NCBI GenBank assembly: GCA_016838825.1 | Contig: JAEHKU010000001.1 | Location: 1-64,000 of the forward strand | DNA length: 64,000 bases | Source of the DNA: Nitrosopumilales archaeon | GTDB lineage: Archaea; Thermoproteota; Nitrososphaeria; Nitrososphaerales; Nitrosopumilaceae | Direction: 5' to 3' | In this document: one piece after another, positions 1-64,000 of the stretch | Position numbering within the stretch: position 1 is the stretch's first letter | How the letters are laid out: the number at the start of each line of letters is the position of its first letter | The notes under the pieces: model-generated | What the model was told of the DNA's origin: nothing | Seen by the model: the letters and a program-made list of their open reading frames with translations, nothing else | The model's database searches: none | Program-made: the position numbers and the translations under genes

Positions 1-74
1 ATTGCAATAATCATAGAGATTACGAGACCTACAATCTTTAGTTTAGTATTTCGTTTTTCTTTGTTAGATTTCAT
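1..74 (-). CDS. N-terminal fragment of a membrane protein, cut by the window edge
   Basis: Only the first 24 codons are visible. An ATG at 74-72 is followed by a lysine-rich basic stretch of about 13 residues and then a hydrophobic run (IVGLVISMIIA) typical of a membrane anchor or signal sequence. The start overlaps the stop of the preceding small gene by one base (TAATG), which indicates translational coupling in one operon. Function cannot be inferred from so little sequence. Confidence 0.5.
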   Translation of the reverse strand, partial: MKSNKEKRNTKLKIVGLVISMIIA

Positions 75-178
75 TATTTTAGTAATCCAAATAGTACAAG
101 AAAAAGTATTGTGAATCCTACTCCTATACCGAAAATTATCTTACCACCCTTCCCACCAGATGATAGACCTGCTTTCAT
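74..178 (-). CDS. 34-residue single-span membrane protein
   Basis: ATG at 178 opens a 34-codon frame ending in TAA. The N-terminus is glycine/lysine rich (MKAGLSSGGKGGK) and is followed by one continuous hydrophobic segment of about 20 residues, so this should be a small membrane protein with one helix. It is coupled by a TAATG overlap to the next gene. No family is recognised. One copy of the TTTGATACGAA motif lies about 35 bases upstream of the start, in opposite orientation to this gene. Confidence 0.5.
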   Translation of the reverse strand: MKAGLSSGGKGGKIIFGIGVGFTILFLVLFGLLK

Positions 179-212
179 ACGTAGAAATTGAATTCTAACT
201 TTGATTTTAATA

Positions 213-230
213 TTTGATACGAACTGTCAG
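213..230 (+). repeat. Intergenic motif TTTGATACGAACTGTCAG, copy 1 of 4
   Basis: An 18-base element whose first 14 bases (TTTGATACGAACTG) match the copy at 46501 exactly; other copies are near 45897 and 49969. It lies in the 188-bp gap between two minus-strand genes. This copy diverges at its 3' end (GTCAG instead of GTTAA). Role unknown. Confidence 0.5.
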
Positions 231-366
231 CGAAATAAATGCGAATTAAACCATTTACATCAAATAAGACCAAAAGTACCTAAAAAGACATCATTATAGG
301 ACGTTTTTTATTCAGCAATAGGAACAAAATAAGAAATCAAGACTTTTGTGATCGTTAAAGATCTTT

Positions 367-504
367 TTACAAATCAATGAATCTTTTAGTTTTTCTTTTT
401 TCCTTAATCCAATGTTCCAAAGCATGGCCATAATACCAACCAGCTATACCAATGGCTAAGCCAATAATACTAAAAGTAATGATATCAATCGAAAACTGTT
501 CCAT
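367..504 (-). CDS. 45-residue single-span membrane protein
   Basis: ATG at 504 starts a 45-codon frame. After a short polar N-terminus (MEQFSIDI) there is one hydrophobic helix of about 20 residues (ITFSIIGLAIGIAGW), then a strongly basic cytoplasmic tail (KEKRKTKR). The basic tail after the helix suggests an N-out, C-in topology. It begins 8 bases after the stop of the C2H2 zinc-finger gene and is likely cotranscribed with it. No family is recognised. Confidence 0.55.
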   Translation of the reverse strand: MEQFSIDIITFSIIGLAIGIAGWYYGHALEHWIKEKRKTKRFIDL

Positions 505-512
505 GGTACTTA

Positions 513-635
513 CTATGCTTTCTTATGATCTCTAACGTGTGTCCTCATTGCATATGGTGACATTGAAGTAAACACGCACTTGGGACATTGCCATTCTAGC
601 TTTCCTCTAACAAAATACTTTCTTTCAGGATACAT
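513..635 (-). CDS. 40-residue C2H2 zinc-finger protein
   Basis: The frame from ATG 635 encodes a single classical C2H2 finger: CPKC at about residues 18-21, then twelve residues, then H-X3-H. Nothing else but short flanks is present, so the protein is essentially one finger. Single-finger mini-proteins are common in archaea and usually bind nucleic acid or protein, but the target here is unknown. It sits 8 bases upstream of a small membrane protein gene, probably in one transcript, and its own start lies 19 bases beyond the 3' end of the hsp20 gene. Confidence 0.65.
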   Translation of the reverse strand: MYPERKYFVRGKLEWQCPKCVFTSMSPYAMRTHVRDHKKA

Positions 636-654
636 GGTAAATCAAAAAAAAGGG

Positions 655-1155
655 TTAGTCAACCTCAATGTTCTTACCTGTCTCTTGTAGTTTAAAGTGA
701 ACCTCTAAGATTCCGTTGGTATAGGATGCCTTGATAGCATTATCGTCAACTTCTTCCTTGATTGGTGCTTCTAGATGATACTTTTTATCACCATGTTCAG
801 CATCAATACAAACTTTCTTACCTTCAACTACAACTTTGATGTCTTTTTTCTCTACTCCAGGCATCTCTGCTACAATCGTTAGCGTCTTCGTTTTCTCATC
901 TACAAACGTATCAACTAATGGTTCTCTTGTCTCAGGTTTCTGGGAAGGTAGTTCTGGCCTTACATTTCCATATTCTTTGACTACCGGCTTTCCATCAGGG
1001 CCAACCATCATGGAATAACCATAAATGTATGGACCAAATGTTAGGAGGTTGCCTGATTTTGCTTTTTCAAAGAGATCATCTAGATCTGGAAATCCTTTAG
1101 ACATCATTTGAAAGAGCTTATCGAATTCGTCATCTAACCAATTTGTCATATTCAT
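655..1155 (-). CDS. hsp20: Hsp20/alpha-crystallin small heat-shock protein
   Basis: A 166-residue protein with a variable N-terminal arm (about 1-75) and a C-terminal alpha-crystallin domain. The domain shows the family signatures EMPGVEKKDIKV near residue 95 and a late NGILEVHFK strand. Such proteins form oligomers that hold unfolding proteins in the cytoplasm. The ATG at 1155 lies about 27 bases downstream of a TATA-like TTATATATT on the minus strand, so the transcript is probably leaderless. The promoter overlaps two tandem copies of a TCATTACAATAT element, which could be a heat-shock operator. Family call is firm; regulation is inferred. Confidence 0.9.
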   Translation of the reverse strand: MNMTNWLDDEFDKLFQMMSKGFPDLDDLFEKAKSGNLLTFGPYIYGYSMMVGPDGKPVVKEYGNVRPELPSQKPETREPLVDTFVDEKTKTLTIVAEMPGVEKKDIKVVVEGKKVCIDAEHGDKKYHLEAPIKEEVDDNAIKASYTNGILEVHFKLQETGKNIEVD

Positions 1156-1189
1156 TACAATATGTAATACTCATTACAATATATAAGTA
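1152..1189 (+). promoter_or_regulatory. Tandem 19-bp operator-like repeats in the hsp20 promoter
   Basis: TCATTACAATATGTAATAC (1152-1170) is followed directly by TCATTACAATATATAAGTA (1171-1189). The first copy contains the inverted repeat ATTAC-N5-GTAAT. The second copy contains the presumed hsp20 TATA box on the minus strand, while the first covers the start codon region. This placement fits repressor sites that block TBP/TFB binding and transcription start. A further ATTACAAATAC lies near 1210 toward the divergent gene. Confidence 0.5.
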
Positions 1190-1253
1190 TTTCTATGCTT
1201 TCCTTGTATTTATTACAAATACTCATATACCTTACATTATATAATATTTACGT

Positions 1254-1916
1254 ATGAGATCAACAACTACTTCCGTTCCTGATGTCATTCGGGAGGTAAT
1301 CACACGAAACCGCTCAATCTACGATTGTATGAAAATGGATATCATAAACTATACTGCCCTAGCCGTAAAGATCCAAAAAGAGGTTGAAAGCATCCTAAGA
1401 GCTCCTGTAAATCTAAACACCATAGTAGTGGCCATCAAGAGATATGCTGATTCATTTACCGAAAAGGAAGAAGTACGAGAACAACCTGTCCTTAAAAACG
1501 CAAGATTATCGCTAAAAGATGGTATTATTAATGTCAAACTCTCAATTCGTGGGCCAAAAGCGCTGGATGCTGCATCTTTGATGAATAAATTTGCTCAGAT
1601 TGACCCCGGTCATGATTTTTTTAGAATGTCAGACACGTTTCGAGTTTTAACGGAAGACCTATCCGATGTAAGAAGTCTGTTGGACTCACTCGGTGGTGAA
1701 AAAAATGTATTTCAAACCGGTCTTGCAAAAATAAACATACGTGTTCCAGAAGCTCATAGAAGATCTGATGTAGTTTCCTATGTAACAGAGATTTTGCACA
1801 GCAATGGCATTGAACTAGAAAACGCGTTTTTCGGAGTAGATGATATAGTAATTGTATTACAAAGGAAGAATGCTGCTAGAGCTTACGAATTATTACGATC
1901 AGAAATTAGTAGATAA
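1254..1916 (+). CDS. Predicted regulator with N-terminal helix-turn-helix and C-terminal ACT-like domain
   Basis: A 220-residue protein. Residues about 5-70 look like a winged-helix or HTH module (VITRNRSIYDCMKMDIINYT, then a basic helix), and the C-terminal third (from about 160) has the alternating strand/helix pattern of an ACT-like ligand-binding domain, including a VTEILHSNGIELENAFFGVD stretch like that of aspartate-kinase ACT domains. I infer a ligand-responsive regulator. It is divergent from hsp20 with only about 100 bp of shared AT-rich promoter; a TATATAAT box lies about 15 bases before the ATG. Target and ligand are unknown. Confidence 0.6.
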   Translation: MRSTTTSVPDVIREVITRNRSIYDCMKMDIINYTALAVKIQKEVESILRAPVNLNTIVVAIKRYADSFTEKEEVREQPVLKNARLSLKDGIINVKLSIRGPKALDAASLMNKFAQIDPGHDFFRMSDTFRVLTEDLSDVRSLLDSLGGEKNVFQTGLAKINIRVPEAHRRSDVVSYVTEILHSNGIELENAFFGVDDIVIVLQRKNAARAYELLRSEISR

Positions 1917-1923
1917 GATTTCA

Positions 1924-2244
1924 CTAAATGCCTAACGTCTCGGGCTTGGTCATTTCTAGCACGACCCTATCACCGACAGACAAGCCAAGATCTTTGTACT
2001 CACGCATTTCAAGCTTGAGAGAAGTTACTCCACCCGGCATGCCAAAAACTCCACCTGACATCATTTTGTTTAGACCCTTGACCATATCGTCCATGTTCGT
2101 AAATCCTGCAACGTTTGAGCCAAAGGATGGGAGTTGTTGTTGGTTTTGTTCCTTAAAGTCTTTAGGAGAAGTTAGTGATATCACTACGTAAGGAGCGCCG
2201 TCTGGGGAAGCATCAATACGAACCACAACGTATTCTTTCTTCAC
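1924..2244 (-). CDS. Conserved-looking hypothetical protein of 106 residues
   Basis: A soluble protein with a beta-rich start (EYVVVRIDASPDGAPYVVIS), a glutamine- and glycine/methionine-rich middle, and a C-terminal strand pair ending in SVGDRVVLEMTKPE. It has no signal peptide, membrane helix or metal motif. It is convergent with the ACT-domain gene (7-base gap). The C-terminal GDRVVLEM resembles small beta-barrel domains, but I do not recognise the family. Confidence 0.6.
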   Translation of the reverse strand: MKKEYVVVRIDASPDGAPYVVISLTSPKDFKEQNQQQLPSFGSNVAGFTNMDDMVKGLNKMMSGGVFGMPGGVTSLKLEMREYKDLGLSVGDRVVLEMTKPETLGI

Positions 2245-2376
2245 GTTTTACGAGAGTTTTTTATAATATTTTATTCTTCGCCTTTGGAAGTTTGGTTTTT
2301 GCAATCATAATTTATTAGGTTCAGAAATTTTTCCTTCGATACTAGATGATATAACCCCAATTTCTAAGTAGATTTA

Positions 2377-3735
2377 ATGGTAAAACAAAAGAAAAAAATT
2401 CTGATCCTTGGAGGAGGCTTCGCGGGAATCGAATGTGCCCGAATTCTCGAATCTAAGTTCATGCGGGATTATGATATTGACATAACTTTAGTGAGCGAAG
2501 ATAATTTTTTCCTTTTTACTCCCATGCTGCCTCAAATCGCATCAGGAACTATAGAAACTAGACACATTATAATATCAATCAGAACTCTTTGTACAAAAAT
2601 AAAATTCTATGAAGGTGAGATCAGAAACATCGATCCTTATGGCAAGATTGTAAATCTTATGGGAACAGAAGAAAAACGTGGAATTACACTTCATTATGAT
2701 TACTTGGTTTTAGCTTTAGGAAGTGAAACTAATTTTTTCGGTATGAAAGAATTAGAACATTATGCTTACACATTGAAGACACTTAATGATGCCGTGGTTT
2801 TACGAAATAGAATTATTGATATGTTAGAACAAGCTGAAAACGAATCTGACCCAATTTTAAGAAAAAGTCTATTAACATTCGTTATTGTAGGAGCTGGATT
2901 TGCAGGAATTGAAACTGCTGGTGAACTTTATGATTTTTTGTTAGATGCAGAAAAACATTACCCTAACACAGGCAAAGAGAATGTAAGAGTTGTTGTTCTT
3001 GAGGCATTACCTACTATTTTACCTGGATTTAATGAAAAGCTTGCAAACTTTGCCTTAAAGAAATTAACAGAACGCGGAATAGAAATGAAACTCAACACAA
3101 AAGTATCGAACTTTGACGGAATGGAAGTGATCATTGAACGGCTTTCTGACAAAAGACAAAACACCAAACAACAATCCGAGTTACAATCAATTCAAACAAG
3201 AACGTTGATCTGGACAGCTGGGGTTACTCCAGTAGATATCATAAGGAATTCTGTTTTCAAAGCTGAAAAGGGTAGGATAGTAGTTAATGAGTTTCTAGAG
3301 GTTCCTAAATTTGGTGGAGTTTTTGCAATTGGAGATTGTTGTCTTACTATTGATCCTGTGACCAAAAAACCATATCCCCCTACTGCACAAATTGCACACG
3401 AACAAGCAAAAATTGCAGCCCGTAACTTGGAATCCTTGATAAAAAACAAAACCAAGAAACGGTTTGAATACAGAATGAAAGGCCAAATGGCAATAATAGG
3501 AAAAAGAACGGGAATAGCATCAATTTTCGGCGCAAACATCCATGGTTGGCTTGCGTGGTGGCTTTGGAGAGTAATTTACCTATCAAAAATCCCAGTGTTT
3601 AACAAAAGATTACGAATTTTTATGGATTGGACTGCAGATGCAGTTTTTAGTAGAGATATTGCAAGATTGAAGATTCTCAAACGTGAAACTAGTAAGGGAT
3701 ACAGAGAACTTGATGAAGTTGATGATGTATGGTAA
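2377..3735 (+). CDS. ndh: Type II NADH dehydrogenase (NDH-2), FAD-dependent
   Basis: A 452-residue pyridine nucleotide-disulfide oxidoreductase. The FAD Rossmann motif GGGFAG is at residues 12-17, the NADH motif GAGFAG is at about 172-177, and the late FAD-contact motif VFAIGDC is near 316. The sequence PPTAQIAHEQA that follows is typical of NDH-2, which passes electrons from NAD(P)H to quinone at the inner membrane face without pumping protons. A tryptophan-rich, basic C-terminal region (GWLAWWLWRVIYL) could be the membrane-binding segment. Monocistronic by spacing. Sulfide:quinone oxidoreductase is the main alternative but the motifs fit NDH-2 better. Confidence 0.8.
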   Translation: MVKQKKKILILGGGFAGIECARILESKFMRDYDIDITLVSEDNFFLFTPMLPQIASGTIETRHIIISIRTLCTKIKFYEGEIRNIDPYGKIVNLMGTEEKRGITLHYDYLVLALGSETNFFGMKELEHYAYTLKTLNDAVVLRNRIIDMLEQAENESDPILRKSLLTFVIVGAGFAGIETAGELYDFLLDAEKHYPNTGKENVRVVVLEALPTILPGFNEKLANFALKKLTERGIEMKLNTKVSNFDGMEVIIERLSDKRQNTKQQSELQSIQTRTLIWTAGVTPVDIIRNSVFKAEKGRIVVNEFLEVPKFGGVFAIGDCCLTIDPVTKKPYPPTAQIAHEQAKIAARNLESLIKNKTKKRFEYRMKGQMAIIGKRTGIASIFGANIHGWLAWWLWRVIYLSKIPVFNKRLRIFMDWTADAVFSRDIARLKILKRETSKGYRELDEVDDVW

Positions 3736-3792
3736 CAAGGAAAAATCAAGTAGTAAGGGAAGGTTTTTTTTAAATAATAGGGATTTGTTTTC

Positions 3793-4281
3793 ATGGATTT
3801 AAGTGAACATATACAAGCTCATCTTCTTTCTGTGTGGAGAGAAGAAAAAAAATTATTTTCTCGTGCTAGAGAAGGGATGCTCTTCCTTACTGAAAGACAT
3901 TTGATGTTTGTAAGTAAAACCGATGCCAAGATGAAATGGTGGGGTGCTACTACACAAAGACAGGTTCTTACTTTAATGAAATCAAAAAACACTATGATTC
4001 ACCAAGACGGATATGATGAACACCGTCTAATACAAGACCTTGAAAACAAAAAAAACATGGAAGTTAGCTTAGATAGAATTTTGGATATAGGTTCTGAAGA
4101 AAAAAGTTGGGGGAGTGTTTTAAAATTAGAAATTAACATGGGTGAAGCCACAAAAAAATATCAATTCTCAATTGTACAAGATTGGGTCAAATATCCTATA
4201 AAAGATCCTACAAAGTACATGAAAGTTGATTGGTCTCCCTTTGTAGATTACATTAAAGACAGACAAAAGGCAATGAGATAG
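3793..4281 (+). CDS. Hypothetical protein with a PH/GRAM-like segment
   Basis: A 162-residue soluble protein. Residues about 20-50 (SRAREGMLFLTERHLMFVSK) resemble the first strands of GRAM/PH-like domains, where the chain reads G-x-L-x-L-T-x-x-R-L-x-F. The middle is basic and the C-terminus holds a WSPFVDYIK helix. Its stop is only 3 bases before the cbiE start, so the two are probably translationally linked, although no role in cobalamin synthesis is evident. The PH-like call is an inference by eye. Confidence 0.55.
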   Translation: MDLSEHIQAHLLSVWREEKKLFSRAREGMLFLTERHLMFVSKTDAKMKWWGATTQRQVLTLMKSKNTMIHQDGYDEHRLIQDLENKKNMEVSLDRILDIGSEEKSWGSVLKLEINMGEATKKYQFSIVQDWVKYPIKDPTKYMKVDWSPFVDYIKDRQKAMR

Positions 4282-4284
4282 AAC

Positions 4285-4986
4285 ATGGGTGAAGTATACG
4301 CGGTTGGAGTTGGTCCAGGATCACCAAGATACCTTACAGATGCGGTAAAAGAAGTGATACTTTATTCAGATGTTGTTATTGGTTACAAATACACACTCAA
4401 TATTATAGAACGTCTTCTATCTGGAAAGGAAGTTCATGAAGTAACAATGCAAAATCAAGAAGATGTTTACCAACAAGTGGCAAAGACATTAGTTGATAAA
4501 ACATGTGTGATTCCTTTTACAGGTGATGTGAATTTTTCAGAATCCGAGGTTGTAGATAGGTTGATTGAAATTTTTGGTGATGTTCAAATCATACCTGGAA
4601 TTAGTTCCGTCCAGATAGCAGCATCAAAAGCAAAGATCCCCCTAGATAAATCCAAAGTTATCACAATGCATGTAACCGGCTCGATTGAAGAAAAGAAATT
4701 AGAATTAAAAAAAGCACTTTTGGATGAAATGAGTGTTATTATACTTCCCCGACCTTGGCCTAATGATTCTACAAAACACTTCATGCCTTCTGAAATTGCC
4801 ACTTATTTAAGAAAAGAGGGATTTGAAACCGAGAAAATTAAAGCCCATGTATTTGAGTTCTTAACTACTAAAAATGAGAAATCTTTCGTAGGAACAATCA
4901 AAGATTTGGAAAATAAGCAGTTTTCCGATCTTTCTGTCGTTGTGTTTGCGCAGACAGAACTTGAATCGTATACGAGTTTAAAATGA
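4285..4986 (+). CDS. cbiE: Cobalt-precorrin-7 (C5)-methyltransferase CbiE
   Basis: A 233-residue SAM-dependent tetrapyrrole methylase. It has the N-terminal VGVGPGSPRYLT signature (residues 6-17), the PGISSVQIAASK motif near residue 105, and the length of CbiE, the C5-methylating half of CobL. The segment where relatives usually have GDPxF reads FTGDVNFSESE, an unusual substitution. The partner half CbiT is encoded far away at 62201, so the two activities are separate proteins here. The pathway makes the corrin ring of B12, which Nitrososphaerota commonly produce. Confidence 0.8.
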   Translation: MGEVYAVGVGPGSPRYLTDAVKEVILYSDVVIGYKYTLNIIERLLSGKEVHEVTMQNQEDVYQQVAKTLVDKTCVIPFTGDVNFSESEVVDRLIEIFGDVQIIPGISSVQIAASKAKIPLDKSKVITMHVTGSIEEKKLELKKALLDEMSVIILPRPWPNDSTKHFMPSEIATYLRKEGFETEKIKAHVFEFLTTKNEKSFVGTIKDLENKQFSDLSVVVFAQTELESYTSLK

Positions 4987-5029
4987 AGAGCTTCCTCGTT
5001 GCTAGAAGTTTATTGATGTACTAGGTATT

Positions 5030-5761
5030 CTAATTCTTCCCTACGAATGTTCCCGTATTAGTAGGAATTGAAAGTATTGTACCATCCATCCAAACATAGT
5101 CTGTATCAAAGAATCGAATGAAACCAAGTTGATTAATTGTGAAGCTAAAGGATTCTCCAGGGGGAATTTCTCCACTAGCCATGTAACCATCTGGTGTGTT
5201 TGGTTTATTGAATCCGAAGCTTTGCACACCACTAGTAATGTTGTGAGATACTGAATCCTGATTTGTCCATACCACAGTAGTTCCTGGTTCAATCTCTAAT
5301 AGATCTATTGAATAATAGTTTGTGTCACAAATAGAACCTCCACATTCTCTATAATCCAGGCCTAGATCTTGTCGATGTGATCCTGATAAGATGTCAATAT
5401 GAATAATTTTTTCTCCTTGTATCGCTTCTGTAGCTTCTTCTGGCTCAGTCATAAAACCTTCTAGAGAACCAAACTCAAGAATGTAAGCTTTTTCCATTTC
5501 CAACTGTGCAACTTGTAGTTTAAGGTTTTCCAAAAGATCTAGCTTCAAAATGTCTTGTTCAATTAAGAAAACTATTGCATCACCAAACTCTGTGTCAGAG
5601 ATATTACCTTCTACCCAAAAGTTAGCTATTCCCTTAACCCATGCTGGAATTTCATCAGCAGAAGCATATGGAAATATTACAAAAACTCCAGATATTAGAA
5701 ATAACGAAATGATGGTTGGTAGTAAAAAACGATGTTTCTTAATATGAACATCTGATCCCAT
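5030..5761 (-). CDS. Secreted cupredoxin-like protein with an incomplete copper site
   Basis: A 243-residue exported protein. A basic N-terminus and hydrophobic segment form a signal peptide or anchor (residues about 8-35). Residues about 38-72 (PAWVKGIANFWVEGNISDTE and on) form the short helical domain seen in many secreted proteins of this phylum. The C-terminal part is a plastocyanin-like fold: VVWTNQDSVSHNIT provides the first histidine. Where blue copper proteins have Cys-x2-His-x2-Met, this one reads FFDTDYVWM, retaining only the methionine. Type 1 copper binding is therefore doubtful. It may be structural or bind another ligand. Confidence 0.75.
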   Translation of the reverse strand: MGSDVHIKKHRFLLPTIISLFLISGVFVIFPYASADEIPAWVKGIANFWVEGNISDTEFGDAIVFLIEQDILKLDLLENLKLQVAQLEMEKAYILEFGSLEGFMTEPEEATEAIQGEKIIHIDILSGSHRQDLGLDYRECGGSICDTNYYSIDLLEIEPGTTVVWTNQDSVSHNITSGVQSFGFNKPNTPDGYMASGEIPPGESFSFTINQLGFIRFFDTDYVWMDGTILSIPTNTGTFVGKN

Positions 5762-5817
5762 TATGTAATCATACTTTAATTTAGTTTATAATCTGTCACT
5801 CTAATTAATTAGACAGG

Positions 5818-6363
5818 CTAAACAATTCCCCCACTAAACTTTTCGATCATATAAAACTCAAGAAGCCCCCCTGCAAGTAAAAGCACCATTACAATTCCTA
5901 CTTCCATACCAACAACCAGATAATCTTTTCTAATCGATTTTTTTTTGATAATCTTATGAATTAGTAAGAAACTCCTTGACATTGCCAAAGAATAAGCTGC
6001 TAGCTCCATTAATCCAAATGGTGATAGTAGTAAAATCGTAAGTGGTGGTATTCCAGAAAGAATCGGTATTGTAGTTTCTAAAACAGCAAATGCAAATCCG
6101 GTCTGCCATGCTGCAAATAATCCCCAAGCTATCCCAAACCCGGGAATGAACATAGGCAAAGCAATAGCAATATTATGAAGAAATATTCCAATAGCATCAA
6201 TACCTTCAATCAATTTTTCAAACTCTTTTAGAAATTCATCTGCTTCATCAGCACTGACTATGCTTTCAGCGCCAATAGAATATGATGCTACAAACAATCC
6301 AGTAAAAACAAAAAAAGAAAACATCCTTTGTTTTGTGACCATGCTACTTTTTTTATACAACAT
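5818..6363 (-). CDS. SpoIIM-like integral membrane protein
   Basis: A 181-residue protein with an N-terminal signal-like helix, then three or four hydrophobic segments. The sequence FLHNIAIALPMFIPGFGIAW followed later by SPFGLMELAAYSLAMS resembles the SpoIIM/DUF95 fold (N in FLxN followed by a P(H/F)G-x-E-L motif). Function of archaeal members is unknown. An internal ATG eight codons downstream is an alternative start. It is 58 bases downstream of cdc6 on the same strand side but has its own gap, so cotranscription is uncertain. Confidence 0.55.
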   Translation of the reverse strand: MLYKKSSMVTKQRMFSFFVFTGLFVASYSIGAESIVSADEADEFLKEFEKLIEGIDAIGIFLHNIAIALPMFIPGFGIAWGLFAAWQTGFAFAVLETTIPILSGIPPLTILLLSPFGLMELAAYSLAMSRSFLLIHKIIKKKSIRKDYLVVGMEVGIVMVLLLAGGLLEFYMIEKFSGGIV

Positions 6364-6436
6364 TATTTGAGGGTGGTGATTCTAGCAGATTTAATTAAAA
6401 GATATTAATGAAAGACTTGAAGTGAATGTTTGATTT

Positions 6437-7651
6437 TCAAATAATATCTTGGAATATTATTTCGTTCTTGAAGGTTTCTTTTATTATCTCAGGTGAGATG
6501 GCAAGTTTAAATTTTTTAGTTCTGCCATGAATGCCTTGGTGTATAATCCTGCCTGTGATAATACCTGATAATTCAATATCACTTAGCATTTGAGTTATCC
6601 TTCTTTGTGTAAGTTCTTTTTGCCTGGTCATTTTACACACGTTTTTGTAAGAAGTGTAAATTTCACCAGTTGACAACCCAGATGTTTTCATCACTGCAAT
6701 GACGAGTAGTTTTTCATGTAATGGATATGATTGTAAAGTGACAACTTCCTTGTTTTCCTCAATTTTTTGAGCGGCCGCGCGAATATGCTCTTCGTTAATT
6801 GATAAAGTTTGTTCTCTTTCTGCTATTTCGCCTGCTACACGCAAAAGATCAATTGCTCGTCTTGCATCTCCATGCTCTCTACCTGCCATTGCAGCACAGA
6901 GGTTTAAGGCTGATTTTTCTAATACCCCATCCATGAATGCCATAGATATTCTATCTTCCAAAATCTCTCGGATTTGTTCTACTGTGTAATTTGGAAAGAC
7001 TATTTCTTCTTCGCCTAAACTGCTAATCACACGTGGATCCAGTCTTTCTTTGAATGTCAAATCGTTTGATATTCCTACCAAGGTAAGTGATCCTTTTTGT
7101 AGACGTTCATTCGCTCTTGTTAATTGATAGAGGATATCCTTTCCAGTTTTTGATACTAAATGAGCAAGGTAATCAATTTCATCAATGACAAATATTGCGT
7201 TGATTTGTTCTTTAGTAATTACTTTCAATAGTCGTTTGAAAACTTCGCTGATTGCTAGACCTGTTGTTGGTAGATCTTTTTCACTTAGCCCAAGTTGTCT
7301 ACCAAAACTTACCAACAATCCATACAGTGTAGTTTCCTCTTTAGAGTTTGTATAAATTAGTCTTATAGGGAAATTACTTTTTTCTACTCTTTCTTGTATT
7401 TTTAATAAGACTTTACGGACCACTAGTGTTTTGCCAGTTCCAGGTTTTCCATATATCAAAAGGTTTGAGGGTCGTGATTGTTTTAGTATTGGTAGTAAAG
7501 ATTGGGTAACTTTTTCTTGTTCTTCGTTTCGGTGTAGAATTGTGTTTGGAATATAAGTAAAGTGTAAAATCTCTCTGTTAATGATTAATGATTTACCGTT
7601 TTCTGCGGCATCAAGAAGCCTTTCTACTGGGTCAATTGTTAGTGTACTCAT
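6437..7651 (-). CDS. cdc6: Orc1/Cdc6 replication initiator
   Basis: A 404-residue AAA+ ATPase. Walker A (GKPGTGKT) is at residues 68-75, Walker B (FVIDEID) at about 154-160, followed by sensor regions (LTLVGISNDL) and arginine-rich lid (GREHGDARRAIDLLR). The last 100 residues form the winged-helix DNA-binding domain (STGEIYTSYKNVC and on). It binds ORB elements at the origin and loads MCM. The gene adjoins a 530-bp non-coding region with two ORB-like sequences, the usual arrangement for an archaeal origin. Confidence 0.93.
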   Translation of the reverse strand: MSTLTIDPVERLLDAAENGKSLIINREILHFTYIPNTILHRNEEQEKVTQSLLPILKQSRPSNLLIYGKPGTGKTLVVRKVLLKIQERVEKSNFPIRLIYTNSKEETTLYGLLVSFGRQLGLSEKDLPTTGLAISEVFKRLLKVITKEQINAIFVIDEIDYLAHLVSKTGKDILYQLTRANERLQKGSLTLVGISNDLTFKERLDPRVISSLGEEEIVFPNYTVEQIREILEDRISMAFMDGVLEKSALNLCAAMAGREHGDARRAIDLLRVAGEIAEREQTLSINEEHIRAAAQKIEENKEVVTLQSYPLHEKLLVIAVMKTSGLSTGEIYTSYKNVCKMTRQKELTQRRITQMLSDIELSGIITGRIIHQGIHGRTKKFKLAISPEIIKETFKNEIIFQDII

Positions 7652-7939
7652 TTTCAGGATCAGGTGGATCTTGCCTTGGCACTTGAATGGATCCTATGAT
7701 AAACTTTTACAACATTGATCGTTTGCGTTGACATTTTTAGATTCGCGATCACACCACCACACCATCGTTTCTTATGAAGACATAAAGAAATAATGAATAC
7801 TCAATGTAATACATAATAACTAAATCTTAATTCAAATTTTTTTAATACTAAAGAGTGGAAATATAGGCGTGTCTCTTTCTCTATAGTAGATAACACATAG
7901 TTAACTAAAAGTTAACAAAAAACAATTAAACCAAAAACC

Positions 7940-7967
7940 AACCCCCATATTTCCTATCCAGGCATGA
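7940..7967 (-). repeat. ORB-like origin recognition element 1
   Basis: On the minus strand it reads CCTGGATAGGAAATATGGGG followed by GTT, matching the archaeal ORB layout of a short dyad (TCC/GGA), a GGAAA core and a G-string. It is directly repeated exactly 61 bp away with the same orientation. Outside the core, the CAGGCATGA end is identical in both copies. Confidence 0.7.
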
Positions 7968-8000
7968 ATTTCATCTTAACAATGTTAATATCAAAAATTT

Positions 8001-8028
8001 AACCCCCACGTTTCCATTCCAGGCATGA
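8001..8028 (-). repeat. ORB-like origin recognition element 2
   Basis: On the minus strand it reads CCTGGAATGGAAACGTGGGG followed by GTT. The GGAAACG core plus G-string is very close to the ORB sequences described for Sulfolobus and Pyrococcus origins. It is the better match of the two copies and should be a Cdc6 binding site. Confidence 0.75.
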
Positions 8029-8181
8029 TTTTTACTTATTCGTGGACTGGTAATACAGGTGATATGTTAAAAACCCGAGTTTGTTTAAACGTGGTTTATG
8101 CAGTAAATGTTAACAAACCTTCTAGTTAACAAAATCTCTCGGATCAATTGAATTGTTAAAGAGTTACTCAGATCGATCACT

Positions 8182-8574
8182 TTGCCTAGGAAGAGAATAA
8201 GGATAGATGTTGAGGATTCTGAAGGGACTAGGTACAAACTTGACTTGGAAGGGCATGTTACACGTGATAAAGTACTAAAGGTGTTCGAATTAATGGACCT
8301 GATAAATATTGAAGAGCCCGAAGCCCCAAACCTAGATTCGATAGGCGCAAAAATATGGAATATTGTGGACAGAAACTTCCCTCTTGGCGGATTCACATCA
8401 TCTCAAGTATTAGAGAAATATGAAGATGAATATAATGAGCCTATAAAACTAAGCATAATTTCCACATACCTGGCTAGATTTACTACTAAAGGAAGGACTG
8501 AACGAACTAGGCATGGACGTGAGTGGACATATCAGATTATAAAAATACGTCAAAGTCAACCCCAACGAACTTAA
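8182..8574 (+). CDS. Origin-adjacent winged-helix-like protein of 130 residues
   Basis: TTG at 8182 starts a basic N-terminal strand region (PRKRIRIDVEDSEGTRYKLD) followed by a C-terminal half that looks like a winged helix: FTSSQVLEKYEDEY as the first helices, SIISTYLARF as a recognition helix, and RHGREWTYQII as the wing. No family is recognised. It faces away from cdc6 across the origin region, a position in which other archaea carry accessory initiator genes; a role in replication control is only a guess. An in-frame stop lies 13 codons upstream, and TTG 8182 is the only reasonable start. Confidence 0.6.
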   Translation: MPRKRIRIDVEDSEGTRYKLDLEGHVTRDKVLKVFELMDLINIEEPEAPNLDSIGAKIWNIVDRNFPLGGFTSSQVLEKYEDEYNEPIKLSIISTYLARFTTKGRTERTRHGREWTYQIIKIRQSQPQRT

Positions 8575-8580
8575 TTTCAT

Positions 8581-8739
8581 TCAGGTAATGACGGCAAGCC
8601 GTATCACAATATGATCAGGCGCCAGTATGACTCTCACATAGTCACCCTTTTCCATTCCTAATTGTTTCCTAAATTCCTTAGGAATGGAAATAGTTCCACC
8701 TGTGGAGACTTTAATCAATTCCTCATTCTCATCAGACAT
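8581..8739 (-). CDS. AbrB/SpoVT-type DNA-binding protein
   Basis: A 52-residue protein read from ATG 8739. The core KVSTGGTISIPKEFRKQLG followed by GDYVRVILAPDHIVI is the swapped-hairpin AbrB fold found in MazE-like antitoxins and archaeal regulators. No toxin gene adjoins it, so it is more likely a stand-alone regulator. It is convergent with the winged-helix gene at a 6-base gap. Confidence 0.8.
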   Translation of the reverse strand: MSDENEELIKVSTGGTISIPKEFRKQLGMEKGDYVRVILAPDHIVIRLAVIT

Positions 8740-8856
8740 ACAAGTGTTATAAAATTCAACATTAAATATTTTATTAATTTTATAATTTCACTAGAAAATC
8801 AACTTTAACAATCAATTTATTAATTTCATTATTTTCTTTTTTTGGTAATTAGTAAC

Positions 8857-8942
8857 GCGTGCCTGTAATAGGGAAAATTTCTTATGAATATTCTAATATT
8901 ATTATTTTATAAATTTGTAATTATATATGAGATACAGGCGTG
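8857..8942. repeat. Inverted repeat GCCTGTA / TACAGGC around an AT-rich loop
   Basis: GCCTGTA at 8861-8867 pairs perfectly with TACAGGC at 8933-8939; as RNA the stem could be extended outward with G-U pairs and one C-G pair. The 65-base interior is almost entirely AT. It lies in the 249-bp gap upstream of the AbrB gene. AGGCGTG also occurs at about 7867 on the other side of the origin region. No function is assigned, and the rest of the gap shows nothing clear. Confidence 0.3.
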
Positions 8943-8988
8943 GTAGCTAATCTTGTAATTTATTCTGCCTTTTCAAATCCAGGTGATG

Positions 8989-9546
8989 TTATGCTTGTGA
9001 AATTACACCTTTGGTAGAGGCCAATCGTGTTTTTCCTTTCTGTGTAATTGAATATGTAAATGGTTTTGTCTCAATATTACGTTGGACAAATCCTTCATCA
9101 TATAATCTCTTAAGGACACGTGATGTATGTTCTCTAGTCTTATCTATTGTGATTTGAATATCACGTGATGTTGTTGGTTTTTTTGTGATTAATCCCAAGA
9201 TGTTCTCGACTATATTACCCAAGTCAATTTTAGGAATGCGTTCTCTATGCTTTCTTTCCTCTCGCTCCCTAACCCTTTCTCGTTCGGGAAACCGTTCCCT
9301 TTTAGCCCGTGGGCCTTCATAAAAAGAGGGAGCTTCGCTCATTTGTAACGCATCTAGTCTAATTTTCATATCTATCAACTGGTTTTCATAAAATTCGAGG
9401 TGTTTTAATATAGAATCTTGCCGGTTTTTTCCTTTCGATTTTGGTTTGAACCTATTGAGTAGATACACAACACTCAATCCCCATAGGAACGCACCCATAC
9501 CAATCAAAATTACTTCAAGATCAAGATCCGGGATTTCTATTATCAT
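8989..9546 (-). CDS. Membrane-anchored winged-helix regulator
   Basis: A 185-residue protein with one N-terminal membrane helix (about residues 10-32, VILIGMGAFLWGLSVVYLL), a highly charged linker of repeated E/R (about 80-105), and a C-terminal MarR-like winged helix (NILGLITKKPTTSRDIQITI, then THE recognition segment REHTSRVLKRLYDEGFV). The arrangement places the DNA-binding domain in the cytoplasm on a tether. Membrane-linked wHTH regulators occur in many archaea. Signal and targets are unknown. Confidence 0.75.
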   Translation of the reverse strand: MIIEIPDLDLEVILIGMGAFLWGLSVVYLLNRFKPKSKGKNRQDSILKHLEFYENQLIDMKIRLDALQMSEAPSFYEGPRAKRERFPERERVREREERKHRERIPKIDLGNIVENILGLITKKPTTSRDIQITIDKTREHTSRVLKRLYDEGFVQRNIETKPFTYSITQKGKTRLASTKGVISQA

Positions 9547-9651
9547 AAATTAGTTTTACACATCTGTGATTTATCATACCAAGACAAGATATTTTTACAT
9601 ATGACATGAACCAACATCACGTTTTAGGGCGAATCACTTACATGAGAATCA

Positions 9652-10014
9652 CTACATTCTTACTTCTTGGCGAATGAGCTTTTCAATCACATCCATGATT
9701 TGTTCTTCTTTTTCAGGGAAAATATCACTATCACGTATCACACGTATTTGTTCCGATAGTCTTGATATCACATCATCATCTTTTGGATTCAACACACCTA
9801 AGCCCTTCAATAATATTATAGAATAGTAAAGCCTTGCTAGTTTGTTCCTTGATTGGCCTACTTGCCTGTAATAAGCTCCTCGTGAAATGGTATAACTAGA
9901 CGCGTGTATTTTCTTTAGATTTAAAATAATTTGAATTTGTTTCTCAGTAAATAATGATTTTTTAATAATTTCTCTTATTATTTTATTAAATTTGGAAGAT
10001 TCAAAGTTTGCCAA
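9652..10014 (-). CDS. Hypothetical helical protein, possible HTH
   Basis: A 120-residue basic, mostly helical protein. The central part (SLFTEKQIQIILNLKK and SRGAYYRQVGQSRNKLARLY) has the spacing of a helix-turn-helix in which SRGAYYRQ would precede the recognition helix, and the C-terminus is an acidic/basic coil. No membrane segment or metal site. I do not recognise the family; DNA binding is an inference. It lies divergent from GGGP synthase. Confidence 0.55.
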   Translation of the reverse strand: MANFESSKFNKIIREIIKKSLFTEKQIQIILNLKKIHASSYTISRGAYYRQVGQSRNKLARLYYSIILLKGLGVLNPKDDDVISRLSEQIRVIRDSDIFPEKEEQIMDVIEKLIRQEVRM

Positions 10015-10081
10015 AGCTATACAGATTTGTATACCGAATTCTAATTAAAGTTTAAAGTGAGATTGATTAACCTGAGCTATT

Positions 10082-10822
10082 ATGGGCGGGGTTGAGAATT
10101 ATCTTAAAAACCAATTAAAACGAAGAAAGGCTTTACTATTCATTTTAATTGATTCTGAAACCTCAGATTCGAAACTCTCAATCAAACTAGCCAAGACAGT
10201 TGAGAAGATTGGGGCATCAGCGATTCTAGTAGGCGGTTCATCAGTTTCTAATCAAATTGAGATGGCACAAACTGTGAAGAATTTAAAAAAATCAATAAAA
10301 ATTCCTATCATACTTTTTCCAGGAAACACAACCGGTGTTGTTCCGAAAGCGGATGCTATTTTGTTCAGTTCCCTATTAAACTCAGAAAATCCATATTTTG
10401 TTTCTCAAGCACAAGCATTAGGGGCTCCAAATGTAATGAAGTATGGCCTTGAAGCTCTACCAACAGCGTATCTTGTTATTGGTGAAGGAACATCGGCGTG
10501 GTTTGTGGGTTCTGCAAGAGGCATTCCTTTTTCCAAGTCTAAAATCGCAGCAATGTATGCACTTTCTGCTCAATACTTGGGGATGAGATTTGTTTACCTT
10601 GAAGCAGGATCTGGAGCATCTACAACAGTCAGACCTGAGATGGTAAAAGCGGTGCGCAAAGTGTTCAATGGCTTCCTAATAGTGGGGGGTGGTATTAGAG
10701 ATGCTAAAACTGCAAAAAGGCTTGTACAATCAGGAGCAAATGCCTTAGTAATTGGTACCCTTACAGAAAGAAAAAAGAACTTGAGCATTCTTACCAAAAT
10801 AGCTAAAGCGATTCAGAAGTAA
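10082..10822 (+). CDS. Geranylgeranylglyceryl phosphate synthase
   Basis: A 246-residue TIM-barrel prenyltransferase of the PcrB/GGGPS family. It joins geranylgeranyl diphosphate to sn-glycerol 1-phosphate, the first committed step of archaeal ether-lipid synthesis. Diagnostic segments are FILIDSETS near the N-terminus, ILVGGSSV, PIILFPGNTTGV, the YLEAGSGAS motif, and the phosphate-binding IVGGGIRDAKTAK plus GANALVIGTL at the C-terminus. The first ATG (10082) fits the family start. Confidence 0.92.
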   Translation: MGGVENYLKNQLKRRKALLFILIDSETSDSKLSIKLAKTVEKIGASAILVGGSSVSNQIEMAQTVKNLKKSIKIPIILFPGNTTGVVPKADAILFSSLLNSENPYFVSQAQALGAPNVMKYGLEALPTAYLVIGEGTSAWFVGSARGIPFSKSKIAAMYALSAQYLGMRFVYLEAGSGASTTVRPEMVKAVRKVFNGFLIVGGGIRDAKTAKRLVQSGANALVIGTLTERKKNLSILTKIAKAIQK

Positions 10823-10823
10823 T

Positions 10824-10892
10824 ATGCCAACAACTAATGCTTTTTCACAACTTGAACTTTCACCAGATTTAGGAAGTTATCTTAATGAGTAA
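10824..10892 (+). CDS. Possible 22-residue leader or small protein
   Basis: An ATG one base after the GGGP synthase stop opens a 22-codon frame (MPTTNAFSQLELSPDLGSYL, then NE). Its stop overlaps the start of the next gene in the string ATGAGTAA, which would allow coupled translation. The peptide is not hydrophobic. It could be a true small protein, a coupling leader, or chance. Conservation of this frame between related genomes would decide. Confidence 0.35.
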   Translation: MPTTNAFSQLELSPDLGSYLNE

Positions 10893-11253
10893 GATACTTC
10901 GGTGTAGGCATTGTGGATTAGAAGATTATTTTCACATTGAGGCTAAGACTGCATTAAATGGTAAAAAAGTGAGGTTTCTAGTATCTGATCATAACAATGC
11001 TGTCCATGATTGTAAGCATCAATTAACTCCATGGATTCCACCTATTCCTGATAAGGTCTACTGTCCTTATTGCTCATTATACTATGATGTTAATTCAGTA
11101 TGTGGCCATCTTCTTGATCTAGGATATAATGAAAAATTTCCTCCCCTTCATCCTACTAAATGGGTAGAAGAGAAACTTCATGAAATAAAACAACGGGGGC
11201 GGTTTCCAAATATAGAAAAAAAAGAAGAGGGTGTACAGGAGACTTTAGACTAA
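10885..11253 (+). CDS. Zinc-ribbon-like hypothetical protein
   Basis: A 122-residue protein with paired metal-binding motifs: CRHCG at residues 7-11, a possible CKH and histidines in the middle, and CPYCSLYYDVNSVCGH near residues 60-75. The C-terminus is charged and probably flexible. The pattern suggests one or two zinc sites. It follows the GGGP synthase and 22-codon frame on the same strand and may share their transcript. No family is recognised. Confidence 0.6.
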   Translation: MSKILRCRHCGLEDYFHIEAKTALNGKKVRFLVSDHNNAVHDCKHQLTPWIPPIPDKVYCPYCSLYYDVNSVCGHLLDLGYNEKFPPLHPTKWVEEKLHEIKQRGRFPNIEKKEEGVQETLD

Positions 11254-11275
11254 TGATATTATTCCTTACTGAATA

Positions 11276-12598
11276 CTAACGTAATTTTACGTATTCATAT
11301 CCACCTAATTTTTTATCAAAACAAAAGTGAACCTTTTGGAAGTTTTTTCTAAATAACTTTACTTCACTTACAACTTTCTTTTTGTCCTTTTTATCAATAA
11401 CAACTTTTTTGATAAAGGAAGCAATCTCCTTCATTTCTGATTCTTTCATACCAAGTCGAGTAATTTCTGAAACGCCTAATCGAATGCCACCAGGATGGAA
11501 ATAATTTCTACCGGCCTTGATATCACCCGGAATGAGTTGTCTATTGACAATAATATTGGCTTTCTCAAGATTAGCCTCTACCTTCCCACCATCACTATAT
11601 GCAAGAACATTTACCGCTATTTGGTGAGATTTAGTAAATCCTCGTTTTTCCCCTAATACTGTAAACCCAAGGGAGTTGAGTGATTCAGCAAGAGCTTTGG
11701 CATTTTTTATCACTTGGCTCGCATACTTTTTTCCAAACTCTAGTGCCTCTGCAAGTGCAACTGCTTTGGCTGCCATATGATGGATATGATGGCTGCTTGT
11801 TAGACCAGGAAAAGTTGCTCTTTTGATTTGTTCTGCATATTTTTCAGTTGACAAAATCATTCCACCTTGAGGTCCAAAGAGGGTTTTATGTGTACTAATG
11901 GTCATAGCATCAGCTCCCTCTCTTAGAGGATCTTGGAACTGGTTTCCTGCAATTAAACCCGCAACATGCGCTCCATCATAATTTATGAATATATCATAGT
12001 TTTTTAGAAAGTCACTTAGTTCTTTTACTGGATGAGGAAATAAAAATAAGGAACCACCAAACATTGCAAGTTTTGGTAATCTACCGGCTCTGTCTAATTC
12101 TTTGACCTTATTCTTTGTCTTGTCTACATCGATTGTCATTTCTTCTGCATTAAACGGATAAAATTCTATATCTAATCCATGAACGAGACCAGCTGTACCT
12201 GCATGTTCTTTCTTTCCATGAGATATGTGACCCCCCGCTGGAATTGAAGGAGCAAGCATAACATCACCTGGATCTGAAAAGGCGGAATAAATTACAAGAT
12301 TAGCTACCACTCCTGATATGGGGCGCACATCAGCAAATGTGGCCTTGAAGAGTTTTTTTGCTAATGCCATACATTCGAATTCAACTTTATCTATGTAGAT
12401 ACAACCTGCATAGACACGTTCTCCCGGCCAACCTTCTGCATATCTATTACCAAAATCAGAAATTATCGCTTCTCTTACTGCAGGACTGGGAATATTTTCG
12501 CTTGCAATTAATGGAATAACGTTTTCAAACCATTTATTATGCTCTTTGAGCAGCGAAAAAATTTTATTATAAGATCTTTTTTGTGAGGAATCAGCCAC
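11276..12598 (-). CDS. glyA: Serine hydroxymethyltransferase
   Basis: A 440-residue fold-type I PLP enzyme that interconverts serine and glycine while moving a one-carbon unit to a pterin carrier. Family features include the N-terminal LIASENIPSPAV, RYAEGWPGERVYAG near residues 52-65, the NYDGAHVAGL aspartate/histidine region near 206-215, and the PLP lysine in TISTHKT at residue 238. It starts with GTG at 12598 and is divergent from the thermosome gene across about 105 bp. In archaea the carrier is often a tetrahydromethanopterin-type pterin; that is not shown here. Confidence 0.92.
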   Translation of the reverse strand: MADSSQKRSYNKIFSLLKEHNKWFENVIPLIASENIPSPAVREAIISDFGNRYAEGWPGERVYAGCIYIDKVEFECMALAKKLFKATFADVRPISGVVANLVIYSAFSDPGDVMLAPSIPAGGHISHGKKEHAGTAGLVHGLDIEFYPFNAEEMTIDVDKTKNKVKELDRAGRLPKLAMFGGSLFLFPHPVKELSDFLKNYDIFINYDGAHVAGLIAGNQFQDPLREGADAMTISTHKTLFGPQGGMILSTEKYAEQIKRATFPGLTSSHHIHHMAAKAVALAEALEFGKKYASQVIKNAKALAESLNSLGFTVLGEKRGFTKSHQIAVNVLAYSDGGKVEANLEKANIIVNRQLIPGDIKAGRNYFHPGGIRLGVSEITRLGMKESEMKEIASFIKKVVIDKKDKKKVVSEVKLFRKNFQKVHFCFDKKLGGYEYVKLR

Positions 12599-12669
12599 AC
12601 AATGGCACCTAATTTTCCTAATTTAAAAACATCGAGCATCTTGCCTATTTTCAAAAATAGACTCACCAA

Positions 12670-12680
12670 AGTATAAAAGA
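12670..12680 (+). promoter_or_regulatory. TATA box of the thermosome gene
   Basis: AGTATAAAAGA centred about 29 bases before the TTG start at 12704, the spacing expected for an archaeal TATA box and a leaderless or nearly leaderless mRNA. A purine-rich upstream BRE is not obvious. Confidence 0.6.
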
Positions 12681-12703
12681 GGAAAATATAGCGAAATATT
12701 GCG

Positions 12704-14401
12704 TTGGCAGTTCAGACTACAAAAGGAAGTTTACCGGTTGTTATTCTAAAAGAAGGTTCCACCGAATCCAAAGGCAGGGAAGCTCAGAAAAATAATATAG
12801 CTGCCTCAAAGCTTATCGCTGAAGTTATTCACTCAAGTCTAGGTCCTATGGGAATGGATAAAATGCTTGTAGATTCTCTTGGTGATGTTACTATTACTAA
12901 TGATGGTGCTACAATTCTCAAAGAGATTGATGTACAACACCCAGCAGCAAAAATGCTTGTTGAGGTATCAAAGACTACCGATGATGAAGTTGGAGACGGC
13001 ACAACCTCTGCAGTGATATTTGCAGGCGCACTTTTAGAACAAGCAGAATCTCTGATTAACCAGGGTGTCCATCCTACAATAATAGTGGATGGTTATCGTA
13101 AAGCTCAAAAAAGGGCAATTTCACTTCTTGAAGACATTGCAGATAAAATATCACCTGATGACAAAGTTACCTTAGGTAAAGTAGCAAAAACCTCAATGCA
13201 AACAAAACTAGTGCATAGGGACTCGACTTATCTATCAGATTTGGTAATCGACTCAACACTTGCTGTTGCAGAGAAGGAAGATGATATTTACAAAATCGAT
13301 ATAGATGATATTAAAGTAGAAAAGAAGTCTGGTGGCTCAATAAAGGACTCTAAGTTAGTCACAGGAATAGTTCTTGACAAAGAGATAGTTCATGGTGCTA
13401 TGCCAAAGCAAGTCGCAAAAGCAAATATTGCACTTGTCAATACTGGTTTAGAAATTGACAAGACAGAGTTTGATGCCAAGATAAACATCTCAAATCCCCA
13501 ACAAATGAAATCCTTTTTGGATGAAGAAAATAAAATCCTAAAAACCATAGTAGACAAGATAGTTGCATCTGGGGCTAACGTTCTTTTCTGTCAGAAAGGA
13601 ATTGAAGATTTGGCTCAACATTATCTTGCAAAAGCTGGCGTATTAGCAGTTCGAAGGGTAAAGGAAAGTGATATGGCCAAGCTTGCAAAAGCAACTAGTG
13701 CAAGAATTGTTTCAAATCTAGATGACTTGTCAGAAAAGGACTTGGGTTCTGCTGATAATGTTGAAGAAAGAAAAGTTGAACAAGATAAGTGGGTTTTTGT
13801 TGAAGGGTGCAAGCATCCAAAAGCTGTAACTCTTCTGTTACGGGCAGGTTCTCAAAGAGTTGTTGATGAGGTTGAGAGGTCTGTGCATGATGCATTAATG
13901 GTTGTAAAAGATGTGTTAGAAAAACCATTAGTGGTTGCAGGAGGCGGAGCGCCAGAAACCTATGTTGCAACAAAGGTAAGATCGTGGTCAAAATCATTAG
14001 AAGGACGAGAACAACTTGCAGCAGAAAAATTTTCAGATGCACTAGAATCAATCCCTCTAACATTAGCTGAGACTGCTGGTATGGATCCAATCGACACTAT
14101 AACAAAACTCCGTGCAAAACAGCAGAAAGGTGAAAAATGGATTGGTATTGATGTTTTAAGTGGCAAGGTAGCAAATATGAAACAAAGTGATATCATAGAA
14201 CCACTTGTTGTAAAAACCCAGATAATTACATCAGCAACAGAAGCTGCATGTATGATCCTTAGGATCGATGATGTAATTGCTGTTGCAAAATCAACCGGAC
14301 CTCCTCCTGGAGCTGAAGGAGGTGCACCACCTGGAATGGGCGGAATGGGCGGAATGGGCGGAATGGGCGGAATGGGTGGAATGCCACCTATGGACATGTA
14401 A
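12704..14401 (+). CDS. thsA: Thermosome subunit (group II chaperonin)
   Basis: A 565-residue chaperonin of the CCT/thermosome family that folds proteins in a closed double ring using ATP. It carries [14 protein letters not shown], the ATP motif [10 protein letters not shown] and [12 protein letters not shown] near the N-terminus, and [10 protein letters not shown] late in the equatorial domain. The C-terminus is a GGM tail formed by a 9-base tandem repeat, as is typical for chaperonins. Translation starts with TTG (MAVQTTKG), supported by the TATA box spacing. Which of several paralogues this is cannot be told. Confidence 0.93.
14333..14377 (+). repeat. 9-base tandem repeat GGAATGGGC in the thermosome C-terminus
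   Basis: Five uninterrupted 9-base units (the last ends in T) encode the repeating Gly-Met-Gly tail. Such a tract is prone to slippage, so repeat number may vary between strains. Confidence 0.9.
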
Positions 14402-14464
14402 CAGCTAATTAAGAAGAAAATTTTCTATCAAAGATTATTTATCTCTGGTACTCAGAAAGCAAAA

Positions 14465-14743
14465 TTGTTGAAAAGCAGTTCTATTGCTCTAAATTGGGTA
14501 AAAATCATTTACTTAGGATTCTTTTTTGCATTACTTTCTGGTTTGTTTTATCCTTTAATTGAAGGCGGAAGTGGAGAACAAGTCATCACTGCTATGGGGG
14601 TTCTTTCTTTAGGTCTTGTTGGAGGATTACTTGTTTACAAATCTAGTAGAATAGAAAAATATGGTCATCTTTATCTTGGTAGTGGATTTTGTATTTTAGC
14701 TACAGCATTACTTCTGGTTTTTGTAATAGCTGGAAGGATATAG
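14465..14743 (+). CDS. Small membrane protein with three predicted helices
   Basis: A 92-residue protein with TTG start codons at 14465 or 14468. Three hydrophobic stretches are visible: IIYLGFFFALLSGLFYPLI, ITAMGVLSLGLVGGLLVY and GSGFCILATALLLVFVIAG. Short polar loops separate them. It is convergent with glnA at a one-base gap and about 64 bases after the thermosome gene. No family is recognised. Confidence 0.6.
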   Translation: MLKSSSIALNWVKIIYLGFFFALLSGLFYPLIEGGSGEQVITAMGVLSLGLVGGLLVYKSSRIEKYGHLYLGSGFCILATALLLVFVIAGRI

Positions 14744-14744
14744 T

Positions 14745-16229
<1,485 letters not shown>

Positions 16230-16263
16230 AAAGTCCTACATTTAAGGATTATTGGGTGGAGAA

Positions 16264-16821
16264 ATGTCAGAAATCAAAAAAATCGATTACAGTTCTTTGT
16301 ACAACTTGTTACTTCGAGAAGTACAAAGTGATGTATTACAAGAAGTTGAGCCGGGTCTTTACACAGGCATTGCGAACTTTGTGAGCAAGCTCAAAAGCGA
16401 GGGATATGATGGAATTCAAAGTAAGGTTAAGGATGAGCTCATAAAGATCATAACAGACATGACATCACTTCTCTTAAAGGCACGAATTGAGAAAGCAATA
16501 AAATCAGCAAATTATGATGATGCAAATCTTTTGGATGAAGAAAAGTATATTCTTGATTCTGAAGCAGAACTTCACGATAGAAGGGAACTCATACTATCAA
16601 CTGCTCTTAATGGAAGAATAAAACTTCTTGAATCAATATCAAAAAATCATAAAACCAAACCAACGGTTGTGAGATTTCTAAAATCAATTGACGAAATAGT
16701 TGGTGCTGACTCGCAAACTTATGGGCCATTTGAGGCGGAAGATATAGGTACAATACCATATGAGAATGCCCAAACTCTCATATCAAAAAAAATGGCCACT
16801 AAAGTTAGATGGGAAGACTAG
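16264..16821 (+). CDS. GINS complex subunit Gins51
   Basis: A 185-residue protein of the archaeal GINS family, part of the CMG-like replicative helicase with MCM and the Cdc45/RecJ homologue. The helical A domain comes first (IDYSSLYNLLLREVQSDVLQ and the long basic/acidic helices), and a small B domain closes the protein (EAEDIGTIPYENAQTLISKK). The A-then-B order marks Gins51 rather than Gins23. I chose ATG 16264, preceded by GGTGGAGAA, over the TTG four codons upstream. No other replisome gene adjoins it. Confidence 0.78.
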   Translation: MSEIKKIDYSSLYNLLLREVQSDVLQEVEPGLYTGIANFVSKLKSEGYDGIQSKVKDELIKIITDMTSLLLKARIEKAIKSANYDDANLLDEEKYILDSEAELHDRRELILSTALNGRIKLLESISKNHKTKPTVVRFLKSIDEIVGADSQTYGPFEAEDIGTIPYENAQTLISKKMATKVRWED

Positions 16822-16853
16822 AAATTTGGTCTAATCTCTTGGTTTTCAAGTAA

Positions 16854-17129
16854 ATGTCCCATCTTGGTATAGGTCCTTTTGAATTTTTGCTACTAGCTAC
16901 TTACCCGGTTGTGGCCTTGTTGATAATTGAGATAGTATACAGATTTGCAAAATTTTTGTCGTGGGTTAAACTCATAATTCAAGGATTAGTATGTATAGCG
17001 TTTGGTATTGCTTATGTGACAATAATAGAAGCACATTGGCTAACCTCCCTTGTTCTATTTGCACTAGCATTTGTGCTTTTTTATCAAGCAAAAATAGCAA
17101 AACTGAATCCCGATAAATCAATTTACTAA
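16854..17129 (+). CDS. Small membrane protein of 91 residues
   Basis: Three hydrophobic segments: FEFLLLATYPVVALLIIEIV, VKLIIQGLVCIAFGIAYVTI and LTSLVLFALAFVLFYQAKIA. A short polar C-terminus follows. It lies 32 bases after gins51 on the same strand and overlaps the 3' end of the AN1 zinc-finger gene by 4 bases in convergent orientation. No family is recognised. Confidence 0.6.
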   Translation: MSHLGIGPFEFLLLATYPVVALLIIEIVYRFAKFLSWVKLIIQGLVCIAFGIAYVTIIEAHWLTSLVLFALAFVLFYQAKIAKLNPDKSIY

Positions 17130-17356
17130 TCTTTGAATCTGTTGAAGAATTTTTTGAGAAACCCCTGCCGTCCAATTCCTTTATCCCTTATGATATGTTT
17201 TTCTCCAAACTTTTTTGCTCTGAGAACTGTCAATTTAACACATCTATGATTTTCAGGTAGTCTATGTTCTGCACAGAATGGATCCTTGCAGAAATTACAC
17301 TCAAAGGGCAGCTCAACTGAATCTCCACAATATGCGCAATTGGCGATCTTTTTCAC
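17126..17356 (-). CDS. AN1-type zinc-finger protein
   Basis: A 76-residue protein whose first half is an AN1 zinc finger: CAYC at residues 7-10, FECNFCKDPFCAEHRLPENH and a final HRC. AN1 fingers occur in archaeal and eukaryotic stress-associated proteins. The C-terminus is strongly basic (KKFGEKHIIRDK and KKFFNRFKD), suggesting nucleic-acid or membrane contact. Function unknown. Confidence 0.82.
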   Translation of the reverse strand: MKKIANCAYCGDSVELPFECNFCKDPFCAEHRLPENHRCVKLTVLRAKKFGEKHIIRDKGIGRQGFLKKFFNRFKD

Positions 17357-17459
17357 AATTATACCATATCAAATTGTTCTATAAATTTGTCCCGAGAAAT
17401 TTCTTGATTATAGGAATTTGAATTTGAAGTTTAACTCAAAACATATTTAGATTATATTC

Positions 17460-18224
17460 TTGGATCCTCACTTGATTCCCAAATTGATTAAAGACAAAGT
17501 AGCAATTGTTACTGGCGCAAGCAGCGGAATAGGTTATGCAACAGCATTAGCATTATCAAAAAAAGGGGCAAAAGTAGCAATTGGTGCAAGAAGGACCGAT
17601 CTACTTGATAAACTAAAAAACGAAATTTCACAAAACGGTGGAGAGGTTTTATCTCAGAAATTAGATGTAACAAAAAAATCAGATTGTGATTCGTTAGTGG
17701 ATGCTGTGATAGCCAAATGGGGGAGAGTAGACATTCTTATCAATAATGCAGGCCTGATGCCACTTAGCCTCGTTAAAAATCTCAAAGTTGATGAATGGGA
17801 TCGTATGGTAGACGTTAACATTAAGGGCGTGTTCTATTGTACAGCTGCTTCTATTCCTCATATGATTAATCAAAAATCTGGGCATATAGTTAACATTTCA
17901 TCTGTTGCTGGCAGAATTGTGTTTCCTACTGGGAGTGTTTATTGTGCAACAAAACATGCTGTAGCAGCTTTTAGTGAAGGACTAAGACAGGAACTAAGTA
18001 AGAAATACAATATTAGAGTGACTAGTATTGAACCAGGCGTTGTTGAAACTGAACTTACAAACACAATCACAGACAAATCTTTGGAACCATTCGTGAAATT
18101 TGTAAAAGATATGAAGTCACTAAAAGCAGAAGATATTGCTAATGCAATTCTATTTGCAGTAGATTCTCCACCGCACATGAGTGTAAACCAAGTATTGATC
18201 AGACCAACAGAACAAGAAAGGTAA
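17460..18224 (+). CDS. Short-chain dehydrogenase/reductase
   Basis: A 254-residue Rossmann-fold oxidoreductase. It has the cofactor motif TGASSGIGYA (about residues 19-28), an arginine pair GARRTD that favours NADP(H), the NNAG motif near 90, and the catalytic Ser and YCATKHA triad segment (about 145-165). It starts with TTG at 17460. The substrate cannot be read from sequence. A second SDR of the same type is encoded at 50027, and the two share the GHIVNISSVA/GHIVNVASVA region. Confidence 0.88.
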   Translation: MDPHLIPKLIKDKVAIVTGASSGIGYATALALSKKGAKVAIGARRTDLLDKLKNEISQNGGEVLSQKLDVTKKSDCDSLVDAVIAKWGRVDILINNAGLMPLSLVKNLKVDEWDRMVDVNIKGVFYCTAASIPHMINQKSGHIVNISSVAGRIVFPTGSVYCATKHAVAAFSEGLRQELSKKYNIRVTSIEPGVVETELTNTITDKSLEPFVKFVKDMKSLKAEDIANAILFAVDSPPHMSVNQVLIRPTEQER

Positions 18225-18238
18225 AATTTGGAAAACGG

Positions 18239-18466
18239 TTACGATGGGCTTTTCTTTTCTTTCATCATATGATCTAGAATTGATTTAATCTCTTTTTGAA
18301 GATCACCATCAAGTCCTGAAATCGTTAACTTCTCATTCAGTGTTTCTTTCAAATCTTCAGCTTCAAGCTCGATGCGTCTCTTTTCTTTACAATCAAGATG
18401 GTCATCATTTGTTGCTGAAATCTTGTGACAAATAGAACAGATCTTCACTGAGTAATTTCTTGACAC
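18239..18466 (-). CDS. Short hypothetical protein with a CxxC-like start
   Basis: A 75-residue protein. The N-terminus has CSICHK and a later DCKEK cysteine that together could bind zinc. The remainder is a charged amphipathic helix region (RRIELEAEDLKETLNEKL) likely to form a coiled coil. It is convergent with the SDR gene and adjoins tRNA-Pro. No family recognised. Confidence 0.5.
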   Translation of the reverse strand: MSRNYSVKICSICHKISATNDDHLDCKEKRRIELEAEDLKETLNEKLTISGLDGDLQKEIKSILDHMMKEKKSPS

Positions 18467-18502
18467 TACGATTTAATAATTTCACTCATCCCAGCAACCT
18501 GA

Positions 18503-18577
18503 GGGGCCGTCGTCTAGCTTGGTTATGATGCCAGCCTGGGGTGCTGGAGGTCGCCGGTTCAAATCCGGCCGGCCCCA
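18503..18577 (+). tRNA. tRNA-Pro (anticodon GGG)
   Basis: A 75-base cloverleaf. The acceptor stem GGGGCCG pairs with CGGCCCC, followed by discriminator A. The anticodon arm CCAGC-CTGGGGT-GCTGG gives anticodon GGG, and the T arm is GCCGG-TTCAAAT-CCGGC. No intron is seen. The 3' CCA is not encoded, consistent with the CCA-adding enzyme gene nearby. A TATA-like TTTAATAAT lies about 25 bases upstream (18472-18480). Confidence 0.97.
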
Positions 18578-18587
18578 TCGTTTCATC

Positions 18588-19373
18588 TTATCGTTTTTTG
18601 GTTCGTAGTTTGAATACTTGTAAAACAGCTTCAAAATTTTCTCGTGTTTTATTTTTCTTGTAAATTCTAAGACAATCGATCATTTCTTTTTTTGAGGGGA
18701 TCTTGTAAATTCTTTTTACTATCTTTGAGATCGCAGACCCAATGAAGATACTTTGGGTAGCAGATGTTAGGTTTGATACCCTTCGTTTGGTACTGCCACT
18801 CTCAAAGTCTATTATTGCTTGTGACTTACCAATAAGCACGTGTTTGTGTATTGTGCTTAGTTCCCCATGGTCTAGACCAATTTGGTCTAGGTTATAACAA
18901 TCCTCAAGAATTTTTCTGATTGTAGCTTTAAGCTTGGTAGTACTTCCTTTTCCCTTTAGAGCTTTCATCCAATCAATTATCTTCTTACCACCCACAAACT
19001 CCATTATCACAAAGTTTTTGCTGTTAGCGATAAACCTTGGACCTACATTCACCTTATTTGCAATTTTTAATAATTTTGCTTCGTTTTCCATTTCAGAACG
19101 TGTAGAATCAATTCGTCGTATCTTTAGAGCTACATCTTTTTTACCTTTCTTTGCTAGAACAACTACTCCGATGTGGCCTTTTCCTAACACTCGAAGAGAG
19201 CCAAGATATAATTCACCTTGAAACGATATCGATTGTATTCCAATTTTTTCTAGTTCTTTTATTCGCTTTTCTAGTTCTTTTTTAGTACCTTTAGGGTAAG
19301 CAAGAACAGAAGAATATGGTTCTTTAACTAATTTTCTAAGAGGAATAAAATGTGTATTCATCTGTAGAGGCAA
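18588..19373 (-). CDS. Archaeal serine/threonine protein kinase (COG2112-like)
   Basis: A 261-residue atypical kinase. It shows a glycine-rich loop (LGKGHIGVVVLA), the ATP-binding lysine in VALKIRR, a catalytic loop variant GLDHGELSTIHKHVLI, and a metal-binding DFE (IIDFESG) in place of DFG. This set matches the archaeal COG2112 kinases related to RIO and Bud32. The 5' end overlaps the 3' end of the CCA-adding enzyme gene by 38 bases, so the true start may be a few codons downstream (ATG at residue 5). Substrate unknown. Confidence 0.78.
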   Translation of the reverse strand: MPLQMNTHFIPLRKLVKEPYSSVLAYPKGTKKELEKRIKELEKIGIQSISFQGELYLGSLRVLGKGHIGVVVLAKKGKKDVALKIRRIDSTRSEMENEAKLLKIANKVNVGPRFIANSKNFVIMEFVGGKKIIDWMKALKGKGSTTKLKATIRKILEDCYNLDQIGLDHGELSTIHKHVLIGKSQAIIDFESGSTKRRVSNLTSATQSIFIGSAISKIVKRIYKIPSKKEMIDCLRIYKKNKTRENFEAVLQVFKLRTKKR

Positions 19374-20658
19374 GAGCTTGTATAGCCTTTTTTATGAATT
19401 TGTTTTTTACTTGTTTGCCATATTGTATCTTAAACCCCTTTTTGAAATCTGGTAAAAGACCATTAGATACTCCCGATGTTTTTATTTTGTTTTTCAATAT
19501 GTTTCGTAAAAACCCTACCGCATCATTTTCAAGTCTATTTTGTAGAGAGAGGATTCTTCCACCATCACCAATCCACATAACTATACTTTTCTTATTATTC
19601 TTCGAGATGAATTTATCAGAATCCTTGCTACGAAAAAAATCTGGTCCTTTTCTAACCATTCTTTTTTCAATTTTTATTGATTGTAACAGAAAAATTAATG
19701 CAGCATTAGATATCTCGTCAGTTACTACTTGGCTTCTTAATACATTAAATCCTGCAAGATTCAATTGTTTTGTTAACGCAGATGCTGAACGCTTTAATTG
19801 TCCCCAAATTACATCTGGACTTCTTTTTTTGTAGCCAAATGTTAGAACCAATGTATTTTCTAGATTTTTCTTAGATGGCTTTTTTGGTTTGAAAAATAAA
19901 GAAGGTTTTTTTAAAAATGCTCTGGAAAGAAGGACTAATCTTCCTATGTTTTCTATTGAAACAGCAGTTCCTAAATTTCTATTGCTATCAATAGGATCAA
20001 TTATCACAAGTGGAGTATCAAATTTTTTTGTAGCTTTTCCAATAATTTGGTTCCATCTGAAGTTGGCTGCAGCTTTAATGACTTTAAGAAAACTTCCGTA
20101 ATACAAAATTAAAACTTCTGCAACATAACCACTGAAGGCTTGTTTTGCGATTTCTGCACCATAAAGGTCATTATCAATCAGAAATTTTTTCAACATTCGT
20201 ACTTCGTTTTTATGTGATTGATCAAGTGAATTTAAAATGAATTTTGTGTGAAATGGCGACCTATCAGCTGCACTCTTCCAATTACCACTTTTTACATCAT
20301 AGCAAGGGACAACATTAACTCGTTTTCCCTTAACAAAAGCCTCAACGTATGGATGTTCGGAATATCTAACATATGGCTTGAATTTTTTTAGAGAATCAAA
20401 ACCTATCTTTTTCCCTATTGATTCAAATTTTTCAGGATTTGTATTTTCATGAAACTTGACGAATATATCAATATCCTGGCTTTTGGGAAGCCAAGTTCCT
20501 TTTGCATATGAGCCAGCGAACTCGATTGTATTTACCTCGGAATACTTTGTAGCTTCTTTTTTTACTAAGTTAATTGAAAAATCTGCAATCTTTTTTAATT
20601 GCTCTTGTTCTTTGCGATTTGGAATTACAGTTTTTTTAAATTTAATAAGGATGTTCAT
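19336..20658 (-). CDS. cca: CCA-adding tRNA nucleotidyltransferase, archaeal class I
   Basis: A 440-residue polymerase-beta-type nucleotidyltransferase that adds or repairs the CCA end of tRNA. The catalytic pair is in GSYAKGTWLPKSQDIDIFV (residues about 48-67), with the third carboxylate further on in the strand VNVVPCYDV. The archaeal core LDQSHKNEVRMLKKFL and FSGYVAEVLILYYG follow. The adjacent tRNA-Pro lacks an encoded CCA, which fits need for this enzyme. Overlaps the next gene thpR by 4 bases. Confidence 0.92.
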   Translation of the reverse strand: MNILIKFKKTVIPNRKEQEQLKKIADFSINLVKKEATKYSEVNTIEFAGSYAKGTWLPKSQDIDIFVKFHENTNPEKFESIGKKIGFDSLKKFKPYVRYSEHPYVEAFVKGKRVNVVPCYDVKSGNWKSAADRSPFHTKFILNSLDQSHKNEVRMLKKFLIDNDLYGAEIAKQAFSGYVAEVLILYYGSFLKVIKAAANFRWNQIIGKATKKFDTPLVIIDPIDSNRNLGTAVSIENIGRLVLLSRAFLKKPSLFFKPKKPSKKNLENTLVLTFGYKKRSPDVIWGQLKRSASALTKQLNLAGFNVLRSQVVTDEISNAALIFLLQSIKIEKRMVRKGPDFFRSKDSDKFISKNNKKSIVMWIGDGGRILSLQNRLENDAVGFLRNILKNKIKTSGVSNGLLPDFKKGFKIQYGKQVKNKFIKKAIQALASTDEYTFYSS

Positions 20659-21197
20659 TTTTTTGCAATCACTACCTGCAAGTCTGAGTATATTGGACCA
20701 TCTGGTGTCAATGTACTTTTTTTAAATTTAATTTCAGAAATAGTGTCATCACCTATTTTGTAATCTTTGAATTTTTCCAATTCTTTGCTAATGTTTCCTG
20801 CCCTTCTTTTAACTCTAAAGATTGTGACGTGCGGGCTGAACGGTTTGTCACTAGTGAAACCAAGGGGAGCTAAAGTTGCTTCTACTTTTTTTGCAAGCTC
20901 AGAAAGGCTTGCTGCAGCATCCTCGTTGATTCCCACCCATAACACTCTAGGGAACTTGGCATTGGGGAAAACTCCAACTCCAGTGAAATTTATTGGAATT
21001 GGTGAGAATTCTACAGTAGTTAGAGCTTCTTGTACTCTTTTAGACACCTCTTCTGAAATTTCTCCTAAAAAAAGAAGTGTAAAGTGCATGTTTTGTTTTG
21101 AAACCGGTCTTGCATCTATGTCTAGTTCTGATTGAATCTTTGTTATTGTATTTAGTACAGATTCATTGCTGATTTCAGCAGCGACAAAAGTTCGCAT
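20655..21197 (-). CDS. thpR: RNA 2',3'-cyclic phosphodiesterase (ThpR, 2H family)
   Basis: A 180-residue two-histidine phosphoesterase. The HxT motifs appear as HFTLLFLGE (about residue 38) and HVTIFRVKR (about 123). Family members hydrolyse 2',3'-cyclic phosphates or catalyse 2'-5' ligation in vitro. I chose ATG 21197 because the family begins with MRTFVA; the open frame extends 76 codons further, but that extension lies antisense to the next gene. It overlaps cca by 4 bases, so both serve tRNA 3'-end or splicing biology in one transcript. Confidence 0.88.
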   Translation of the reverse strand: MRTFVAAEISNESVLNTITKIQSELDIDARPVSKQNMHFTLLFLGEISEEVSKRVQEALTTVEFSPIPINFTGVGVFPNAKFPRVLWVGINEDAAASLSELAKKVEATLAPLGFTSDKPFSPHVTIFRVKRRAGNISKELEKFKDYKIGDDTISEIKFKKSTLTPDGPIYSDLQVVIAKK

Positions 21198-21261
21198 TCC
21201 ATTTTTTTCTAAACGTATCTTTATAATGATTTCTCGTAATTTGTTAGACAGGTGCTTCAAA

Positions 21262-21810
21262 GTGGCCAAACTAATCGTGTGTCTTACTGGATTGCCTGGA
21301 GCTGGCAAGTCAATAATTGCTAATGGTCTCAAAACAAAAAATTTTGTAGTCATTAACATGGGCGATGCAGTAAGAGCAGAAGCAAAACGTAGAAATCTTG
21401 AACCAACTGGCACTAATCTAGGCAAATTAATGCTTGAGCTACGAGAAAAAAATGGGCAGGGAGCAGTAGCAGAACTCGTAAAAGATCAAATTACAAATTC
21501 AAAATCTGGTGTTGTAGTAATTGATGGTATTAGATCTAATGAAGAAATTCAAGTTTTAAAAAAAATTACCAAGGTCAAAGTCTTAGCAGTAAATGCAACT
21601 GTAGACACTAGGTTCAAGTTTTTGTTTGATCGTGGGAGATCAGATGATCCTAAGGATCGTAATGAATTTGAAAAAAGAGATTCGCGTGAGATTAGCGTTG
21701 GAGTCAGCAAATCAATTGACCTAGCTGACGAAACAATATCAAATGACAAACTAACTATATCAGAACTTGTTGATCTTGCTTACAAAATTATAAAGAATTG
21801 GATAGAATGA
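21262..21810 (+). CDS. P-loop nucleotide kinase, dephospho-CoA-kinase-like (UPF0200)
   Basis: A 182-residue P-loop protein beginning at GTG 21262, giving VAKLIVCLTGLPGAGKS with the Walker A motif at residues 10-17. MGDAVRAEAKRR and GRSDDPKDRNEFEKRD resemble the substrate and lid segments of dephospho-CoA kinases and the archaeal UPF0200 family. The exact substrate is unproven. Its stop overlaps the next start (ATGA). Divergent from thpR across 64 bases. Confidence 0.75.
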   Translation: MAKLIVCLTGLPGAGKSIIANGLKTKNFVVINMGDAVRAEAKRRNLEPTGTNLGKLMLELREKNGQGAVAELVKDQITNSKSGVVVIDGIRSNEEIQVLKKITKVKVLAVNATVDTRFKFLFDRGRSDDPKDRNEFEKRDSREISVGVSKSIDLADETISNDKLTISELVDLAYKIIKNWIE

Positions 21811-22229
21811 AAATTCCAAAGATCCCTTGTATAATAGAAGCAAAATGTGAAGTAAATCCCTCTGAAGACGTGAGCAAAGTTCAGCAGGCCGTATCCAATG
21901 TTATCTTAGATGCGGAGTTCAACTCTCAAGCTGGTACTATCAAAGCAGCTTCTAAAAACCTCGAATCACTTTCTAAAATTTATCAAGTTATACGAAATAA
22001 AAAAACACAAAGAGCATTTCGGCGTCAAATAAGAAGAAACCTAGATGAGGATTCTAGTTGGTTTTACCTAAACAAACAAGCTGCTTTCGTAAATGTTATA
22101 GCGTTATGCGAAGAATCGGATGAATCCCCCTTAGGTCCAATTAAGGTCAAAATAAAATCAAAAAATATAGATCAAATAGTAGAATGGTTGGTTGGCCTAG
22201 AAGAATCTATACGGGAAAAAGAATTTTGA
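21807..22229 (+). CDS. UPF0201-like protein
   Basis: A 140-residue protein starting at ATG 21807, overlapping the preceding stop. The pattern CEVNPSEDVSKVQQAVSNVI followed by LESLSKIYQVIRNKKTQRAF matches the archaeal UPF0201/DUF54 family, which has an RNA-binding-like fold. It is coupled to the P-loop kinase gene, an association that may be conserved in archaea. Molecular function is not established. Confidence 0.72.
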   Translation: MKIPKIPCIIEAKCEVNPSEDVSKVQQAVSNVILDAEFNSQAGTIKAASKNLESLSKIYQVIRNKKTQRAFRRQIRRNLDEDSSWFYLNKQAAFVNVIALCEESDESPLGPIKVKIKSKNIDQIVEWLVGLEESIREKEF

Positions 22230-22239
22230 CTGGAAAATT

Positions 22240-22962
22240 TTAAGGGAATTTAGTTTTAGCATTAGCTGCATGTTTCTCAAGATCTTGTTCTGATACTTGT
22301 TCAAATAATCTTGGGGCAGTTTTGACTTGGGACATTTTGATATGTTTTATCCCCTCCTTAGTATCACTAGCAAGATAAATAGCTGCCACTGCGAGTGCAG
22401 CAGTATCATCTAATGGCATATCTTTTTTGTAATGTTTCTCGAGAAATTCGGTAACTTGTTCTGTCCCAGCACCTATAGCTACTGCATCATATGAGAGGTA
22501 TGCACCACTTGGGTCTGTAAGATAAAGAGAAGGACCATTTAGATCTGCACCAGCAATTATTAGCGCAACGCCGTAAGGTCGTACACCCGCATATTGCGTG
22601 AAAGTTAGACACTGGTCAGCAATGTGTTTAGCTACACTCTCAACATCAATTAGTTCATCGTAAACCATTCTGTTACTCTGAGAGAAAAAACGCACTTCAT
22701 CTACTTGATTTCTTGCATCTGGAATGTAACCTGCTGCTGCTACACCAATATGATCGTCTATTCGAAAAATTTTTTGTGTAATATTTGCAATCTGTAGCTT
22801 ACGTGGCTTTTCCTCAACTGCTAAAATAACACAGTCTTTGCCTTTAATCCCAACAGCAAGTGTTCCACGCTTGACGGTTTCTAGTGCATATTCAACTTGG
22901 TATATTCGCCCATCTGGAGAATACATAGTAGGAGTTTGGTCGTAACCACGTGATGGCATCAA
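22240..22962 (-). CDS. psmA: Proteasome alpha subunit
   Basis: A 240-residue Ntn-fold subunit forming the outer rings of the 20S proteasome. The N-terminal gate segment YDQTPTMYSPDGRIYQVEYA is diagnostic, and RGTLAVGIKGKDCVILAVE and RPYGVALIIAG follow as in other archaeal alpha subunits. Two methionines open the gene (MMPSRGYD); either may be used. Separate from other proteasome genes in this window. Confidence 0.95.
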   Translation of the reverse strand: MMPSRGYDQTPTMYSPDGRIYQVEYALETVKRGTLAVGIKGKDCVILAVEEKPRKLQIANITQKIFRIDDHIGVAAAGYIPDARNQVDEVRFFSQSNRMVYDELIDVESVAKHIADQCLTFTQYAGVRPYGVALIIAGADLNGPSLYLTDPSGAYLSYDAVAIGAGTEQVTEFLEKHYKKDMPLDDTAALAVAAIYLASDTKEGIKHIKMSQVKTAPRLFEQVSEQDLEKHAANAKTKFP

Positions 22963-23049
22963 TTCAAGACAGCTAACTTTGAAAGTTAATTTAAGCCTTT
23001 GAGGGTTTTAAAATCAAGTAGAGAAGAAAGAATACCACATTAACAACCA

Positions 23050-23772
23050 CTAGTTTTCTTCAAAAATTGAGACCATGTTTGGTAATGAATTAGCTGAAGT
23101 GTTTCTGATAGAAAGATCAATCGCATTGGACATTTGTGTCACTTCTGGATTTACTTCAATTAAGACAGCGTTGTTTTGTTTAGCATAAAGTGGTAGGGTA
23201 TTAGCAGGAGAAACAGCAAGTGATGTACCAGCTATGACCATGACATCACATGAGCGTGCCTGTATTATTGCTTCAGTCCAGACATCTTGTGGAAGAGATT
23301 CTCCAAACCAGACAACATCTGGTCTTAACATATTTCCACATTTGCACATGGGCGGAACTTTGGAAAAACTAGTTGTAATCTCTTTTTTGAAATCACAGAC
23401 TGTACACTTTATCTTGATAATGCTGCCATGTAGCTCATACACTTTGCTACTACCTGCTCTTTGGTGCAAGCCATCAATATTTTGAGTGAGTACACGAACA
23501 TCCTTGTATTTTTCAAGATCTGCAATTGCTACATGACCAAGATTTGGTTTTGCAGCAAGGATATTTTTTCTCCGGTCTTCATACCACTCCCAAACGAGCT
23601 TGGGGTCATCATAAAATGCATCAATTGTTGCAAGTTTCATAGGATCATATTTTCTCCATAACCCATCCTTTCCCCTAAAAGTTGGAATACCACTTTCCTG
23701 AGAAATTCCAGCGCCAGTGACGAAGACTATCTTTTTTGCAATCTTTAGCTTTTCTGCAACGGATTCAAACAT
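23050..23772 (-). CDS. cobB: NAD-dependent protein deacylase, sirtuin
   Basis: A 240-residue sirtuin. NAD contacts are GAGISQESGIPTFRG (residues 20-34) and TQNIDGLHQRAG (97-107), catalytic histidine is H115 in YELHGS, and the zinc site uses C123, C126, C143 and C145. Tyr64 and Arg67 (WYEDR) match the Y-x-x-R pair of class III sirtuins such as CobB and SIRT5, so desuccinylation or related deacylation is possible besides deacetylation. It is 4 bases from rnz on the same strand. Confidence 0.9.
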   Translation of the reverse strand: MFESVAEKLKIAKKIVFVTGAGISQESGIPTFRGKDGLWRKYDPMKLATIDAFYDDPKLVWEWYEDRRKNILAAKPNLGHVAIADLEKYKDVRVLTQNIDGLHQRAGSSKVYELHGSIIKIKCTVCDFKKEITTSFSKVPPMCKCGNMLRPDVVWFGESLPQDVWTEAIIQARSCDVMVIAGTSLAVSPANTLPLYAKQNNAVLIEVNPEVTQMSNAIDLSIRNTSANSLPNMVSIFEEN

Positions 23773-23776
23773 TTTC

Positions 23777-24676
23777 TCACTTTATTTCAATTTCCATTAG
23801 ATCCTTTGCAGCTATTACTGAGTTGTGGATGGATTTTGCTTCCTGAGCAAGAACAGACTCATCTTTGTATCTTGCAGAAAAGTGCGTTAAGATCAGATTT
23901 GATACATTTGCATTTTTTGCAAGCTGCGCAGCTTCTTTTGCAGTAGAGTGAAAAGTCTCCTCTGCCTTATCTTTAATTTCGTCGGAGAAGGTAGAATCAA
24001 AAATAAGATAGTTACAATCTTTGAAAAACTCTTCAAGTTTTTTAGTCGGTCTGGTATCCCCAGATACGCCGATCTTTTTTCCAGATCTTTTTTCACCCAA
24101 GACATCAGATGGTTTTATTGTTTTGTCCCCAATTGAAACATCTTTTCCATGTTGGAGTTCATGCCAAAGTTTACCTTCTGAGATGCCTAGTTTTTTTGCT
24201 TTTTCTGGATAAAACTTTCCAGGTCTATCTTTTTCATGAAACAAATAAGAGAATGCGGGGACAGAATGTTCTGCTTCACATGCAGAAATAGTATATTCTT
24301 CGTCTTCGAATGTGAGTCCTTCTTTAATGGGTGTGATTTTGAGAGGAAATGGTAAGCCGACATTCAACACCTTAGTATTTGCAACAATAAAATCTTCAAC
24401 TCCCTTTGGTCCGTAAATTTCCATAGGCCGGCTTCTATTCTGCAAAGTCATTGTTTGTAGAAGTCCTAGTACACCTACACAATGGTCGCCGTGAAGGTGC
24501 GTTAAGAAGATCTTCATTTTTTTATTCCAACCAAGTCCTGCCTTGAGAAAAGCTAGTTGAGTACCCTCTCCTGCATCAAACATGAGAATTTCACCTTCTC
24601 TTACTAGACATACAGATGACATACCACGATCTTCAGTTGGTTGAGATGCTGAAGTCCCCAAAAAAACAAGTTTCAT
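23777..24676 (-). CDS. rnz: Ribonuclease Z (tRNA 3' endonuclease)
   Basis: A 299-residue metallo-beta-lactamase-fold nuclease that trims the 3' trailer of tRNA precursors. It begins with [14 protein letters not shown], carries the zinc motif THLHGDH near residues 59-65, and the later [13 protein letters not shown] and LTHFSARY segments. The trailing tRNA CCA is not encoded in this genome region, the situation in which RNase Z cleaves after the discriminator. Overlaps the methyltransferase gene by 4 bases. Confidence 0.93.
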
Positions 24677-25614
24677 TTTACCATTATTGTCCTGCTCAGA
24701 CTCTTATGCCTATAGAGTTCGTATTTCTTTGTTGGTTTCAGTTTGATTTTATTTTCAAAACCCTTTTTGCACATAATGGCAATTTTTTTGTCTCTCGGAA
24801 TTATTCTAACAAATTTTTGAATTAACTTGTCTGGAGATTCGGAAGACTTTGAGGCCATTCCATAAGGAAGATCTGTAACAATTCCATCAATTTTGTCCTT
24901 GATTTTTAATATACTACTAAAATTTGCATTAATCACCTGTGAATTGAAACCATTTGCAGCCAGATTCTTTTTTGTGATCTCACACATCTTTTTGTCAAAG
25001 TCTATGCCTATAGCATGAACTCCCATTGATTCTGCTTCTAAAAGTGTAGTACCAGTACCACAAAAAGGGTCACAAACAACATCATTCTCTTTAAGACCAG
25101 CAAGATTGATCATCACTCTTGAAAGCTTCCAGTCAAGTTCGACTGGACATTTTACGATCTTTTTGGGTCTGCTGACTTTTTTTACTCTTGTGGAGAAGCC
25201 GAGGAAGCTAAGAAAATTTGTGCAGACTAAATAAATTGTAAGATCTGGATCATCAAGTGAAACTTTGGCTTGGCAAAACTTTGTGAACATGTTGCCCATA
25301 ACCCTCACAATTTCTGTAGTGTTGATTTTTTTTGAAGACAGATTGATTATTTTACATGCAATGGTTTTGGAGTTTTTTAAGACTGAAGAATTTTGTAAAA
25401 AAAGATTAGACATTTTTTCTATAATCTGACCAGCTGTTTTCACAAAAGTAGCTCTTTGTGCTATTTTATACCAAGGAGTTTTTGATTGGATTAATAAAAG
25501 ATTAGAATACGAATCAAATTTTGCATATTTATCATAACTTTTTGCAATCGCTATTACTTCATCAGTAGCAAGTTCTAGATTTTCTTTTGACAATATGAAG
25601 AAACTTTGTGGCAT
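24673..25614 (-). CDS. tRNA (guanine-N2) methyltransferase, Trm11/TrmG10 type
   Basis: A 313-residue protein with a degenerate N-terminal RNA-binding region (THUMP-like) and a C-terminal Rossmann methyltransferase. [19 protein letters not shown] is the SAM motif I and TDLPYG is the motif IV of N2-guanine methylases, which modify G10 of tRNA in archaea. It lies in a run with RNase Z and prs, with overlapping stops and starts, suggesting one transcript. Position specificity is inferred from family. Confidence 0.82.
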
Positions 25615-26492
25615 TACACGATTGCCTTAGCTATTGCAGCAGATACATCAACTAGACTAGTTTTCCCAGGAATAGTATTTGTACTAACTAACTTTGAAAC
25701 ACCAGCTTTTCTGATCTTTTTTTCTGCATCGCCAACTAATAACGCATGTGTACAAGCAACATATACACGTCTACAATTTTGTTTTTTGAGAAATTCAGTT
25801 GCCTTCACTATACTCTTACCTGTAGAAATCATATCATCTATCAAGATGAGGTCTCGTCCCTTTACTTTTTTCAGATTAGGTGATTTGATTTTTATCTTTC
25901 CTGTATTTCTGTCTCTTAGTTTTTGTAGTGCAATGAATTTTGTATTCAGTAGTTTCGCAAATTGTTTAGCTCTTGATTTACCTCCAAGATCCGGTGATAC
26001 CACAAGAGGTTTACGTAGCTTTAATTTTTTGAAATATTGTGCAAGCTCAGGAACGGCTGTAACATTTTTTACTGCAATTCTAAAGTGTTTAAGCGCAATC
26101 TTACTATGTATATCAACGACAACTATTCTTGTAGCTCCCGCAGCCTTGAATAAAGTAGCAACTACACTCATTGTTACAATTTCTCCTGGAAGAAACTCTC
26201 TGTCTTGTCTTGTATATCCAATGTATGGTATCACTGCATAAACTTGAGAGGAGAATTGTCTTGCCTTTGATACAAGTGAAAGTGCTTGAATTAGATTAGA
26301 ATCAACAGGTGGATATGTAGATTGAACCACAATTATTGTTCCTTTTTTTGGTTTACTGATTAGCGTGATCTTACTTTCTCCATCAGGGAATACTCGAAGA
26401 TCTGATTTGACATATTTTGCTTTTAGTTTGGCAGCAATTTTTTTCCCAAGTTCTTGGGAACCCTTGCCCGAAATTACAGTAAAATTACTCAA
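25614..26492 (-). CDS. prs: Ribose-phosphate pyrophosphokinase (PRPP synthetase)
   Basis: A 292-residue phosphoribosyltransferase-fold enzyme making PRPP for nucleotide, histidine and NAD synthesis. Motifs include the YIGYTRQDREFLPGE loop, VVVDIHS, and the PRPP-binding LILIDDMISTGKS. The length matches archaeal enzymes, slightly shorter than bacterial ones. Its stop shares a base with the methyltransferase start. Confidence 0.92.
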   Translation of the reverse strand: MSNFTVISGKGSQELGKKIAAKLKAKYVKSDLRVFPDGESKITLISKPKKGTIIVVQSTYPPVDSNLIQALSLVSKARQFSSQVYAVIPYIGYTRQDREFLPGEIVTMSVVATLFKAAGATRIVVVDIHSKIALKHFRIAVKNVTAVPELAQYFKKLKLRKPLVVSPDLGGKSRAKQFAKLLNTKFIALQKLRDRNTGKIKIKSPNLKKVKGRDLILIDDMISTGKSIVKATEFLKKQNCRRVYVACTHALLVGDAEKKIRKAGVSKLVSTNTIPGKTSLVDVSAAIAKAIV

Positions 26493-26545
26493 TAGAACAG
26501 CGAATCAAAACGGATTCTTAAGTCTTAAGGATTTTAGCTAGGAAT

Positions 26546-28288
26546 TTAATCCTCTTCTCCTGGGCCCATTCCAATATCTTTAGGACCAAACTCTTTCACT
26601 ACTTTTTCACGCTCTTCATCAAGTTCACCAATCTCACTGGCTTCTCTCTTTTCACTGCCTTGATAGACAGTTCTGATTGGCCACGGGATCCTGATGTCGT
26701 ACTTCTTAAATTCTTCGTACATTATCAGCCGCATGTCGTTTTTTATTTGGAACTGCTGACCGTATGTTCTTGCAAAAACTCGCACTGAAAAACTAAGAGA
26801 TGAATTGTCAAACTTGTTGAATCGCACAGTTGGCTGGCCAAAATCAACGGTGATGTTCTTATCACACCCACAGCTGAGTTTATTTTTGTCTACGTATGGA
26901 CACTTTTTTTGTCTAACTAGGTGTCCTCCTTTAGAGTCTATGACCTCTTCCATTGCACGTCTTCCTACTTTGACTAAAATGGCAGTTACTTGTCTTGGGT
27001 TGTTAAGATAAGAGACTCCTACCTCCACCGTAGCTGGTACAAGTTTGAACTCTTTTGTGTAGTTGATTATTTGACTACTGACAAGCTGACGCGTTGGAAT
27101 GATAGCCAAAGATTCGTATAATCCATGTCGAATATATGTCACTCTAGGAGTGATTTTGTGTACATGTCCATTATAGCCGCTTTCAAGCTGAACTCTATCT
27201 CCTTCTTTGACAACCCTATCTTTTCTTATTAGAATGTAGGCGAAGTAGTTTTCCATGGTCTCTTTTAGTGCAAGTCCAACACCAAGTGCCAAACCACCTG
27301 TTGCTGTTGCCAAGACTACAAGATCTATCCCCCACCAAGCCGCAACGCCTAGGGCAGTAACTATGAAAATTCCTATTGGGAGTACCTGTTTTGCAGATTT
27401 TGGAATCACCTGACTTTTCTTCTTTGCATATCCTGGTGGCCTTGCTCCAGGAATGATAATTTCATAGCCACCAAGTCTCTTCTGTTCCCTCCAATTATCG
27501 ATGGCATATATTTCCGAAGGTATTACTCCTGGTCTTAGCACGCGACCGGCTTGGCTTTTACCAGTTATACATACCTCATAATAGCTTAGAAACTTTTTTC
27601 TCTCAAATTGTTTCCATTTTTCAAATGGATTGTCATCTAGCTGTTGATAGCTACCTATAGGGTGGCCTGTAGACGTTCGATACCTTTCTAAATGCCGCTT
27701 ACCACTTTCTGATTGAAGATATTTTTGAAAATCTTCATCTGACATGTCTTCAGGTGTTTGTTTCGGGGCAGTCCACTTGAAGAGTTTATGGAAAAAATCT
27801 CCTTCATCATCGGGGAAACCACGCATGTATACCCATTGTTCAAAGTCTTCTCTTTCAAGAACCGATTTGTCGCGCTTATTTAGTGCAATTGGAATGAGAT
27901 GAGAAACAGTATAGCCAATTACAAGAATATTGATCGTGTTAAGCATTTTGGCAAAAGTTTCCTGTGCTGTAAGCTCTCCTTCAGGATTTTGGATTTGTTC
28001 TTCCTCCTCAAATAGCTGGAACGTTTGGATATAGATATTAATTGATGAAACTAGCGCAATTGCAAAAAATGGCAAAACAGCTTTTCGTGCAAAACGTGAA
28101 AGGTGTGGTCGGGTGTAGTTGAACTTTTGTTTTTGAACCCATTGAGAAAACTTACGATAAATAGCGATTATAATGATTAGTCCTATAACCAAAATGGCAA
28201 AGGCAATCTGCAACGATTCATTTGAAGCAAGTAAACTGAGTACAGTTTCAAACTCTCCAACTGAAACTTCTGGAAGTTCTTCTGCCAT
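26546..28288 (-). CDS. MscS-family mechanosensitive channel with a large cytoplasmic insert
   Basis: A 580-residue membrane protein. N-terminal helices lie at about 22-46, 70-90 and 112-132, then a hydrophilic region of about 160 residues before the channel-forming helices (LGVAAWWGIDLVVLATATGG and ALGVGLALKETMENYFA). The MscS beta domain follows (VVKEGDRVQLESGYNGHVHK). A cysteine-bearing insert, CPYVDKNKLSCGCDK, interrupts the C-terminal vestibule and could bind metal. Members release solutes under hypo-osmotic shock. Family call is good; gating and the insert are unstudied here. Confidence 0.85.
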   Translation of the reverse strand: MAEELPEVSVGEFETVLSLLASNESLQIAFAILVIGLIIIIAIYRKFSQWVQKQKFNYTRPHLSRFARKAVLPFFAIALVSSINIYIQTFQLFEEEEQIQNPEGELTAQETFAKMLNTINILVIGYTVSHLIPIALNKRDKSVLEREDFEQWVYMRGFPDDEGDFFHKLFKWTAPKQTPEDMSDEDFQKYLQSESGKRHLERYRTSTGHPIGSYQQLDDNPFEKWKQFERKKFLSYYEVCITGKSQAGRVLRPGVIPSEIYAIDNWREQKRLGGYEIIIPGARPPGYAKKKSQVIPKSAKQVLPIGIFIVTALGVAAWWGIDLVVLATATGGLALGVGLALKETMENYFAYILIRKDRVVKEGDRVQLESGYNGHVHKITPRVTYIRHGLYESLAIIPTRQLVSSQIINYTKEFKLVPATVEVGVSYLNNPRQVTAILVKVGRRAMEEVIDSKGGHLVRQKKCPYVDKNKLSCGCDKNITVDFGQPTVRFNKFDNSSLSFSVRVFARTYGQQFQIKNDMRLIMYEEFKKYDIRIPWPIRTVYQGSEKREASEIGELDEEREKVVKEFGPKDIGMGPGEED

Positions 28289-28367
28289 GTCCGTACGAAC
28301 TATTTAAGCAGGTGTTTTATACTTTTGTGAAATGAACAATTAAGTATGATAAATCCGTAATTAACAA

Positions 28368-29768
28368 ATGACTATACAAACAAGCGAAGTTGATTGGACT
28401 GAGACAACTTCTCCATCTATAAAATCACATACTCTCCAAAACTTTCGTGACATTTCTCAAATTCAAGAAATGTCAGAAGAAAAACAATTTGAGATGGAAG
28501 TAATTGGAAATGTTCTTCCTTTCAAAGCAAATAACTATGTAGTGGAACAGCTGATTGATTGGAGCAATGTTCCAAATGATTCAATGTACGTTCTGACTTT
28601 TCCTCAGAAGGAAATGCTTTTGCCACATCATTATGACGAGATGGCAGCTGCTTTGAAGAGTGGTGCAGATAAAAAAATGATTCAAGAAACTGCAAACAAG
28701 ATCAGGATGCAGTTAAATCCACATCCAGCTGGTCAGATGGAACATAATGTTCCAGAGCTCAAGGATGGAACCAAGCTTTATGGAATGCAGCACAAGTACA
28801 AAGAAACTTGTCTATTCTTTCCTAGTCAAAGTCAAACATGTCATGCATATTGTAGTTTTTGTTTTAGATGGCCACAATTTGTGGGAATGGATGAGCTCAA
28901 GTTTGCAATGAAAGAATCCGAGTCCCTAGTTCAATATCTTCGTGAGCATCCAGAGATTTCTGATGTTTTGTTTACTGGCGGGGATCCAATGATAATGAAA
29001 GCACGCATTTTTGCTGGATACATTGATGCATTACTTGATTCCAATTTACCAAATCTCAAAACAATTAGAATTGGAACTAAAGCGTTATCTTACTGGCCTT
29101 ACAAATTTTTGTCAGATAATGATGCAGATGAAACATTAGCACTATTTGAAAAGGTCACACAAAAAGGAATTCATCTAGCAATTATGGCTCACTTTAATCA
29201 TCAGGTAGAGCTTTCTACTGATTCTGTTAAAGAAGCCATCCACAGAGTGAGGAAGACGGGAGCACAAATTAGAACACAATCACCCGTTCTAGCTCATATC
29301 AACGATGATCCCGATATATGGGCAGAAATGTGGAAAAAACAGGTTCAGTTGGGTTGTATACCATACTACATGTTTGTGGTAAGAGATACAGGTGCTCAGC
29401 ATTACTTTGGTGTGCCCCTTGTCAGAGCTCACGAGATTTTTAGAAATGCCTACAAAAAGGTTAGTGGATTGTCAAGAACTGTTAGAGGACCCAGCATGTC
29501 TGCAACTCCAGGTAAGATTCAAGTCTTAGGTGTTTCTGATGTTGGAGAAAAGAAAGTAATTGTTCTTCGATTCTTACAAGGTAGAAACCCAGATTGGGTA
29601 CACAAACCATTCTTTGCTGAGTATAACGAAAATGCAATTTGGATTGATGACTTAAAACCTGCTTTTGGAGACAAGTTCTTTTATGAAGATGAGCTTGCTT
29701 CGATGTTTGCTAATGACATTAAAACGACGGGATCTGATGTAAGTACCGCTGGTGGAGGCCCACCATAA
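28368..29768 (+). CDS. Lysine 2,3-aminomutase-like radical SAM enzyme
   Basis: A 466-residue radical SAM protein. The iron-sulfur motif is C158-x3-C162-x2-C165 (CHAYCSFC), followed by FTGGDPM and the family segments IRIGTKALSYWP and LAIMAHFNH. The PLP-lysine region is altered to MSATPGKIQ from the usual glycine-rich form but retains a lysine. KamA enzymes make beta-lysine, a precursor of the osmolyte acetyl-beta-lysine; no acetyltransferase gene adjoins, so the substrate is uncertain. It is divergent from the mscS-type gene across 79 bases, an osmotic-stress pairing that may be coincidental. Confidence 0.8.
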   Translation: MTIQTSEVDWTETTSPSIKSHTLQNFRDISQIQEMSEEKQFEMEVIGNVLPFKANNYVVEQLIDWSNVPNDSMYVLTFPQKEMLLPHHYDEMAAALKSGADKKMIQETANKIRMQLNPHPAGQMEHNVPELKDGTKLYGMQHKYKETCLFFPSQSQTCHAYCSFCFRWPQFVGMDELKFAMKESESLVQYLREHPEISDVLFTGGDPMIMKARIFAGYIDALLDSNLPNLKTIRIGTKALSYWPYKFLSDNDADETLALFEKVTQKGIHLAIMAHFNHQVELSTDSVKEAIHRVRKTGAQIRTQSPVLAHINDDPDIWAEMWKKQVQLGCIPYYMFVVRDTGAQHYFGVPLVRAHEIFRNAYKKVSGLSRTVRGPSMSATPGKIQVLGVSDVGEKKVIVLRFLQGRNPDWVHKPFFAEYNENAIWIDDLKPAFGDKFFYEDELASMFANDIKTTGSDVSTAGGGPP

Positions 29769-29786
29769 AGTTTCAATGTTTGTAGA

Positions 29787-31154
29787 TTAGGTAGTTTGTT
29801 TATCTGAATCGCTAGCCAAGGTTTGCATTTTTCTTGCTTTTCCCATACCAATTGTCGTAATTATAACGGATACCATTATGATTACAAAAACAATTTGTGG
29901 ATAAGCTTCTGCATTTGGCAAACCAAGCGTAAGCGGTATCGTAGCTAAAACAGCAGCTGCAAGACCTCTTGGGATCATTACGGATGTTACTTTTTTATCA
30001 ATAAGACTGAATCTTTTCGTAAGAGAAGCTTTTACAACTCCAATTCTTGCTACGTAAATTGCAATGGAAGCTACTATTCCAAAAATGAGATATTCAATTC
30101 TTCCAAGACTTGCTAATAGTCCTATAAAGACAAAGAAGAATGATCTCACCAAGAACGTGAGCTGATTATGCATTTTATCATCAATGTCAATCTCAGGGAG
30201 TTTGAGTCTTAGACGGCGTGCTAATGTGTACCTGTTACCCAACATTAATCCAAATACCAGCGCTGTTAGTGCACCTGATTCGCCAAATGATCTTGCTAGG
30301 AAGAATAAAACGAACAACATTCCTAAAGTGAGCATGTAAGCGTGTTGGGTGTTAGATAGTTTGGTTATGACATACATCCAAGGAATTCCCACGCCAAGTC
30401 CAAGAATTAAACCAGTTGCAACTGCCTTCCCAAAAGTCTGTAATATTAAGTTAGGATCAAAATATCCAGTAATCACAAGGTCAAATAAAATGAAAGCAGT
30501 AATTGTTGCTAAAATGTCTGTCATGGCAGATTCTAAACTAAGCATAGACTTTGCTTCCTCAGAGATGCGCACGTTCCGTACAAGACCGAAAACAATGATA
30601 GAACTACTTCCACCAACTATTGATCCTAGTAAGATGCTATCAAAAAGATCCCAGCCAAGACCATAAAATGCAATCAACGTTACAATGAAAACTGAAACTA
30701 CAAAACCTAATACAGTGAGCATGACGGCAAAGTGTGCAGTCTTTATTACATTTCGAATGTCTAAGTTAATTCCACCGTCAAACATAATTATGATCAAAGC
30801 TACTGCCGCAAAGTACGGGACAACCTGAATAACTGCAGCTGGTTGAATTATTCCAAAGACTGGACCAATTAGCACTCCAAGGATCAGTAAAAATGCTATA
30901 TCAGGAATTCCGGTTTTTTTGAAAAACGCTTCACCCGCAACACCCAAAAAAATTGTAATGCCAGCTGCAAGTAGTACGACCTGAGCTGATGCAATACTTT
31001 CAGTACCAATGGCAAGTTGTGGAATAGCCTCCTGAACTCTTGCAAATCCTTGGTGTAAAAATTCTAGGTCAGGCTCGAATTGTGAGTTGAAATCTATAAA
31101 GTCTCCAAAAAAAGATCTTACCATATCTAGAATACTTACCGTTACAAAGTTCAT
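29787..31154 (-). CDS. Cation/proton antiporter of the CPA superfamily
   Basis: A 455-residue membrane protein with about 12 hydrophobic segments. It includes the IAFLLILGVLIGPVFG region, FDGGINLDIRNV, the GSSSIIVFGLV core and LTALVFGLMLGNRY typical of NhaP/KefB-like exchangers. An extra N-terminal stretch of about 50 residues precedes the first core helix. No C-terminal RCK domain is present. It should exchange Na+ or K+ for protons; the ion is not determinable. Confidence 0.87.
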   Translation of the reverse strand: MNFVTVSILDMVRSFFGDFIDFNSQFEPDLEFLHQGFARVQEAIPQLAIGTESIASAQVVLLAAGITIFLGVAGEAFFKKTGIPDIAFLLILGVLIGPVFGIIQPAAVIQVVPYFAAVALIIIMFDGGINLDIRNVIKTAHFAVMLTVLGFVVSVFIVTLIAFYGLGWDLFDSILLGSIVGGSSSIIVFGLVRNVRISEEAKSMLSLESAMTDILATITAFILFDLVITGYFDPNLILQTFGKAVATGLILGLGVGIPWMYVITKLSNTQHAYMLTLGMLFVLFFLARSFGESGALTALVFGLMLGNRYTLARRLRLKLPEIDIDDKMHNQLTFLVRSFFFVFIGLLASLGRIEYLIFGIVASIAIYVARIGVVKASLTKRFSLIDKKVTSVMIPRGLAAAVLATIPLTLGLPNAEAYPQIVFVIIMVSVIITTIGMGKARKMQTLASDSDKQTT

Positions 31155-31267
31155 GTGAGAATTGTCGTGGCTTGTTTAATACAAGAATCTGTCAATGTAG
31201 CTTGATTCTTTAGATTGAACACGCATCTACAGTTAGAAATTAAGATGACGAAGCAGGTAATATCGTA

Positions 31268-32101
31268 GTGGATCTTGTATTTTCTGATATTCATGCTGAT
31301 TTTGGTGCTCTGGGGAAAATTCTAAAAATTACAACTTCTCAGGAGTTTAAAAGGAAATATGGAAAATTTACCAGAATAATCAATCTAGGAGACGTTTTAG
31401 AAAGGGGCACACATCCCAAGGAAGTTCTTTCTTCGTTGTGTTCATTAGAAAAAAACTATACTGTTATTTCCGTTATGGGAAACCATGATGAAGCATTTTT
31501 GTATAACAGACCAGTTAGTGGCAGTTCATTTGAAAGCTTAAATGCTCATAAAGTTCTTACAGCAGAAGATCTTTCGTTCTTTTCAAAAAATACTGATGGT
31601 ACTTTTGGACAACAGACATCTATAGATAAGAAAAACAATCTTTTTTTTGTTCATGGCGGACCACTTGATCCACAAAAGATCAAACCGAAAGATATTGCAC
31701 CTATAGAGGAATGGCTATACCAAAACAGCTGGCAGAGAATATCAGAAGAAGAATTTGAGTATTTTTCATATTATGGATATTATTATCTCCCATCGTCAGC
31801 ATTTGTTGAATCAAATAATTATTTCAAAAATTCAGTAATTCTGTGTGGGCATCAACACGCAGAAAAAATTATTGAACAAGATGCAAATCATAGTATAAGA
31901 GAATTATCTCTCAAATGCATAACTGAACGGATCTCCGATTTTTTAGTCGAAAAAAAGGAGATAGAAATTTCGAATTTTTGTAATTATTTGATTAGATTGG
32001 GCATAGGAGGTCCAGAAGGGTATGAACCTGGTTCACAAAATCCTCACTTTGGAATAATTCAACATGATCAAAAAAAAGTAATTCTATTTGAGATAAAGTA
32101 A
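31268..32101 (+). CDS. Calcineurin-like metallophosphoesterase, 3' end probably frameshifted
   Basis: A 277-residue phosphoesterase starting at GTG 31268. Metal-binding motifs are FSDIHADFGAL, NLGDVLERG, MGNHDEAF, FVHGGPLD and CGHQHAE, in the standard order. The annotated frame ends at 32101, but directly after it the shifted frame reads a well-formed helix (SIVKKIDEIKRSLDSLEQKK) without its own start codon and stops at 32178, two bases short of the convergent gene. One missing base near 32093 would join the two, giving about 25 more residues. Substrate unknown. Confidence 0.82.
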   Translation: MDLVFSDIHADFGALGKILKITTSQEFKRKYGKFTRIINLGDVLERGTHPKEVLSSLCSLEKNYTVISVMGNHDEAFLYNRPVSGSSFESLNAHKVLTAEDLSFFSKNTDGTFGQQTSIDKKNNLFFVHGGPLDPQKIKPKDIAPIEEWLYQNSWQRISEEEFEYFSYYGYYYLPSSAFVESNNYFKNSVILCGHQHAEKIIEQDANHSIRELSLKCITERISDFLVEKKEIEISNFCNYLIRLGIGGPEGYEPGSQNPHFGIIQHDQKKVILFEIK

Positions 32102-32180
32102 CATCTATTGTAAAAAAGATTGATGAAATTAAAAGATCTCTAGATTCACTTGAACAAAAAAAATGGTTTAGAGACTAAAT

Positions 32181-32390
32181 TCACGTAGTGAGCTCTGGTT
32201 TTAATGTCCAAGCTATTGCCAGTGCTACAAAGGGAATTGAAATTAGGATTGTAATTTGTAGAATTATGAATAGAGACGATTCTGTTTTTTCTGGCTCTGC
32301 TATTATCCATGGTAGTGGTAAAGTGATTACAAACCAGATTAAGGACATGAGTATTATGATCTCTAGTTTTGTCTTTGTCTTTTTGTTCAC
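32181..32390 (-). CDS. Small membrane protein with two predicted helices
   Basis: A 69-residue protein: a lysine-rich N-terminus (MNKKTKTKLE), a first helix (IIILMSLIWFVITLPLPWII), a short polar loop, and a second helix (FIILQITILISIPFVALAIA). The positive-inside pattern is good. A plus-strand frame of 92 codons covers the same bases but reads poorly as protein. No family recognised. Confidence 0.55.
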   Translation of the reverse strand: MNKKTKTKLEIIILMSLIWFVITLPLPWIIAEPEKTESSLFIILQITILISIPFVALAIAWTLKPELTT

Positions 32391-32469
32391 TATCCAGAAT
32401 TGGATATTTGGATTATTAATTTGGTGTGTTAATGATGTTAATTTACAGAATATTGACTTGGTCTAAACT

Positions 32470-32907
32470 TTACAGTTTGATGCCAAAGGACCAGCGACGG
32501 TTCAAAATAAAGACAAACGAACCGGCAATTACAATTGAGATAAATGCTGATAGAATATAGTAGAGTGCCATAACTTCTACGAATAAGTAGATAAAACCAA
32601 GTTGAATACCCGCACCAATAAGACTTATTCCCAAAAATTTCGCATACATAACGAGTGTTCTTTGTGTAGATGCATAGTCCTTGAATGTCCATTTTTTATT
32701 TAGAGCGAAATTTGAAGTGACAGAAACATAGATTGCAATACCTGCAGATAGCAAATACCACAATCCTGCAAATTCTGTTAGCGCATAAAGAATCCCAAGA
32801 TTTACTAGAATACCACTTCCTCCAACTAGATAATATTTGAAGGCATGTCGTACCAGTAGCAAAAACCTACTTTTAGCACTTGGATGATCTAATGTCATAT
32901 TGATCAT
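32470..32907 (-). CDS. GtrA-like membrane protein
   Basis: A 145-residue protein with four hydrophobic helices. It matches the GtrA family pattern: HAFKYYLVGGSGILVNLGIL for helix one, then ALNKKWTFKDY, and a final FVFILNRRWSFG closing motif. GtrA proteins are thought to move lipid-linked sugars across the membrane during surface glycan assembly. No glycosyltransferase gene is adjacent. Confidence 0.85.
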   Translation of the reverse strand: MINMTLDHPSAKSRFLLLVRHAFKYYLVGGSGILVNLGILYALTEFAGLWYLLSAGIAIYVSVTSNFALNKKWTFKDYASTQRTLVMYAKFLGISLIGAGIQLGFIYLFVEVMALYYILSAFISIVIAGSFVFILNRRWSFGIKL

Positions 32908-33054
32908 TCAATTTTGGTGTTATTTATAAACACAAAGCATTGAGTTGGTTTCCAAAGGGGATTATTTTCTTTATATTGTAATGAATGAATCTTCTAATTT
33001 AGGAAGGAAATTTTTCAATTACAACAGATTATTCATGCAAAAATTTTCATAAAT

Positions 33055-33063
33055 TATTAAATA
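33055..33063 (+). promoter_or_regulatory. TATA box of the structured RNA candidate
   Basis: TATTAAATA lies about 25 bases before the predicted 5' end at 33085, where the outer helix of the RNA begins. No plus-strand coding gene follows within 600 bases, so the box appears to serve the RNA. Confidence 0.55.
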
Positions 33064-33084
33064 GAATGAAAACACACAAAAAAA

Positions 33085-33205
33085 CGTGCATAAGGACAAA
33101 AGTCCTTTTGGCTAAGTCACGTAGCCCCACAGAAACGAAAAATAGATCGGCGTACAGGCACCGAATCGAGAGGTAATCTCTCAAATGTCCTGCGAGGGCT
33201 GCGCA
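33085..33205 (+). ncRNA. Unassigned structured RNA of about 120 bases
   Basis: This GC-richer stretch sits in an AT-rich gap and can fold throughout. Ends pair (GTGC 33086-33089 with GCGC 33201-33204). AAGGAC-aaaa-GTCCTT (33092-33107), GGCTA/TAGCC (33110-33126), GATCGG/CCGAATC (33145-33167) and GAGAG/CTCTC (33168-33182) are local hairpins. AGGAC can instead pair with GTCCT at 33187-33191, and AGCCC (33123) with GGGCT (33196), giving alternative or pseudoknot folds. A TATA box is correctly placed and a T-rich run (33209-33215) follows the closing helix. I could not assign it to SRP, RNase P, 5S or tRNA; ACAGAAA (33129-33135) faintly recalls RNase P RNA. Confidence 0.6.
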
Positions 33206-33628
33206 TTATTTTTTTAAATCTACAGACACGGGTCCAACTAAATTTCCATTAGGATCAATTGTAATTTCTAACGAACTATCTTTAGGAATCTGAATTTCTT
33301 TTACTCCATGGTAATCCCAGGTATAATATTCAGAAATACCTGTATCATGCAATGTTCCCTGAAGCTCAAAGTCCTCTGAAAACAAGAATGAATCACCTTT
33401 CAGAATAATTGAAAGTGTTGTTGGGCTATCTCCATTAGGAACAAAACTAAACTGATAATTTCCTTTTTTTATTTCGAAGCTGTCAACGAAAATTCCATTA
33501 TTATATAATTTGGGATCAGCCAGAGTTATGTGATATTCAACTTTGTCCTCTGATTTTTCAGTTGGGATTAGTCCTATGCCAAGTATGACTCCAATAATAA
33601 TCGGTATTACAACAAGTATTTTTTTCAC
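33206..33628 (-). CDS. Secreted or membrane-anchored hypothetical protein
   Basis: A 140-residue protein with an N-terminal signal anchor (KKILVVIPIIIGVILGIGLI) and a beta-rich extracellular domain. The chain has repeated strand patterns (VEYHITLADPKLYNNGIFVD, GNYQFSFVPNGDSPTTLSII), suggesting an immunoglobulin-like or jelly-roll fold. No lipobox cysteine is present. The 3' end abuts the structured RNA convergently and its lysine tail codes through the T-rich run. No family recognised. Confidence 0.6.
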   Translation of the reverse strand: MKKILVVIPIIIGVILGIGLIPTEKSEDKVEYHITLADPKLYNNGIFVDSFEIKKGNYQFSFVPNGDSPTTLSIILKGDSFLFSEDFELQGTLHDTGISEYYTWDYHGVKEIQIPKDSSLEITIDPNGNLVGPVSVDLKK

Positions 33629-33750
33629 AAAATAGAAAGATCTAATTGATAATAAATTTCGATTTGAGTGAAAAAATTAATTTCATTAACTCAAAAACCA
33701 TTATGAGGAAATATTTAAATACATTCTTTCTTATTCAACGCCAATAAAAA

Positions 33751-33858
33751 ATGGAGAAATGTCCACTTTGTTGTGAACAGCTGGGAAGTACATTATCACT
33801 GGCAGTTCACATCAAGAAAATCCACCCGCAGAGAACTGAGATTTCTTTACTTAGATAG
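33751..33858 (+). CDS. 35-residue C2H2 zinc-finger protein
   Basis: The frame from ATG 33751 encodes one finger: C-P-L-C, twelve residues, then H-x4-H (HIKKIH), plus a ten-residue tail. A strong TATA box (ATTTAAATA) lies at about 33711-33719, 30 bases before the ATG. It is the second single-finger mini-protein in the window after that at 513-635, and the two share the C-x2-C-x12-H layout but not the rest of the sequence. Target unknown. Confidence 0.65.
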   Translation: MEKCPLCCEQLGSTLSLAVHIKKIHPQRTEISLLR

Positions 33859-34011
33859 TCTCATTCTCAGGGAAGGGGGAAGTATCCATTGGCCAAATTT
33901 AGATTTTCACTCTGAAATGATAAATTTGCCTGGGTTTTGTTAGTGAAATTTAGCCTACAGTAAAGCAGAATTTACACCCTTGATTAATAACAAAATTTTG
34001 CATGCCTAGAT

Positions 34012-34656
34012 GTGCCATCATTCGTAGAAAAGTGGTCGAAACCATCAACACCTGGTTTCACAACGAGATTAAGTGAGACTATAAAACCGAAAGGTGCATT
34101 GAAACCAAGAGTAGAGCATGCAGTTAAGAAACTTCAATCTCAGACTTCAAAGATGGATGCAATGTTAACTAAATTACGAGAAAGAGACCAACAAGTTTTT
34201 CAAAAAATTATAGTTGCAACACAACAACATGATGCACATGGAAGCAAAGTATTAGCAAATGAATTAGTTGAGGTACGTAAAGTCACAAAAGTTCTTGGTA
34301 GTGCAAAAACAGCACTAGATCAAATTGAATTAAGATTAACTACTTTCCATACTCTTGGAGATACAGTAGTTACAATAATGCCAACTATTGGTCTCATGAA
34401 AGGAATGAGATCTTCACTTGCCAAATTCATGCCGGGTGCAGAGCAAGAGCTAAGCCAAATGGCCGAAACATTAGGTGGTTTTATGACTGAAGGTTTCAGT
34501 GACAGTTCATTTACAGCTGACTCTGCAGTAACAAATGATGAATCAGAAAAGATACTTCAAGAAGCAGCTGCCGTTGCAGAATCCTCATTAAATGAGAAAT
34601 TACCATCTACGCCTGTAGAAGAATCCACATCAACATCTACTTCTCGATTCATGTAG
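34012..34656 (+). CDS. cdvB: CdvB-like ESCRT-III protein (Snf7 family)
   Basis: A 214-residue helical protein starting at GTG 34012. A basic N-terminal helix region (about 25-100, PRVEHAVKKLQSQTSKMDAM and on) is followed by further helices and an acidic, serine/threonine-rich tail, the ESCRT-III plan. The C-terminal SLNEKLPSTPVEE resembles a proline-containing MIM2-type motif that would bind the Vps4-like ATPase CdvC. These filaments constrict the membrane at division. Nitrososphaerota carry several CdvB paralogues; which one this is, and where cdvA and cdvC lie, is not visible here. Confidence 0.82.
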   Translation: MPSFVEKWSKPSTPGFTTRLSETIKPKGALKPRVEHAVKKLQSQTSKMDAMLTKLRERDQQVFQKIIVATQQHDAHGSKVLANELVEVRKVTKVLGSAKTALDQIELRLTTFHTLGDTVVTIMPTIGLMKGMRSSLAKFMPGAEQELSQMAETLGGFMTEGFSDSSFTADSAVTNDESEKILQEAAAVAESSLNEKLPSTPVEESTSTSTSRFM

Positions 34657-34715
34657 AATTCTTCAGTCATTAAGAAATCAAATCTAGTTTTTAGTACAAG
34701 ATTTTTAGAAATATT

Positions 34716-35312
34716 TTATGTCTTGGTTTTCGATTCTTTGAAGCTTTTTATTTTATCGCCTTCCGCATTTACGATATTATCAACAGAAGATAATTTACCA
34801 CGCAAGTTGTTTACTATAGATGCCACCTCATCAGCAGCCTGTTCCACCTTCGATCTTTTCTCGGTGAGACTTCGAATTCCTTCATTTTCCTCGTCTATAT
34901 ACTCAGAAACTTTAACCAGCTTTTCCCTTAGGTTCTTGATATCAACTGATTCATCTTCAACATCTTTTTCAAGTTTTGTTCGTTTATCCTTGAGATTTTT
35001 AATCATTAAACCAACATAGTCAATAGCTTCTTCTAATTTAGAGCGTTTGTCCATTAGGTTTTTAATTCCAATGTCAGTGCCAGGTTCAGATGCTGGTTCA
35101 GGTTCTGTAACTGGTTCTGGTTCAGGTTGTTTAATTTCAACTGGTTCTGGTTCAGGCGTTGATTCTTCAGGTTCTCTAGTTTCTATTGATTCATCTTCAG
35201 ACTTTTCTGCCTCAACAATGCCGCCAGAGCCCTCTTCAGGCTTGTCATCTTCATGATCCTTATCAGCCCCTTCTCTAAATCCTTCAAGATTTTTCTTGAA
35301 TTGATCAAACAT
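34716..35312 (-). CDS. Acidic, proline/glutamate-rich coiled-coil protein
   Basis: A 198-residue protein read from ATG 35312; a TATA-like TTTATATATT about 27 bases upstream supports this start over the longer frame to 35390. Residues about 20-80 are acidic with PEPEP repeats, and residues about 85-195 contain four similar coiled-coil units built on IKNL-x2-KR-x-KLE. No membrane segment. It faces the cdvB-like gene convergently. It could be a scaffold for cell division or surface assembly, but that is only an inference from position. Confidence 0.65.
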   Translation of the reverse strand: MFDQFKKNLEGFREGADKDHEDDKPEEGSGGIVEAEKSEDESIETREPEESTPEPEPVEIKQPEPEPVTEPEPASEPGTDIGIKNLMDKRSKLEEAIDYVGLMIKNLKDKRTKLEKDVEDESVDIKNLREKLVKVSEYIDEENEGIRSLTEKRSKVEQAADEVASIVNNLRGKLSSVDNIVNAEGDKIKSFKESKTKT

Positions 35313-35510
35313 ACTATCACGACTGTGATTTTCAATATATAAAAAGTTAATATACATATGACTTTGACTAGAATTTTTTTTTATATTCACAACATATCTT
35401 AAAACTTCTTCATACCGCGAATTAACAATCGGGTAGGCTCTTTTTGTGACTATATAGTTCGGTTATTGTATATAGCACATAGATTTAACACTCAAAATAA
35501 TCGTCAAACT

Positions 35511-36143
35511 ATGGGACAATGGCTTTCTTGGGTCAAGTCTAACGAAAAGGAAATACTCAAGATTCTTGATGACCTTGCAAAAAAAGCTGTAGAGACTTCT
35601 AATACTTTGGTCGATCTTTTCTCAAACTTTGAAAAGGCTGATGAGTCTCATACGAAAATTAAGAAATTAGAAAGAGAAGCTGATAAATTGACTCGTTCTG
35701 TTTTTGCAGAACTAAACAAAACCTTCATTACTCCTCTAGATAGGGAAGATTTGCAAAGAATTGCATCTAAAACGGATGATGTGATTGACTTTATGGAAGG
35801 CATTTCAGGTAGAATAATACGTTACCATATTTCATCACCGCCTCCATATATGTTGGAAATTGCGAAAGAACTCCTAAAGGCAACTAAAGAAGTAGAAAGC
35901 ATGATTTTAAAATTGCACAACGTTAAAGGCGACAAGTCAATAATTCATCATTGTAGAAATGCAAGTGACATAGAGCATACTATAGATGATCTTTATCGGA
36001 AGGCAGTTGGTGAGTTATTTGAAAAGAATGATGCGATCTATATAATCAAGATGAAAGATATCTATGAAGCATTAGAAACAGCATCTGATAGATGTGTTGA
36101 CGTAGCAGATGTTGTTGAAGACATTGTTTTAAAATATGCTTAG
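35511..36143 (+). CDS. PhoU-like DUF47 phosphate transport regulator
   Basis: A 210-residue all-helical protein of the DUF47/PhoU-like family (start ATG 35511, MGQWLSWV). The pattern IKKLEREADKLTRSVFAELN and PLDREDLQRIASKTDDVIDF is diagnostic. The gene lies 9 bases before pit, the usual arrangement in which the DUF47 protein controls a low-affinity phosphate permease. A longer frame from TTG 35466 exists but is less likely. Confidence 0.88.
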   Translation: MGQWLSWVKSNEKEILKILDDLAKKAVETSNTLVDLFSNFEKADESHTKIKKLEREADKLTRSVFAELNKTFITPLDREDLQRIASKTDDVIDFMEGISGRIIRYHISSPPPYMLEIAKELLKATKEVESMILKLHNVKGDKSIIHHCRNASDIEHTIDDLYRKAVGELFEKNDAIYIIKMKDIYEALETASDRCVDVADVVEDIVLKYA

Positions 36144-36152
36144 GTTTTTTCA

Positions 36153-37139
36153 ATGTTAGAACTTGCAATTGGAGCTATTATTACAGCATTAATTTTTGAT
36201 TTTGTTAATGGATTTAACGATGCAGCAAATTCAGTTGCAACTGTAATTGGAACTAGAGTTCTACGACCACTTCATGCAGTTTTACTGTCTGCCGTAGCAA
36301 ATTTTGCAGGTCCCTTTGTATTTGGAGTTGCAATTGCTGCTACAATTGCTAAAGGTATTGTGAGCCCTGATGATATCACCATTTACATGATAATTGGGGG
36401 ATTAATTGGCGCAATTAGTTGGAGTGTTATTTGCACATTACTTGGTTTGCCAATATCAAATAGCCATTCTTTGATTGGTGGAATTATGGGTGCTGGTATC
36501 GCGGGATTAGGTTTTGATAAATTGGTTTACGATGGTTTGTTCAAAGTAGGAATTGGTATTATTGCATCCCCAATAGGAGGTTTGATAATGGGTTTACTTT
36601 TTGCTGCCGCGATAATTACGTTCTTTGCAAAATATCATCCCGCTAGAGTTAACAAAACATTTGGTAGATTACAGTTAATTTCTTCCGCATGGTTTGCTTT
36701 AACTCACGGTGCAAATGATGGCCAAAAAGTAATGGGAATTATTGTCTTGATTTTGATGTCGGAAGGAGTGCTAACTGAATTTGAAGTTCCGTTATGGGTT
36801 ATTTTTGCAACTGCATCTGCAATAGGATTAGGAACTTTCTTTGGTGGTTACAAGGTTATCAGAACATTAGGGTTAAGGATATCAAGACTAAAACCATACC
36901 AAGGATTTGCAGCGGAGACAAGTGGAGGAATTATTTTAGCAATTTTTGCAACCCTTGGAATTCCTGCAAGTACAACACATTCCATAACTGGTTCAATTAT
37001 GGGTGCTGGTGCAGTTAGAAGAAAATGGGCAGTACGATGGAAGTTAGGTAGACAGATCGTTTTTGCATGGGTTATTACAATACCTGGCAGTGCTGGAATT
37101 GCTTATGCGAGCACATTGGTGATTCATCTTTTTATCTGA
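36153..37139 (+). CDS. pit: PiT-family inorganic phosphate transporter
   Basis: A 328-residue membrane protein with about ten helices. Both inverted-repeat signatures are seen: FDFVNGFNDAANSVATVIGT near the N-terminus and ALTHGANDGQKVMGII in the middle, each with the D-x-A-N/G-A-N-D type motif of PiT carriers, plus GLPISNSHSLIGG and GIPASTTHSITG. Imports phosphate with H+ or Na+. Cotranscribed with the DUF47 gene. Confidence 0.92.
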   Translation: MLELAIGAIITALIFDFVNGFNDAANSVATVIGTRVLRPLHAVLLSAVANFAGPFVFGVAIAATIAKGIVSPDDITIYMIIGGLIGAISWSVICTLLGLPISNSHSLIGGIMGAGIAGLGFDKLVYDGLFKVGIGIIASPIGGLIMGLLFAAAIITFFAKYHPARVNKTFGRLQLISSAWFALTHGANDGQKVMGIIVLILMSEGVLTEFEVPLWVIFATASAIGLGTFFGGYKVIRTLGLRISRLKPYQGFAAETSGGIILAIFATLGIPASTTHSITGSIMGAGAVRRKWAVRWKLGRQIVFAWVITIPGSAGIAYASTLVIHLFI

Positions 37140-37243
37140 TTTTTTAGAATTTCAGTGTATTTACCTAATTAATTATGGGATGAAATGAGCGCCCGCGCCA
37201 CAGAAAACTGCAAATTTGGGTTATTTTATGACTTGAAAAAGCT

Positions 37244-37263
37244 GTTCCGCTAGACGTTCCGCT
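37244..37263 (+). promoter_or_regulatory. Direct repeat GTTCCGCT upstream of the wHTH operon
   Basis: GTTCCGCT occurs at 37244-37251 and 37256-37263, a 12-base period that places both sites close to one face of the DNA. The repeat ends about 20 bases before a TATA-like ATAAAATA (37284-37291) that precedes ATG 37312 by about 25 bases. This is the position of an activator site. Confidence 0.35.
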
Positions 37264-37311
37264 TTGGCGTTTCATGGTATCCCTCATAAAATAACTATTA
37301 GTATACTGGGC

Positions 37312-37599
37312 ATGTCAAAACAGCAATACAGGTCAGAAATGGGCATCATGTCTGATATCTTAAATGTCACAATGGACGGAGGCGTTCACGGAGTTATTGT
37401 ATCTGCAATATCAAGACGGGCAAACCTGTCACATTATGCAGTACTTGACAAATGTGAGAAGTTAGTAACTGCAGGTCTAGTAGATACACGAAGAGAGGAT
37501 AGAAATAGACTATACTCAGTGACCGAAAAGGGAATACAATTCTTCAAAGAATTTGAGAGATTTCAAACACTAGTCCAATCGTTAAATCTAAGGTATTAG
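37312..37599 (+). CDS. Winged-helix transcriptional regulator (HTH_45-like)
   Basis: A 95-residue winged helix read from ATG 37312; the frame could be extended 16 codons, but the TATA spacing supports this start. The sequence MGIMSDILNVTMDGGVHGVI, then LSHYAVLDKCEKLVTAGLVD and a wing ending in YSVTEKGIQFFKEFE, is typical of the small archaeal PF14947-type regulators. It heads an operon with a membrane protein that itself ends in a wHTH and with a secreted helical protein. Confidence 0.8.
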   Translation: MSKQQYRSEMGIMSDILNVTMDGGVHGVIVSAISRRANLSHYAVLDKCEKLVTAGLVDTRREDRNRLYSVTEKGIQFFKEFERFQTLVQSLNLRY

Positions 37600-37603
37600 A
37601 AAT

Positions 37604-38803
37604 ATGCAACAACAAGTATGTCTCCCTAAAAGCACGTGCTATATTCCTCCAGAGAAAGGAATACTTTTTGTAAGGATTTCATATATTCTCACAACGTTGG
37701 TTCAAGTACCCATTATTGCAATTGGCCTTATCTTAATAGCTATTACTCCTTTCACTCAACAATCATTTGGTTCAACTAAAACACTTGATTTTACAATTTA
37801 TGTGGATGGCACTGCACATGTGTTTTATGAGAGCGAAGTTGATCCTTTTGAACCAGATTTTTCGGTTGAGCTATTTGGAAATACAATAGACAACTTTATA
37901 GCTCAAGATGAAAATGGACTATTGCTTTCTAGTCAAATTATTGATAGTACTGCTATAATCCAAACTTTAGGAGCATCAGCAGTCAAAGTTGATTATGATA
38001 GCCATGACCTCGTTACAAAAGATGGTAAAATTTGGTCTTTTCATGTAGATTCACCTTATGATTATTCATTGCTCATGCCAGAAAATTCAGTGATTATTGG
38101 AATGAGTACATATCCATCAAGTTTGCAAGTTATTGGTGAGCAATCACTTATTTCATTACCTAGTGGGACTTCTGATATTAGCTACTTCTTTGGTATTTCA
38201 GGATCAGCACAAACAGCTACACTTGCAATTGAACAAGCTCAAACGTTAATTGATGAAATTAATAATCTTGGTATCGATACGCCTCTTGCTGAATCAAGAC
38301 TTGTACAGGCTATTTCTGCTATTGATGAAGGAAAATACTCTGATGCTGATGCCCTTGCAAATGAAGCTCGAATGTTAGCAACACAAGAACAGCAAATGTC
38401 TATTTCAAACAGAGATTCATCTGATATTTCATTCATTTTGATTGGTGGCGGTGTAGCAGCTGCAATTGGAGTAACAGCATTGATGTACAAAAGAATCAGA
38501 CGTTCAACTCTAAAGGTTGCAACAGCACCTCAGCCTGAAGCTGGTATACATGAAATACTGAATAAAGAAATGATCTTTAAGCTGAAACCAAATTTGCGAC
38601 AAGATGACAAAGAGATGATCGAGTTTCTTTTTGAAAAAGGTGGTCAAGCTTATGAAAGCGAGATTCGGAAAAAGTTCATTCAGCCTCGTACAACGATGTG
38701 GAGGGCAGTAAAGAGACTTGAAAGGGAAGGGATCATTGAAATCGAGAAAAAAGACCAGCAAAACCTAGTAAAAATAAAGAAAAGGTTGGAGGGCGAGAGA
38801 TGA
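37604..38803 (+). CDS. Membrane protein with extracellular domain and cytoplasmic winged helix
   Basis: A 399-residue one-protein sensor-regulator. A first hydrophobic segment lies at about 28-50, then an extracellular beta-rich region (about 55-205) and a helical segment (about 210-265), a second membrane helix (about 272-292, FILIGGGVAAAIGVTALMY), and a cytoplasmic winged helix at about 325-395 (DKEMIEFLFEKGGQAYESEI, TMWRAVKRLEREGIIEIE). It should read an external signal and bind DNA directly. Begins 5 bases after the HTH gene and overlaps the next gene by 4 bases. Confidence 0.78.
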   Translation: MQQQVCLPKSTCYIPPEKGILFVRISYILTTLVQVPIIAIGLILIAITPFTQQSFGSTKTLDFTIYVDGTAHVFYESEVDPFEPDFSVELFGNTIDNFIAQDENGLLLSSQIIDSTAIIQTLGASAVKVDYDSHDLVTKDGKIWSFHVDSPYDYSLLMPENSVIIGMSTYPSSLQVIGEQSLISLPSGTSDISYFFGISGSAQTATLAIEQAQTLIDEINNLGIDTPLAESRLVQAISAIDEGKYSDADALANEARMLATQEQQMSISNRDSSDISFILIGGGVAAAIGVTALMYKRIRRSTLKVATAPQPEAGIHEILNKEMIFKLKPNLRQDDKEMIEFLFEKGGQAYESEIRKKFIQPRTTMWRAVKRLEREGIIEIEKKDQQNLVKIKKRLEGER

Positions 38804-40182
38804 AGATTCAATCTATTGCTCTAACAGCTTTGGTATTAAGCATGGTCTTTAGTAATGTAATTCCTCAAGTTTCTGCACAATCAGATCCTGATTCATTACT
38901 TGTGCTTGCAACACATGCACGCGACCAACTAAAAATAAAACTCTCACAGTTTGATGAAACCCCGGATGAAATTTCTGCTCTTTATGAACAATCTGTGATA
39001 GAAACAGAAGCACTAGCAAAAGCAGTTACGGAGAACGATATTCCATCAGCAGAACAACATTTTACCACTGCCATGAAGTTGTTTAAAGAAATTAGTCGTA
39101 AAATATCTGATCTGTCTTCTATAGAAACAACTTTAGCAGATGATAAAGCTAAACTAGAAACCAAGATCGATAGAGCGGAAGAACAAGCCAAGCGGCTCAA
39201 AGCGATTGTTGCAAAGAACGATGTCACAATAGACTTTGCTGAATTTGATGAAATGATTCAAACAATGCGTCAAAACTTGAGTGAAGGAGATTTTGATGAA
39301 GTAAGAAAAACACTTGAAGAAACAAAGGAGTTCTTAATTGACGCACATAAATCGCTAAAACATACCGCAAATCAGAAAAAAACTGATAGGGCAAAACGAT
39401 TTGCTGAAAAACATATTGATAGACTGAATATTATAATTGATGAAGCTAAGGCGCTGGGCATATCACAAGATATCATTGATGATTTTGTTAGTGCTGTAAC
39501 TCAGTTACATGAATCATCTGATACTGACGAGATTGTGAAACTAGCAAAAGCTATCAAAACCATGAAGAAAGAATTCAAGCATTCTAAAGTTGATAGAATC
39601 CATGATAAAATACAAGAACTTGAAGCAAAGTTAGACCAGATAGAGGAGAGAGTACAGGCACACCTAAGTGACCGAGGAGAAGAGATGAGAGAGGAACACA
39701 AACCAGACGGAGTTGGATTAGAAAGGGCAATTCAAGTAATTGGTGATAAATCCGAGGAACTTAGAATAAAAGCAGAAACTGCAAGGGGAATTCTTGATAA
39801 AGTTAGAGAAAGTATTGCTGCTGACAAACTTGGTGACGTAGTAAGCATGCTCAAATTGTTATCTAGCAAAATTTCTGACATAGAAGATTCTTTGGGAGAA
39901 GAATTTGAAACACGTCCTACTGGTGAGCAAAGACCTGAAAAAGAAAATGATAATAAAATAGAAAGAATTGAAAATAAAATTCAAAAGTTAGAAGATAAAA
40001 TAAACAGATTCGTTGACCAAGTAAGTGGAGATCAAGCTGCAGAAGAGTTACTCAGACAAGCTAATTCTCTACTACAAGATGCAAAAGCTCAGCTAAACGA
40101 TTCTACTGATAAGGCAATTCAAACATTGAAACAAGTTAATGAAATTTTAGATAAAATAGAAATATTAGTAAACTCGAGCTAA
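38800..40182 (+). CDS. Secreted long helical (coiled-coil) protein
   Basis: A 460-residue protein with a clear signal peptide (cleavage after PQVSAQ, about residue 27) and an almost wholly helical mature part rich in Lys, Glu and Asp. Several blocks show heptad patterning, for example KLETKIDRAEEQAKRLKAIV and IERIENKIQKLEDKINR. No membrane anchor is seen at the C-terminus. Its start overlaps the membrane regulator's stop (ATGA). It may be a surface rod or ligand for the regulator's outer domain; that is an inference. Confidence 0.72.
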   Translation: MKIQSIALTALVLSMVFSNVIPQVSAQSDPDSLLVLATHARDQLKIKLSQFDETPDEISALYEQSVIETEALAKAVTENDIPSAEQHFTTAMKLFKEISRKISDLSSIETTLADDKAKLETKIDRAEEQAKRLKAIVAKNDVTIDFAEFDEMIQTMRQNLSEGDFDEVRKTLEETKEFLIDAHKSLKHTANQKKTDRAKRFAEKHIDRLNIIIDEAKALGISQDIIDDFVSAVTQLHESSDTDEIVKLAKAIKTMKKEFKHSKVDRIHDKIQELEAKLDQIEERVQAHLSDRGEEMREEHKPDGVGLERAIQVIGDKSEELRIKAETARGILDKVRESIAADKLGDVVSMLKLLSSKISDIEDSLGEEFETRPTGEQRPEKENDNKIERIENKIQKLEDKINRFVDQVSGDQAAEELLRQANSLLQDAKAQLNDSTDKAIQTLKQVNEILDKIEILVNSS

Positions 40183-40206
40183 ATCAATCATTAGACGGTA
40201 TGGTAA

Positions 40207-40650
40207 CTAGAAAGTCTTCATGACAAATCGCATGGTTTTTTCACTCATTTCTATCACTTGGAGTATCGCATCCATTAGAATTTGTTGCGTAAATGTCTCT
40301 ACTTTATCCAATACCAAATAAACGCCGATTACCAACTTTCCATCTTCCCCTGTTATTCTATTTCTTGCTAGAATGGAATTGCAGAATTCTGTTACTGAAT
40401 TTTTAAACTTTGTTTGTTCTGTTTCGTTTAGTTGCAAAAATCTAGACATTTGCTTATTTTTGAGTGCAAATTTACCTCCAAGGACTAGCATTCCTGGCTG
40501 TTTTTTTGGTTCAAAAATCTCAATTGGTGTTGAAACAGAATCTTTGATTACCATTTTAAAATTATTCTCAGTGGTTTTGATTTCTTCAAAGTTATAATTC
40601 TCATGAATTAGCCACCGTTCAACATTAACACGAAGATTTGCTTGACTCAT
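40207..40650 (-). CDS. DUF2299-like protein
   Basis: A 147-residue soluble protein. The layout, WLIHENYNFEEIKTTENNFK at the start, a strand pair around GMLVLGGKFALKNKQ, and a helical end (ETFTQQILMDAILQVIEMSE), resembles DUF2299 proteins of Crenarchaeota and Nitrososphaerota. Function is unknown; the fold is related to type III secretion chaperone-like domains. The 33-residue membrane protein gene lies 8 bases upstream, probably in the same transcript. Confidence 0.65.
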   Translation of the reverse strand: MSQANLRVNVERWLIHENYNFEEIKTTENNFKMVIKDSVSTPIEIFEPKKQPGMLVLGGKFALKNKQMSRFLQLNETEQTKFKNSVTEFCNSILARNRITGEDGKLVIGVYLVLDKVETFTQQILMDAILQVIEMSEKTMRFVMKTF

Positions 40651-40658
40651 GATTTAAT

Positions 40659-40760
40659 CTATAAGATATTTGTCCTTCCAATAAAGTATAGAATAAGGAT
40701 AGCAGCAAAGATTAATCCAAATACAAACAGCCTTCGCTTGCTTCGTATAATTTTGACCAA
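40659..40760 (-). CDS. 33-residue single-span membrane protein
   Basis: TTG at 40760 opens a 33-codon frame with a basic start (VKIIRSKRRL), one hydrophobic helix (FVFGLIFAAILILYFIG) and a short tail. A TATA box (TATATAAT on the minus strand, about 40786-40793) lies about 28 bases upstream, right for a leaderless start. It precedes the DUF2299-like gene by 8 bases. Too short to recognise; conservation would decide whether it is real. Confidence 0.5.
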   Translation of the reverse strand: MVKIIRSKRRLFVFGLIFAAILILYFIGRTNIL

Positions 40761-40779
40761 TGCAATATCTAGTAATATT

Positions 40780-40800
40780 GGGCATTATATAGAAAATCCG
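40780..40800. promoter_or_regulatory. Shared bidirectional TATA region between small membrane ORF and queE
   Basis: GGCATTATATAGAAAAT contains a TATA sequence that reads acceptably on both strands: TATATAAT toward TTG 40760 on the minus strand and TTATATAG toward ATG 40813 on the plus strand, each about 25-28 bases away. The two divergent genes therefore appear to compete for or share one TBP site. Confidence 0.45.
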
Positions 40801-40812
40801 TAGGTCGATTGT

Positions 40813-41523
40813 ATGGTTAGAATATTTGAAATTTTTACTTCAGTGGAGGGTGAAGGTATCCTATATGGTACCAAGACACTTTTTGTTAGGCTAGCAGGCT
40901 GTCCTTTCAAGTGTTTTTATTGTGATACCCTTGATGCGCTTCCAATGGATTCAGGAAAAGAGTATAGTTTTGAACATGCATGCAGATTAATCGAGGAAAA
41001 TCTGCAAGAAAATACGTATAAGGTGAACTTTACTGGAGGAGAACCTCTAGTTCAAGCAGAGAGTGTTATGCAAATGGCAAAGTTTGTACAAAGTAAAAAA
41101 ATTCCAACATATTTAGAATCTTCATGTTACGACGCAGAAAAATTTTCTCTTGTTCTCCCATATATTGATTTTATTAAAATTGAATTCAAGACTCCAGAAT
41201 CAGAATTTGTGGATGAAAAGCATTATCCTACACTTTTAGAAAATGCAATCAAATGCCTCCATATTGCCGTAGCCAAGAAAAAAACTACTTACATAAAGGT
41301 AGTAATTAATTCAAAAACGAAACTAGAGCCCTTTAGAAAGTTACTAGAAAAGATTTTTGTCACTACATCAAAGTCACAAATTGCAGGATTTATAATACAA
41401 CCCTCATATGGAATTGCGGAACCTGGTTTGGATAACCTACTAAATTTCTATGATGCTGTTTACCCATATTATCAGGAGGTTCGTATTGTACCTCAACTAC
41501 AAAAGATCATAGGTGCTCCATAA
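40813..41523 (+). CDS. queE: 7-carboxy-7-deazaguanine synthase QueE
   Basis: A 236-residue radical SAM enzyme making 7-carboxy-7-deazaguanine in the preQ0 pathway, which in archaea leads to archaeosine in tRNA. The N-terminal FTSVEGEGILYGTKTLFVR and cluster motif C30-x3-C34-x2-C37 (CPFKCFYC) are diagnostic, as is the FTGGEP motif. The stop overlaps the folE start by one base. QueD is not in this window. Confidence 0.92.
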   Translation: MVRIFEIFTSVEGEGILYGTKTLFVRLAGCPFKCFYCDTLDALPMDSGKEYSFEHACRLIEENLQENTYKVNFTGGEPLVQAESVMQMAKFVQSKKIPTYLESSCYDAEKFSLVLPYIDFIKIEFKTPESEFVDEKHYPTLLENAIKCLHIAVAKKKTTYIKVVINSKTKLEPFRKLLEKIFVTTSKSQIAGFIIQPSYGIAEPGLDNLLNFYDAVYPYYQEVRIVPQLQKIIGAP

Positions 41524-42086
41524 TGAGCGACGAACGAATTAAAAAACTAATTAGAGAATTAATAATAGAGATAGGCGAGGATCCCACTCGTGAGGGTTTA
41601 CAGGATACACCAGAAAGAATTGCTAAGATGTATAAAGAAATTTTTAAGGGATATGATTCTGAAGCAGAACTTTCTGTCAAGTTTTCTGAAGAATCTGATC
41701 TCGTAATAGCAAAAGACATTCAGTTTTATTCAATGTGTGAACATCATATGATGCCCTTCTTCGGTAAGATCTACATAGCATATTCACCAGATAACAAAGT
41801 TTTTGGAATTTCAAAATTGATACGCCTAGTAGAAAAGTACTCTAGGAGATTGCAGATCCAAGAGAGACTCACTAAAAATATCGCTGATGAGCTATATTCT
41901 GCTGGAGTAAAAGGAGTAGTTGTTATCGTAGAAGGAGAACACCTATGTATGAAAATGCGTGGAGTGAGGAATGAAGCTAATGTAACCACTGCTGCATACC
42001 GAGGCATTTACGATAAGAAAGAGGCAAGAGAAGATATTCTTGAATTAATCAAAAAGAAGAGTTCCGATACAAAGCTTCTTGAATAA
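41523..42086 (+). CDS. folE: GTP cyclohydrolase I (FolE)
   Basis: A 187-residue type I enzyme converting GTP to dihydroneopterin triphosphate, the entry to preQ0 synthesis. Zinc ligands and active site appear in FYSMCEHHMMPFFGK and EGEHLCMKMRGV, with the core YSRRLQIQERLT. Coupling to queE (TAATG overlap) supports a role in deazaguanine rather than folate synthesis. Type I enzymes are less common in other archaea, which often use the MptA type. Confidence 0.92.
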   Translation: MSDERIKKLIRELIIEIGEDPTREGLQDTPERIAKMYKEIFKGYDSEAELSVKFSEESDLVIAKDIQFYSMCEHHMMPFFGKIYIAYSPDNKVFGISKLIRLVEKYSRRLQIQERLTKNIADELYSAGVKGVVVIVEGEHLCMKMRGVRNEANVTTAAYRGIYDKKEAREDILELIKKKSSDTKLLE

Positions 42087-42129
42087 TTTTTGAAAAAATT
42101 AAATAGTACCTATCAAGTCTGGTGATCTA

Positions 42130-42450
42130 TTGGTACACAATACGTTTAACGCTCCAAAAGAATCGTGGCCTGCATTTTTATGGTATGTAATTGAATTTGG
42201 TATTGTTGTAGGAATAGCAACAGGGACTGCATATCAAGTTACGCCAGCATTCCATGATATGGTTGGTTTCCAAGCCATAGAGTGTGAGCAAGAGTCTCAT
42301 ATTTCAAAATGTGCACCTCCAAAAGAACCAGTACGTGATGAAGGTACGCTAAACTGGATTTTCTGGGGAATAACTGGAGCAATCTTTCTGGTGTACTATC
42401 TTCTGATACGAACTTTTATCCTCAAAAAACCAGTATTGTCACGCATCTAA
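42130..42450 (+). CDS. Two-helix membrane protein of 106 residues
   Basis: TTG at 42130 follows a TATA-like ATTAAATAG by about 25 bases. Two hydrophobic helices (AFLWYVIEFGIVVGIATGTA and WIFWGITGAIFLVYYLLI) flank an outward loop of about 45 residues with two cysteines (IECEQESHISKC) that could form a disulfide. The stop overlaps the queC stop convergently by 3-4 bases. Family not recognised. Confidence 0.6.
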   Translation: MVHNTFNAPKESWPAFLWYVIEFGIVVGIATGTAYQVTPAFHDMVGFQAIECEQESHISKCAPPKEPVRDEGTLNWIFWGITGAIFLVYYLLIRTFILKKPVLSRI

Positions 42451-43124
42451 TTAGTTCTGTACTTTGTTTTATCTTTGATATGTGATACAGTAAATGCTTT
42501 TTTTCTATTCCTACAAGATTCGCACTTGCCACAGTGAACTTTCCCATTTTCATAACAACTCCATGTCTTAAAGATGTCATCTCCAAGGATGTTATGACCA
42601 ATCTTTAGAATTTCACTCTTTGAAAGACCATCAACTGCTGGACTCCAAATTTTGATCCTCTTTCGTTTTCCTGATTTTATCCCATCAATCTCGCCATTAT
42701 TCAAAGCATTTTCGAGCTTTCTTGAGAAGGTAGGCCTACAATCAGGGTAATTTTTGTCTCCCGTATGGGCGCCATACGCAACAACCGAGGCATTTTTTGT
42801 AAAAGCCCATGCAGATGCTATTGTCAAGAAGATGGCATTTCGTATTGGTGCTACTATGGAATAATCAAACTTGGAAGGCATTCTTTTCTTTTTGCTGGTA
42901 AGGACATTGGTATTTTCGTATAAGACTTTCATGAATGCTATATCCGTGATTTTATGTTCTTTCAACTTCAAAGTCTTTGCAAAACATTTTGCGATATTAA
43001 CTTCCTTTTTTGCTCTCTGACCATATGCGAATGTTATTGCATAAAGTTGATACTTAGACATTAGATATGCCGTAGTGCAGAGAGAATCTAATCCACCACT
43101 AAATATGATAATTGCCTTTTTCAA
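42447..43124 (-). CDS. queC: 7-cyano-7-deazaguanine synthase QueC
   Basis: A 225-residue PP-loop ATPase that turns 7-carboxy-7-deazaguanine into preQ0. IIFSGGLDSLCTTAYL holds the SGGxDS motif, and the C-terminal CYENGKVHCGKCESCRNR supplies the zinc site. I start it at TTG 43124 (LKKAIIIFSGG); a GTG at 43154 would overlap thrB. Together with queE and folE nearby this gives three of the four preQ0 steps. Confidence 0.9.
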   Translation of the reverse strand: MKKAIIIFSGGLDSLCTTAYLMSKYQLYAITFAYGQRAKKEVNIAKCFAKTLKLKEHKITDIAFMKVLYENTNVLTSKKKRMPSKFDYSIVAPIRNAIFLTIASAWAFTKNASVVAYGAHTGDKNYPDCRPTFSRKLENALNNGEIDGIKSGKRKRIKIWSPAVDGLSKSEILKIGHNILGDDIFKTWSCYENGKVHCGKCESCRNRKKAFTVSHIKDKTKYRTN

Positions 43125-43137
43125 TCTGAATAAATCC

Positions 43138-44052
43138 TTAGATGACAGTAGCACCCTTTGATGGCTTGCAAATTACAGTGTGGCATTCTGTTTTTGCAGA
43201 AGCGAATCCCTTTTCCATTGCTTTACAAATTTTCTTTGAATTAGATTTTGACGTAGCAAAGGCAATGACAGCTGGACCTGCACCACTGATAGTTACCCCA
43301 AGCGCACCTGCTTGCAGAGCATTCTTCTTTACTTTTGCAAATCCTGGTATCAAATGCTGTCTTGCTGGTTCTACAATTTCATCTTTAATGGAATTTCCAA
43401 TCAACACAGAATCTTTTTTTAAAATTCCTACAACAATGGCTGCAGCATTGGAAATATTACGAACTGTAGCTGAAATTTTTACTTTGGATGGTAACACACT
43501 TCGACTAAGTTGAGTCTTTTTTGGCGGAACTGGAATCATTGGAATTGCGATACACAGAACTAAATCCTTTGGTGGTATGAGATGTAAGACATTAAGAGGA
43601 TCGGTGGTAACAACAACAAACCCGCCTAATAAGGAGGCTGCAGCATTATCATAATGAATCGAACCTGCACTTGCTTTTTCGCCCATTCCAGCGTATTTTA
43701 CTAGAGTATTGGAATCTAGTCTGAGGTTGAACAACGAATTGAACCCAAGTGCGGCTGCAGCAGCCGAGGCAGCACTGGAGCCAAGGCCAAAACCTACTGG
43801 GACACCCTTTTTGATTTTTACAATGATGCCATCTTTCTTGAATTTTTTTGCCATCTGTTTTATTACAATACCAGCAGTATTGTTATCAACAGATAGTGGT
43901 ATGGAGTCAAAACTTTGTATCCTAATACCCTTACCACCTTTTGATAGAGTAACAGTATCATAATATGCATCGAGTGCAAGTCCAAAGACATCAAATCCTG
44001 GCCCAAGATTTGCTGTAGAACATGGAGCCTTTACAACAACTTTGGAAATCAT
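43138..44052 (-). CDS. thrB: Homoserine kinase (GHMP family)
   Basis: A 304-residue GHMP kinase that phosphorylates homoserine on the way to threonine. It has the N-terminal APCSTANLGPGFDVFGLALD, the ATP-binding GFGLGSSAASAAAA near residue 90, and the C-terminal GVTISGAGPAVIAF glycine motif. These are the three standard GHMP motifs in the homoserine-kinase form. It overlaps the GPN GTPase start by one base. Confidence 0.93.
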   Translation of the reverse strand: MISKVVVKAPCSTANLGPGFDVFGLALDAYYDTVTLSKGGKGIRIQSFDSIPLSVDNNTAGIVIKQMAKKFKKDGIIVKIKKGVPVGFGLGSSAASAAAAALGFNSLFNLRLDSNTLVKYAGMGEKASAGSIHYDNAAASLLGGFVVVTTDPLNVLHLIPPKDLVLCIAIPMIPVPPKKTQLSRSVLPSKVKISATVRNISNAAAIVVGILKKDSVLIGNSIKDEIVEPARQHLIPGFAKVKKNALQAGALGVTISGAGPAVIAFATSKSNSKKICKAMEKGFASAKTECHTVICKPSKGATVI

Positions 44053-44810
44053 TAATCCTCTACCTCTTCTCCCAAGTTTAGAATTCTACTTAATACAATT
44101 TCTAAATTTATCATGCCTTCACCAGTTATGTTAGAAACCCCAATAAGTTCTTCAACAAAATCACCAACATCAAGGCCTTTGAGTATATTGGTGAGAAGTG
44201 TGTACGTCTCCCCATCCGTTTCCACGGAAATCCTTTCTTCTAGTGATTTGATATCAGATGACCATTTGAATATATCACTTATCTTATCTTGGATTAGATC
44301 AGTTTTGGTTAGTACGTTAATGGTTGGCAACTTGAGCCTGAGTTTTACAGAAGTCGCTAGAAGAGTAATTGAAATAAAATTTGCTGGTGTCGTTATGAAT
44401 GCACCATCGTACAAAAATATGACAACTTTTTGTTCTGCATTGAGATTATGAACAAAGAACGGTCCACTGGAACGATACGCAAACAATTCTATTTGTCCCG
44501 GAGTATCCACAATAAGATAATCAGGGTTGACGTCATCGACTTCCTTTTGAATTTGATCCATTTTTGATGCAATCAAATCACTCGCCATGATTAACGCACC
44601 ATTCGGACCTAGATCATATTGTTTCATGATAGTTACGAGATCCACATGATCCCTAATGTCAATATCACAGGCATATGGGAGAGATTCCACTCCAGGATCT
44701 AGGTTTAATATTGCCACAAAGGAGCCATTTCGTACATAATAGTCGTAAATCTTTGAAGTAAGAAGAGATTTTCCTGCACCTGCAGTACCTGCAATAAAAA
44801 TCGCTTTCAA
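44052..44810 (-). CDS. GPN-loop GTPase
   Basis: A 252-residue P-loop GTPase. Walker A is GTAGAGKS near residues 8-15, the family-defining Gly-Pro-Asn occurs in YDLGPNGALI, and the switch DTPGQIELF and NVLTKTDL motifs follow. Eukaryotic homologues assist RNA polymerase II assembly; the archaeal role is not established. In a run with thrB and queC on the same strand. Confidence 0.9.
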   Translation of the reverse strand: MKAIFIAGTAGAGKSLLTSKIYDYYVRNGSFVAILNLDPGVESLPYACDIDIRDHVDLVTIMKQYDLGPNGALIMASDLIASKMDQIQKEVDDVNPDYLIVDTPGQIELFAYRSSGPFFVHNLNAEQKVVIFLYDGAFITTPANFISITLLATSVKLRLKLPTINVLTKTDLIQDKISDIFKWSSDIKSLEERISVETDGETYTLLTNILKGLDVGDFVEELIGVSNITGEGMINLEIVLSRILNLGEEVED

Positions 44811-44864
44811 TTTTTTTGAATATTCCTAGTTGGCTTATATTTGCATTTATTATTACTCCATAAA

Positions 44865-45881
44865 TTGAACTGGCGGTACATAGCGATTCCTGTAAGTATA
44901 ATTCCATTTTTGTTGATTGCGGTACAATTTGATCTCACCCTGGAAGACATCTTTGCTGTTGGGCTTGTTCCATTTGTATTGGCATCTGGTGCGATGATTT
45001 GCAAGTTATTCCTCCAGGGAGTGAAATTCAATTATTTGGTAAGAAAGTTTTTTGGTGGAATAGAACCTGCGTGGAAAACTATTCTGGTTCGAATGGGATC
45101 TGAATTTGTATCCTTTACCACGCCAATGTATGTTGGTGGTGAGGTTGTCAGAGTTGTTTGGCTCCGTCGAAGGGGTGTTAAAACCAGCAAAGCAACGTGG
45201 CTTACTATTATAGAAATAGTGACAGAGGTTATCGCTGCTGGAACCATATCTATCATAGCTGCGGTATTTGCTTTACTCCATGGTGCGTATTTTATTGGAT
45301 TTGCAATTCTTGCAATAGCAATCACCGTCATGACGTTATGGTCTACGCTTTTCTTCTTGTCATCGAAGAGAACTTTTCAGATTCCTAAGGTGATTTACGG
45401 AATGGTTCGCAAGTTTGGAAAGAAACGTGGTCTGAAGTATGCTGATCGCACAAACGAATGGATAAAAGGCATATGTGAGATGAGTCGTGAAAACTTTCAC
45501 ACCAAACAAGCAAAGAAGGCGATTGCTGTATCATTGATGATTTCTTTTCTCTATTGGGGAGTATATGGTACGACATTCTTTTTGCTGGCGAATGGTGCGG
45601 GATTCTTTATTGAACTACAGGATTCTATTTTTGCTGTGTTGGCATCTAACGCACTTGGAGATCTTCCTATAACCATCGGCGGTTCTGGGTTGGTGGAACT
45701 TGGAATTTGGTCGTATCTTGAGGGATTGAAGGATTTGACGCTCGATTTGACAGAGGGAACGATGGAATGGAATGTCATTATCGCATGGAGGATTGCAACG
45801 TACCATGTTCCATTGATAGTTACATGGATTCTTTTAATGAAATTGGCCTTGAGTAAATACACTAAGGCAGAAATTTCATAG
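44865..45881 (+). CDS. Lysylphosphatidylglycerol-synthase-like flippase (UPF0104)
   Basis: A membrane protein of about 338 residues with eight hydrophobic segments. RMGSEFVSFTTPMYVGGEVV and LTIIEIVTEVIAAG match the UPF0104/AglD-type family, related to the membrane part of MprF, which is implicated in lipid or lipid-linked sugar translocation. I place the start at TTG 44865, about 25 bases after TTATATTT; an upstream in-frame TTG at 44841 is possible. Divergent from the GPN GTPase. Confidence 0.78.
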   Translation: MNWRYIAIPVSIIPFLLIAVQFDLTLEDIFAVGLVPFVLASGAMICKLFLQGVKFNYLVRKFFGGIEPAWKTILVRMGSEFVSFTTPMYVGGEVVRVVWLRRRGVKTSKATWLTIIEIVTEVIAAGTISIIAAVFALLHGAYFIGFAILAIAITVMTLWSTLFFLSSKRTFQIPKVIYGMVRKFGKKRGLKYADRTNEWIKGICEMSRENFHTKQAKKAIAVSLMISFLYWGVYGTTFFLLANGAGFFIELQDSIFAVLASNALGDLPITIGGSGLVELGIWSYLEGLKDLTLDLTEGTMEWNVIIAWRIATYHVPLIVTWILLMKLALSKYTKAEIS

Positions 45882-45896
45882 AAGCATTCTGTTACA

Positions 45897-45914
45897 TTTG
45901 ATACGAACCGTTAA
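45897..45914 (+). repeat. Intergenic motif TTTGATACGAACCGTTAA, copy 2 of 4
   Basis: It lies 27 bases upstream of the ATG at 45942, between two plus-strand genes. Differs from copy 3 at one base within the 17-base core. A T-rich TTTATTTTT follows 12 bases later, as in copy 4. Confidence 0.55.
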
Positions 45915-45941
45915 CTAGAACTTAGTTTATTTTTACCAGAG

Positions 45942-46505
45942 ATGGGAGTTACCAGAATTATAGTTCTTTTAGCAGGAGTTGGCTTAGCCCTACTGGTAGG
46001 ATATGGTGTGATCAATACCACACCAATAGAGGAAGAAACCGTCGAATTAGAAGTAGAGCCTGTCGATATTACTAAAGAATTTGGCTCGTTAGGAGATGAA
46101 CATGCTCATGCATTAATCTTGGTTGGAATTTTTGGAGACCAATTTGATTTTTCAATTTCAGCATACCAATTAAAAAGTGATTGGATACATCTTGAAGGCA
46201 AACGTGGAGATTTAATCCATAGACATGCATCTGGAGTTCCACTAGGATTTTTGTTTGATACATTAGGTATAGGGTTAACAGATGAGTGTTACATTTTACC
46301 CGACGGCCTACAATTCTGCACTGATGAGAATTACTCATTAAAGTTTTACATTAATCGTGAACAAATAGAAGATATCACAAATTATGTAATTAATCAAGGT
46401 GACAGGATATTGATTTCTTATGGCGATGAAACTGAGGAGGAAATCGAGATGCAATTATTTCATTTGGAACAATTGATGACACTAGAGGGTTTACAGAAAG
46501 TTTGA
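45942..46505 (+). CDS. Membrane-anchored extracellular protein with a conserved-looking domain
   Basis: A 187-residue protein with an N-terminal signal anchor (IIVLLAGVGLALLVGYGVI) and an acidic linker (EEETVELEVEPVDI). The outer domain begins GDEHAHALILVGIFGDQFDF, carries HLEGKRGDLIHRHASGVPLG with several histidines, and has two cysteines (DECYILPDGLQFC) likely to form a disulfide. Histidine clustering could suggest metal binding. I do not recognise the family. The stop codon lies within copy 3 of the recurring motif. Confidence 0.62.
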   Translation: MGVTRIIVLLAGVGLALLVGYGVINTTPIEEETVELEVEPVDITKEFGSLGDEHAHALILVGIFGDQFDFSISAYQLKSDWIHLEGKRGDLIHRHASGVPLGFLFDTLGIGLTDECYILPDGLQFCTDENYSLKFYINREQIEDITNYVINQGDRILISYGDETEEEIEMQLFHLEQLMTLEGLQKV

Positions 46506-46518
46506 TACGAACTGTTAA
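46501..46518 (+). repeat. Intergenic motif TTTGATACGAACTGTTAA, copy 3 of 4
   Basis: It overlaps the stop codon of the gene ending at 46505 and extends into the 3' end of the convergent gene at 46515. Placement between two 3' ends argues against a simple promoter role for every copy. Confidence 0.55.
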
Positions 46519-46910
46519 TCCACAGTTATAGTCATTGAGAGAGGCGGCGAAAGTGCTTCAGGATTATCTACACTTTCCCATACAAAAATCTCAACATAGT
46601 ATACCCCTGAAGTATCAGTCGTCCATGATTGTGCGGGTGTAAAAGACTGTCTTGGACTAAGTGATCCCGTAAGCCAAGAAAGTGCTACAACAATATTATC
46701 TTGATTTTTTATCTGCACTAAATAAGCAAATTTTTGGTTTCTATCCTGACCATTGGTTAGATCTGCGGTTATCATCACTTGCTTTCCAACTTCAATTTCA
46801 TATTCTATATCAGAAGATTCCCTTTGTATTACATCAACTGAATTTACTGCTCCAGCATTGTTTACTAGTAAGAAAAGCATGACTGGTAAAAGAAGATAAT
46901 ATTTCATCAT
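46515..46910 (-). CDS. Secreted immunoglobulin-like hypothetical protein
   Basis: A 131-residue protein with a signal peptide (YYLLLPVMLFLLVNNAGA) and a beta-sandwich-like mature region: repeated strands such as EYEIEVGKQVMITADLTNGQ, FAYLVQIKNQDNIVVALSWL and GVYYVEIFVWES end in SMTITVD. No anchor is visible. The fold resembles the Ig-like modules common in surface proteins of this phylum, though no specific function is known. Confidence 0.68.
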   Translation of the reverse strand: MMKYYLLLPVMLFLLVNNAGAVNSVDVIQRESSDIEYEIEVGKQVMITADLTNGQDRNQKFAYLVQIKNQDNIVVALSWLTGSLSPRQSFTPAQSWTTDTSGVYYVEIFVWESVDNPEALSPPLSMTITVD

Positions 46911-46956
46911 ATTTGATATAATTGGCTTTATACTTCAAGATTTATTAAAATAAAAA

Positions 46957-49077
46957 ATGAGGAATTACAAATCCATGAAATACTTTTTGTTGATAGTAAC
47001 CCTTTTCCTTATTATAGGATTATCTCAAAACTCATTTGCACAAGAAGTTCCTGATTACTTTAACCCATACGCACCAATTTTTACAGATAAGGAGGTATAC
47101 TCATGGACAGACAAAGTGTACATTACAGTTGTAGCACCTAGTTGGAATGCCAACAAGAATGGTATTGATTCCATAGGAACCCAAGATGGTCATTTTATCA
47201 AAATTTCAACTTCTGGACATTCTCTTAAACCGTACAAATTATCAGAAACCGAACCTAACAGTGGTGTATTTGTTGGAGAGATAATTCTTACCGGTTTTTT
47301 GCATGATACTGATGGTGATGGTGATACTGATACTAATCCACGTACAGCTGGTAATGGTCCTACTAATGGTTTCTTAGAGACTAAACGAGATGGCGGATTG
47401 ACAATATCATTTGAATTTGCTGATGGAGTAGTCCTAACACATTCAGCAACTATCAGTTGGAATATAGGAGAAATAATTTTCACTGAATCAAACTACCTAG
47501 TTAGTGAAACTGCTAGAATACGAGTTACCGATCCGGATATGAACCTAAATCCTGAGGTTATTGACCAAGTAATTGTAGAACTTTCATCTGATTCTGATAT
47601 AGCAGGAATCTTTATCGATGCAATAGAGACAGAACAGGATTCAGGATTGTTTGAGGCCGTTGTTTCTTTTTCACAGAATAGTGCTTCAAGTGGAAATAGG
47701 CTATTTGCTAAAACAGGTGATTCAATTTATGCAAAATACAATGATAATACGCTTCCTTCCCCCTATAGTATTTCCGATAATTTAGATATTCAAACCATAT
47801 CAAAACTTGAATTAGAAACAACACAATTTTCAGCACCACCAATCATTGAGGGAAAGCTTTTTGAAGAATATGGAGTACGTGTGGAGACTATAGCAGAAAA
47901 TCTAGAGGTCCCTTGGTCAATTGTTTTTTCTCCTGATGGAAGAATCTTTGTTACAGAAAGGGTAGGAAATCTCAGAGTAATTGAAAATGGACAACTTCTG
48001 GAACAACCAGTCAAGATACTTGATGTTGGTTTTGTTGAAGGAGGGCTTTTAGGAATAGAGTTAGATCCTAACTTTGAAGAAAATCATTATATCTACTTGT
48101 ATTATACTTACAGCGATTTTGTTTTCACATATAACAAAGTAGTTCGGTTTAAAGAATTAAACAATGAATTATCAGATGAAAAAATTCTGATTGACAAAAT
48201 TCCAGGAGGTCCAATTCATGATGGAGGAAGACTCAAGTTTGGTCCAGATGGAAAACTATACGTTACAACAGGCGAAGCTGGAAATCCCGGACTTGCTCAA
48301 GACCTAAATTCTCTTGGAGGAAAAATACTCCGATTAAATTCTGATGGAACAATTCCAGATGACAATCCATTTCCAAATTCTCCAGTTTTTTCTTATGGAC
48401 ACAGAAATCCTCAAGGGCTTGATTGGGATCCTTTGACTGAGAAACTTGTTATTTCGGAACATGGTCCTTCGGGAGAAAGAGGCTTTGCACATGATGAAGT
48501 AAATGTAATAGAAGCTGGCAAAAATTATGGTTGGCCTGAGATAGTTGGAGACGAGACTGGATCCAATTATGTAAGCCCGCTTTTACATACAGGAACTGAT
48601 ACCTGGGCTCCTTCTGGTGCTGTTTTTTATGATTCAAATAATATTCCAGAATGGGAAAACAAGTTTTTCATAGCTACTCTAAGAGGGAATCATCTTAGAA
48701 TGTTGGATTTGGATCTAGAACAAGACAAAGTTGTTTCAAATGAAGCTCTCTTTTTAGGCGATTTTGGAAGATTAAGAGATGCATCTTTAGGACCTGATGG
48801 CAATCTTTACTTGTTAACAAGCAATAGAGATGGACGTGGAACACCATTCCCTAATGATGATAGAATACTTCGAGTTGTTCCAGTAGAAAGTTCAACAAAA
48901 CAAGAGATATTTTCTGAACTTTTACCACCACTAAAACAATTCAAACTTGGAATTTCTGTTGAAGATATAACTTGCAAGGAAGGGCTTGAGTTGATAAAAA
49001 AATATGATAATACTCCTGCTTGCGTTAAACCATCAAGTGTTACAAAACTGATAGAGCGTGGATGGGCTTTGAACTAA
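46957..49077 (+). CDS. Secreted PQQ-type sugar dehydrogenase with N-terminal surface modules
   Basis: A 706-residue exported protein: signal peptide (about 1-29), two beta-rich modules (about 30-285) that begin IFTDKEVYSWTDKVYITVVA and resemble surface-protein repeats of this phylum, then a six-bladed glucose/sorbosone dehydrogenase propeller (about 305-650). Family residues are in PWSIVFSPDGRIFVTER, GGPIHDGGRLKFGPDG, and YGHRNPQGLDWDP. The C-terminal SVEDITCKEGLELI and PACVKPSSVTKLIERGW form a Cys-paired tail seen in other exported thaumarchaeal proteins. It may oxidise aldoses at the cell surface; PQQ use is unverified. Confidence 0.82.
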   Translation: MRNYKSMKYFLLIVTLFLIIGLSQNSFAQEVPDYFNPYAPIFTDKEVYSWTDKVYITVVAPSWNANKNGIDSIGTQDGHFIKISTSGHSLKPYKLSETEPNSGVFVGEIILTGFLHDTDGDGDTDTNPRTAGNGPTNGFLETKRDGGLTISFEFADGVVLTHSATISWNIGEIIFTESNYLVSETARIRVTDPDMNLNPEVIDQVIVELSSDSDIAGIFIDAIETEQDSGLFEAVVSFSQNSASSGNRLFAKTGDSIYAKYNDNTLPSPYSISDNLDIQTISKLELETTQFSAPPIIEGKLFEEYGVRVETIAENLEVPWSIVFSPDGRIFVTERVGNLRVIENGQLLEQPVKILDVGFVEGGLLGIELDPNFEENHYIYLYYTYSDFVFTYNKVVRFKELNNELSDEKILIDKIPGGPIHDGGRLKFGPDGKLYVTTGEAGNPGLAQDLNSLGGKILRLNSDGTIPDDNPFPNSPVFSYGHRNPQGLDWDPLTEKLVISEHGPSGERGFAHDEVNVIEAGKNYGWPEIVGDETGSNYVSPLLHTGTDTWAPSGAVFYDSNNIPEWENKFFIATLRGNHLRMLDLDLEQDKVVSNEALFLGDFGRLRDASLGPDGNLYLLTSNRDGRGTPFPNDDRILRVVPVESSTKQEIFSELLPPLKQFKLGISVEDITCKEGLELIKKYDNTPACVKPSSVTKLIERGWALN

Positions 49078-49221
49078 TTGTTAGCATCCATAATTCTGAT
49101 GACACCCAATACTATATTACATCAAATTGAGACTTGGTTCTTTTCTAAATTACACTTGAAATGAATTCTAACTAGCAAACAAGCGATCATCATTAAATAA
49201 TCAAAACTTATGAGGTAACTA

Positions 49222-49626
49222 TTGGGCAGTTTAGAAAAATCACTCTCAGAAATTTTAGTCAAAGATATCATGACAAGAGCCTTAATATCAGTAGATTCTT
49301 CAACGACGGTTTTCCAGGTCGCAAAGATGATGGAACAGGGAGGAATAGGTGCTATGATAGTGAAGAAGGATAACATCCCTACAGGAATAATAACTGATAG
49401 GGATTTTGCAATAAAAATTGCTGTAGAAAAACTCCCTCTAGATACGCCTGTCCATAAAGTTGCATCGTATCCTTTGCAAACAATAAACTCAAATGAATCG
49501 ATTTTAGCTGCAGCAGATTTGATGTCTTCAAAAAATATTCGAAAACTTGCAGTAGTAGAAGATTCTAAAGTGATTGGAATTATTACTTCAACAGACCTAG
49601 TAAATCAATTAGCCAAAAAGAAATAA
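49222..49626 (+). CDS. Protein of two CBS domains
   Basis: A 134-residue protein starting at TTG 49222, about 25 bases after ATTAAATAA. It is a tandem pair of CBS motifs: MTRALISVDSSTTVFQVAKM with GMI-type IPTGIITDRDFAIK, and TINSNESILAAADLMSSKNI with VIGIITSTDLVNQ. Such pairs bind adenosine nucleotides and act as energy sensors. Partner unknown. Confidence 0.87.
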   Translation: MGSLEKSLSEILVKDIMTRALISVDSSTTVFQVAKMMEQGGIGAMIVKKDNIPTGIITDRDFAIKIAVEKLPLDTPVHKVASYPLQTINSNESILAAADLMSSKNIRKLAVVEDSKVIGIITSTDLVNQLAKKK

Positions 49627-49650
49627 ATCGACTGAAAATAAAAGTTTGTA

Positions 49651-49965
49651 ATGATTTATTCTATAAAGGCTAGATACATTGAAGAAAAAATGGGCGAGTT
49701 TTATCGAAAACTAACTGATGGCACAATTCAGAATCAGAAACCTGATGGTCAAGAGATCGTTAATTCAATGAAACGTGCTAAAATAACTGAACCGGGAATG
49801 ATTCAATGGTCTGAGATGTGTTTTTGTCCTACACCATTAAAGCATGAACGTGAAACTATCTACAATCATTTTCTAAATGATATGGAGACAGAAACTATTG
49901 ATAATTATATTGAGTTTGATGGTGAACCATTTTTTGATTTTTTAGAAAAGCAATTTAAAAATTAA
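49651..49965 (+). CDS. Hypothetical protein of 104 residues
   Basis: A soluble, mixed-charge protein beginning MIYSIKARYIEEKMGEFYRK. It has a PTPLKHERETIYNHFL segment and two cysteines close together (MCFCPTP). It lies 25 bases after the CBS-domain gene and may share its mRNA. No family recognised with confidence. Confidence 0.55.
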   Translation: MIYSIKARYIEEKMGEFYRKLTDGTIQNQKPDGQEIVNSMKRAKITEPGMIQWSEMCFCPTPLKHERETIYNHFLNDMETETIDNYIEFDGEPFFDFLEKQFKN

Positions 49966-49968
49966 CGT

Positions 49969-49986
49969 TTGATACGAATTGTTAAC
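49969..49986 (+). repeat. Intergenic motif TTTGATACGAATTGTTAA, copy 4 of 4
   Basis: It lies about 40 bases upstream of the SDR start at 50027 and about 15 bases before a TTTATTTT box. All four copies have the same orientation on the plus strand. Confidence 0.55.
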
Positions 49987-50026
49987 CAATAGAAACCACT
50001 TTATTTTCAAAAAGAGCCTTTGATTC

Positions 50027-50824
50027 ATGAATTATGCCGGGAAGGTAGTTGTAGTAACTGGCGCATCAAGCGGCATAGGTGAAGAATCTGCAATAGAGTT
50101 CGCCAAAAGAAAGGCTAACGTGATTCTCGTGGCAAGAAGAAAAGAAAAACTAGATCAAGTAGCACAAAAAATTTCAAAATACAATTCACAAGTAATGACT
50201 CTTCAGTGTGACGTTTCCCAAAAATCCCAAGTTGAATCCATGAGTAAAACAGTACTAGAAAAAACAGGTAGAATTGATATACTCGTTAATAATGCTGGCT
50301 TTGCAATTTATGGTACCGTCGCAGATCTTAAAGTAGAAGAAATAGAATCTCAGATTGCAACGAATTTTTTTGGGATGATTTATTGTACTAAAGCTTTCTT
50401 ACCAAAAATGTTGGATCAAAAATCTGGTCATATAGTTAATGTTGCTTCTGTGGCTGCAAGCTTTGGTTTACCAGGAATGGCATCTTACTGTGCATCAAAG
50501 TTTGCAATGTTAGGATTTTCTGAAGGTCTTTATCATGAATTGAAAGGAACAGGAGTTGGAGTCACGGTAGTAAGTCCGATAATGGTTAGAACTAATTTTT
50601 TTGATAATACTTCCTTCAAGTCAGTACCAAAATATTCACTAACTTCACTCAGTTCAAAAACAGTAGCAAAAGCAGTGATTAAAGCTGCTTCATCATCAAG
50701 ACTAGAGATAATTGTTCCACCTTTAGTGCGGGTAGCAGTATGGGCAAAACAAACATTTCCTTATTTGATAAATCCGATTTTGACTTCGACCTTCAAGCAG
50801 AAACAAGAAAAAGATTCAGACTAA
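50027..50824 (+). CDS. Short-chain dehydrogenase/reductase
   Basis: A 265-residue SDR oxidoreductase with TGASSGIGEES (about residues 11-21), an ARRKEKLD cofactor loop favouring NADPH, NNAG near residue 90, and catalytic Ser plus YCASKFA. A TTTATTTT box lies about 25 bases before the ATG. It is related to the SDR at 17460. Its C-terminal extension after residue 230 is hydrophobic and basic. Substrate unknown. Confidence 0.88.
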   Translation: MNYAGKVVVVTGASSGIGEESAIEFAKRKANVILVARRKEKLDQVAQKISKYNSQVMTLQCDVSQKSQVESMSKTVLEKTGRIDILVNNAGFAIYGTVADLKVEEIESQIATNFFGMIYCTKAFLPKMLDQKSGHIVNVASVAASFGLPGMASYCASKFAMLGFSEGLYHELKGTGVGVTVVSPIMVRTNFFDNTSFKSVPKYSLTSLSSKTVAKAVIKAASSSRLEIIVPPLVRVAVWAKQTFPYLINPILTSTFKQKQEKDSD

Positions 50825-50894
50825 ATTATTCCTCGATTTTTGTTGTGGTATCAGAAGATACCTCGATCTTTTAACATTTTTAATAGATAAACAT

Positions 50895-51116
50895 TTACTG
50901 CTGTTTCTCTTTTTTACTTTTTTGCCACCAATCAAGATATTCGTATTGTCTATCCTCTTGAGTTTTTTCTCTTTGGTTTAGTCGGTCTTTTATGTCGCTT
51001 ACTTGTTCTCTTGTTGCATAAAGTCCGCATTTCTTGCAGATAAAATGTTTAGTATTAGGGTCGTATTTCATCTCCAGCTCAGTATCTTTTGCTGCACACT
51101 CTGGGCAAACAGCCAA
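50895..51116 (-). CDS. Short zinc-ribbon protein
   Basis: A 73-residue protein read from TTG 51116 (LAVCPECAAKDTELEMKYD). Two CxxC pairs, CPEC near the start and CKKCG about 28 residues later, make a zinc ribbon. The C-terminus is a charged helix with QEDRQYEYLDWWQKSKKE. A longer frame reaches 51155 but runs through hydrophobic residues without a better start. Possible RNA- or protein-binding; not assigned. Confidence 0.62.
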   Translation of the reverse strand: MAVCPECAAKDTELEMKYDPNTKHFICKKCGLYATREQVSDIKDRLNQREKTQEDRQYEYLDWWQKSKKEKQQ

Positions 51117-51212
51117 CGTTTGACCAACAGAAATTATCCATAAAAGCGTTCCCACTTATCCGATCACAAATTACAATTGATACTAGTAGCAGAATTATTA
51201 CTCAAATTTTTA

Positions 51213-51275
51213 CTGGTACGCGGATTATGTCGTCATCCCTTTCGGTCAGTTCGCCCATCGAATACCGCGTACCAG
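51213..51275. other. 11-bp perfect inverted repeat, candidate structured RNA or binding site
   Basis: CTGGTACGCGG (51213-51223) and CCGCGTACCAG (51265-51275) are perfectly complementary, with a 41-base interior. The GC-rich arms stand out strongly from the AT-rich gap. On the minus strand, a TATA-like TTATAATTTT near 51295-51304 lies about 25 bases before the arm, which would place transcription start at the stem. No known RNA family is evident. It lies between a glycosyltransferase gene end and the zinc-ribbon gene start. Confidence 0.45.
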
Positions 51276-51298
51276 CGTTTAAACTAAACATCGAAAAA

Positions 51299-52540
51299 TT
51301 ATAATCGTTTTCGGGTTTCAAGCATTTCATTAACTATCTTGGCTGTATTTTCTGCTCCATTTCCATCAAAGTTTCTAGAAAATTCCTGAAGATTTTCCTC
51401 ATATTTGTTATAATTTGCCTTTATTTCCTGAATTGCTTTTAACACCTGTTTTGAATTAAGGGCCAGAAGGCCGAGTTTTCTATCTTGTGTCCACTTCAAG
51501 TTGTTGGTATGTTCATCGTAGATGGGAATTCCTACGATTGGCTTTTGTTTTTTACCTATAATTTCTCCAATGGTAGTGTGTGAACCATTAATCACTGCAT
51601 ATTTACAGAGAGTTAGCACGGTCTCTTTTTCTTGTTGCGATAAGAACCCAACATCTATCTGAATCCAATCAATTTTCTTCTCACACGCTTCAGAAATCCC
51701 ATATGTCTTACCATCTTTCCCTAATACCTTATCTATTGAGGGATCTTTTTTAGCATGTGATATTACCCTTCTTTCATTTTTCATCTCATCAGAATGGAAT
51801 GTTTCTTGGAATTTTTCCCCAGTTATTTCATTTGTAGATTTATTACCGGTTCTCATCCAATAACCAAATTCTTTGCCCTCGATCAATTTTTCAACATCTG
51901 ACTTTGGTTGTTGGTTTGTTGTTGAACCATTTGAAAAGTGACCAACATAGACAACTTTTTGCATAAGATCTTCTGGGAAATTCAGATTATACTCACAAAT
52001 GGTATATGGTGGAGGTGAATCAGCTACAACTATTTTTGAAGCCTTGGCAATTTGCTTTGAAATGTACTCTATGGAAGGATAAAAGTAAAAATGTGACCTC
52101 CCAAGTCTCGGCTTGAATTGATTTGTCACGAAAATACAACTCACGTTTCGGTTTTTTGCTAGTATATTCGATCCCATGTCGCCATCATTTATTACAAAAT
52201 CAAAATTTTCACGCTCAAACAACGCTCTTTCTTGTTTGAGATAATTTGTTATCTGCTTAACAAGTGGAGGGTTTCCAGAAACAGGCAATAGAAAATTCAA
52301 TAAAGATAACCTAACACTTGGACCACATTTACCATCAATTGGGGTAGGCATTAAGATCTCATGAATTTGTTGTTGTTTTGATGGAAATTTTTCTAAGAGT
52401 CTTTGATAAATCTGGTCTTTGCTTGAATAATGCATTTCAATTTCATCTTTTAGGTACTTTGGAAGAACTTTGTCAAGTGCCATCATTCTTGAATAGTGTC
52501 CACTACCCCATGGATAGATGAATTGAGCGATTTTTATCAT
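51299..52540 (-). CDS. GT-B fold glycosyltransferase, MurG-like
   Basis: A 413-residue cytoplasmic glycosyltransferase. It opens with FIYPWGSGHYSRMMALDKVL, the nucleotide-sugar family glycine region, and ends with the donor-binding NGSHTTIGEIIGKKQKPIVG segment typical of UDP-sugar GT-B enzymes. A mid-region insertion (about 240-300) lengthens it. It probably works on a glycolipid or surface glycan. Sugar and acceptor are unknown, and its neighbours do not help. Confidence 0.78.
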   Translation of the reverse strand: MIKIAQFIYPWGSGHYSRMMALDKVLPKYLKDEIEMHYSSKDQIYQRLLEKFPSKQQQIHEILMPTPIDGKCGPSVRLSLLNFLLPVSGNPPLVKQITNYLKQERALFERENFDFVINDGDMGSNILAKNRNVSCIFVTNQFKPRLGRSHFYFYPSIEYISKQIAKASKIVVADSPPPYTICEYNLNFPEDLMQKVVYVGHFSNGSTTNQQPKSDVEKLIEGKEFGYWMRTGNKSTNEITGEKFQETFHSDEMKNERRVISHAKKDPSIDKVLGKDGKTYGISEACEKKIDWIQIDVGFLSQQEKETVLTLCKYAVINGSHTTIGEIIGKKQKPIVGIPIYDEHTNNLKWTQDRKLGLLALNSKQVLKAIQEIKANYNKYEENLQEFSRNFDGNGAENTAKIVNEMLETRKRL

Positions 52541-52571
52541 AGTAAAAAATCAGTCGTTCCTGCTTAAATTC

Positions 52572-53702
52572 TCAATGATTGAGGCTATCAAGAATATCAT
52601 GAATGTTTTTCGTGCCCACAGTAACCATTATTTTTTTTCTTGTTTTTATTGCTGCCTGACATAAACTCAACGTTTGATTTCTAGAAATTCTTTTTTTCTT
52701 AAAGTTTGTCTTGTAGATTTCTTTAATTTTAGGCAAGAATTTTTTGAGACCTATTTCTTTGGCTGCATCTATGAGGTCCTTATCCATCATAGGGAGTGGA
52801 AGCCACGGAATCAATCCTTTTTGAGATATATTTGACAAACTGTCTTCAACAAACCATAAGGGGTAAATCAAGGGCGAAATTGCAAGAGAAACTCGTTTTA
52901 TTTTATTAGATCTTGCTATAGAAGATAGAATTGCTGTTATTACATTTACAAAAACGATATGCGATCCAACTCCTTCATCTTTTATTGTAAGTTTGAAAAA
53001 TTCTAATTGTACTTGTTTGCGAACTATGGTAGGCAAGATATGATTTAATATCTTGACTGTTCTCAAGAGTTGATCTTCATTATGATAACATACTAAGATC
53101 TTAACATCAAACCCCATCTTGATAGTTTGAAGACAACAAATTGCAGAAAATTCGTCATATACAGAGCATATTATTTTTTTTTGGTGAAAATTGTAAGGAT
53201 TACCACCATATCCTTTATCCATAAAAATGCTAATGTATGCATTAGATTTTGTAAGAAATGTGTAAAGCAGCTTATCGAAGTTTTCTTTTGTTCCGGGTTT
53301 TGCTTTAAGATGTGATATTTTCTCTATCAGCGAAGTTGTTGCTGCTAATTGGATATCTTTTGGTAAGTAAGTGGACGAGTGTCCTTCAACTTGGACATAA
53401 AACTTTTCTCCCCTTAGGATTAGATTTGAACCTATTTTTGTTATAGTTGAAACGACTAGCTTGAAATTATTATCAATTTTTTTAGCTATTGCAATCTTTT
53501 CTATTCCAAAAAGTGAATTTATTGTAGATAAAATGACTATTGGCTCATCCGTATGGATTACAATAACTGGCCCGTCTTCTAATATTGTTTTAAATTTTTG
53601 ATTTCGTATTTTGATAATTTTTTTTAAGTTAGATAATAGCGATTTAGTTTTGTTAACTGATAATTGTGAGGGAAAAACTACAACTACTTGCCTATCTTTC
53701 AT
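52572..53702 (-). CDS. ThiI-like protein with THUMP domain and altered PP-loop
   Basis: A 376-residue protein with the ThiI layout: an N-terminal ferredoxin-like part, a THUMP RNA-binding domain (about 65-165, including GEKFYVQVEGHSSTYLPKDI) and a C-terminal PP-loop-like domain from about 180. The ATP-binding SGGxDS motif of 4-thiouridine synthases is replaced by CSVYDEFSAICC, so normal adenylation is unlikely. It could bind tRNA without thiolation or be a relic. The gene is divergent from cysH, which makes sulfide, a notable neighbour for a thiolation-type protein. Low certainty on function. Confidence 0.6.
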   Translation of the reverse strand: MKDRQVVVVFPSQLSVNKTKSLLSNLKKIIKIRNQKFKTILEDGPVIVIHTDEPIVILSTINSLFGIEKIAIAKKIDNNFKLVVSTITKIGSNLILRGEKFYVQVEGHSSTYLPKDIQLAATTSLIEKISHLKAKPGTKENFDKLLYTFLTKSNAYISIFMDKGYGGNPYNFHQKKIICSVYDEFSAICCLQTIKMGFDVKILVCYHNEDQLLRTVKILNHILPTIVRKQVQLEFFKLTIKDEGVGSHIVFVNVITAILSSIARSNKIKRVSLAISPLIYPLWFVEDSLSNISQKGLIPWLPLPMMDKDLIDAAKEIGLKKFLPKIKEIYKTNFKKKRISRNQTLSLCQAAIKTRKKIMVTVGTKNIHDILDSLNH

Positions 53703-53791
53703 TTTTAGTAATTATTAGTACGTTGTTTATAATCCTAGAATTGCTTGTGTACCTCGTAATAATTATATGAGATTATAAAGCTCATTTTGTT

Positions 53792-54514
53792 GTGGGAAAA
53801 TTCACTGCTGAACAAATATCTGAATTAAATAACTCACTTAAAACTCCTGATCAAGTTTTAAAGTGGACCATGGAGAATCTTCACCCCAAGGTTGCACTTG
53901 CTTCTAGTTTTGGTGCAGAAGATATGGTCCTAATTGACATGTTAATGAAAATTAATGATAAGGCAAGAATCTTTACTTTAGACACTGGTAGACTGAATCA
54001 AGAGACGTATAATGTGATGGATGAAATTAAAGACAAATACAACGCAAACATCGAAGTAATGTTTCCAGATACACGTGAAGTAGAGGAAATGGTTCGAGTA
54101 AATGGAATGAACTTATTTTATAAAAGTGCAGAAAATAGAAAACTTTGTTGCGGTATACGAAAGGTCCATCCTTTGAATAAAATGTTGACAACATTAGATG
54201 GTTGGATAACTGGTTTGCGTAGCGATCAAACTGAAAATAGATCTAATACAGCCAGATTAGAGATAGATGAGCAGCACAATAGCATGATCAAAGTAAGTCC
54301 AATCATTGATTGGAGATGGGAACAGGTTTGGGACTATATCAAGTCAAATGACATTCCGTACAATAAGTTACATGATCAAGGATATCCAAGTATAGGCTGC
54401 GAACCATGTACGCGCGCAATAAAACCAGGTGAAGACCTTAGAGCAGGTAGATGGTGGTGGGAAAGAACCTCAGATAAGGAATGCGGTCTGCACATGGATC
54501 ATGGTAGTAACTAG
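53792..54514 (+). CDS. cysH: APS/PAPS reductase
   Basis: A 240-residue PP-loop reductase starting at GTG 53792. LASSFGAEDMVLIDML and TLDTGRLNQETY bind the sulfonucleotide, and CCGIRKVHPL plus CEPCTRAIKPGEDLRAGRWW and the ECGLH active site supply the cysteine pairs of the iron-sulfur form that accepts APS. It reduces activated sulfate to sulfite. Followed 3 bases later by sat, so the two steps of sulfate assimilation are coexpressed. Confidence 0.9.
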   Translation: MGKFTAEQISELNNSLKTPDQVLKWTMENLHPKVALASSFGAEDMVLIDMLMKINDKARIFTLDTGRLNQETYNVMDEIKDKYNANIEVMFPDTREVEEMVRVNGMNLFYKSAENRKLCCGIRKVHPLNKMLTTLDGWITGLRSDQTENRSNTARLEIDEQHNSMIKVSPIIDWRWEQVWDYIKSNDIPYNKLHDQGYPSIGCEPCTRAIKPGEDLRAGRWWWERTSDKECGLHMDHGSN

Positions 54515-54517
54515 GTC

Positions 54518-55663
54518 TTGTCTCAAAGCAAAGGAATTGCCAGGCCTCACGGTGGCAAGTTAGTAAATCGTATTTCCACAAAAAACCCATCGGATCTATA
54601 TTCGGTATCTGTTAATGCGGATCTTGCAAATGATGTAGAAAACATTGCTGATGGAATATTCAGTCCTCTTGAAGGATTCTTATCGCAACAAGATTTTGAG
54701 AACGTAATCAGCAAAGGTAGATTATCAAATGATATTCCTTGGACAATCCCTATTGTTTTAGATGTAGATCAACAGACTGCTAAAAATATGAAAGATTCAG
54801 GCGATGTGCTACTGAAAGGTTCGGAAGGTAATGGTTTTGCTATTTTACATGTAGAAGATACCTTTTCTTTTGATAAGAAAGTTGCAGCAAAGGGCATTTA
54901 CGGAACTAACGATCCTAATCATCCCGGAGTGGCTAAAACTATGTCAATGAAGGATGTTCTAGTAGGTGGAAAGATAGATTATATTGGAAAGCCAACTAAT
55001 TCAGATTTAAGAAAATATAGAAAAACCCCAAAAGAAACTAGAGAAATTTTTGAAAAAGCAAATTGGAAAACGATCGTAGCATTTCAAACTCGGAACCCTC
55101 CTCATGTTGCACACGAAATGCTTCAAAAAACATCGCTAACAACACGTGACGGCCTTTTTGTTAATCCTCTGATAGGAAAGAAAAAGTCTGGTGACTTTGT
55201 TGATCAAGTCATAATAAAATGCTATGAAATTTTGATAGAACACTATTATCCAAAAAATAGGTCCATCTTAGCAACACTTCATACAGAGATGAGATACGCT
55301 GGACCAAAAGAAGCAATTCATCATGCTATTATGAGGCAAAATTATGGATGTACTCACATCATAATTGGACGAGATCATGCTGGTGTAGGAGATTACTATG
55401 CACCATTTGCAGCACAGGAGATATTCAAGCAGTTCCCTGATCTTGAAATAGCACCTATTTTTTTCCCTGCATTTTTCTATTGTAAAAAATGTCTTAACTT
55501 TACAAATGATAGAGTTTGTCCACATGAAAAAGAATTCCGAGAACAATTAAGTGGAACAAAACTTAGAACAATGATACAAGAAGGTAATACACCTTCAGAG
55601 TTCATACTCCGTCCCGAAGTATCCAAAGTAATAATGAGTTGGGACAATCCATTTGTTGCCTAG
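54518..55663 (+). CDS. sat: Sulfate adenylyltransferase
   Basis: A 381-residue monofunctional ATP sulfurylase starting at TTG 54518. [12 protein letters not shown] is the HxxH-type ATP site and [16 protein letters not shown] and the [20 protein letters not shown] segments are standard. A CKKCLNF motif with later CPHE probably binds zinc as in many archaeal enzymes. Makes APS for the reductase encoded just upstream. Confidence 0.93.
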
Positions 55664-55693
55664 ATTTTTATTCAAGACCTAGCAGGTAACGAT

Positions 55694-56365
55694 GTGAAAA
55701 AGATAGCACCCATTTTTGGGCTATTCGTAATTTTTTCAATTTTTCCTGCCTATGCACAGACAACTTCAAACCCTTCTGTCTTAATAGAAAAAATGGAAAT
55801 TCCTTTCGAAGAATTTAACATTGTTAGCCGTGACAGTATAATTAACGAATTTGAACAAATTCATCGAAATAATTGGCAAGTAACTATCGAAAACAATCTT
55901 GTTTATGCTAACCCTCTGGGTAATGCGGCAATTAGATTATATGATTACGATAATCCTGAAAAATTTATTGAAATAGGAATGGGAAGTCCACCTGATAATA
56001 AATTGTGGTTCGCAGTACAGCTTCCCGATACTGGATATGCGGTAGTACATGATAAATTAGATAGGGGATGGGTACAGGATCTAAAGTTATTTTTGGCCTA
56101 TGAAGATAATTCAGGTCTCTCAGTAAATAATGGAAAAAGAATAGTTGTTACAAACTTGGATGTTGGTGGTTTAACACTAAACAAATTTTCCACTTTTGGT
56201 ATGGAATCATCAACTGATCCTCCTGCTACAAATTCAGGAATTCTAATTTTAGACATTGTATCTGGTGATCCTGGTCAAAACGTACTACACTTTTTTCCAT
56301 TTATCTTGGCAGGAGGTATAGGAATAATTGTTGGAGCCTTGCTGTTAACTAAGAAACGTTCCTAG
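55694..56365 (+). CDS. Secreted protein with a C-terminal membrane anchor
   Basis: A 223-residue type I membrane protein. Signal peptide about 1-22 (PIFGLFVIFSIFPAYA), an extracellular beta-rich domain with segments like WQVTIENNLVYANPLGNAAI and KLWFAVQLPDTGYAVVHDKL, and a C-terminal anchor (FFPFILAGGIGIIVGALLLT) with KKRS stop-transfer. The 3' end overlaps nth by 17 bases convergently. Family not recognised. Confidence 0.65.
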   Translation: MKKIAPIFGLFVIFSIFPAYAQTTSNPSVLIEKMEIPFEEFNIVSRDSIINEFEQIHRNNWQVTIENNLVYANPLGNAAIRLYDYDNPEKFIEIGMGSPPDNKLWFAVQLPDTGYAVVHDKLDRGWVQDLKLFLAYEDNSGLSVNNGKRIVVTNLDVGGLTLNKFSTFGMESSTDPPATNSGILILDIVSGDPGQNVLHFFPFILAGGIGIIVGALLLTKKRS

Positions 56366-57002
56366 TTTTGTAATATTTACAATCTTTTCTTATTTGACAT
56401 ACAGCACACTTGGGAGAAATAGGTCTACAAATATTTTGACCATACATTACAAATGTGTCATTAATTCTAATCCAATCTTTTTTTGGTATTTTTTTCATTA
56501 ATTCAAATTCAGTTTCTTCAGGAGTTTTTGTATTTACTAAGCCTAATCTATTACAAATTCTGTGAACATGTGTATCCACAGGAATCGCTGGTTTTTCAAA
56601 AGCATATACAAGAACACAGTTCGCAGTCTTTCTTCCAACTCCTGGGAGTTTTAACAACTCTTCTAGTTTATCTGGGACTTTACCATTATACTGAGAATCG
56701 ATTAATGATGCTACTTTGATTATTCTGCGTGCTTTTACACGATAAAAACCACAAGGTTTGATTATTTTTTTGACTGTTGACACGTTAGCTTTTGCAAGTT
56801 CTCTAGCTGTTTTGTATTTTGAAAATAATTTTTTTACTGCAACAGACGTGTTTTCATCTTTTGTTCTGGCAGAAAGTATAGTCCCTATTAGAATACTAAA
56901 TGGATTACCGCTTTCTGCTTCATGTAATTCATTAAGTGTAGTTATCCGTGGTGGGTTTACCTTATTCATAGTTTGTATCATGCCACGGAGAATTTTCTTC
57001 AT
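56349..57002 (-). CDS. nth: Endonuclease III, DNA glycosylase/AP lyase
   Basis: A 217-residue HhH-GPD glycosylase that removes oxidised pyrimidines. The helix-hairpin-helix LLKLPGVGRKTANCVLVYAF with catalytic lysine, followed by VDTHVHRICNRLGL containing the catalytic aspartate, are clear. The C-terminal iron-sulfur cluster motif CRPISPKCAVCQIRKDC is complete. Length normal for archaeal members. Confidence 0.93.
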   Translation of the reverse strand: MKKILRGMIQTMNKVNPPRITTLNELHEAESGNPFSILIGTILSARTKDENTSVAVKKLFSKYKTARELAKANVSTVKKIIKPCGFYRVKARRIIKVASLIDSQYNGKVPDKLEELLKLPGVGRKTANCVLVYAFEKPAIPVDTHVHRICNRLGLVNTKTPEETEFELMKKIPKKDWIRINDTFVMYGQNICRPISPKCAVCQIRKDCKYYKTRNVS

Positions 57003-57078
57003 CCAATCAGTTCAGTCTAATTATATTATAAGATAACCTTCGTACAAGTATTATATCTCACATGGCAGAGTATGAGTG

Positions 57079-58233
57079 ATGGAGTTAACAAAAACAGAAG
57101 AAGAAGCTATTGATGGAAAACATGGTAAAACCTTACAGATAGCATATAGAATTCTTTCAGCAATAGGGAAAGCTACTGATGCAGAAAAATTAGTTCCAAT
57201 ATATTGGGCTCATCTTTCTGGTGTCAACTATAATACAATTGGAGATGCGGGAGAAGAGTTTCTTTCAGAGCTTAGTGAGCATGCTAGATTCAAAGTAAGA
57301 ACCACTGTTAATCCTACGGGGTTCGATTTAGATACTGTTTCAAAATATGGCTTGGAAGACAAATTCATCAAGAAGCAACAAAGTATTCAAAATTCTTATG
57401 AAAGAATGGGAGCACTTCCATCATTTTCATGTATTCCATACGAAATTTTTAATCTTCCAGATAAAGGAACTCATGTTGCTTTTGGTGAAAGTAATGCAGC
57501 AATCTATGCAAATTCAGTCGCTAACCTTATAACAAATAGAGAAAGTGCGTTTAGCGCCCTTGCAAGTGCCATAACTGGAAAGAGCCCATATTCTGATTTG
57601 AGAAAAGATGGATCACAGGATCCTAGTCTTACTGTTCGCATGAAAGTAAATGAAAAAGACGAGTTGGCGTTTGGTCTATTAGGATACTTTACAGGGAAAG
57701 TAGCTGACACCTCAGTGACCATTTCGGGAGTAAAAGAGGTTGATATGAGGAGTTGCAAATCACTGTGTGCTGGCCTAGGTACCTCAGGCACATGTGGGAA
57801 ATTTATTCTTGGAGAGAAGGAAGGTGAAACGATAGATTTTGACAAAAAAGAGATGCAAGAAACTAAAGACGAACTCAATACGACTGATAAAGGAGACATA
57901 ATCACTCTTGGAAGTCCTCAGCTTGGTCTGAACGAGTTATTAGATCTATCTAATATGCTGAAAGGAAGGAAGTTCACAAAACGATGCATGATTTTTTGTC
58001 CAAGAGCAGCTCAAGAGCAAGCTCGTAAACTTGGTTATACTAATGAAATTCAACGTGCTGGGGGTGAAATTCTTTCTGATTGTTGCATTTGCCTAACTCC
58101 TCTAATTGACAAAAAGAATATTGATGATGTGATTACCAATAGTGTGAAAGGAGCATATTATCTAAAGAATACAAATCAAGTCGACGTGAATCTAAAACCA
58201 CTAAAGACCATAATAGAGGAGAATACAAAATGA
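57079..58233 (+). CDS. Phosphomevalonate dehydratase large subunit (aconitase X type)
   Basis: A 384-residue AcnX catalytic-domain protein (formerly DUF521), starting at ATG 57079. Cluster cysteines and surrounding segments include FSCIPYEIF near residue 113, CRSCKSLCAGLGTSGTCGK-like spacing around 225, KRCMIFCPRA and GGEILSDCCICLTPL near 335. In archaea this subunit with a small partner dehydrates 5-phosphomevalonate to trans-anhydromevalonate phosphate in the modified mevalonate pathway for isoprenoids. The partner follows immediately. Confidence 0.88.
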   Translation: MELTKTEEEAIDGKHGKTLQIAYRILSAIGKATDAEKLVPIYWAHLSGVNYNTIGDAGEEFLSELSEHARFKVRTTVNPTGFDLDTVSKYGLEDKFIKKQQSIQNSYERMGALPSFSCIPYEIFNLPDKGTHVAFGESNAAIYANSVANLITNRESAFSALASAITGKSPYSDLRKDGSQDPSLTVRMKVNEKDELAFGLLGYFTGKVADTSVTISGVKEVDMRSCKSLCAGLGTSGTCGKFILGEKEGETIDFDKKEMQETKDELNTTDKGDIITLGSPQLGLNELLDLSNMLKGRKFTKRCMIFCPRAAQEQARKLGYTNEIQRAGGEILSDCCICLTPLIDKKNIDDVITNSVKGAYYLKNTNQVDVNLKPLKTIIEENTK

Positions 58234-58610
58234 CAATTAAGATAATCGTAAAGGGTAAAGTAGAAGGAGAAGTGATGGTTTCAAAAAATCCTATTAACTT
58301 TCTTGGTGAAGTAGACAAAAAGACAGGAAAAGTATTAGATGAAAGGCATGATCTCTTTGGCAAATCAATTGGAGGGAAAATTCTTGTTTTCCCTTTTGGA
58401 GTTGGAAGCAGTGTTGGTGCATATACCATTTACTCATTAAAGGCAAACAGTTGTGCGCCAAAAGCTATGATTTGTAAAAAACCTGACATTACAGTAGCAT
58501 CAGGATGTGCACTTGCGAATATACCTTTGGTGATAGCTCAGAAAGAGTACGATTCACTTGTAGATGGTAAAAAGATCTTTCTAGATGCAGAATCTGGGCA
58601 GATCCTATAG
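58230..58610 (+). CDS. Phosphomevalonate dehydratase small subunit (swivel domain)
   Basis: A 126-residue swiveling domain (DUF126-type), overlapping the large-subunit stop by 4 bases (ATGA). FFVFPFGVGSSVGAYT-like phosphate/glycine region is seen as LVFPFGVGSSVGAYTIYSL, followed by a GCALANIPLV motif. It closes over the cluster domain during catalysis. The pair occurring as separate adjacent genes is the archaeal form; the product feeds the archaeal lipid pathway, to which the GGGP synthase at 10082 also belongs. Confidence 0.87.
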   Translation: MTIKIIVKGKVEGEVMVSKNPINFLGEVDKKTGKVLDERHDLFGKSIGGKILVFPFGVGSSVGAYTIYSLKANSCAPKAMICKKPDITVASGCALANIPLVIAQKEYDSLVDGKKIFLDAESGQIL

Positions 58611-59204
58611 CGCTACACGAACTACTTTTTCCATTGGATTGGATTCCTTAAAGATCGTTCCTTCAAATTTTAATACCATAGTTTCTTTTCTTTTCCAGCA
58701 ATCACTAGGGGCACCAGCTTTTTCACACGTCTGAGAAAGAAACTCTTCCTCATTCCAACCAAATTCCATAGGTACTTGAGGAAGCAAAAGGCCTGAGCCA
58801 TACTCCCACTTTACAATCAAACCGTCTCTCCCCACCTTAATTTTGGTTGGATACTGCAAAGGATCCTCTACTTTAACTTGAATGGGAGGAGTGAGAATTG
58901 TTACTTCAAAAGAAATTTCATTCAACTCGTCATATTTGACTGATGGAAAACGAGGATCTTGTGTTGCAGACAAAATGGCCGCATCAACCAGCGATTGATA
59001 CAACTTTTTTTCAGGTAAAGGATTTCCAATACAGCCTCTAAGGGTAGTAGAATTGTTTAAGGTAACAAATACTCCTGAATTGAAAGAAAATCTAGTCTTA
59101 AAATCTTCCTTCAAAACAATTCTTTTTTTTGACTTAAGATATTCTGTTACGGCTTCTCTGGCAATTTTAATAATAATTTCACCATCTGCATCTGAAAAAT
59201 TCAT
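58605..59204 (-). CDS. AMMECR1-domain protein
   Basis: A 199-residue protein of the AMMECR1 family. Conserved pieces are GVFVTLNNSTTLRGCIGNPL, ILSATQDPRFPSVKYDELNE, VGRDGLIVKWEYGSGLLLPQ and the TCEKAG segment. The family fold suggests a role in nucleotide or radical chemistry, but the function is not settled. It overlaps the Mut7-C gene by 4 bases and the neighbouring rqcH in one run, suggesting coordinated expression. Confidence 0.9.
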   Translation of the reverse strand: MNFSDADGEIIIKIAREAVTEYLKSKKRIVLKEDFKTRFSFNSGVFVTLNNSTTLRGCIGNPLPEKKLYQSLVDAAILSATQDPRFPSVKYDELNEISFEVTILTPPIQVKVEDPLQYPTKIKVGRDGLIVKWEYGSGLLLPQVPMEFGWNEEEFLSQTCEKAGAPSDCWKRKETMVLKFEGTIFKESNPMEKVVRVAL

Positions 59205-59689
59205 TTTAATCGATCGTTTAACTGAGTGACAAACTTTTGAAGCTTTTCAAAATGACTACCTTCCCAGTAAATTTTGTTGCATCTCTTACAAATCCAGAAT
59301 TCCTCAAATCTTTCTAGTACTCCATCTGGAATCTTGCCTGTAACTCGATATTTTTCTATTGATTCAAGCATGTTATTGCAAAAACCACAGCGTGAATTAC
59401 TAGTAGTGATTTCTATCTTGTTTAGCTTGATGATGCTATTAATCTGTGCAATCTGCTCAATTTCATTATCTCCTTGAATACATACCACATCAATATCCTG
59501 CTTTTTTGCAGTATTGATAAGCTGTTGATCTTTTGTAACTAGAACTCTTCTTTGGTTTTTTGCTATGTTAATTAATTTTTTATCATCTATTGATGGAAAG
59601 TATGTGGAATCATATCCTAATAGCCGTAACTTTCTTGCGAGATTGCCAAGCATAGAGTCTATTATAAAAATTGGGCTATTCACACTCAA
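59201..59689 (-). CDS. Mut7-C-type RNase/PIN-like protein
   Basis: A 162-residue protein with the Mut7-C (DUF82) pattern: FIIDSMLGNLARKLRLLGYD at the start, a central acidic-basic RVLVTKDQQL segment matching PIN-fold carboxylates, and a zinc ribbon (CGFCNNML and CKRCNKIYWEGSH) at the end. Predicted ribonuclease. Overlaps both neighbours by 4 bases, giving a tight three-gene run with rqcH and the AMMECR1 gene. Confidence 0.85.
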   Translation of the reverse strand: MSVNSPIFIIDSMLGNLARKLRLLGYDSTYFPSIDDKKLINIAKNQRRVLVTKDQQLINTAKKQDIDVVCIQGDNEIEQIAQINSIIKLNKIEITTSNSRCGFCNNMLESIEKYRVTGKIPDGVLERFEEFWICKRCNKIYWEGSHFEKLQKFVTQLNDRLK

Positions 59690-61617
59690 CTATGAATGTC
59701 TCCTTTTCCAGTTTTAACAATATGACTTTTACCTGCTGGTAGAGCCCTGACAAAATCATCTACGCTAATTGATTTCACTACACTCTCAATTGCTTGCACT
59801 TTAAGGAATTCAAATCTTATTTTTTTTGCAATTTCCGCCATTTCCGCACCATCTGGTTCAATTACAACATAAAAAATGGAATTTTTTTTAACACATTCAG
59901 CAGGTCCACACGTTATAGAATGATTTCCATCTTTCTTCAATAGACCAATACCTAACTGCATGCTAGGAATTTTGATGAAATTTCTTTGTCCTTCAATTAC
60001 AAACGAACCTTTTGGAAGAAACTGCCCGCTTGGGGCCGCTTTTTTTATCTGTTCTGGATTCACCCAATAGCTGCTCAGACCATACATTCCTTCTTTCCAT
60101 GCTCTACTGAAGCACACAGTTGCTTTGGCAGTTTCTCTTAAACTAGCGAGGGAAACACCTGAACAGTTTTTTAATATGAAAAAAGGTGATCCAAAAATCT
60201 CAGCATGAAACACTTTATCATTTTTTTCCAAATGTTTTCTGATCACAGATGAATTTGAGGAAGCATCACGACCACCTATAGCCAAAAGACCATCAGAAGT
60301 GTAAAACCACCTGTATCTTTCATACCATTCTTTTACTCTTATCTCACTATATGTTACAGAATCTTGTGTTGTTATAGATTGTTGACAGAGTCGTTCTAAT
60401 TTTTTCTGTGTTTTCTTTTTCATAGATTCAATTGATTTCATCGCAGATGATTGTTTTTTCGATTCGCTGAACAAGGTAGAAATAATTGCATGCAAAGATG
60501 AATCAGGATTAATTTGGATTTTTTGACTTCCTATAATCATGAAAAACTTACCTTTTTCTTTTATAGTTGATGACTTTTTGGTCCCAAGCATTTTGGTGAT
60601 TCTAGGATCATTTATAGACAAAATACCCTTCTCGGTTTGTTTTAAGAGCAGATTTGCAATGTTAGAAATGGCACCAGATCTTTCATTGACAAGTGATATA
60701 GCCTTAGTCTGTTCTTCAAGTTCATTTTCAAGTTCTGTTATTTTTTTATCTAAAGAAACTGTTTGAGCCGACTTTTGCTGGCTAACAATTTTTTCAGTGA
60801 AGACTGTATCCAATCCCTCCATGAAACTTGATACTTTGGTGTAATCTTGGCTTTCAATTTTTCCTAATGCAAGTGGAAACACATCTAATTCTTGTTTGTC
60901 TTTTATTATACGAGGTTCGTGCTTTCCTTCGACAATTTTATCCGTTAGTGTTTTTACTGCAGTAAACAACTTTCCAATGTCCTTGCTAGAGACGGATTTT
61001 CCATTTTTCTGAGGATCAATCTCAGCGAGTTTACAAATTTCCTCAACATATTTTGATGGCAAACCCAGGTTTCTACCAATCCAACGTCCTACTGTACCGG
61101 AATACGATAAAATCTCTTCAAAAGTTTCGCTTGTTACTTCGAAGATATTTAATGAATTCTGTGGTGGAGGTTGATAGGTTAGTCCGATTCTTAATTTTCT
61201 GTGTCTAACATCAAGAGAGTGAAGTAATGCAAGAATTTTCATATCTTTATTACATAAAATTATATTTCCGTCTCCAAAGAATTCCCCAACAAGAATAAAG
61301 TCTTGTTCATATCCACTGAATGTTAAATATGCAATTCTCTCAGCACCAATTTGTTCGATCTTTGTGAGCTTTGTTCGCAGTAGATTATTTCGTAATCGCC
61401 TTAACAGATCCTTATGTTCTACTTGATTAAGCTTGAGAGATGTAATCCATAATCCGAATGTTGTAAACATTAGCATAATGTCTTGTTTCTTTGGATGGTG
61501 TAGTTTGAAGAGAAAACTATTGCTATTCATTCCATAGATATTACTTACATAGTAATCCTCGGTTTTCCCAGTAATCTCATTTACTAGAAAACGAAGTTCA
61601 ATTCCTGTTAGAGTCAT
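59686..61617 (-). CDS. rqcH: RqcH/NEMF-family ribosome quality-control protein
   Basis: A 643-residue NFACT protein. The N-terminal NFACT-N part (TGIELRFLVNEI, LRRLRNNLLRTKLTKIEQIG) is followed by helix-hairpin-helix segments, a long coiled coil (about 280-400), and NFACT-R (RWFYTSDGLLAIGGRDASSN) with the DR motif. Homologues bind stalled 50S subunits and add C-terminal tails to nascent chains; archaeal tailing is known in the family. Length normal. Confidence 0.9.
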   Translation of the reverse strand: MTLTGIELRFLVNEITGKTEDYYVSNIYGMNSNSFLFKLHHPKKQDIMLMFTTFGLWITSLKLNQVEHKDLLRRLRNNLLRTKLTKIEQIGAERIAYLTFSGYEQDFILVGEFFGDGNIILCNKDMKILALLHSLDVRHRKLRIGLTYQPPPQNSLNIFEVTSETFEEILSYSGTVGRWIGRNLGLPSKYVEEICKLAEIDPQKNGKSVSSKDIGKLFTAVKTLTDKIVEGKHEPRIIKDKQELDVFPLALGKIESQDYTKVSSFMEGLDTVFTEKIVSQQKSAQTVSLDKKITELENELEEQTKAISLVNERSGAISNIANLLLKQTEKGILSINDPRITKMLGTKKSSTIKEKGKFFMIIGSQKIQINPDSSLHAIISTLFSESKKQSSAMKSIESMKKKTQKKLERLCQQSITTQDSVTYSEIRVKEWYERYRWFYTSDGLLAIGGRDASSNSSVIRKHLEKNDKVFHAEIFGSPFFILKNCSGVSLASLRETAKATVCFSRAWKEGMYGLSSYWVNPEQIKKAAPSGQFLPKGSFVIEGQRNFIKIPSMQLGIGLLKKDGNHSITCGPAECVKKNSIFYVVIEPDGAEMAEIAKKIRFEFLKVQAIESVVKSISVDDFVRALPAGKSHIVKTGKGDIHS

Positions 61618-61705
61618 GATGGTAATATTATATCCGCAAAATTATACTCTTACTGCTAAAGAAGTGTTATGAATAACCAAAGACTTTAAACAAGGTGCTT
61701 CAGGA

Positions 61706-62167
61706 GTGACCCTAGAAATTTCATTGACTAAACATAGCAAGAAAAAATATCCTCAGGGAAAGCGTCCTCAGGAAAAACCAGATGAACCAGATGATACTGG
61801 AAATAACATCCCTCCAACTGAACCTGCAGTAAGCCCCACTCAGGAAGCTGCAGCTGAAAAACAATTGAGCTTTCTATTCTGGCTACGTGTAGGCTTGGCA
61901 GTTATGGGTGGAATTATTTCGGAATTTGCATTGGAATCCATTGAAGGGGAGGAAAGACGATGGGCGTCAATTGCAATTTTGATTATAATCTATATCATAT
62001 CATATGGCATTGCAAAAGGAATGCGAATTCCATCACCACCATCTAGTAAGAAAAAGCTTGTAACAACGGGTATAGGAAGTTATGTTTTCATATTCTTATT
62101 CACATGGATTCTAATTCATACTATTATTAACAGTCTTACTGGTATTGATAGTACTCTGTTCACATAG
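61706..62167 (+). CDS. Membrane protein with proline-rich N-terminus and three helices
   Basis: A 153-residue protein starting at GTG 61706 after CAGGA. Residues 1-55 are polar and proline rich (PQGKRPQEKPDEPDDTGNNI), then three hydrophobic helices (FLFWLRVGLAVMGGIISEFA; WASIAILIIIYIISYGIA; YVFIFLFTWILIHTII). The three-helix, short-loop form resembles the archaeal EMC6-like group, but the match is weak. Precedes the cobalamin genes by 33 bases. Confidence 0.55.
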   Translation: MTLEISLTKHSKKKYPQGKRPQEKPDEPDDTGNNIPPTEPAVSPTQEAAAEKQLSFLFWLRVGLAVMGGIISEFALESIEGEERRWASIAILIIIYIISYGIAKGMRIPSPPSSKKKLVTTGIGSYVFIFLFTWILIHTIINSLTGIDSTLFT

Positions 62168-62200
62168 CACTAAAATTAGTAATACTTACAACTAGTCTAA

Positions 62201-62791
62201 ATGTGGAATTATAGAACACCAGGTATACCTGACGAATATTTTGAAAGAACAGATGATGTTCCTATTACTAAGGAGGAAATACGTGTTATCCAAATTAGTA
62301 AGGCCAGACTTGGTCCAGGGATAACAGTCTATGATATTGGTTGTGGAAGTGGTTCTATTTCAATCGAAGCTGCACTACAAATAGAATCAACTGGCAAAGT
62401 TTTCGCTATTGATTTTGACTCGAAGGCAACAGAACTTACAAAGAAGAATCTTGCCAAATTTAACATCTCAAACGTAACAGTAATTTTAGGAAATGCAAAA
62501 GAGAAAATTATAGACCTACCACAAGCTGACGTCATCTTTATTGGAGGTACAGGTGGTGATACTCGAGATATTGTGAAACTATGCGAAGATAAACTAAAGC
62601 CAGGCGGCAGAATTGTTTTAGGAATAATTTTAATCGAAACTCTTTTTTCAGTTTTAGATATTATTACAAAACTAAAATTTACTTCAATTGACATAACTCA
62701 GATTACGGTTTCTAAAAGTAGAAAAACTTCTACTGGAACCATGATGCTTGCAAGGAACCCAGTGACTATAATATCAGCTACTAAAATCTAG
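62201..62791 (+). CDS. cbiT: Cobalt-precorrin-6B C15-methyltransferase (decarboxylating) CbiT
   Basis: A 196-residue class I methyltransferase. The N-terminal GIPDEYFERTDDVPITKEEI and following ISKARLGPG are typical of CbiT, and VYDIGCGSGSISIEAAL is the SAM motif I. It methylates C15 and decarboxylates the C12 acetate in corrin synthesis. Its CbiE partner is at 4285, about 58 kb away. Begins a probable operon with cobI and cobM. Confidence 0.88.
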   Translation: MWNYRTPGIPDEYFERTDDVPITKEEIRVIQISKARLGPGITVYDIGCGSGSISIEAALQIESTGKVFAIDFDSKATELTKKNLAKFNISNVTVILGNAKEKIIDLPQADVIFIGGTGGDTRDIVKLCEDKLKPGGRIVLGIILIETLFSVLDIITKLKFTSIDITQITVSKSRKTSTGTMMLARNPVTIISATKI

Positions 62792-62822
62792 ATTTTAATT
62801 GGGAGTAATTTAATTTCATTCG

Positions 62823-63542
62823 ATGAATGAACTAATCTGTGTTGGTTGTGGTCCAGGCGATCCAGATCTCCTAACTGTCAAAGCAGTAAAAGCGATAAAA
62901 AATGCCGATGTTATTATGTGTCCAACGTCTAAGGAAGGAAAAACGAGTATAGCGTATTCTATAGTGTCATCAGTCATTAATGATTCTAAACCAGAGGTTG
63001 TGAATTTGGTATTTCCAATGGTTAAAGAAAAAAGTATTCTAGAAGAAACTTGGAAAAAAAATACTAAAATAATTGTTGATGCAGTCAATTCTGGCAAAAG
63101 AGTAGTTTATCTCACTGTGGGTGATCCATATCTGTATAGTACCTGGATTTATCTTCACCGTGAGTTACAAACAAAATATCCTGGAATCAAAATTAAAGTA
63201 ATTCCTGGCATAGTTTCTCTTTTTACTTTTGCATCAAAGGTAGGCATTAGCATTGCAGAAGGAAGTGAAACTGTTGCTGTTATTCCTTCTTGTTATGATC
63301 TTTCTAGAGTGAAAGATACAGCCAAGAATTGTGACACTATGATTTTTTTAAAGGATGGTAGATATTTTGACAAAGTCGTCCAACTTTTAAAAGAAGCAGG
63401 ATTTCAGGATAATTCAATTTTTGCAATTGGACAAGATCTTGACACAGAAGATGAAGTTGTTAGGAAATTGACACTAGGTGAAGTAACAAAGGAGACTTTT
63501 ACCAACAAGTACTTTTCAATTATGGTGGTAAAACGTGCCTAA
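62823..63542 (+). CDS. cobI: Precorrin-2 C20-methyltransferase (CobI/CbiL)
   Basis: A 239-residue tetrapyrrole methylase. CVGCGPGDPDLLTVKAVKAI with VIMCPTSKEGKTSIAY distinguishes the C20-methylase from its relatives. YLTVGDPYLYSTWIYLHREL and IPGIVSLFTFASKVG supply the SAM and catalytic regions. Its last 8 bases overlap the cobM start. Product is cobalt-precorrin-3. Confidence 0.88.
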   Translation: MNELICVGCGPGDPDLLTVKAVKAIKNADVIMCPTSKEGKTSIAYSIVSSVINDSKPEVVNLVFPMVKEKSILEETWKKNTKIIVDAVNSGKRVVYLTVGDPYLYSTWIYLHRELQTKYPGIKIKVIPGIVSLFTFASKVGISIAEGSETVAVIPSCYDLSRVKDTAKNCDTMIFLKDGRYFDKVVQLLKEAGFQDNSIFAIGQDLDTEDEVVRKLTLGEVTKETFTNKYFSIMVVKRA

Positions 63543-64000
63543 GGTTTACTTTGTTGGTAGTGGTCCAGGCGATCCAGATCTTCTTACAATAAAAGCAAAA
63601 AAGCTTATTCAAAAAGCTCAGGTAGTAGTATATTCTGGGTCTTTAATTCCTCCACAAGTCATTAAATTTTGTAAAAAAGCAAAGCTTCATGATGCTGCAA
63701 AATTAGTTAGAGAAGAAATATTTGAAATTCTTAGGTCTAGCGCAGAAAAAGGGAAACTGGTTATACGACTTCATGACGGTGACCCCACCATATATGGCGC
63801 TATTAGGGAACAGATTGACAACTTGAAAAAAAGGGGAATAGAATCAGAAATTGTCCCTGGCATAACCTCATTTTTAGCGTCCGCATCTGCACTTGGCACT
63901 CAGCTTACTCTTCCAGGCGTTACTCAGACCATAATAATAACACGAGCCGAATCACGCACGGCTGTACCTAAAAAAGAGAGAATTTCAGAACTAGCCAAAC
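63535..64000 (+). CDS. cobM: Precorrin-4 C11-methyltransferase (CobM/CbiF), C-terminus outside window
   Basis: The frame from GTG 63535 overlaps cobI by 8 bases and runs off the window after 155 codons. VPKVYFVGSGPGDPDLLT is the family start, and VVVYSGSLIPPQVIKF, RLHDGDPTIYGAIREQI and TLPGVTQTIIITRAESRTAV match CobM/CbiF, which methylates C11. The third gene in the cbiT-cobI-cobM series. The histidine/aspartate of the canonical HTGDP segment reads HDGDP here. Confidence 0.87.
   Translation, partial: MPKVYFVGSGPGDPDLLTIKAKKLIQKAQVVVYSGSLIPPQVIKFCKKAKLHDAAKLVREEIFEILRSSAEKGKLVIRLHDGDPTIYGAIREQIDNLKKRGIESEIVPGITSFLASASALGTQLTLPGVTQTIIITRAESRTAVPKKERISELAK

Follow-up and report, generated by a model that had tools for sequence, protein, structure and literature searches.

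The stretch of DNA analysed here (the window) comprises 64,000 nt from an assembly of a Nitrosopumilaceae archaeon (1.12 Mb, 93% complete). On its forward strand, positions 33084-33210 form a 127-nt stretch with a GC content of 0.48, compared to about 0.35 for the window background. When folded, the sequence from 33081 to 33212 reached a minimum free energy (MFE) of -40.5 kcal/mol, whereas shuffled versions averaged -27.8 kcal/mol (z = -3.83) and 0 of 200 shuffles equalled it. An initial annotation of this DNA had described a GC-richer stretch that can fold into hairpins, with a promoter box before it and a T run behind it. All of these elements were recovered, the promoter box being TTAAATA and the T-rich tract lying at 33206-33215. 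The broader claim of that annotation, that a structured RNA of no assignable family is transcribed independently here, is supported by sequence conservation, compensatory base changes, a BRE/TATA element at a fixed distance and the lack of any Rfam match. Its term "non-coding RNA" holds for the structured RNA but not for the coding status, as the 5' end contains a conserved micro-ORF. This frame was absent from the initial annotation; it has nine codons, opens with GTG at 33086-33088 and closes with TAA at 33113-33115. The features of the locus are listed in Table 1.

Table 1 Features of the structured RNA locus and its convergent neighbour, in positions of the window
Feature	Position	Strand	Basis or remark
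BRE/TATA element TAAATTATTAAATA	33050..33063 (TATA core TTAAATA 33057-33063)	+	Conserved in 187 members
Leaderless micro-ORF GTG CAT AAG GAC AAA AGT CCT TTT GGC TAA (M/V-HKDKSPFG)	33086..33115	+	Conserved
Hairpin H1 inside the ORF, AAGGAC/GUCCUU	33092..33107	+	MFE
H2, 5' strand	33119..33132 (H2a 33120-33128, H2b 33130-33132)	+	MFE, single folds, covariation
Variable hairpin H3	33145..33167	+	Pairing kept while sequence varies freely
Near-invariant hairpin H4, GAGAG-GUAAU-CUCUC	33168..33182	+	Conserved stretch behind the first BLASTn homologues
H2, 3' strand, H2b then H2a GGGCUGCG	33190..33204	+	MFE, covariation
T-rich 3' end, probable archaeal terminator	33205..33215	+	T runs in relatives
Convergent neighbour gene, ~140 aa, no Pfam family	33206..33628	-	Stop abuts RNA 3' end; not part of the RNA

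BLASTn searches of related genomes returned repeated matches to a single 30-nt stretch, GAGAGGNAATCTCTCAAA, and the loci behind these matches, when read, had an identical layout every time. A covariance model built from eight sequences (R1) detected the RNA in 225 of 250 Nitrosopumilaceae genomes and in 127 of the 131 near-complete ones, usually in 1-4 copies each, with copy numbers that vary with model and threshold in genomes that are mostly MAGs. Most of the homologous loci carry the label Nitrosopumilus, Nitrosarchaeum or Thaumarchaeota. When run across 400 genomes of the class, R1 gave only three marginal matches outside the Nitrosopumilaceae, and an improved model (R3) found nothing credible in 60 genomes from other families of the class (best E 0.135). 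Two weak out-of-family matches that we inspected (L368 and L369) lacked the TATA/ORF layout, and none of the viral contigs searched for the exact H4 motif carries it. Within the family, the RNA is missing from a few lineages, notably genus g5, a small genus with 0.8 Mb genomes, and g13, which means that it is dispensable somewhere. A subtype B shares its base with type A and differs in its apex; model R2 scored it above 80 bits in ~62 of 120 family genomes, usually as a single copy, and did not find it in the genome of the window. The stretch is almost certainly a real structured RNA gene, and its family is missing from Rfam. Few cells in the ocean are as abundant as the Nitrosopumilaceae, which perform much of the ammonia oxidation there; an RNA without an Rfam family that nearly every one of their near-complete genomes carries, in one to a few copies, represents a sizeable gap in their biology.

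In type A members, a 10-bp helix H2a and a 7-bp helix H2b, with a bulge on the 3' side between them, close a three-way junction that holds H3 and H4, the latter with the consensus GAGAG-GNAAU-CUCUC. When the first eight sequences were folded singly and without alignment, H2a and H4 appeared in all of them, as did some form of H3. RNAalifold on 48 type A members gave 23 pairs, 20 of which with compensatory change, and among the same number of sequences four pairs of H3 showed 16-24 double-sided changes each. Among 65 members, 28 of 35 pairs change on both sides, as do 19 of 29 pairs in type B; model-based alignments are biased towards the structure of the model, a bias of which the single-sequence folds are free. 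The covariation score for the 65 members was 0.332, compared to a mean of 0.167 for shuffled and at most 0.094 for slid alignments, so that the compensatory changes exceed both controls, as expected of a conserved structured RNA. In H2a, G-U combinations (58 cells) outnumber A-C combinations (12 cells), which identifies the RNA as the product of the + strand.

The long-range AGCCC/GGGCT match that the initial annotation had pointed out turned out to be the conserved core of the RNA, helix H2 (33120-33128 with 33196-33203). Two other pairings proposed there fared less well. The alternative partner for AGGAC, a GTCCT 90 nt further on that would have allowed a switch, is not seen in the aligned relatives, and the supposed end-to-end helix does not close the molecule, as the outermost ends lack conserved pairing and the closing helix begins at ~33119 rather than at the 5' end of the RNA. 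By eye, the 5' AUGC could possibly pair with GCGU of H2 and thereby sequester the start codon; since both strings are nearly invariant, covariation is uninformative on this point. Type A ORFs, which also form H1, had a mean folding z of -2.0, with 29 of 42 clusters below -1 in a set that includes some type B members; type B is without a strong H1. The apex, which varies between the two subtypes, and the freely varying H3 would be the parts that carry specificity.

The promoter is conserved at a fixed distance from the ORF. Among 187 members, TTAAATA occupies positions -29 to -23 relative to the start codon, each of its bases being 81-94% identical; an A-rich BRE-like tract precedes it (-34 to -32) and another TATA follows (-11 to -8). 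The spacing between TATA and start codon was 22 nt in 135 of 170 members, in line with a leaderless archaeal transcript, for which a TATA box ~22 to 30 nt ahead of the start codon is expected. As a TATA box at such a distance corresponds to the usual archaeal spacing between promoter and start site, the transcript is predicted to begin no more than 1-2 bases from the start codon. At the other end, 150 of 191 members have four or more consecutive T no further than 20 nt from the last CGC, compared to 79 of 203 control stretches. The locus is best explained as a structured RNA gene that stands alone, with a predicted transcript of ~125 nt from its own BRE/TATA promoter.

The micro-ORF was present with nine codons in 62 of the first 65 members. 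To avoid a choice based on length, we took the start codon nearest to the expected position and ignored the stop. Under this ORF-blind rule, 174 of 196 members had exactly nine codons, whereas frames shifted by -2, -1, +1 and +2 gave nine codons in 0, 1, 0 and 5 cases, respectively. The counts include related sequences as separate members; the nine-codon ORF also holds over 34 clusters at 80% identity. In type B, 50 of 53 members had nine codons (shifted frames 0-2), and two of the three exceptions contain a nine-codon frame from a GTG just past the ATG chosen by the rule. The distance between the stop codon and H2 is 3-4 nt in nearly all members, and this gap is kept in the eight-codon variants (n = 9).

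The encoded peptide showed no such constraint. We counted 104 distinct peptides, and close pairs differed by 18 synonymous and 74 nonsynonymous changes, with 23.8 ± 4.1 synonymous changes expected. Selection thus appears, from these comparisons, to act on the start and stop positions of the ORF rather than on its product. Strong selection on the boundaries of an ORF, with none detected on the peptide that it encodes, is an unusual architecture. It suggests that the RNA is built to hold one ribosome and not to make a useful peptide, and it raises the question of whether a cell can use translation of a one-ribosome ORF to regulate an RNA that stands alone.

Comparative sequence analysis establishes the + strand fold, the promoter, the leaderless layout, the fixed ORF boundaries, the stop-to-H2 gap and the unconserved peptide. 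The explanation that in our opinion fits them best, which we hold with a little less than even confidence, is a stand-alone structured RNA that is gated by the ribosome through an ORF indifferent to its peptide, the gating being deduced from the spacing. About 30 nt correspond to roughly one ribosome footprint. The ribosome would initiate on the 5' AUG or GUG, and because the ORF, at 30 nt including the stop codon, is about one footprint long, the RNA would hold one ribosome at most. With the stop codon in the A site, the leading edge of the ribosome would reach several bases into the base of H2. The ribosome would thus open H1, cover the 5' end and touch or open H2, although H1 cannot be essential to such a mechanism given that type B lacks a strong one. 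The useful event would be the act of translation and not the peptide; how stable the 3' domain is, how it folds or how active it is would then depend on the availability of ribosomes. The input would be the arrival or presence of a ribosome, and the output would be whether the 3' domain folds, is stable or is available; this domain may itself be a trans-acting or ribosome-associated regulatory RNA. Conservation of the ORF points to ribosome association as a candidate property. As far as sequence goes, this output could be regulation that acts in trans, the parking of ribosomes or no more than a stable RNA. More tentative again is the specific version in which one leaderless ribosome, by loading and terminating against the structured domain, provides the switching, stabilising or targeting input. 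If true, the RNA could for example sense free ribosomes or park ribosomes in marine archaea that grow slowly.

The strongest competitor, unlikely yet to be taken seriously, is a trans-acting regulatory RNA whose 5' ORF merely protects the transcript, from exonuclease or from termination of untranslated RNA, and has no role in its activity. Such an RNA would equally account for conserved boundaries around an unconserved peptide and for the variable apex. It leaves unexplained, however, why the gap between stop codon and H2 is as tight as 3-4 nt and why the number of codons is fixed at nine.

Considerably less probable is that the AUG and the URR are boxes read as RNA motifs by a protein and that the ORF is untranslated. 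H1 and H2 are real helices that keep their spacing, the energy of H1 is better than chance, and the 27-nt distance between the boxes could be structural. Yet UGG (TGG in the DNA) occupies the position of the stop codon in 0 of 174 members, with 8.7 expected from base frequencies over sequences and 2.7 over 34 clusters, whereas UAA, UAG and UGA all occur. Length variants differ by whole codons and retain the gap to H2. In L273 and L280, the ATG is lost and TTG is found at codon 2. Four different sequences of one paralogue in genus g9 (L268, L269, L275 and L288) have the stop shifted by one codon, to codon 11 (ten codons) and directly against H2, and they use three different stop codons. The ORF is moreover kept in type B, which lacks a strong H1. 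We consider it very probable that the micro-ORF is translated. Adding L271, where the stop is at codon 13, five g9/g21 copies in all have the stop in or past the linker, which counts against the ribosome-gating explanation.

A messenger for a functional nonapeptide, a signal or an inhibitor with a structured 3' UTR, would explain why start, length and stop of the ORF are conserved. We rate it marginally below the protein-read motifs and improbable, given the diversity of peptides, the synonymous changes that do not exceed expectation and the nonsynonymous sites that vary in type B as well.

The succession of a short ORF, a stable structure and a T-rich tract is also the classic layout of a leader-peptide attenuator, in which the micro-ORF and alternative structures would control how the next same-strand gene is transcribed. 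The neighbourhood largely refutes this very unlikely reading. In about ten unrelated contexts, including the window, the downstream gene is on the opposite strand, and it is same-strand in only a few; this orientation indicates a stand-alone gene rather than an attenuator. By eye, the convergent neighbours were an unknown secreted protein (window), AroA, an MFS transporter, TFB and a small heat-shock protein; the neighbours have no function evidently in common. Nor did the peptides, examined for a common codon type or a run of a single amino acid, contain either. The family of the ~140-aa gene in the window is present at 37 of 65 loci. Its members have a signal-like N-terminus and no Pfam match, are always convergent when beside the RNA, and at many loci have their stop codon against its 3' end.

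A reduced RNase P RNA or other known housekeeping RNA, proposed in the initial annotation from the string ACAGAAA and the paired ends, is refuted for practical purposes, as canonical RNase P and SRP RNA genes lie elsewhere in the genome (183.9 bits on contig C7 and 96.4 bits on contig C4, respectively) and neither the locus nor nine homologous loci matched any family of Rfam 15 at gathering thresholds. The archaeal RNase P model (RF00373) failed to match the locus up to an E value of 10, and the archaeal SRP model (RF01857) gave no covariance match there. The RNA has the short string ACAGAAA in common with RNase P RNA but differs in its fold; the string is a strand of H2 and reads GCAGAAC in relatives.

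Other known classes were likewise rejected. A box C/D guide RNA would have RUGAUGA towards its 5' end and CUGA towards its 3' end, a combination found in 0 of 203 members, and the ACA within the last 12 nt expected of a box H/ACA guide RNA occurred in only 16 of 203. ARAGORN, which we used for tRNA and tmRNA, reported no tmRNA in six loci or in the window. A Shine-Dalgarno-like role for H4 (GAGGUAAUC compared to the 16S tail) was assessed by eye and rejected, as the loop base required for the match varies and type B is without it. A literature search found no description of the RNA, within limited coverage of subscription papers on Nitrosopumilus.

Among known systems, SgrS/SgrT, RNAIII and RyhB/RyhP are dual-function sRNAs that encode a defined peptide. 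They resemble our RNA in layout, as a single transcript combines regulatory RNA and ORF (for RyhP, see PMC5331693). In contrast to them, our RNA has fixed ORF boundaries and a free peptide. The trp, his and erm leaders are leader-peptide attenuators and share with our RNA a short ORF directly 5' of a stable structure, with translation as the signal. Unlike these, our RNA is mostly without a same-strand downstream gene and has no conserved codon signature. Dual-function sRNAs and attenuators therefore match in part, and each fails a defining feature that we tested: the conserved peptide in the former and the regulated same-strand gene in the latter.

Closer in domain are archaeal small RNAs. 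The RNA s194 of Haloferax volcanii is a ribosome-associated ncRNA (PMC6104027), and further H. volcanii sRNAs are occupied by ribosomes, some of them also encoding small proteins (PMC12482152). Like our RNA, they are small archaeal RNAs encoded by genes of their own, and they come into contact with the ribosome, a contact that for our RNA is a prediction. They belong to another lineage, and the available parts of these descriptions mention no leaderless ORF with a length fixed at nine codons. Tan1 is an abundant unassigned ncRNA of 229 nt found by RNA-Seq in marine group II Euryarchaeota (PMC5069720). Like our RNA, it is structured, has no assigned family and comes from a marine archaeon of the plankton, in this case of another phylum; by description, it differs in its length and in being demonstrated by RNA-Seq. 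Across what was available of the descriptions of s194, the H. volcanii sRNAs and Tan1 (PMC6104027, PMC12482152, PMC5069720), a leaderless ORF of fixed length that is indifferent to its peptide does not appear.

Several loci showed further particularities. Downstream in the window, positions 34012-34656 (+) have a weak match to Snf7/ESCRT-III (CdvB-like; E 0.0029, below the Pfam cut-off), and this candidate family occurs close to the RNA at 35 of 65 loci. Subtype B of genera g4 and g14 lies antisense between aroC-like and aroA-like genes (L103, L105 and L128, around position 4050). Two copies are AT-rich with a GC content of 0.25-0.28 (L107 4034-4158 (+) and L309 204-325 (-)). The former looks decayed and has a broken ORF; it lies at the main locus of its genome (G156), which has an intact second copy elsewhere. 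Genome G272 contains tandem copies of the RNA ~310 nt apart (L261 1501-1622 and 1810-1930 (+)).
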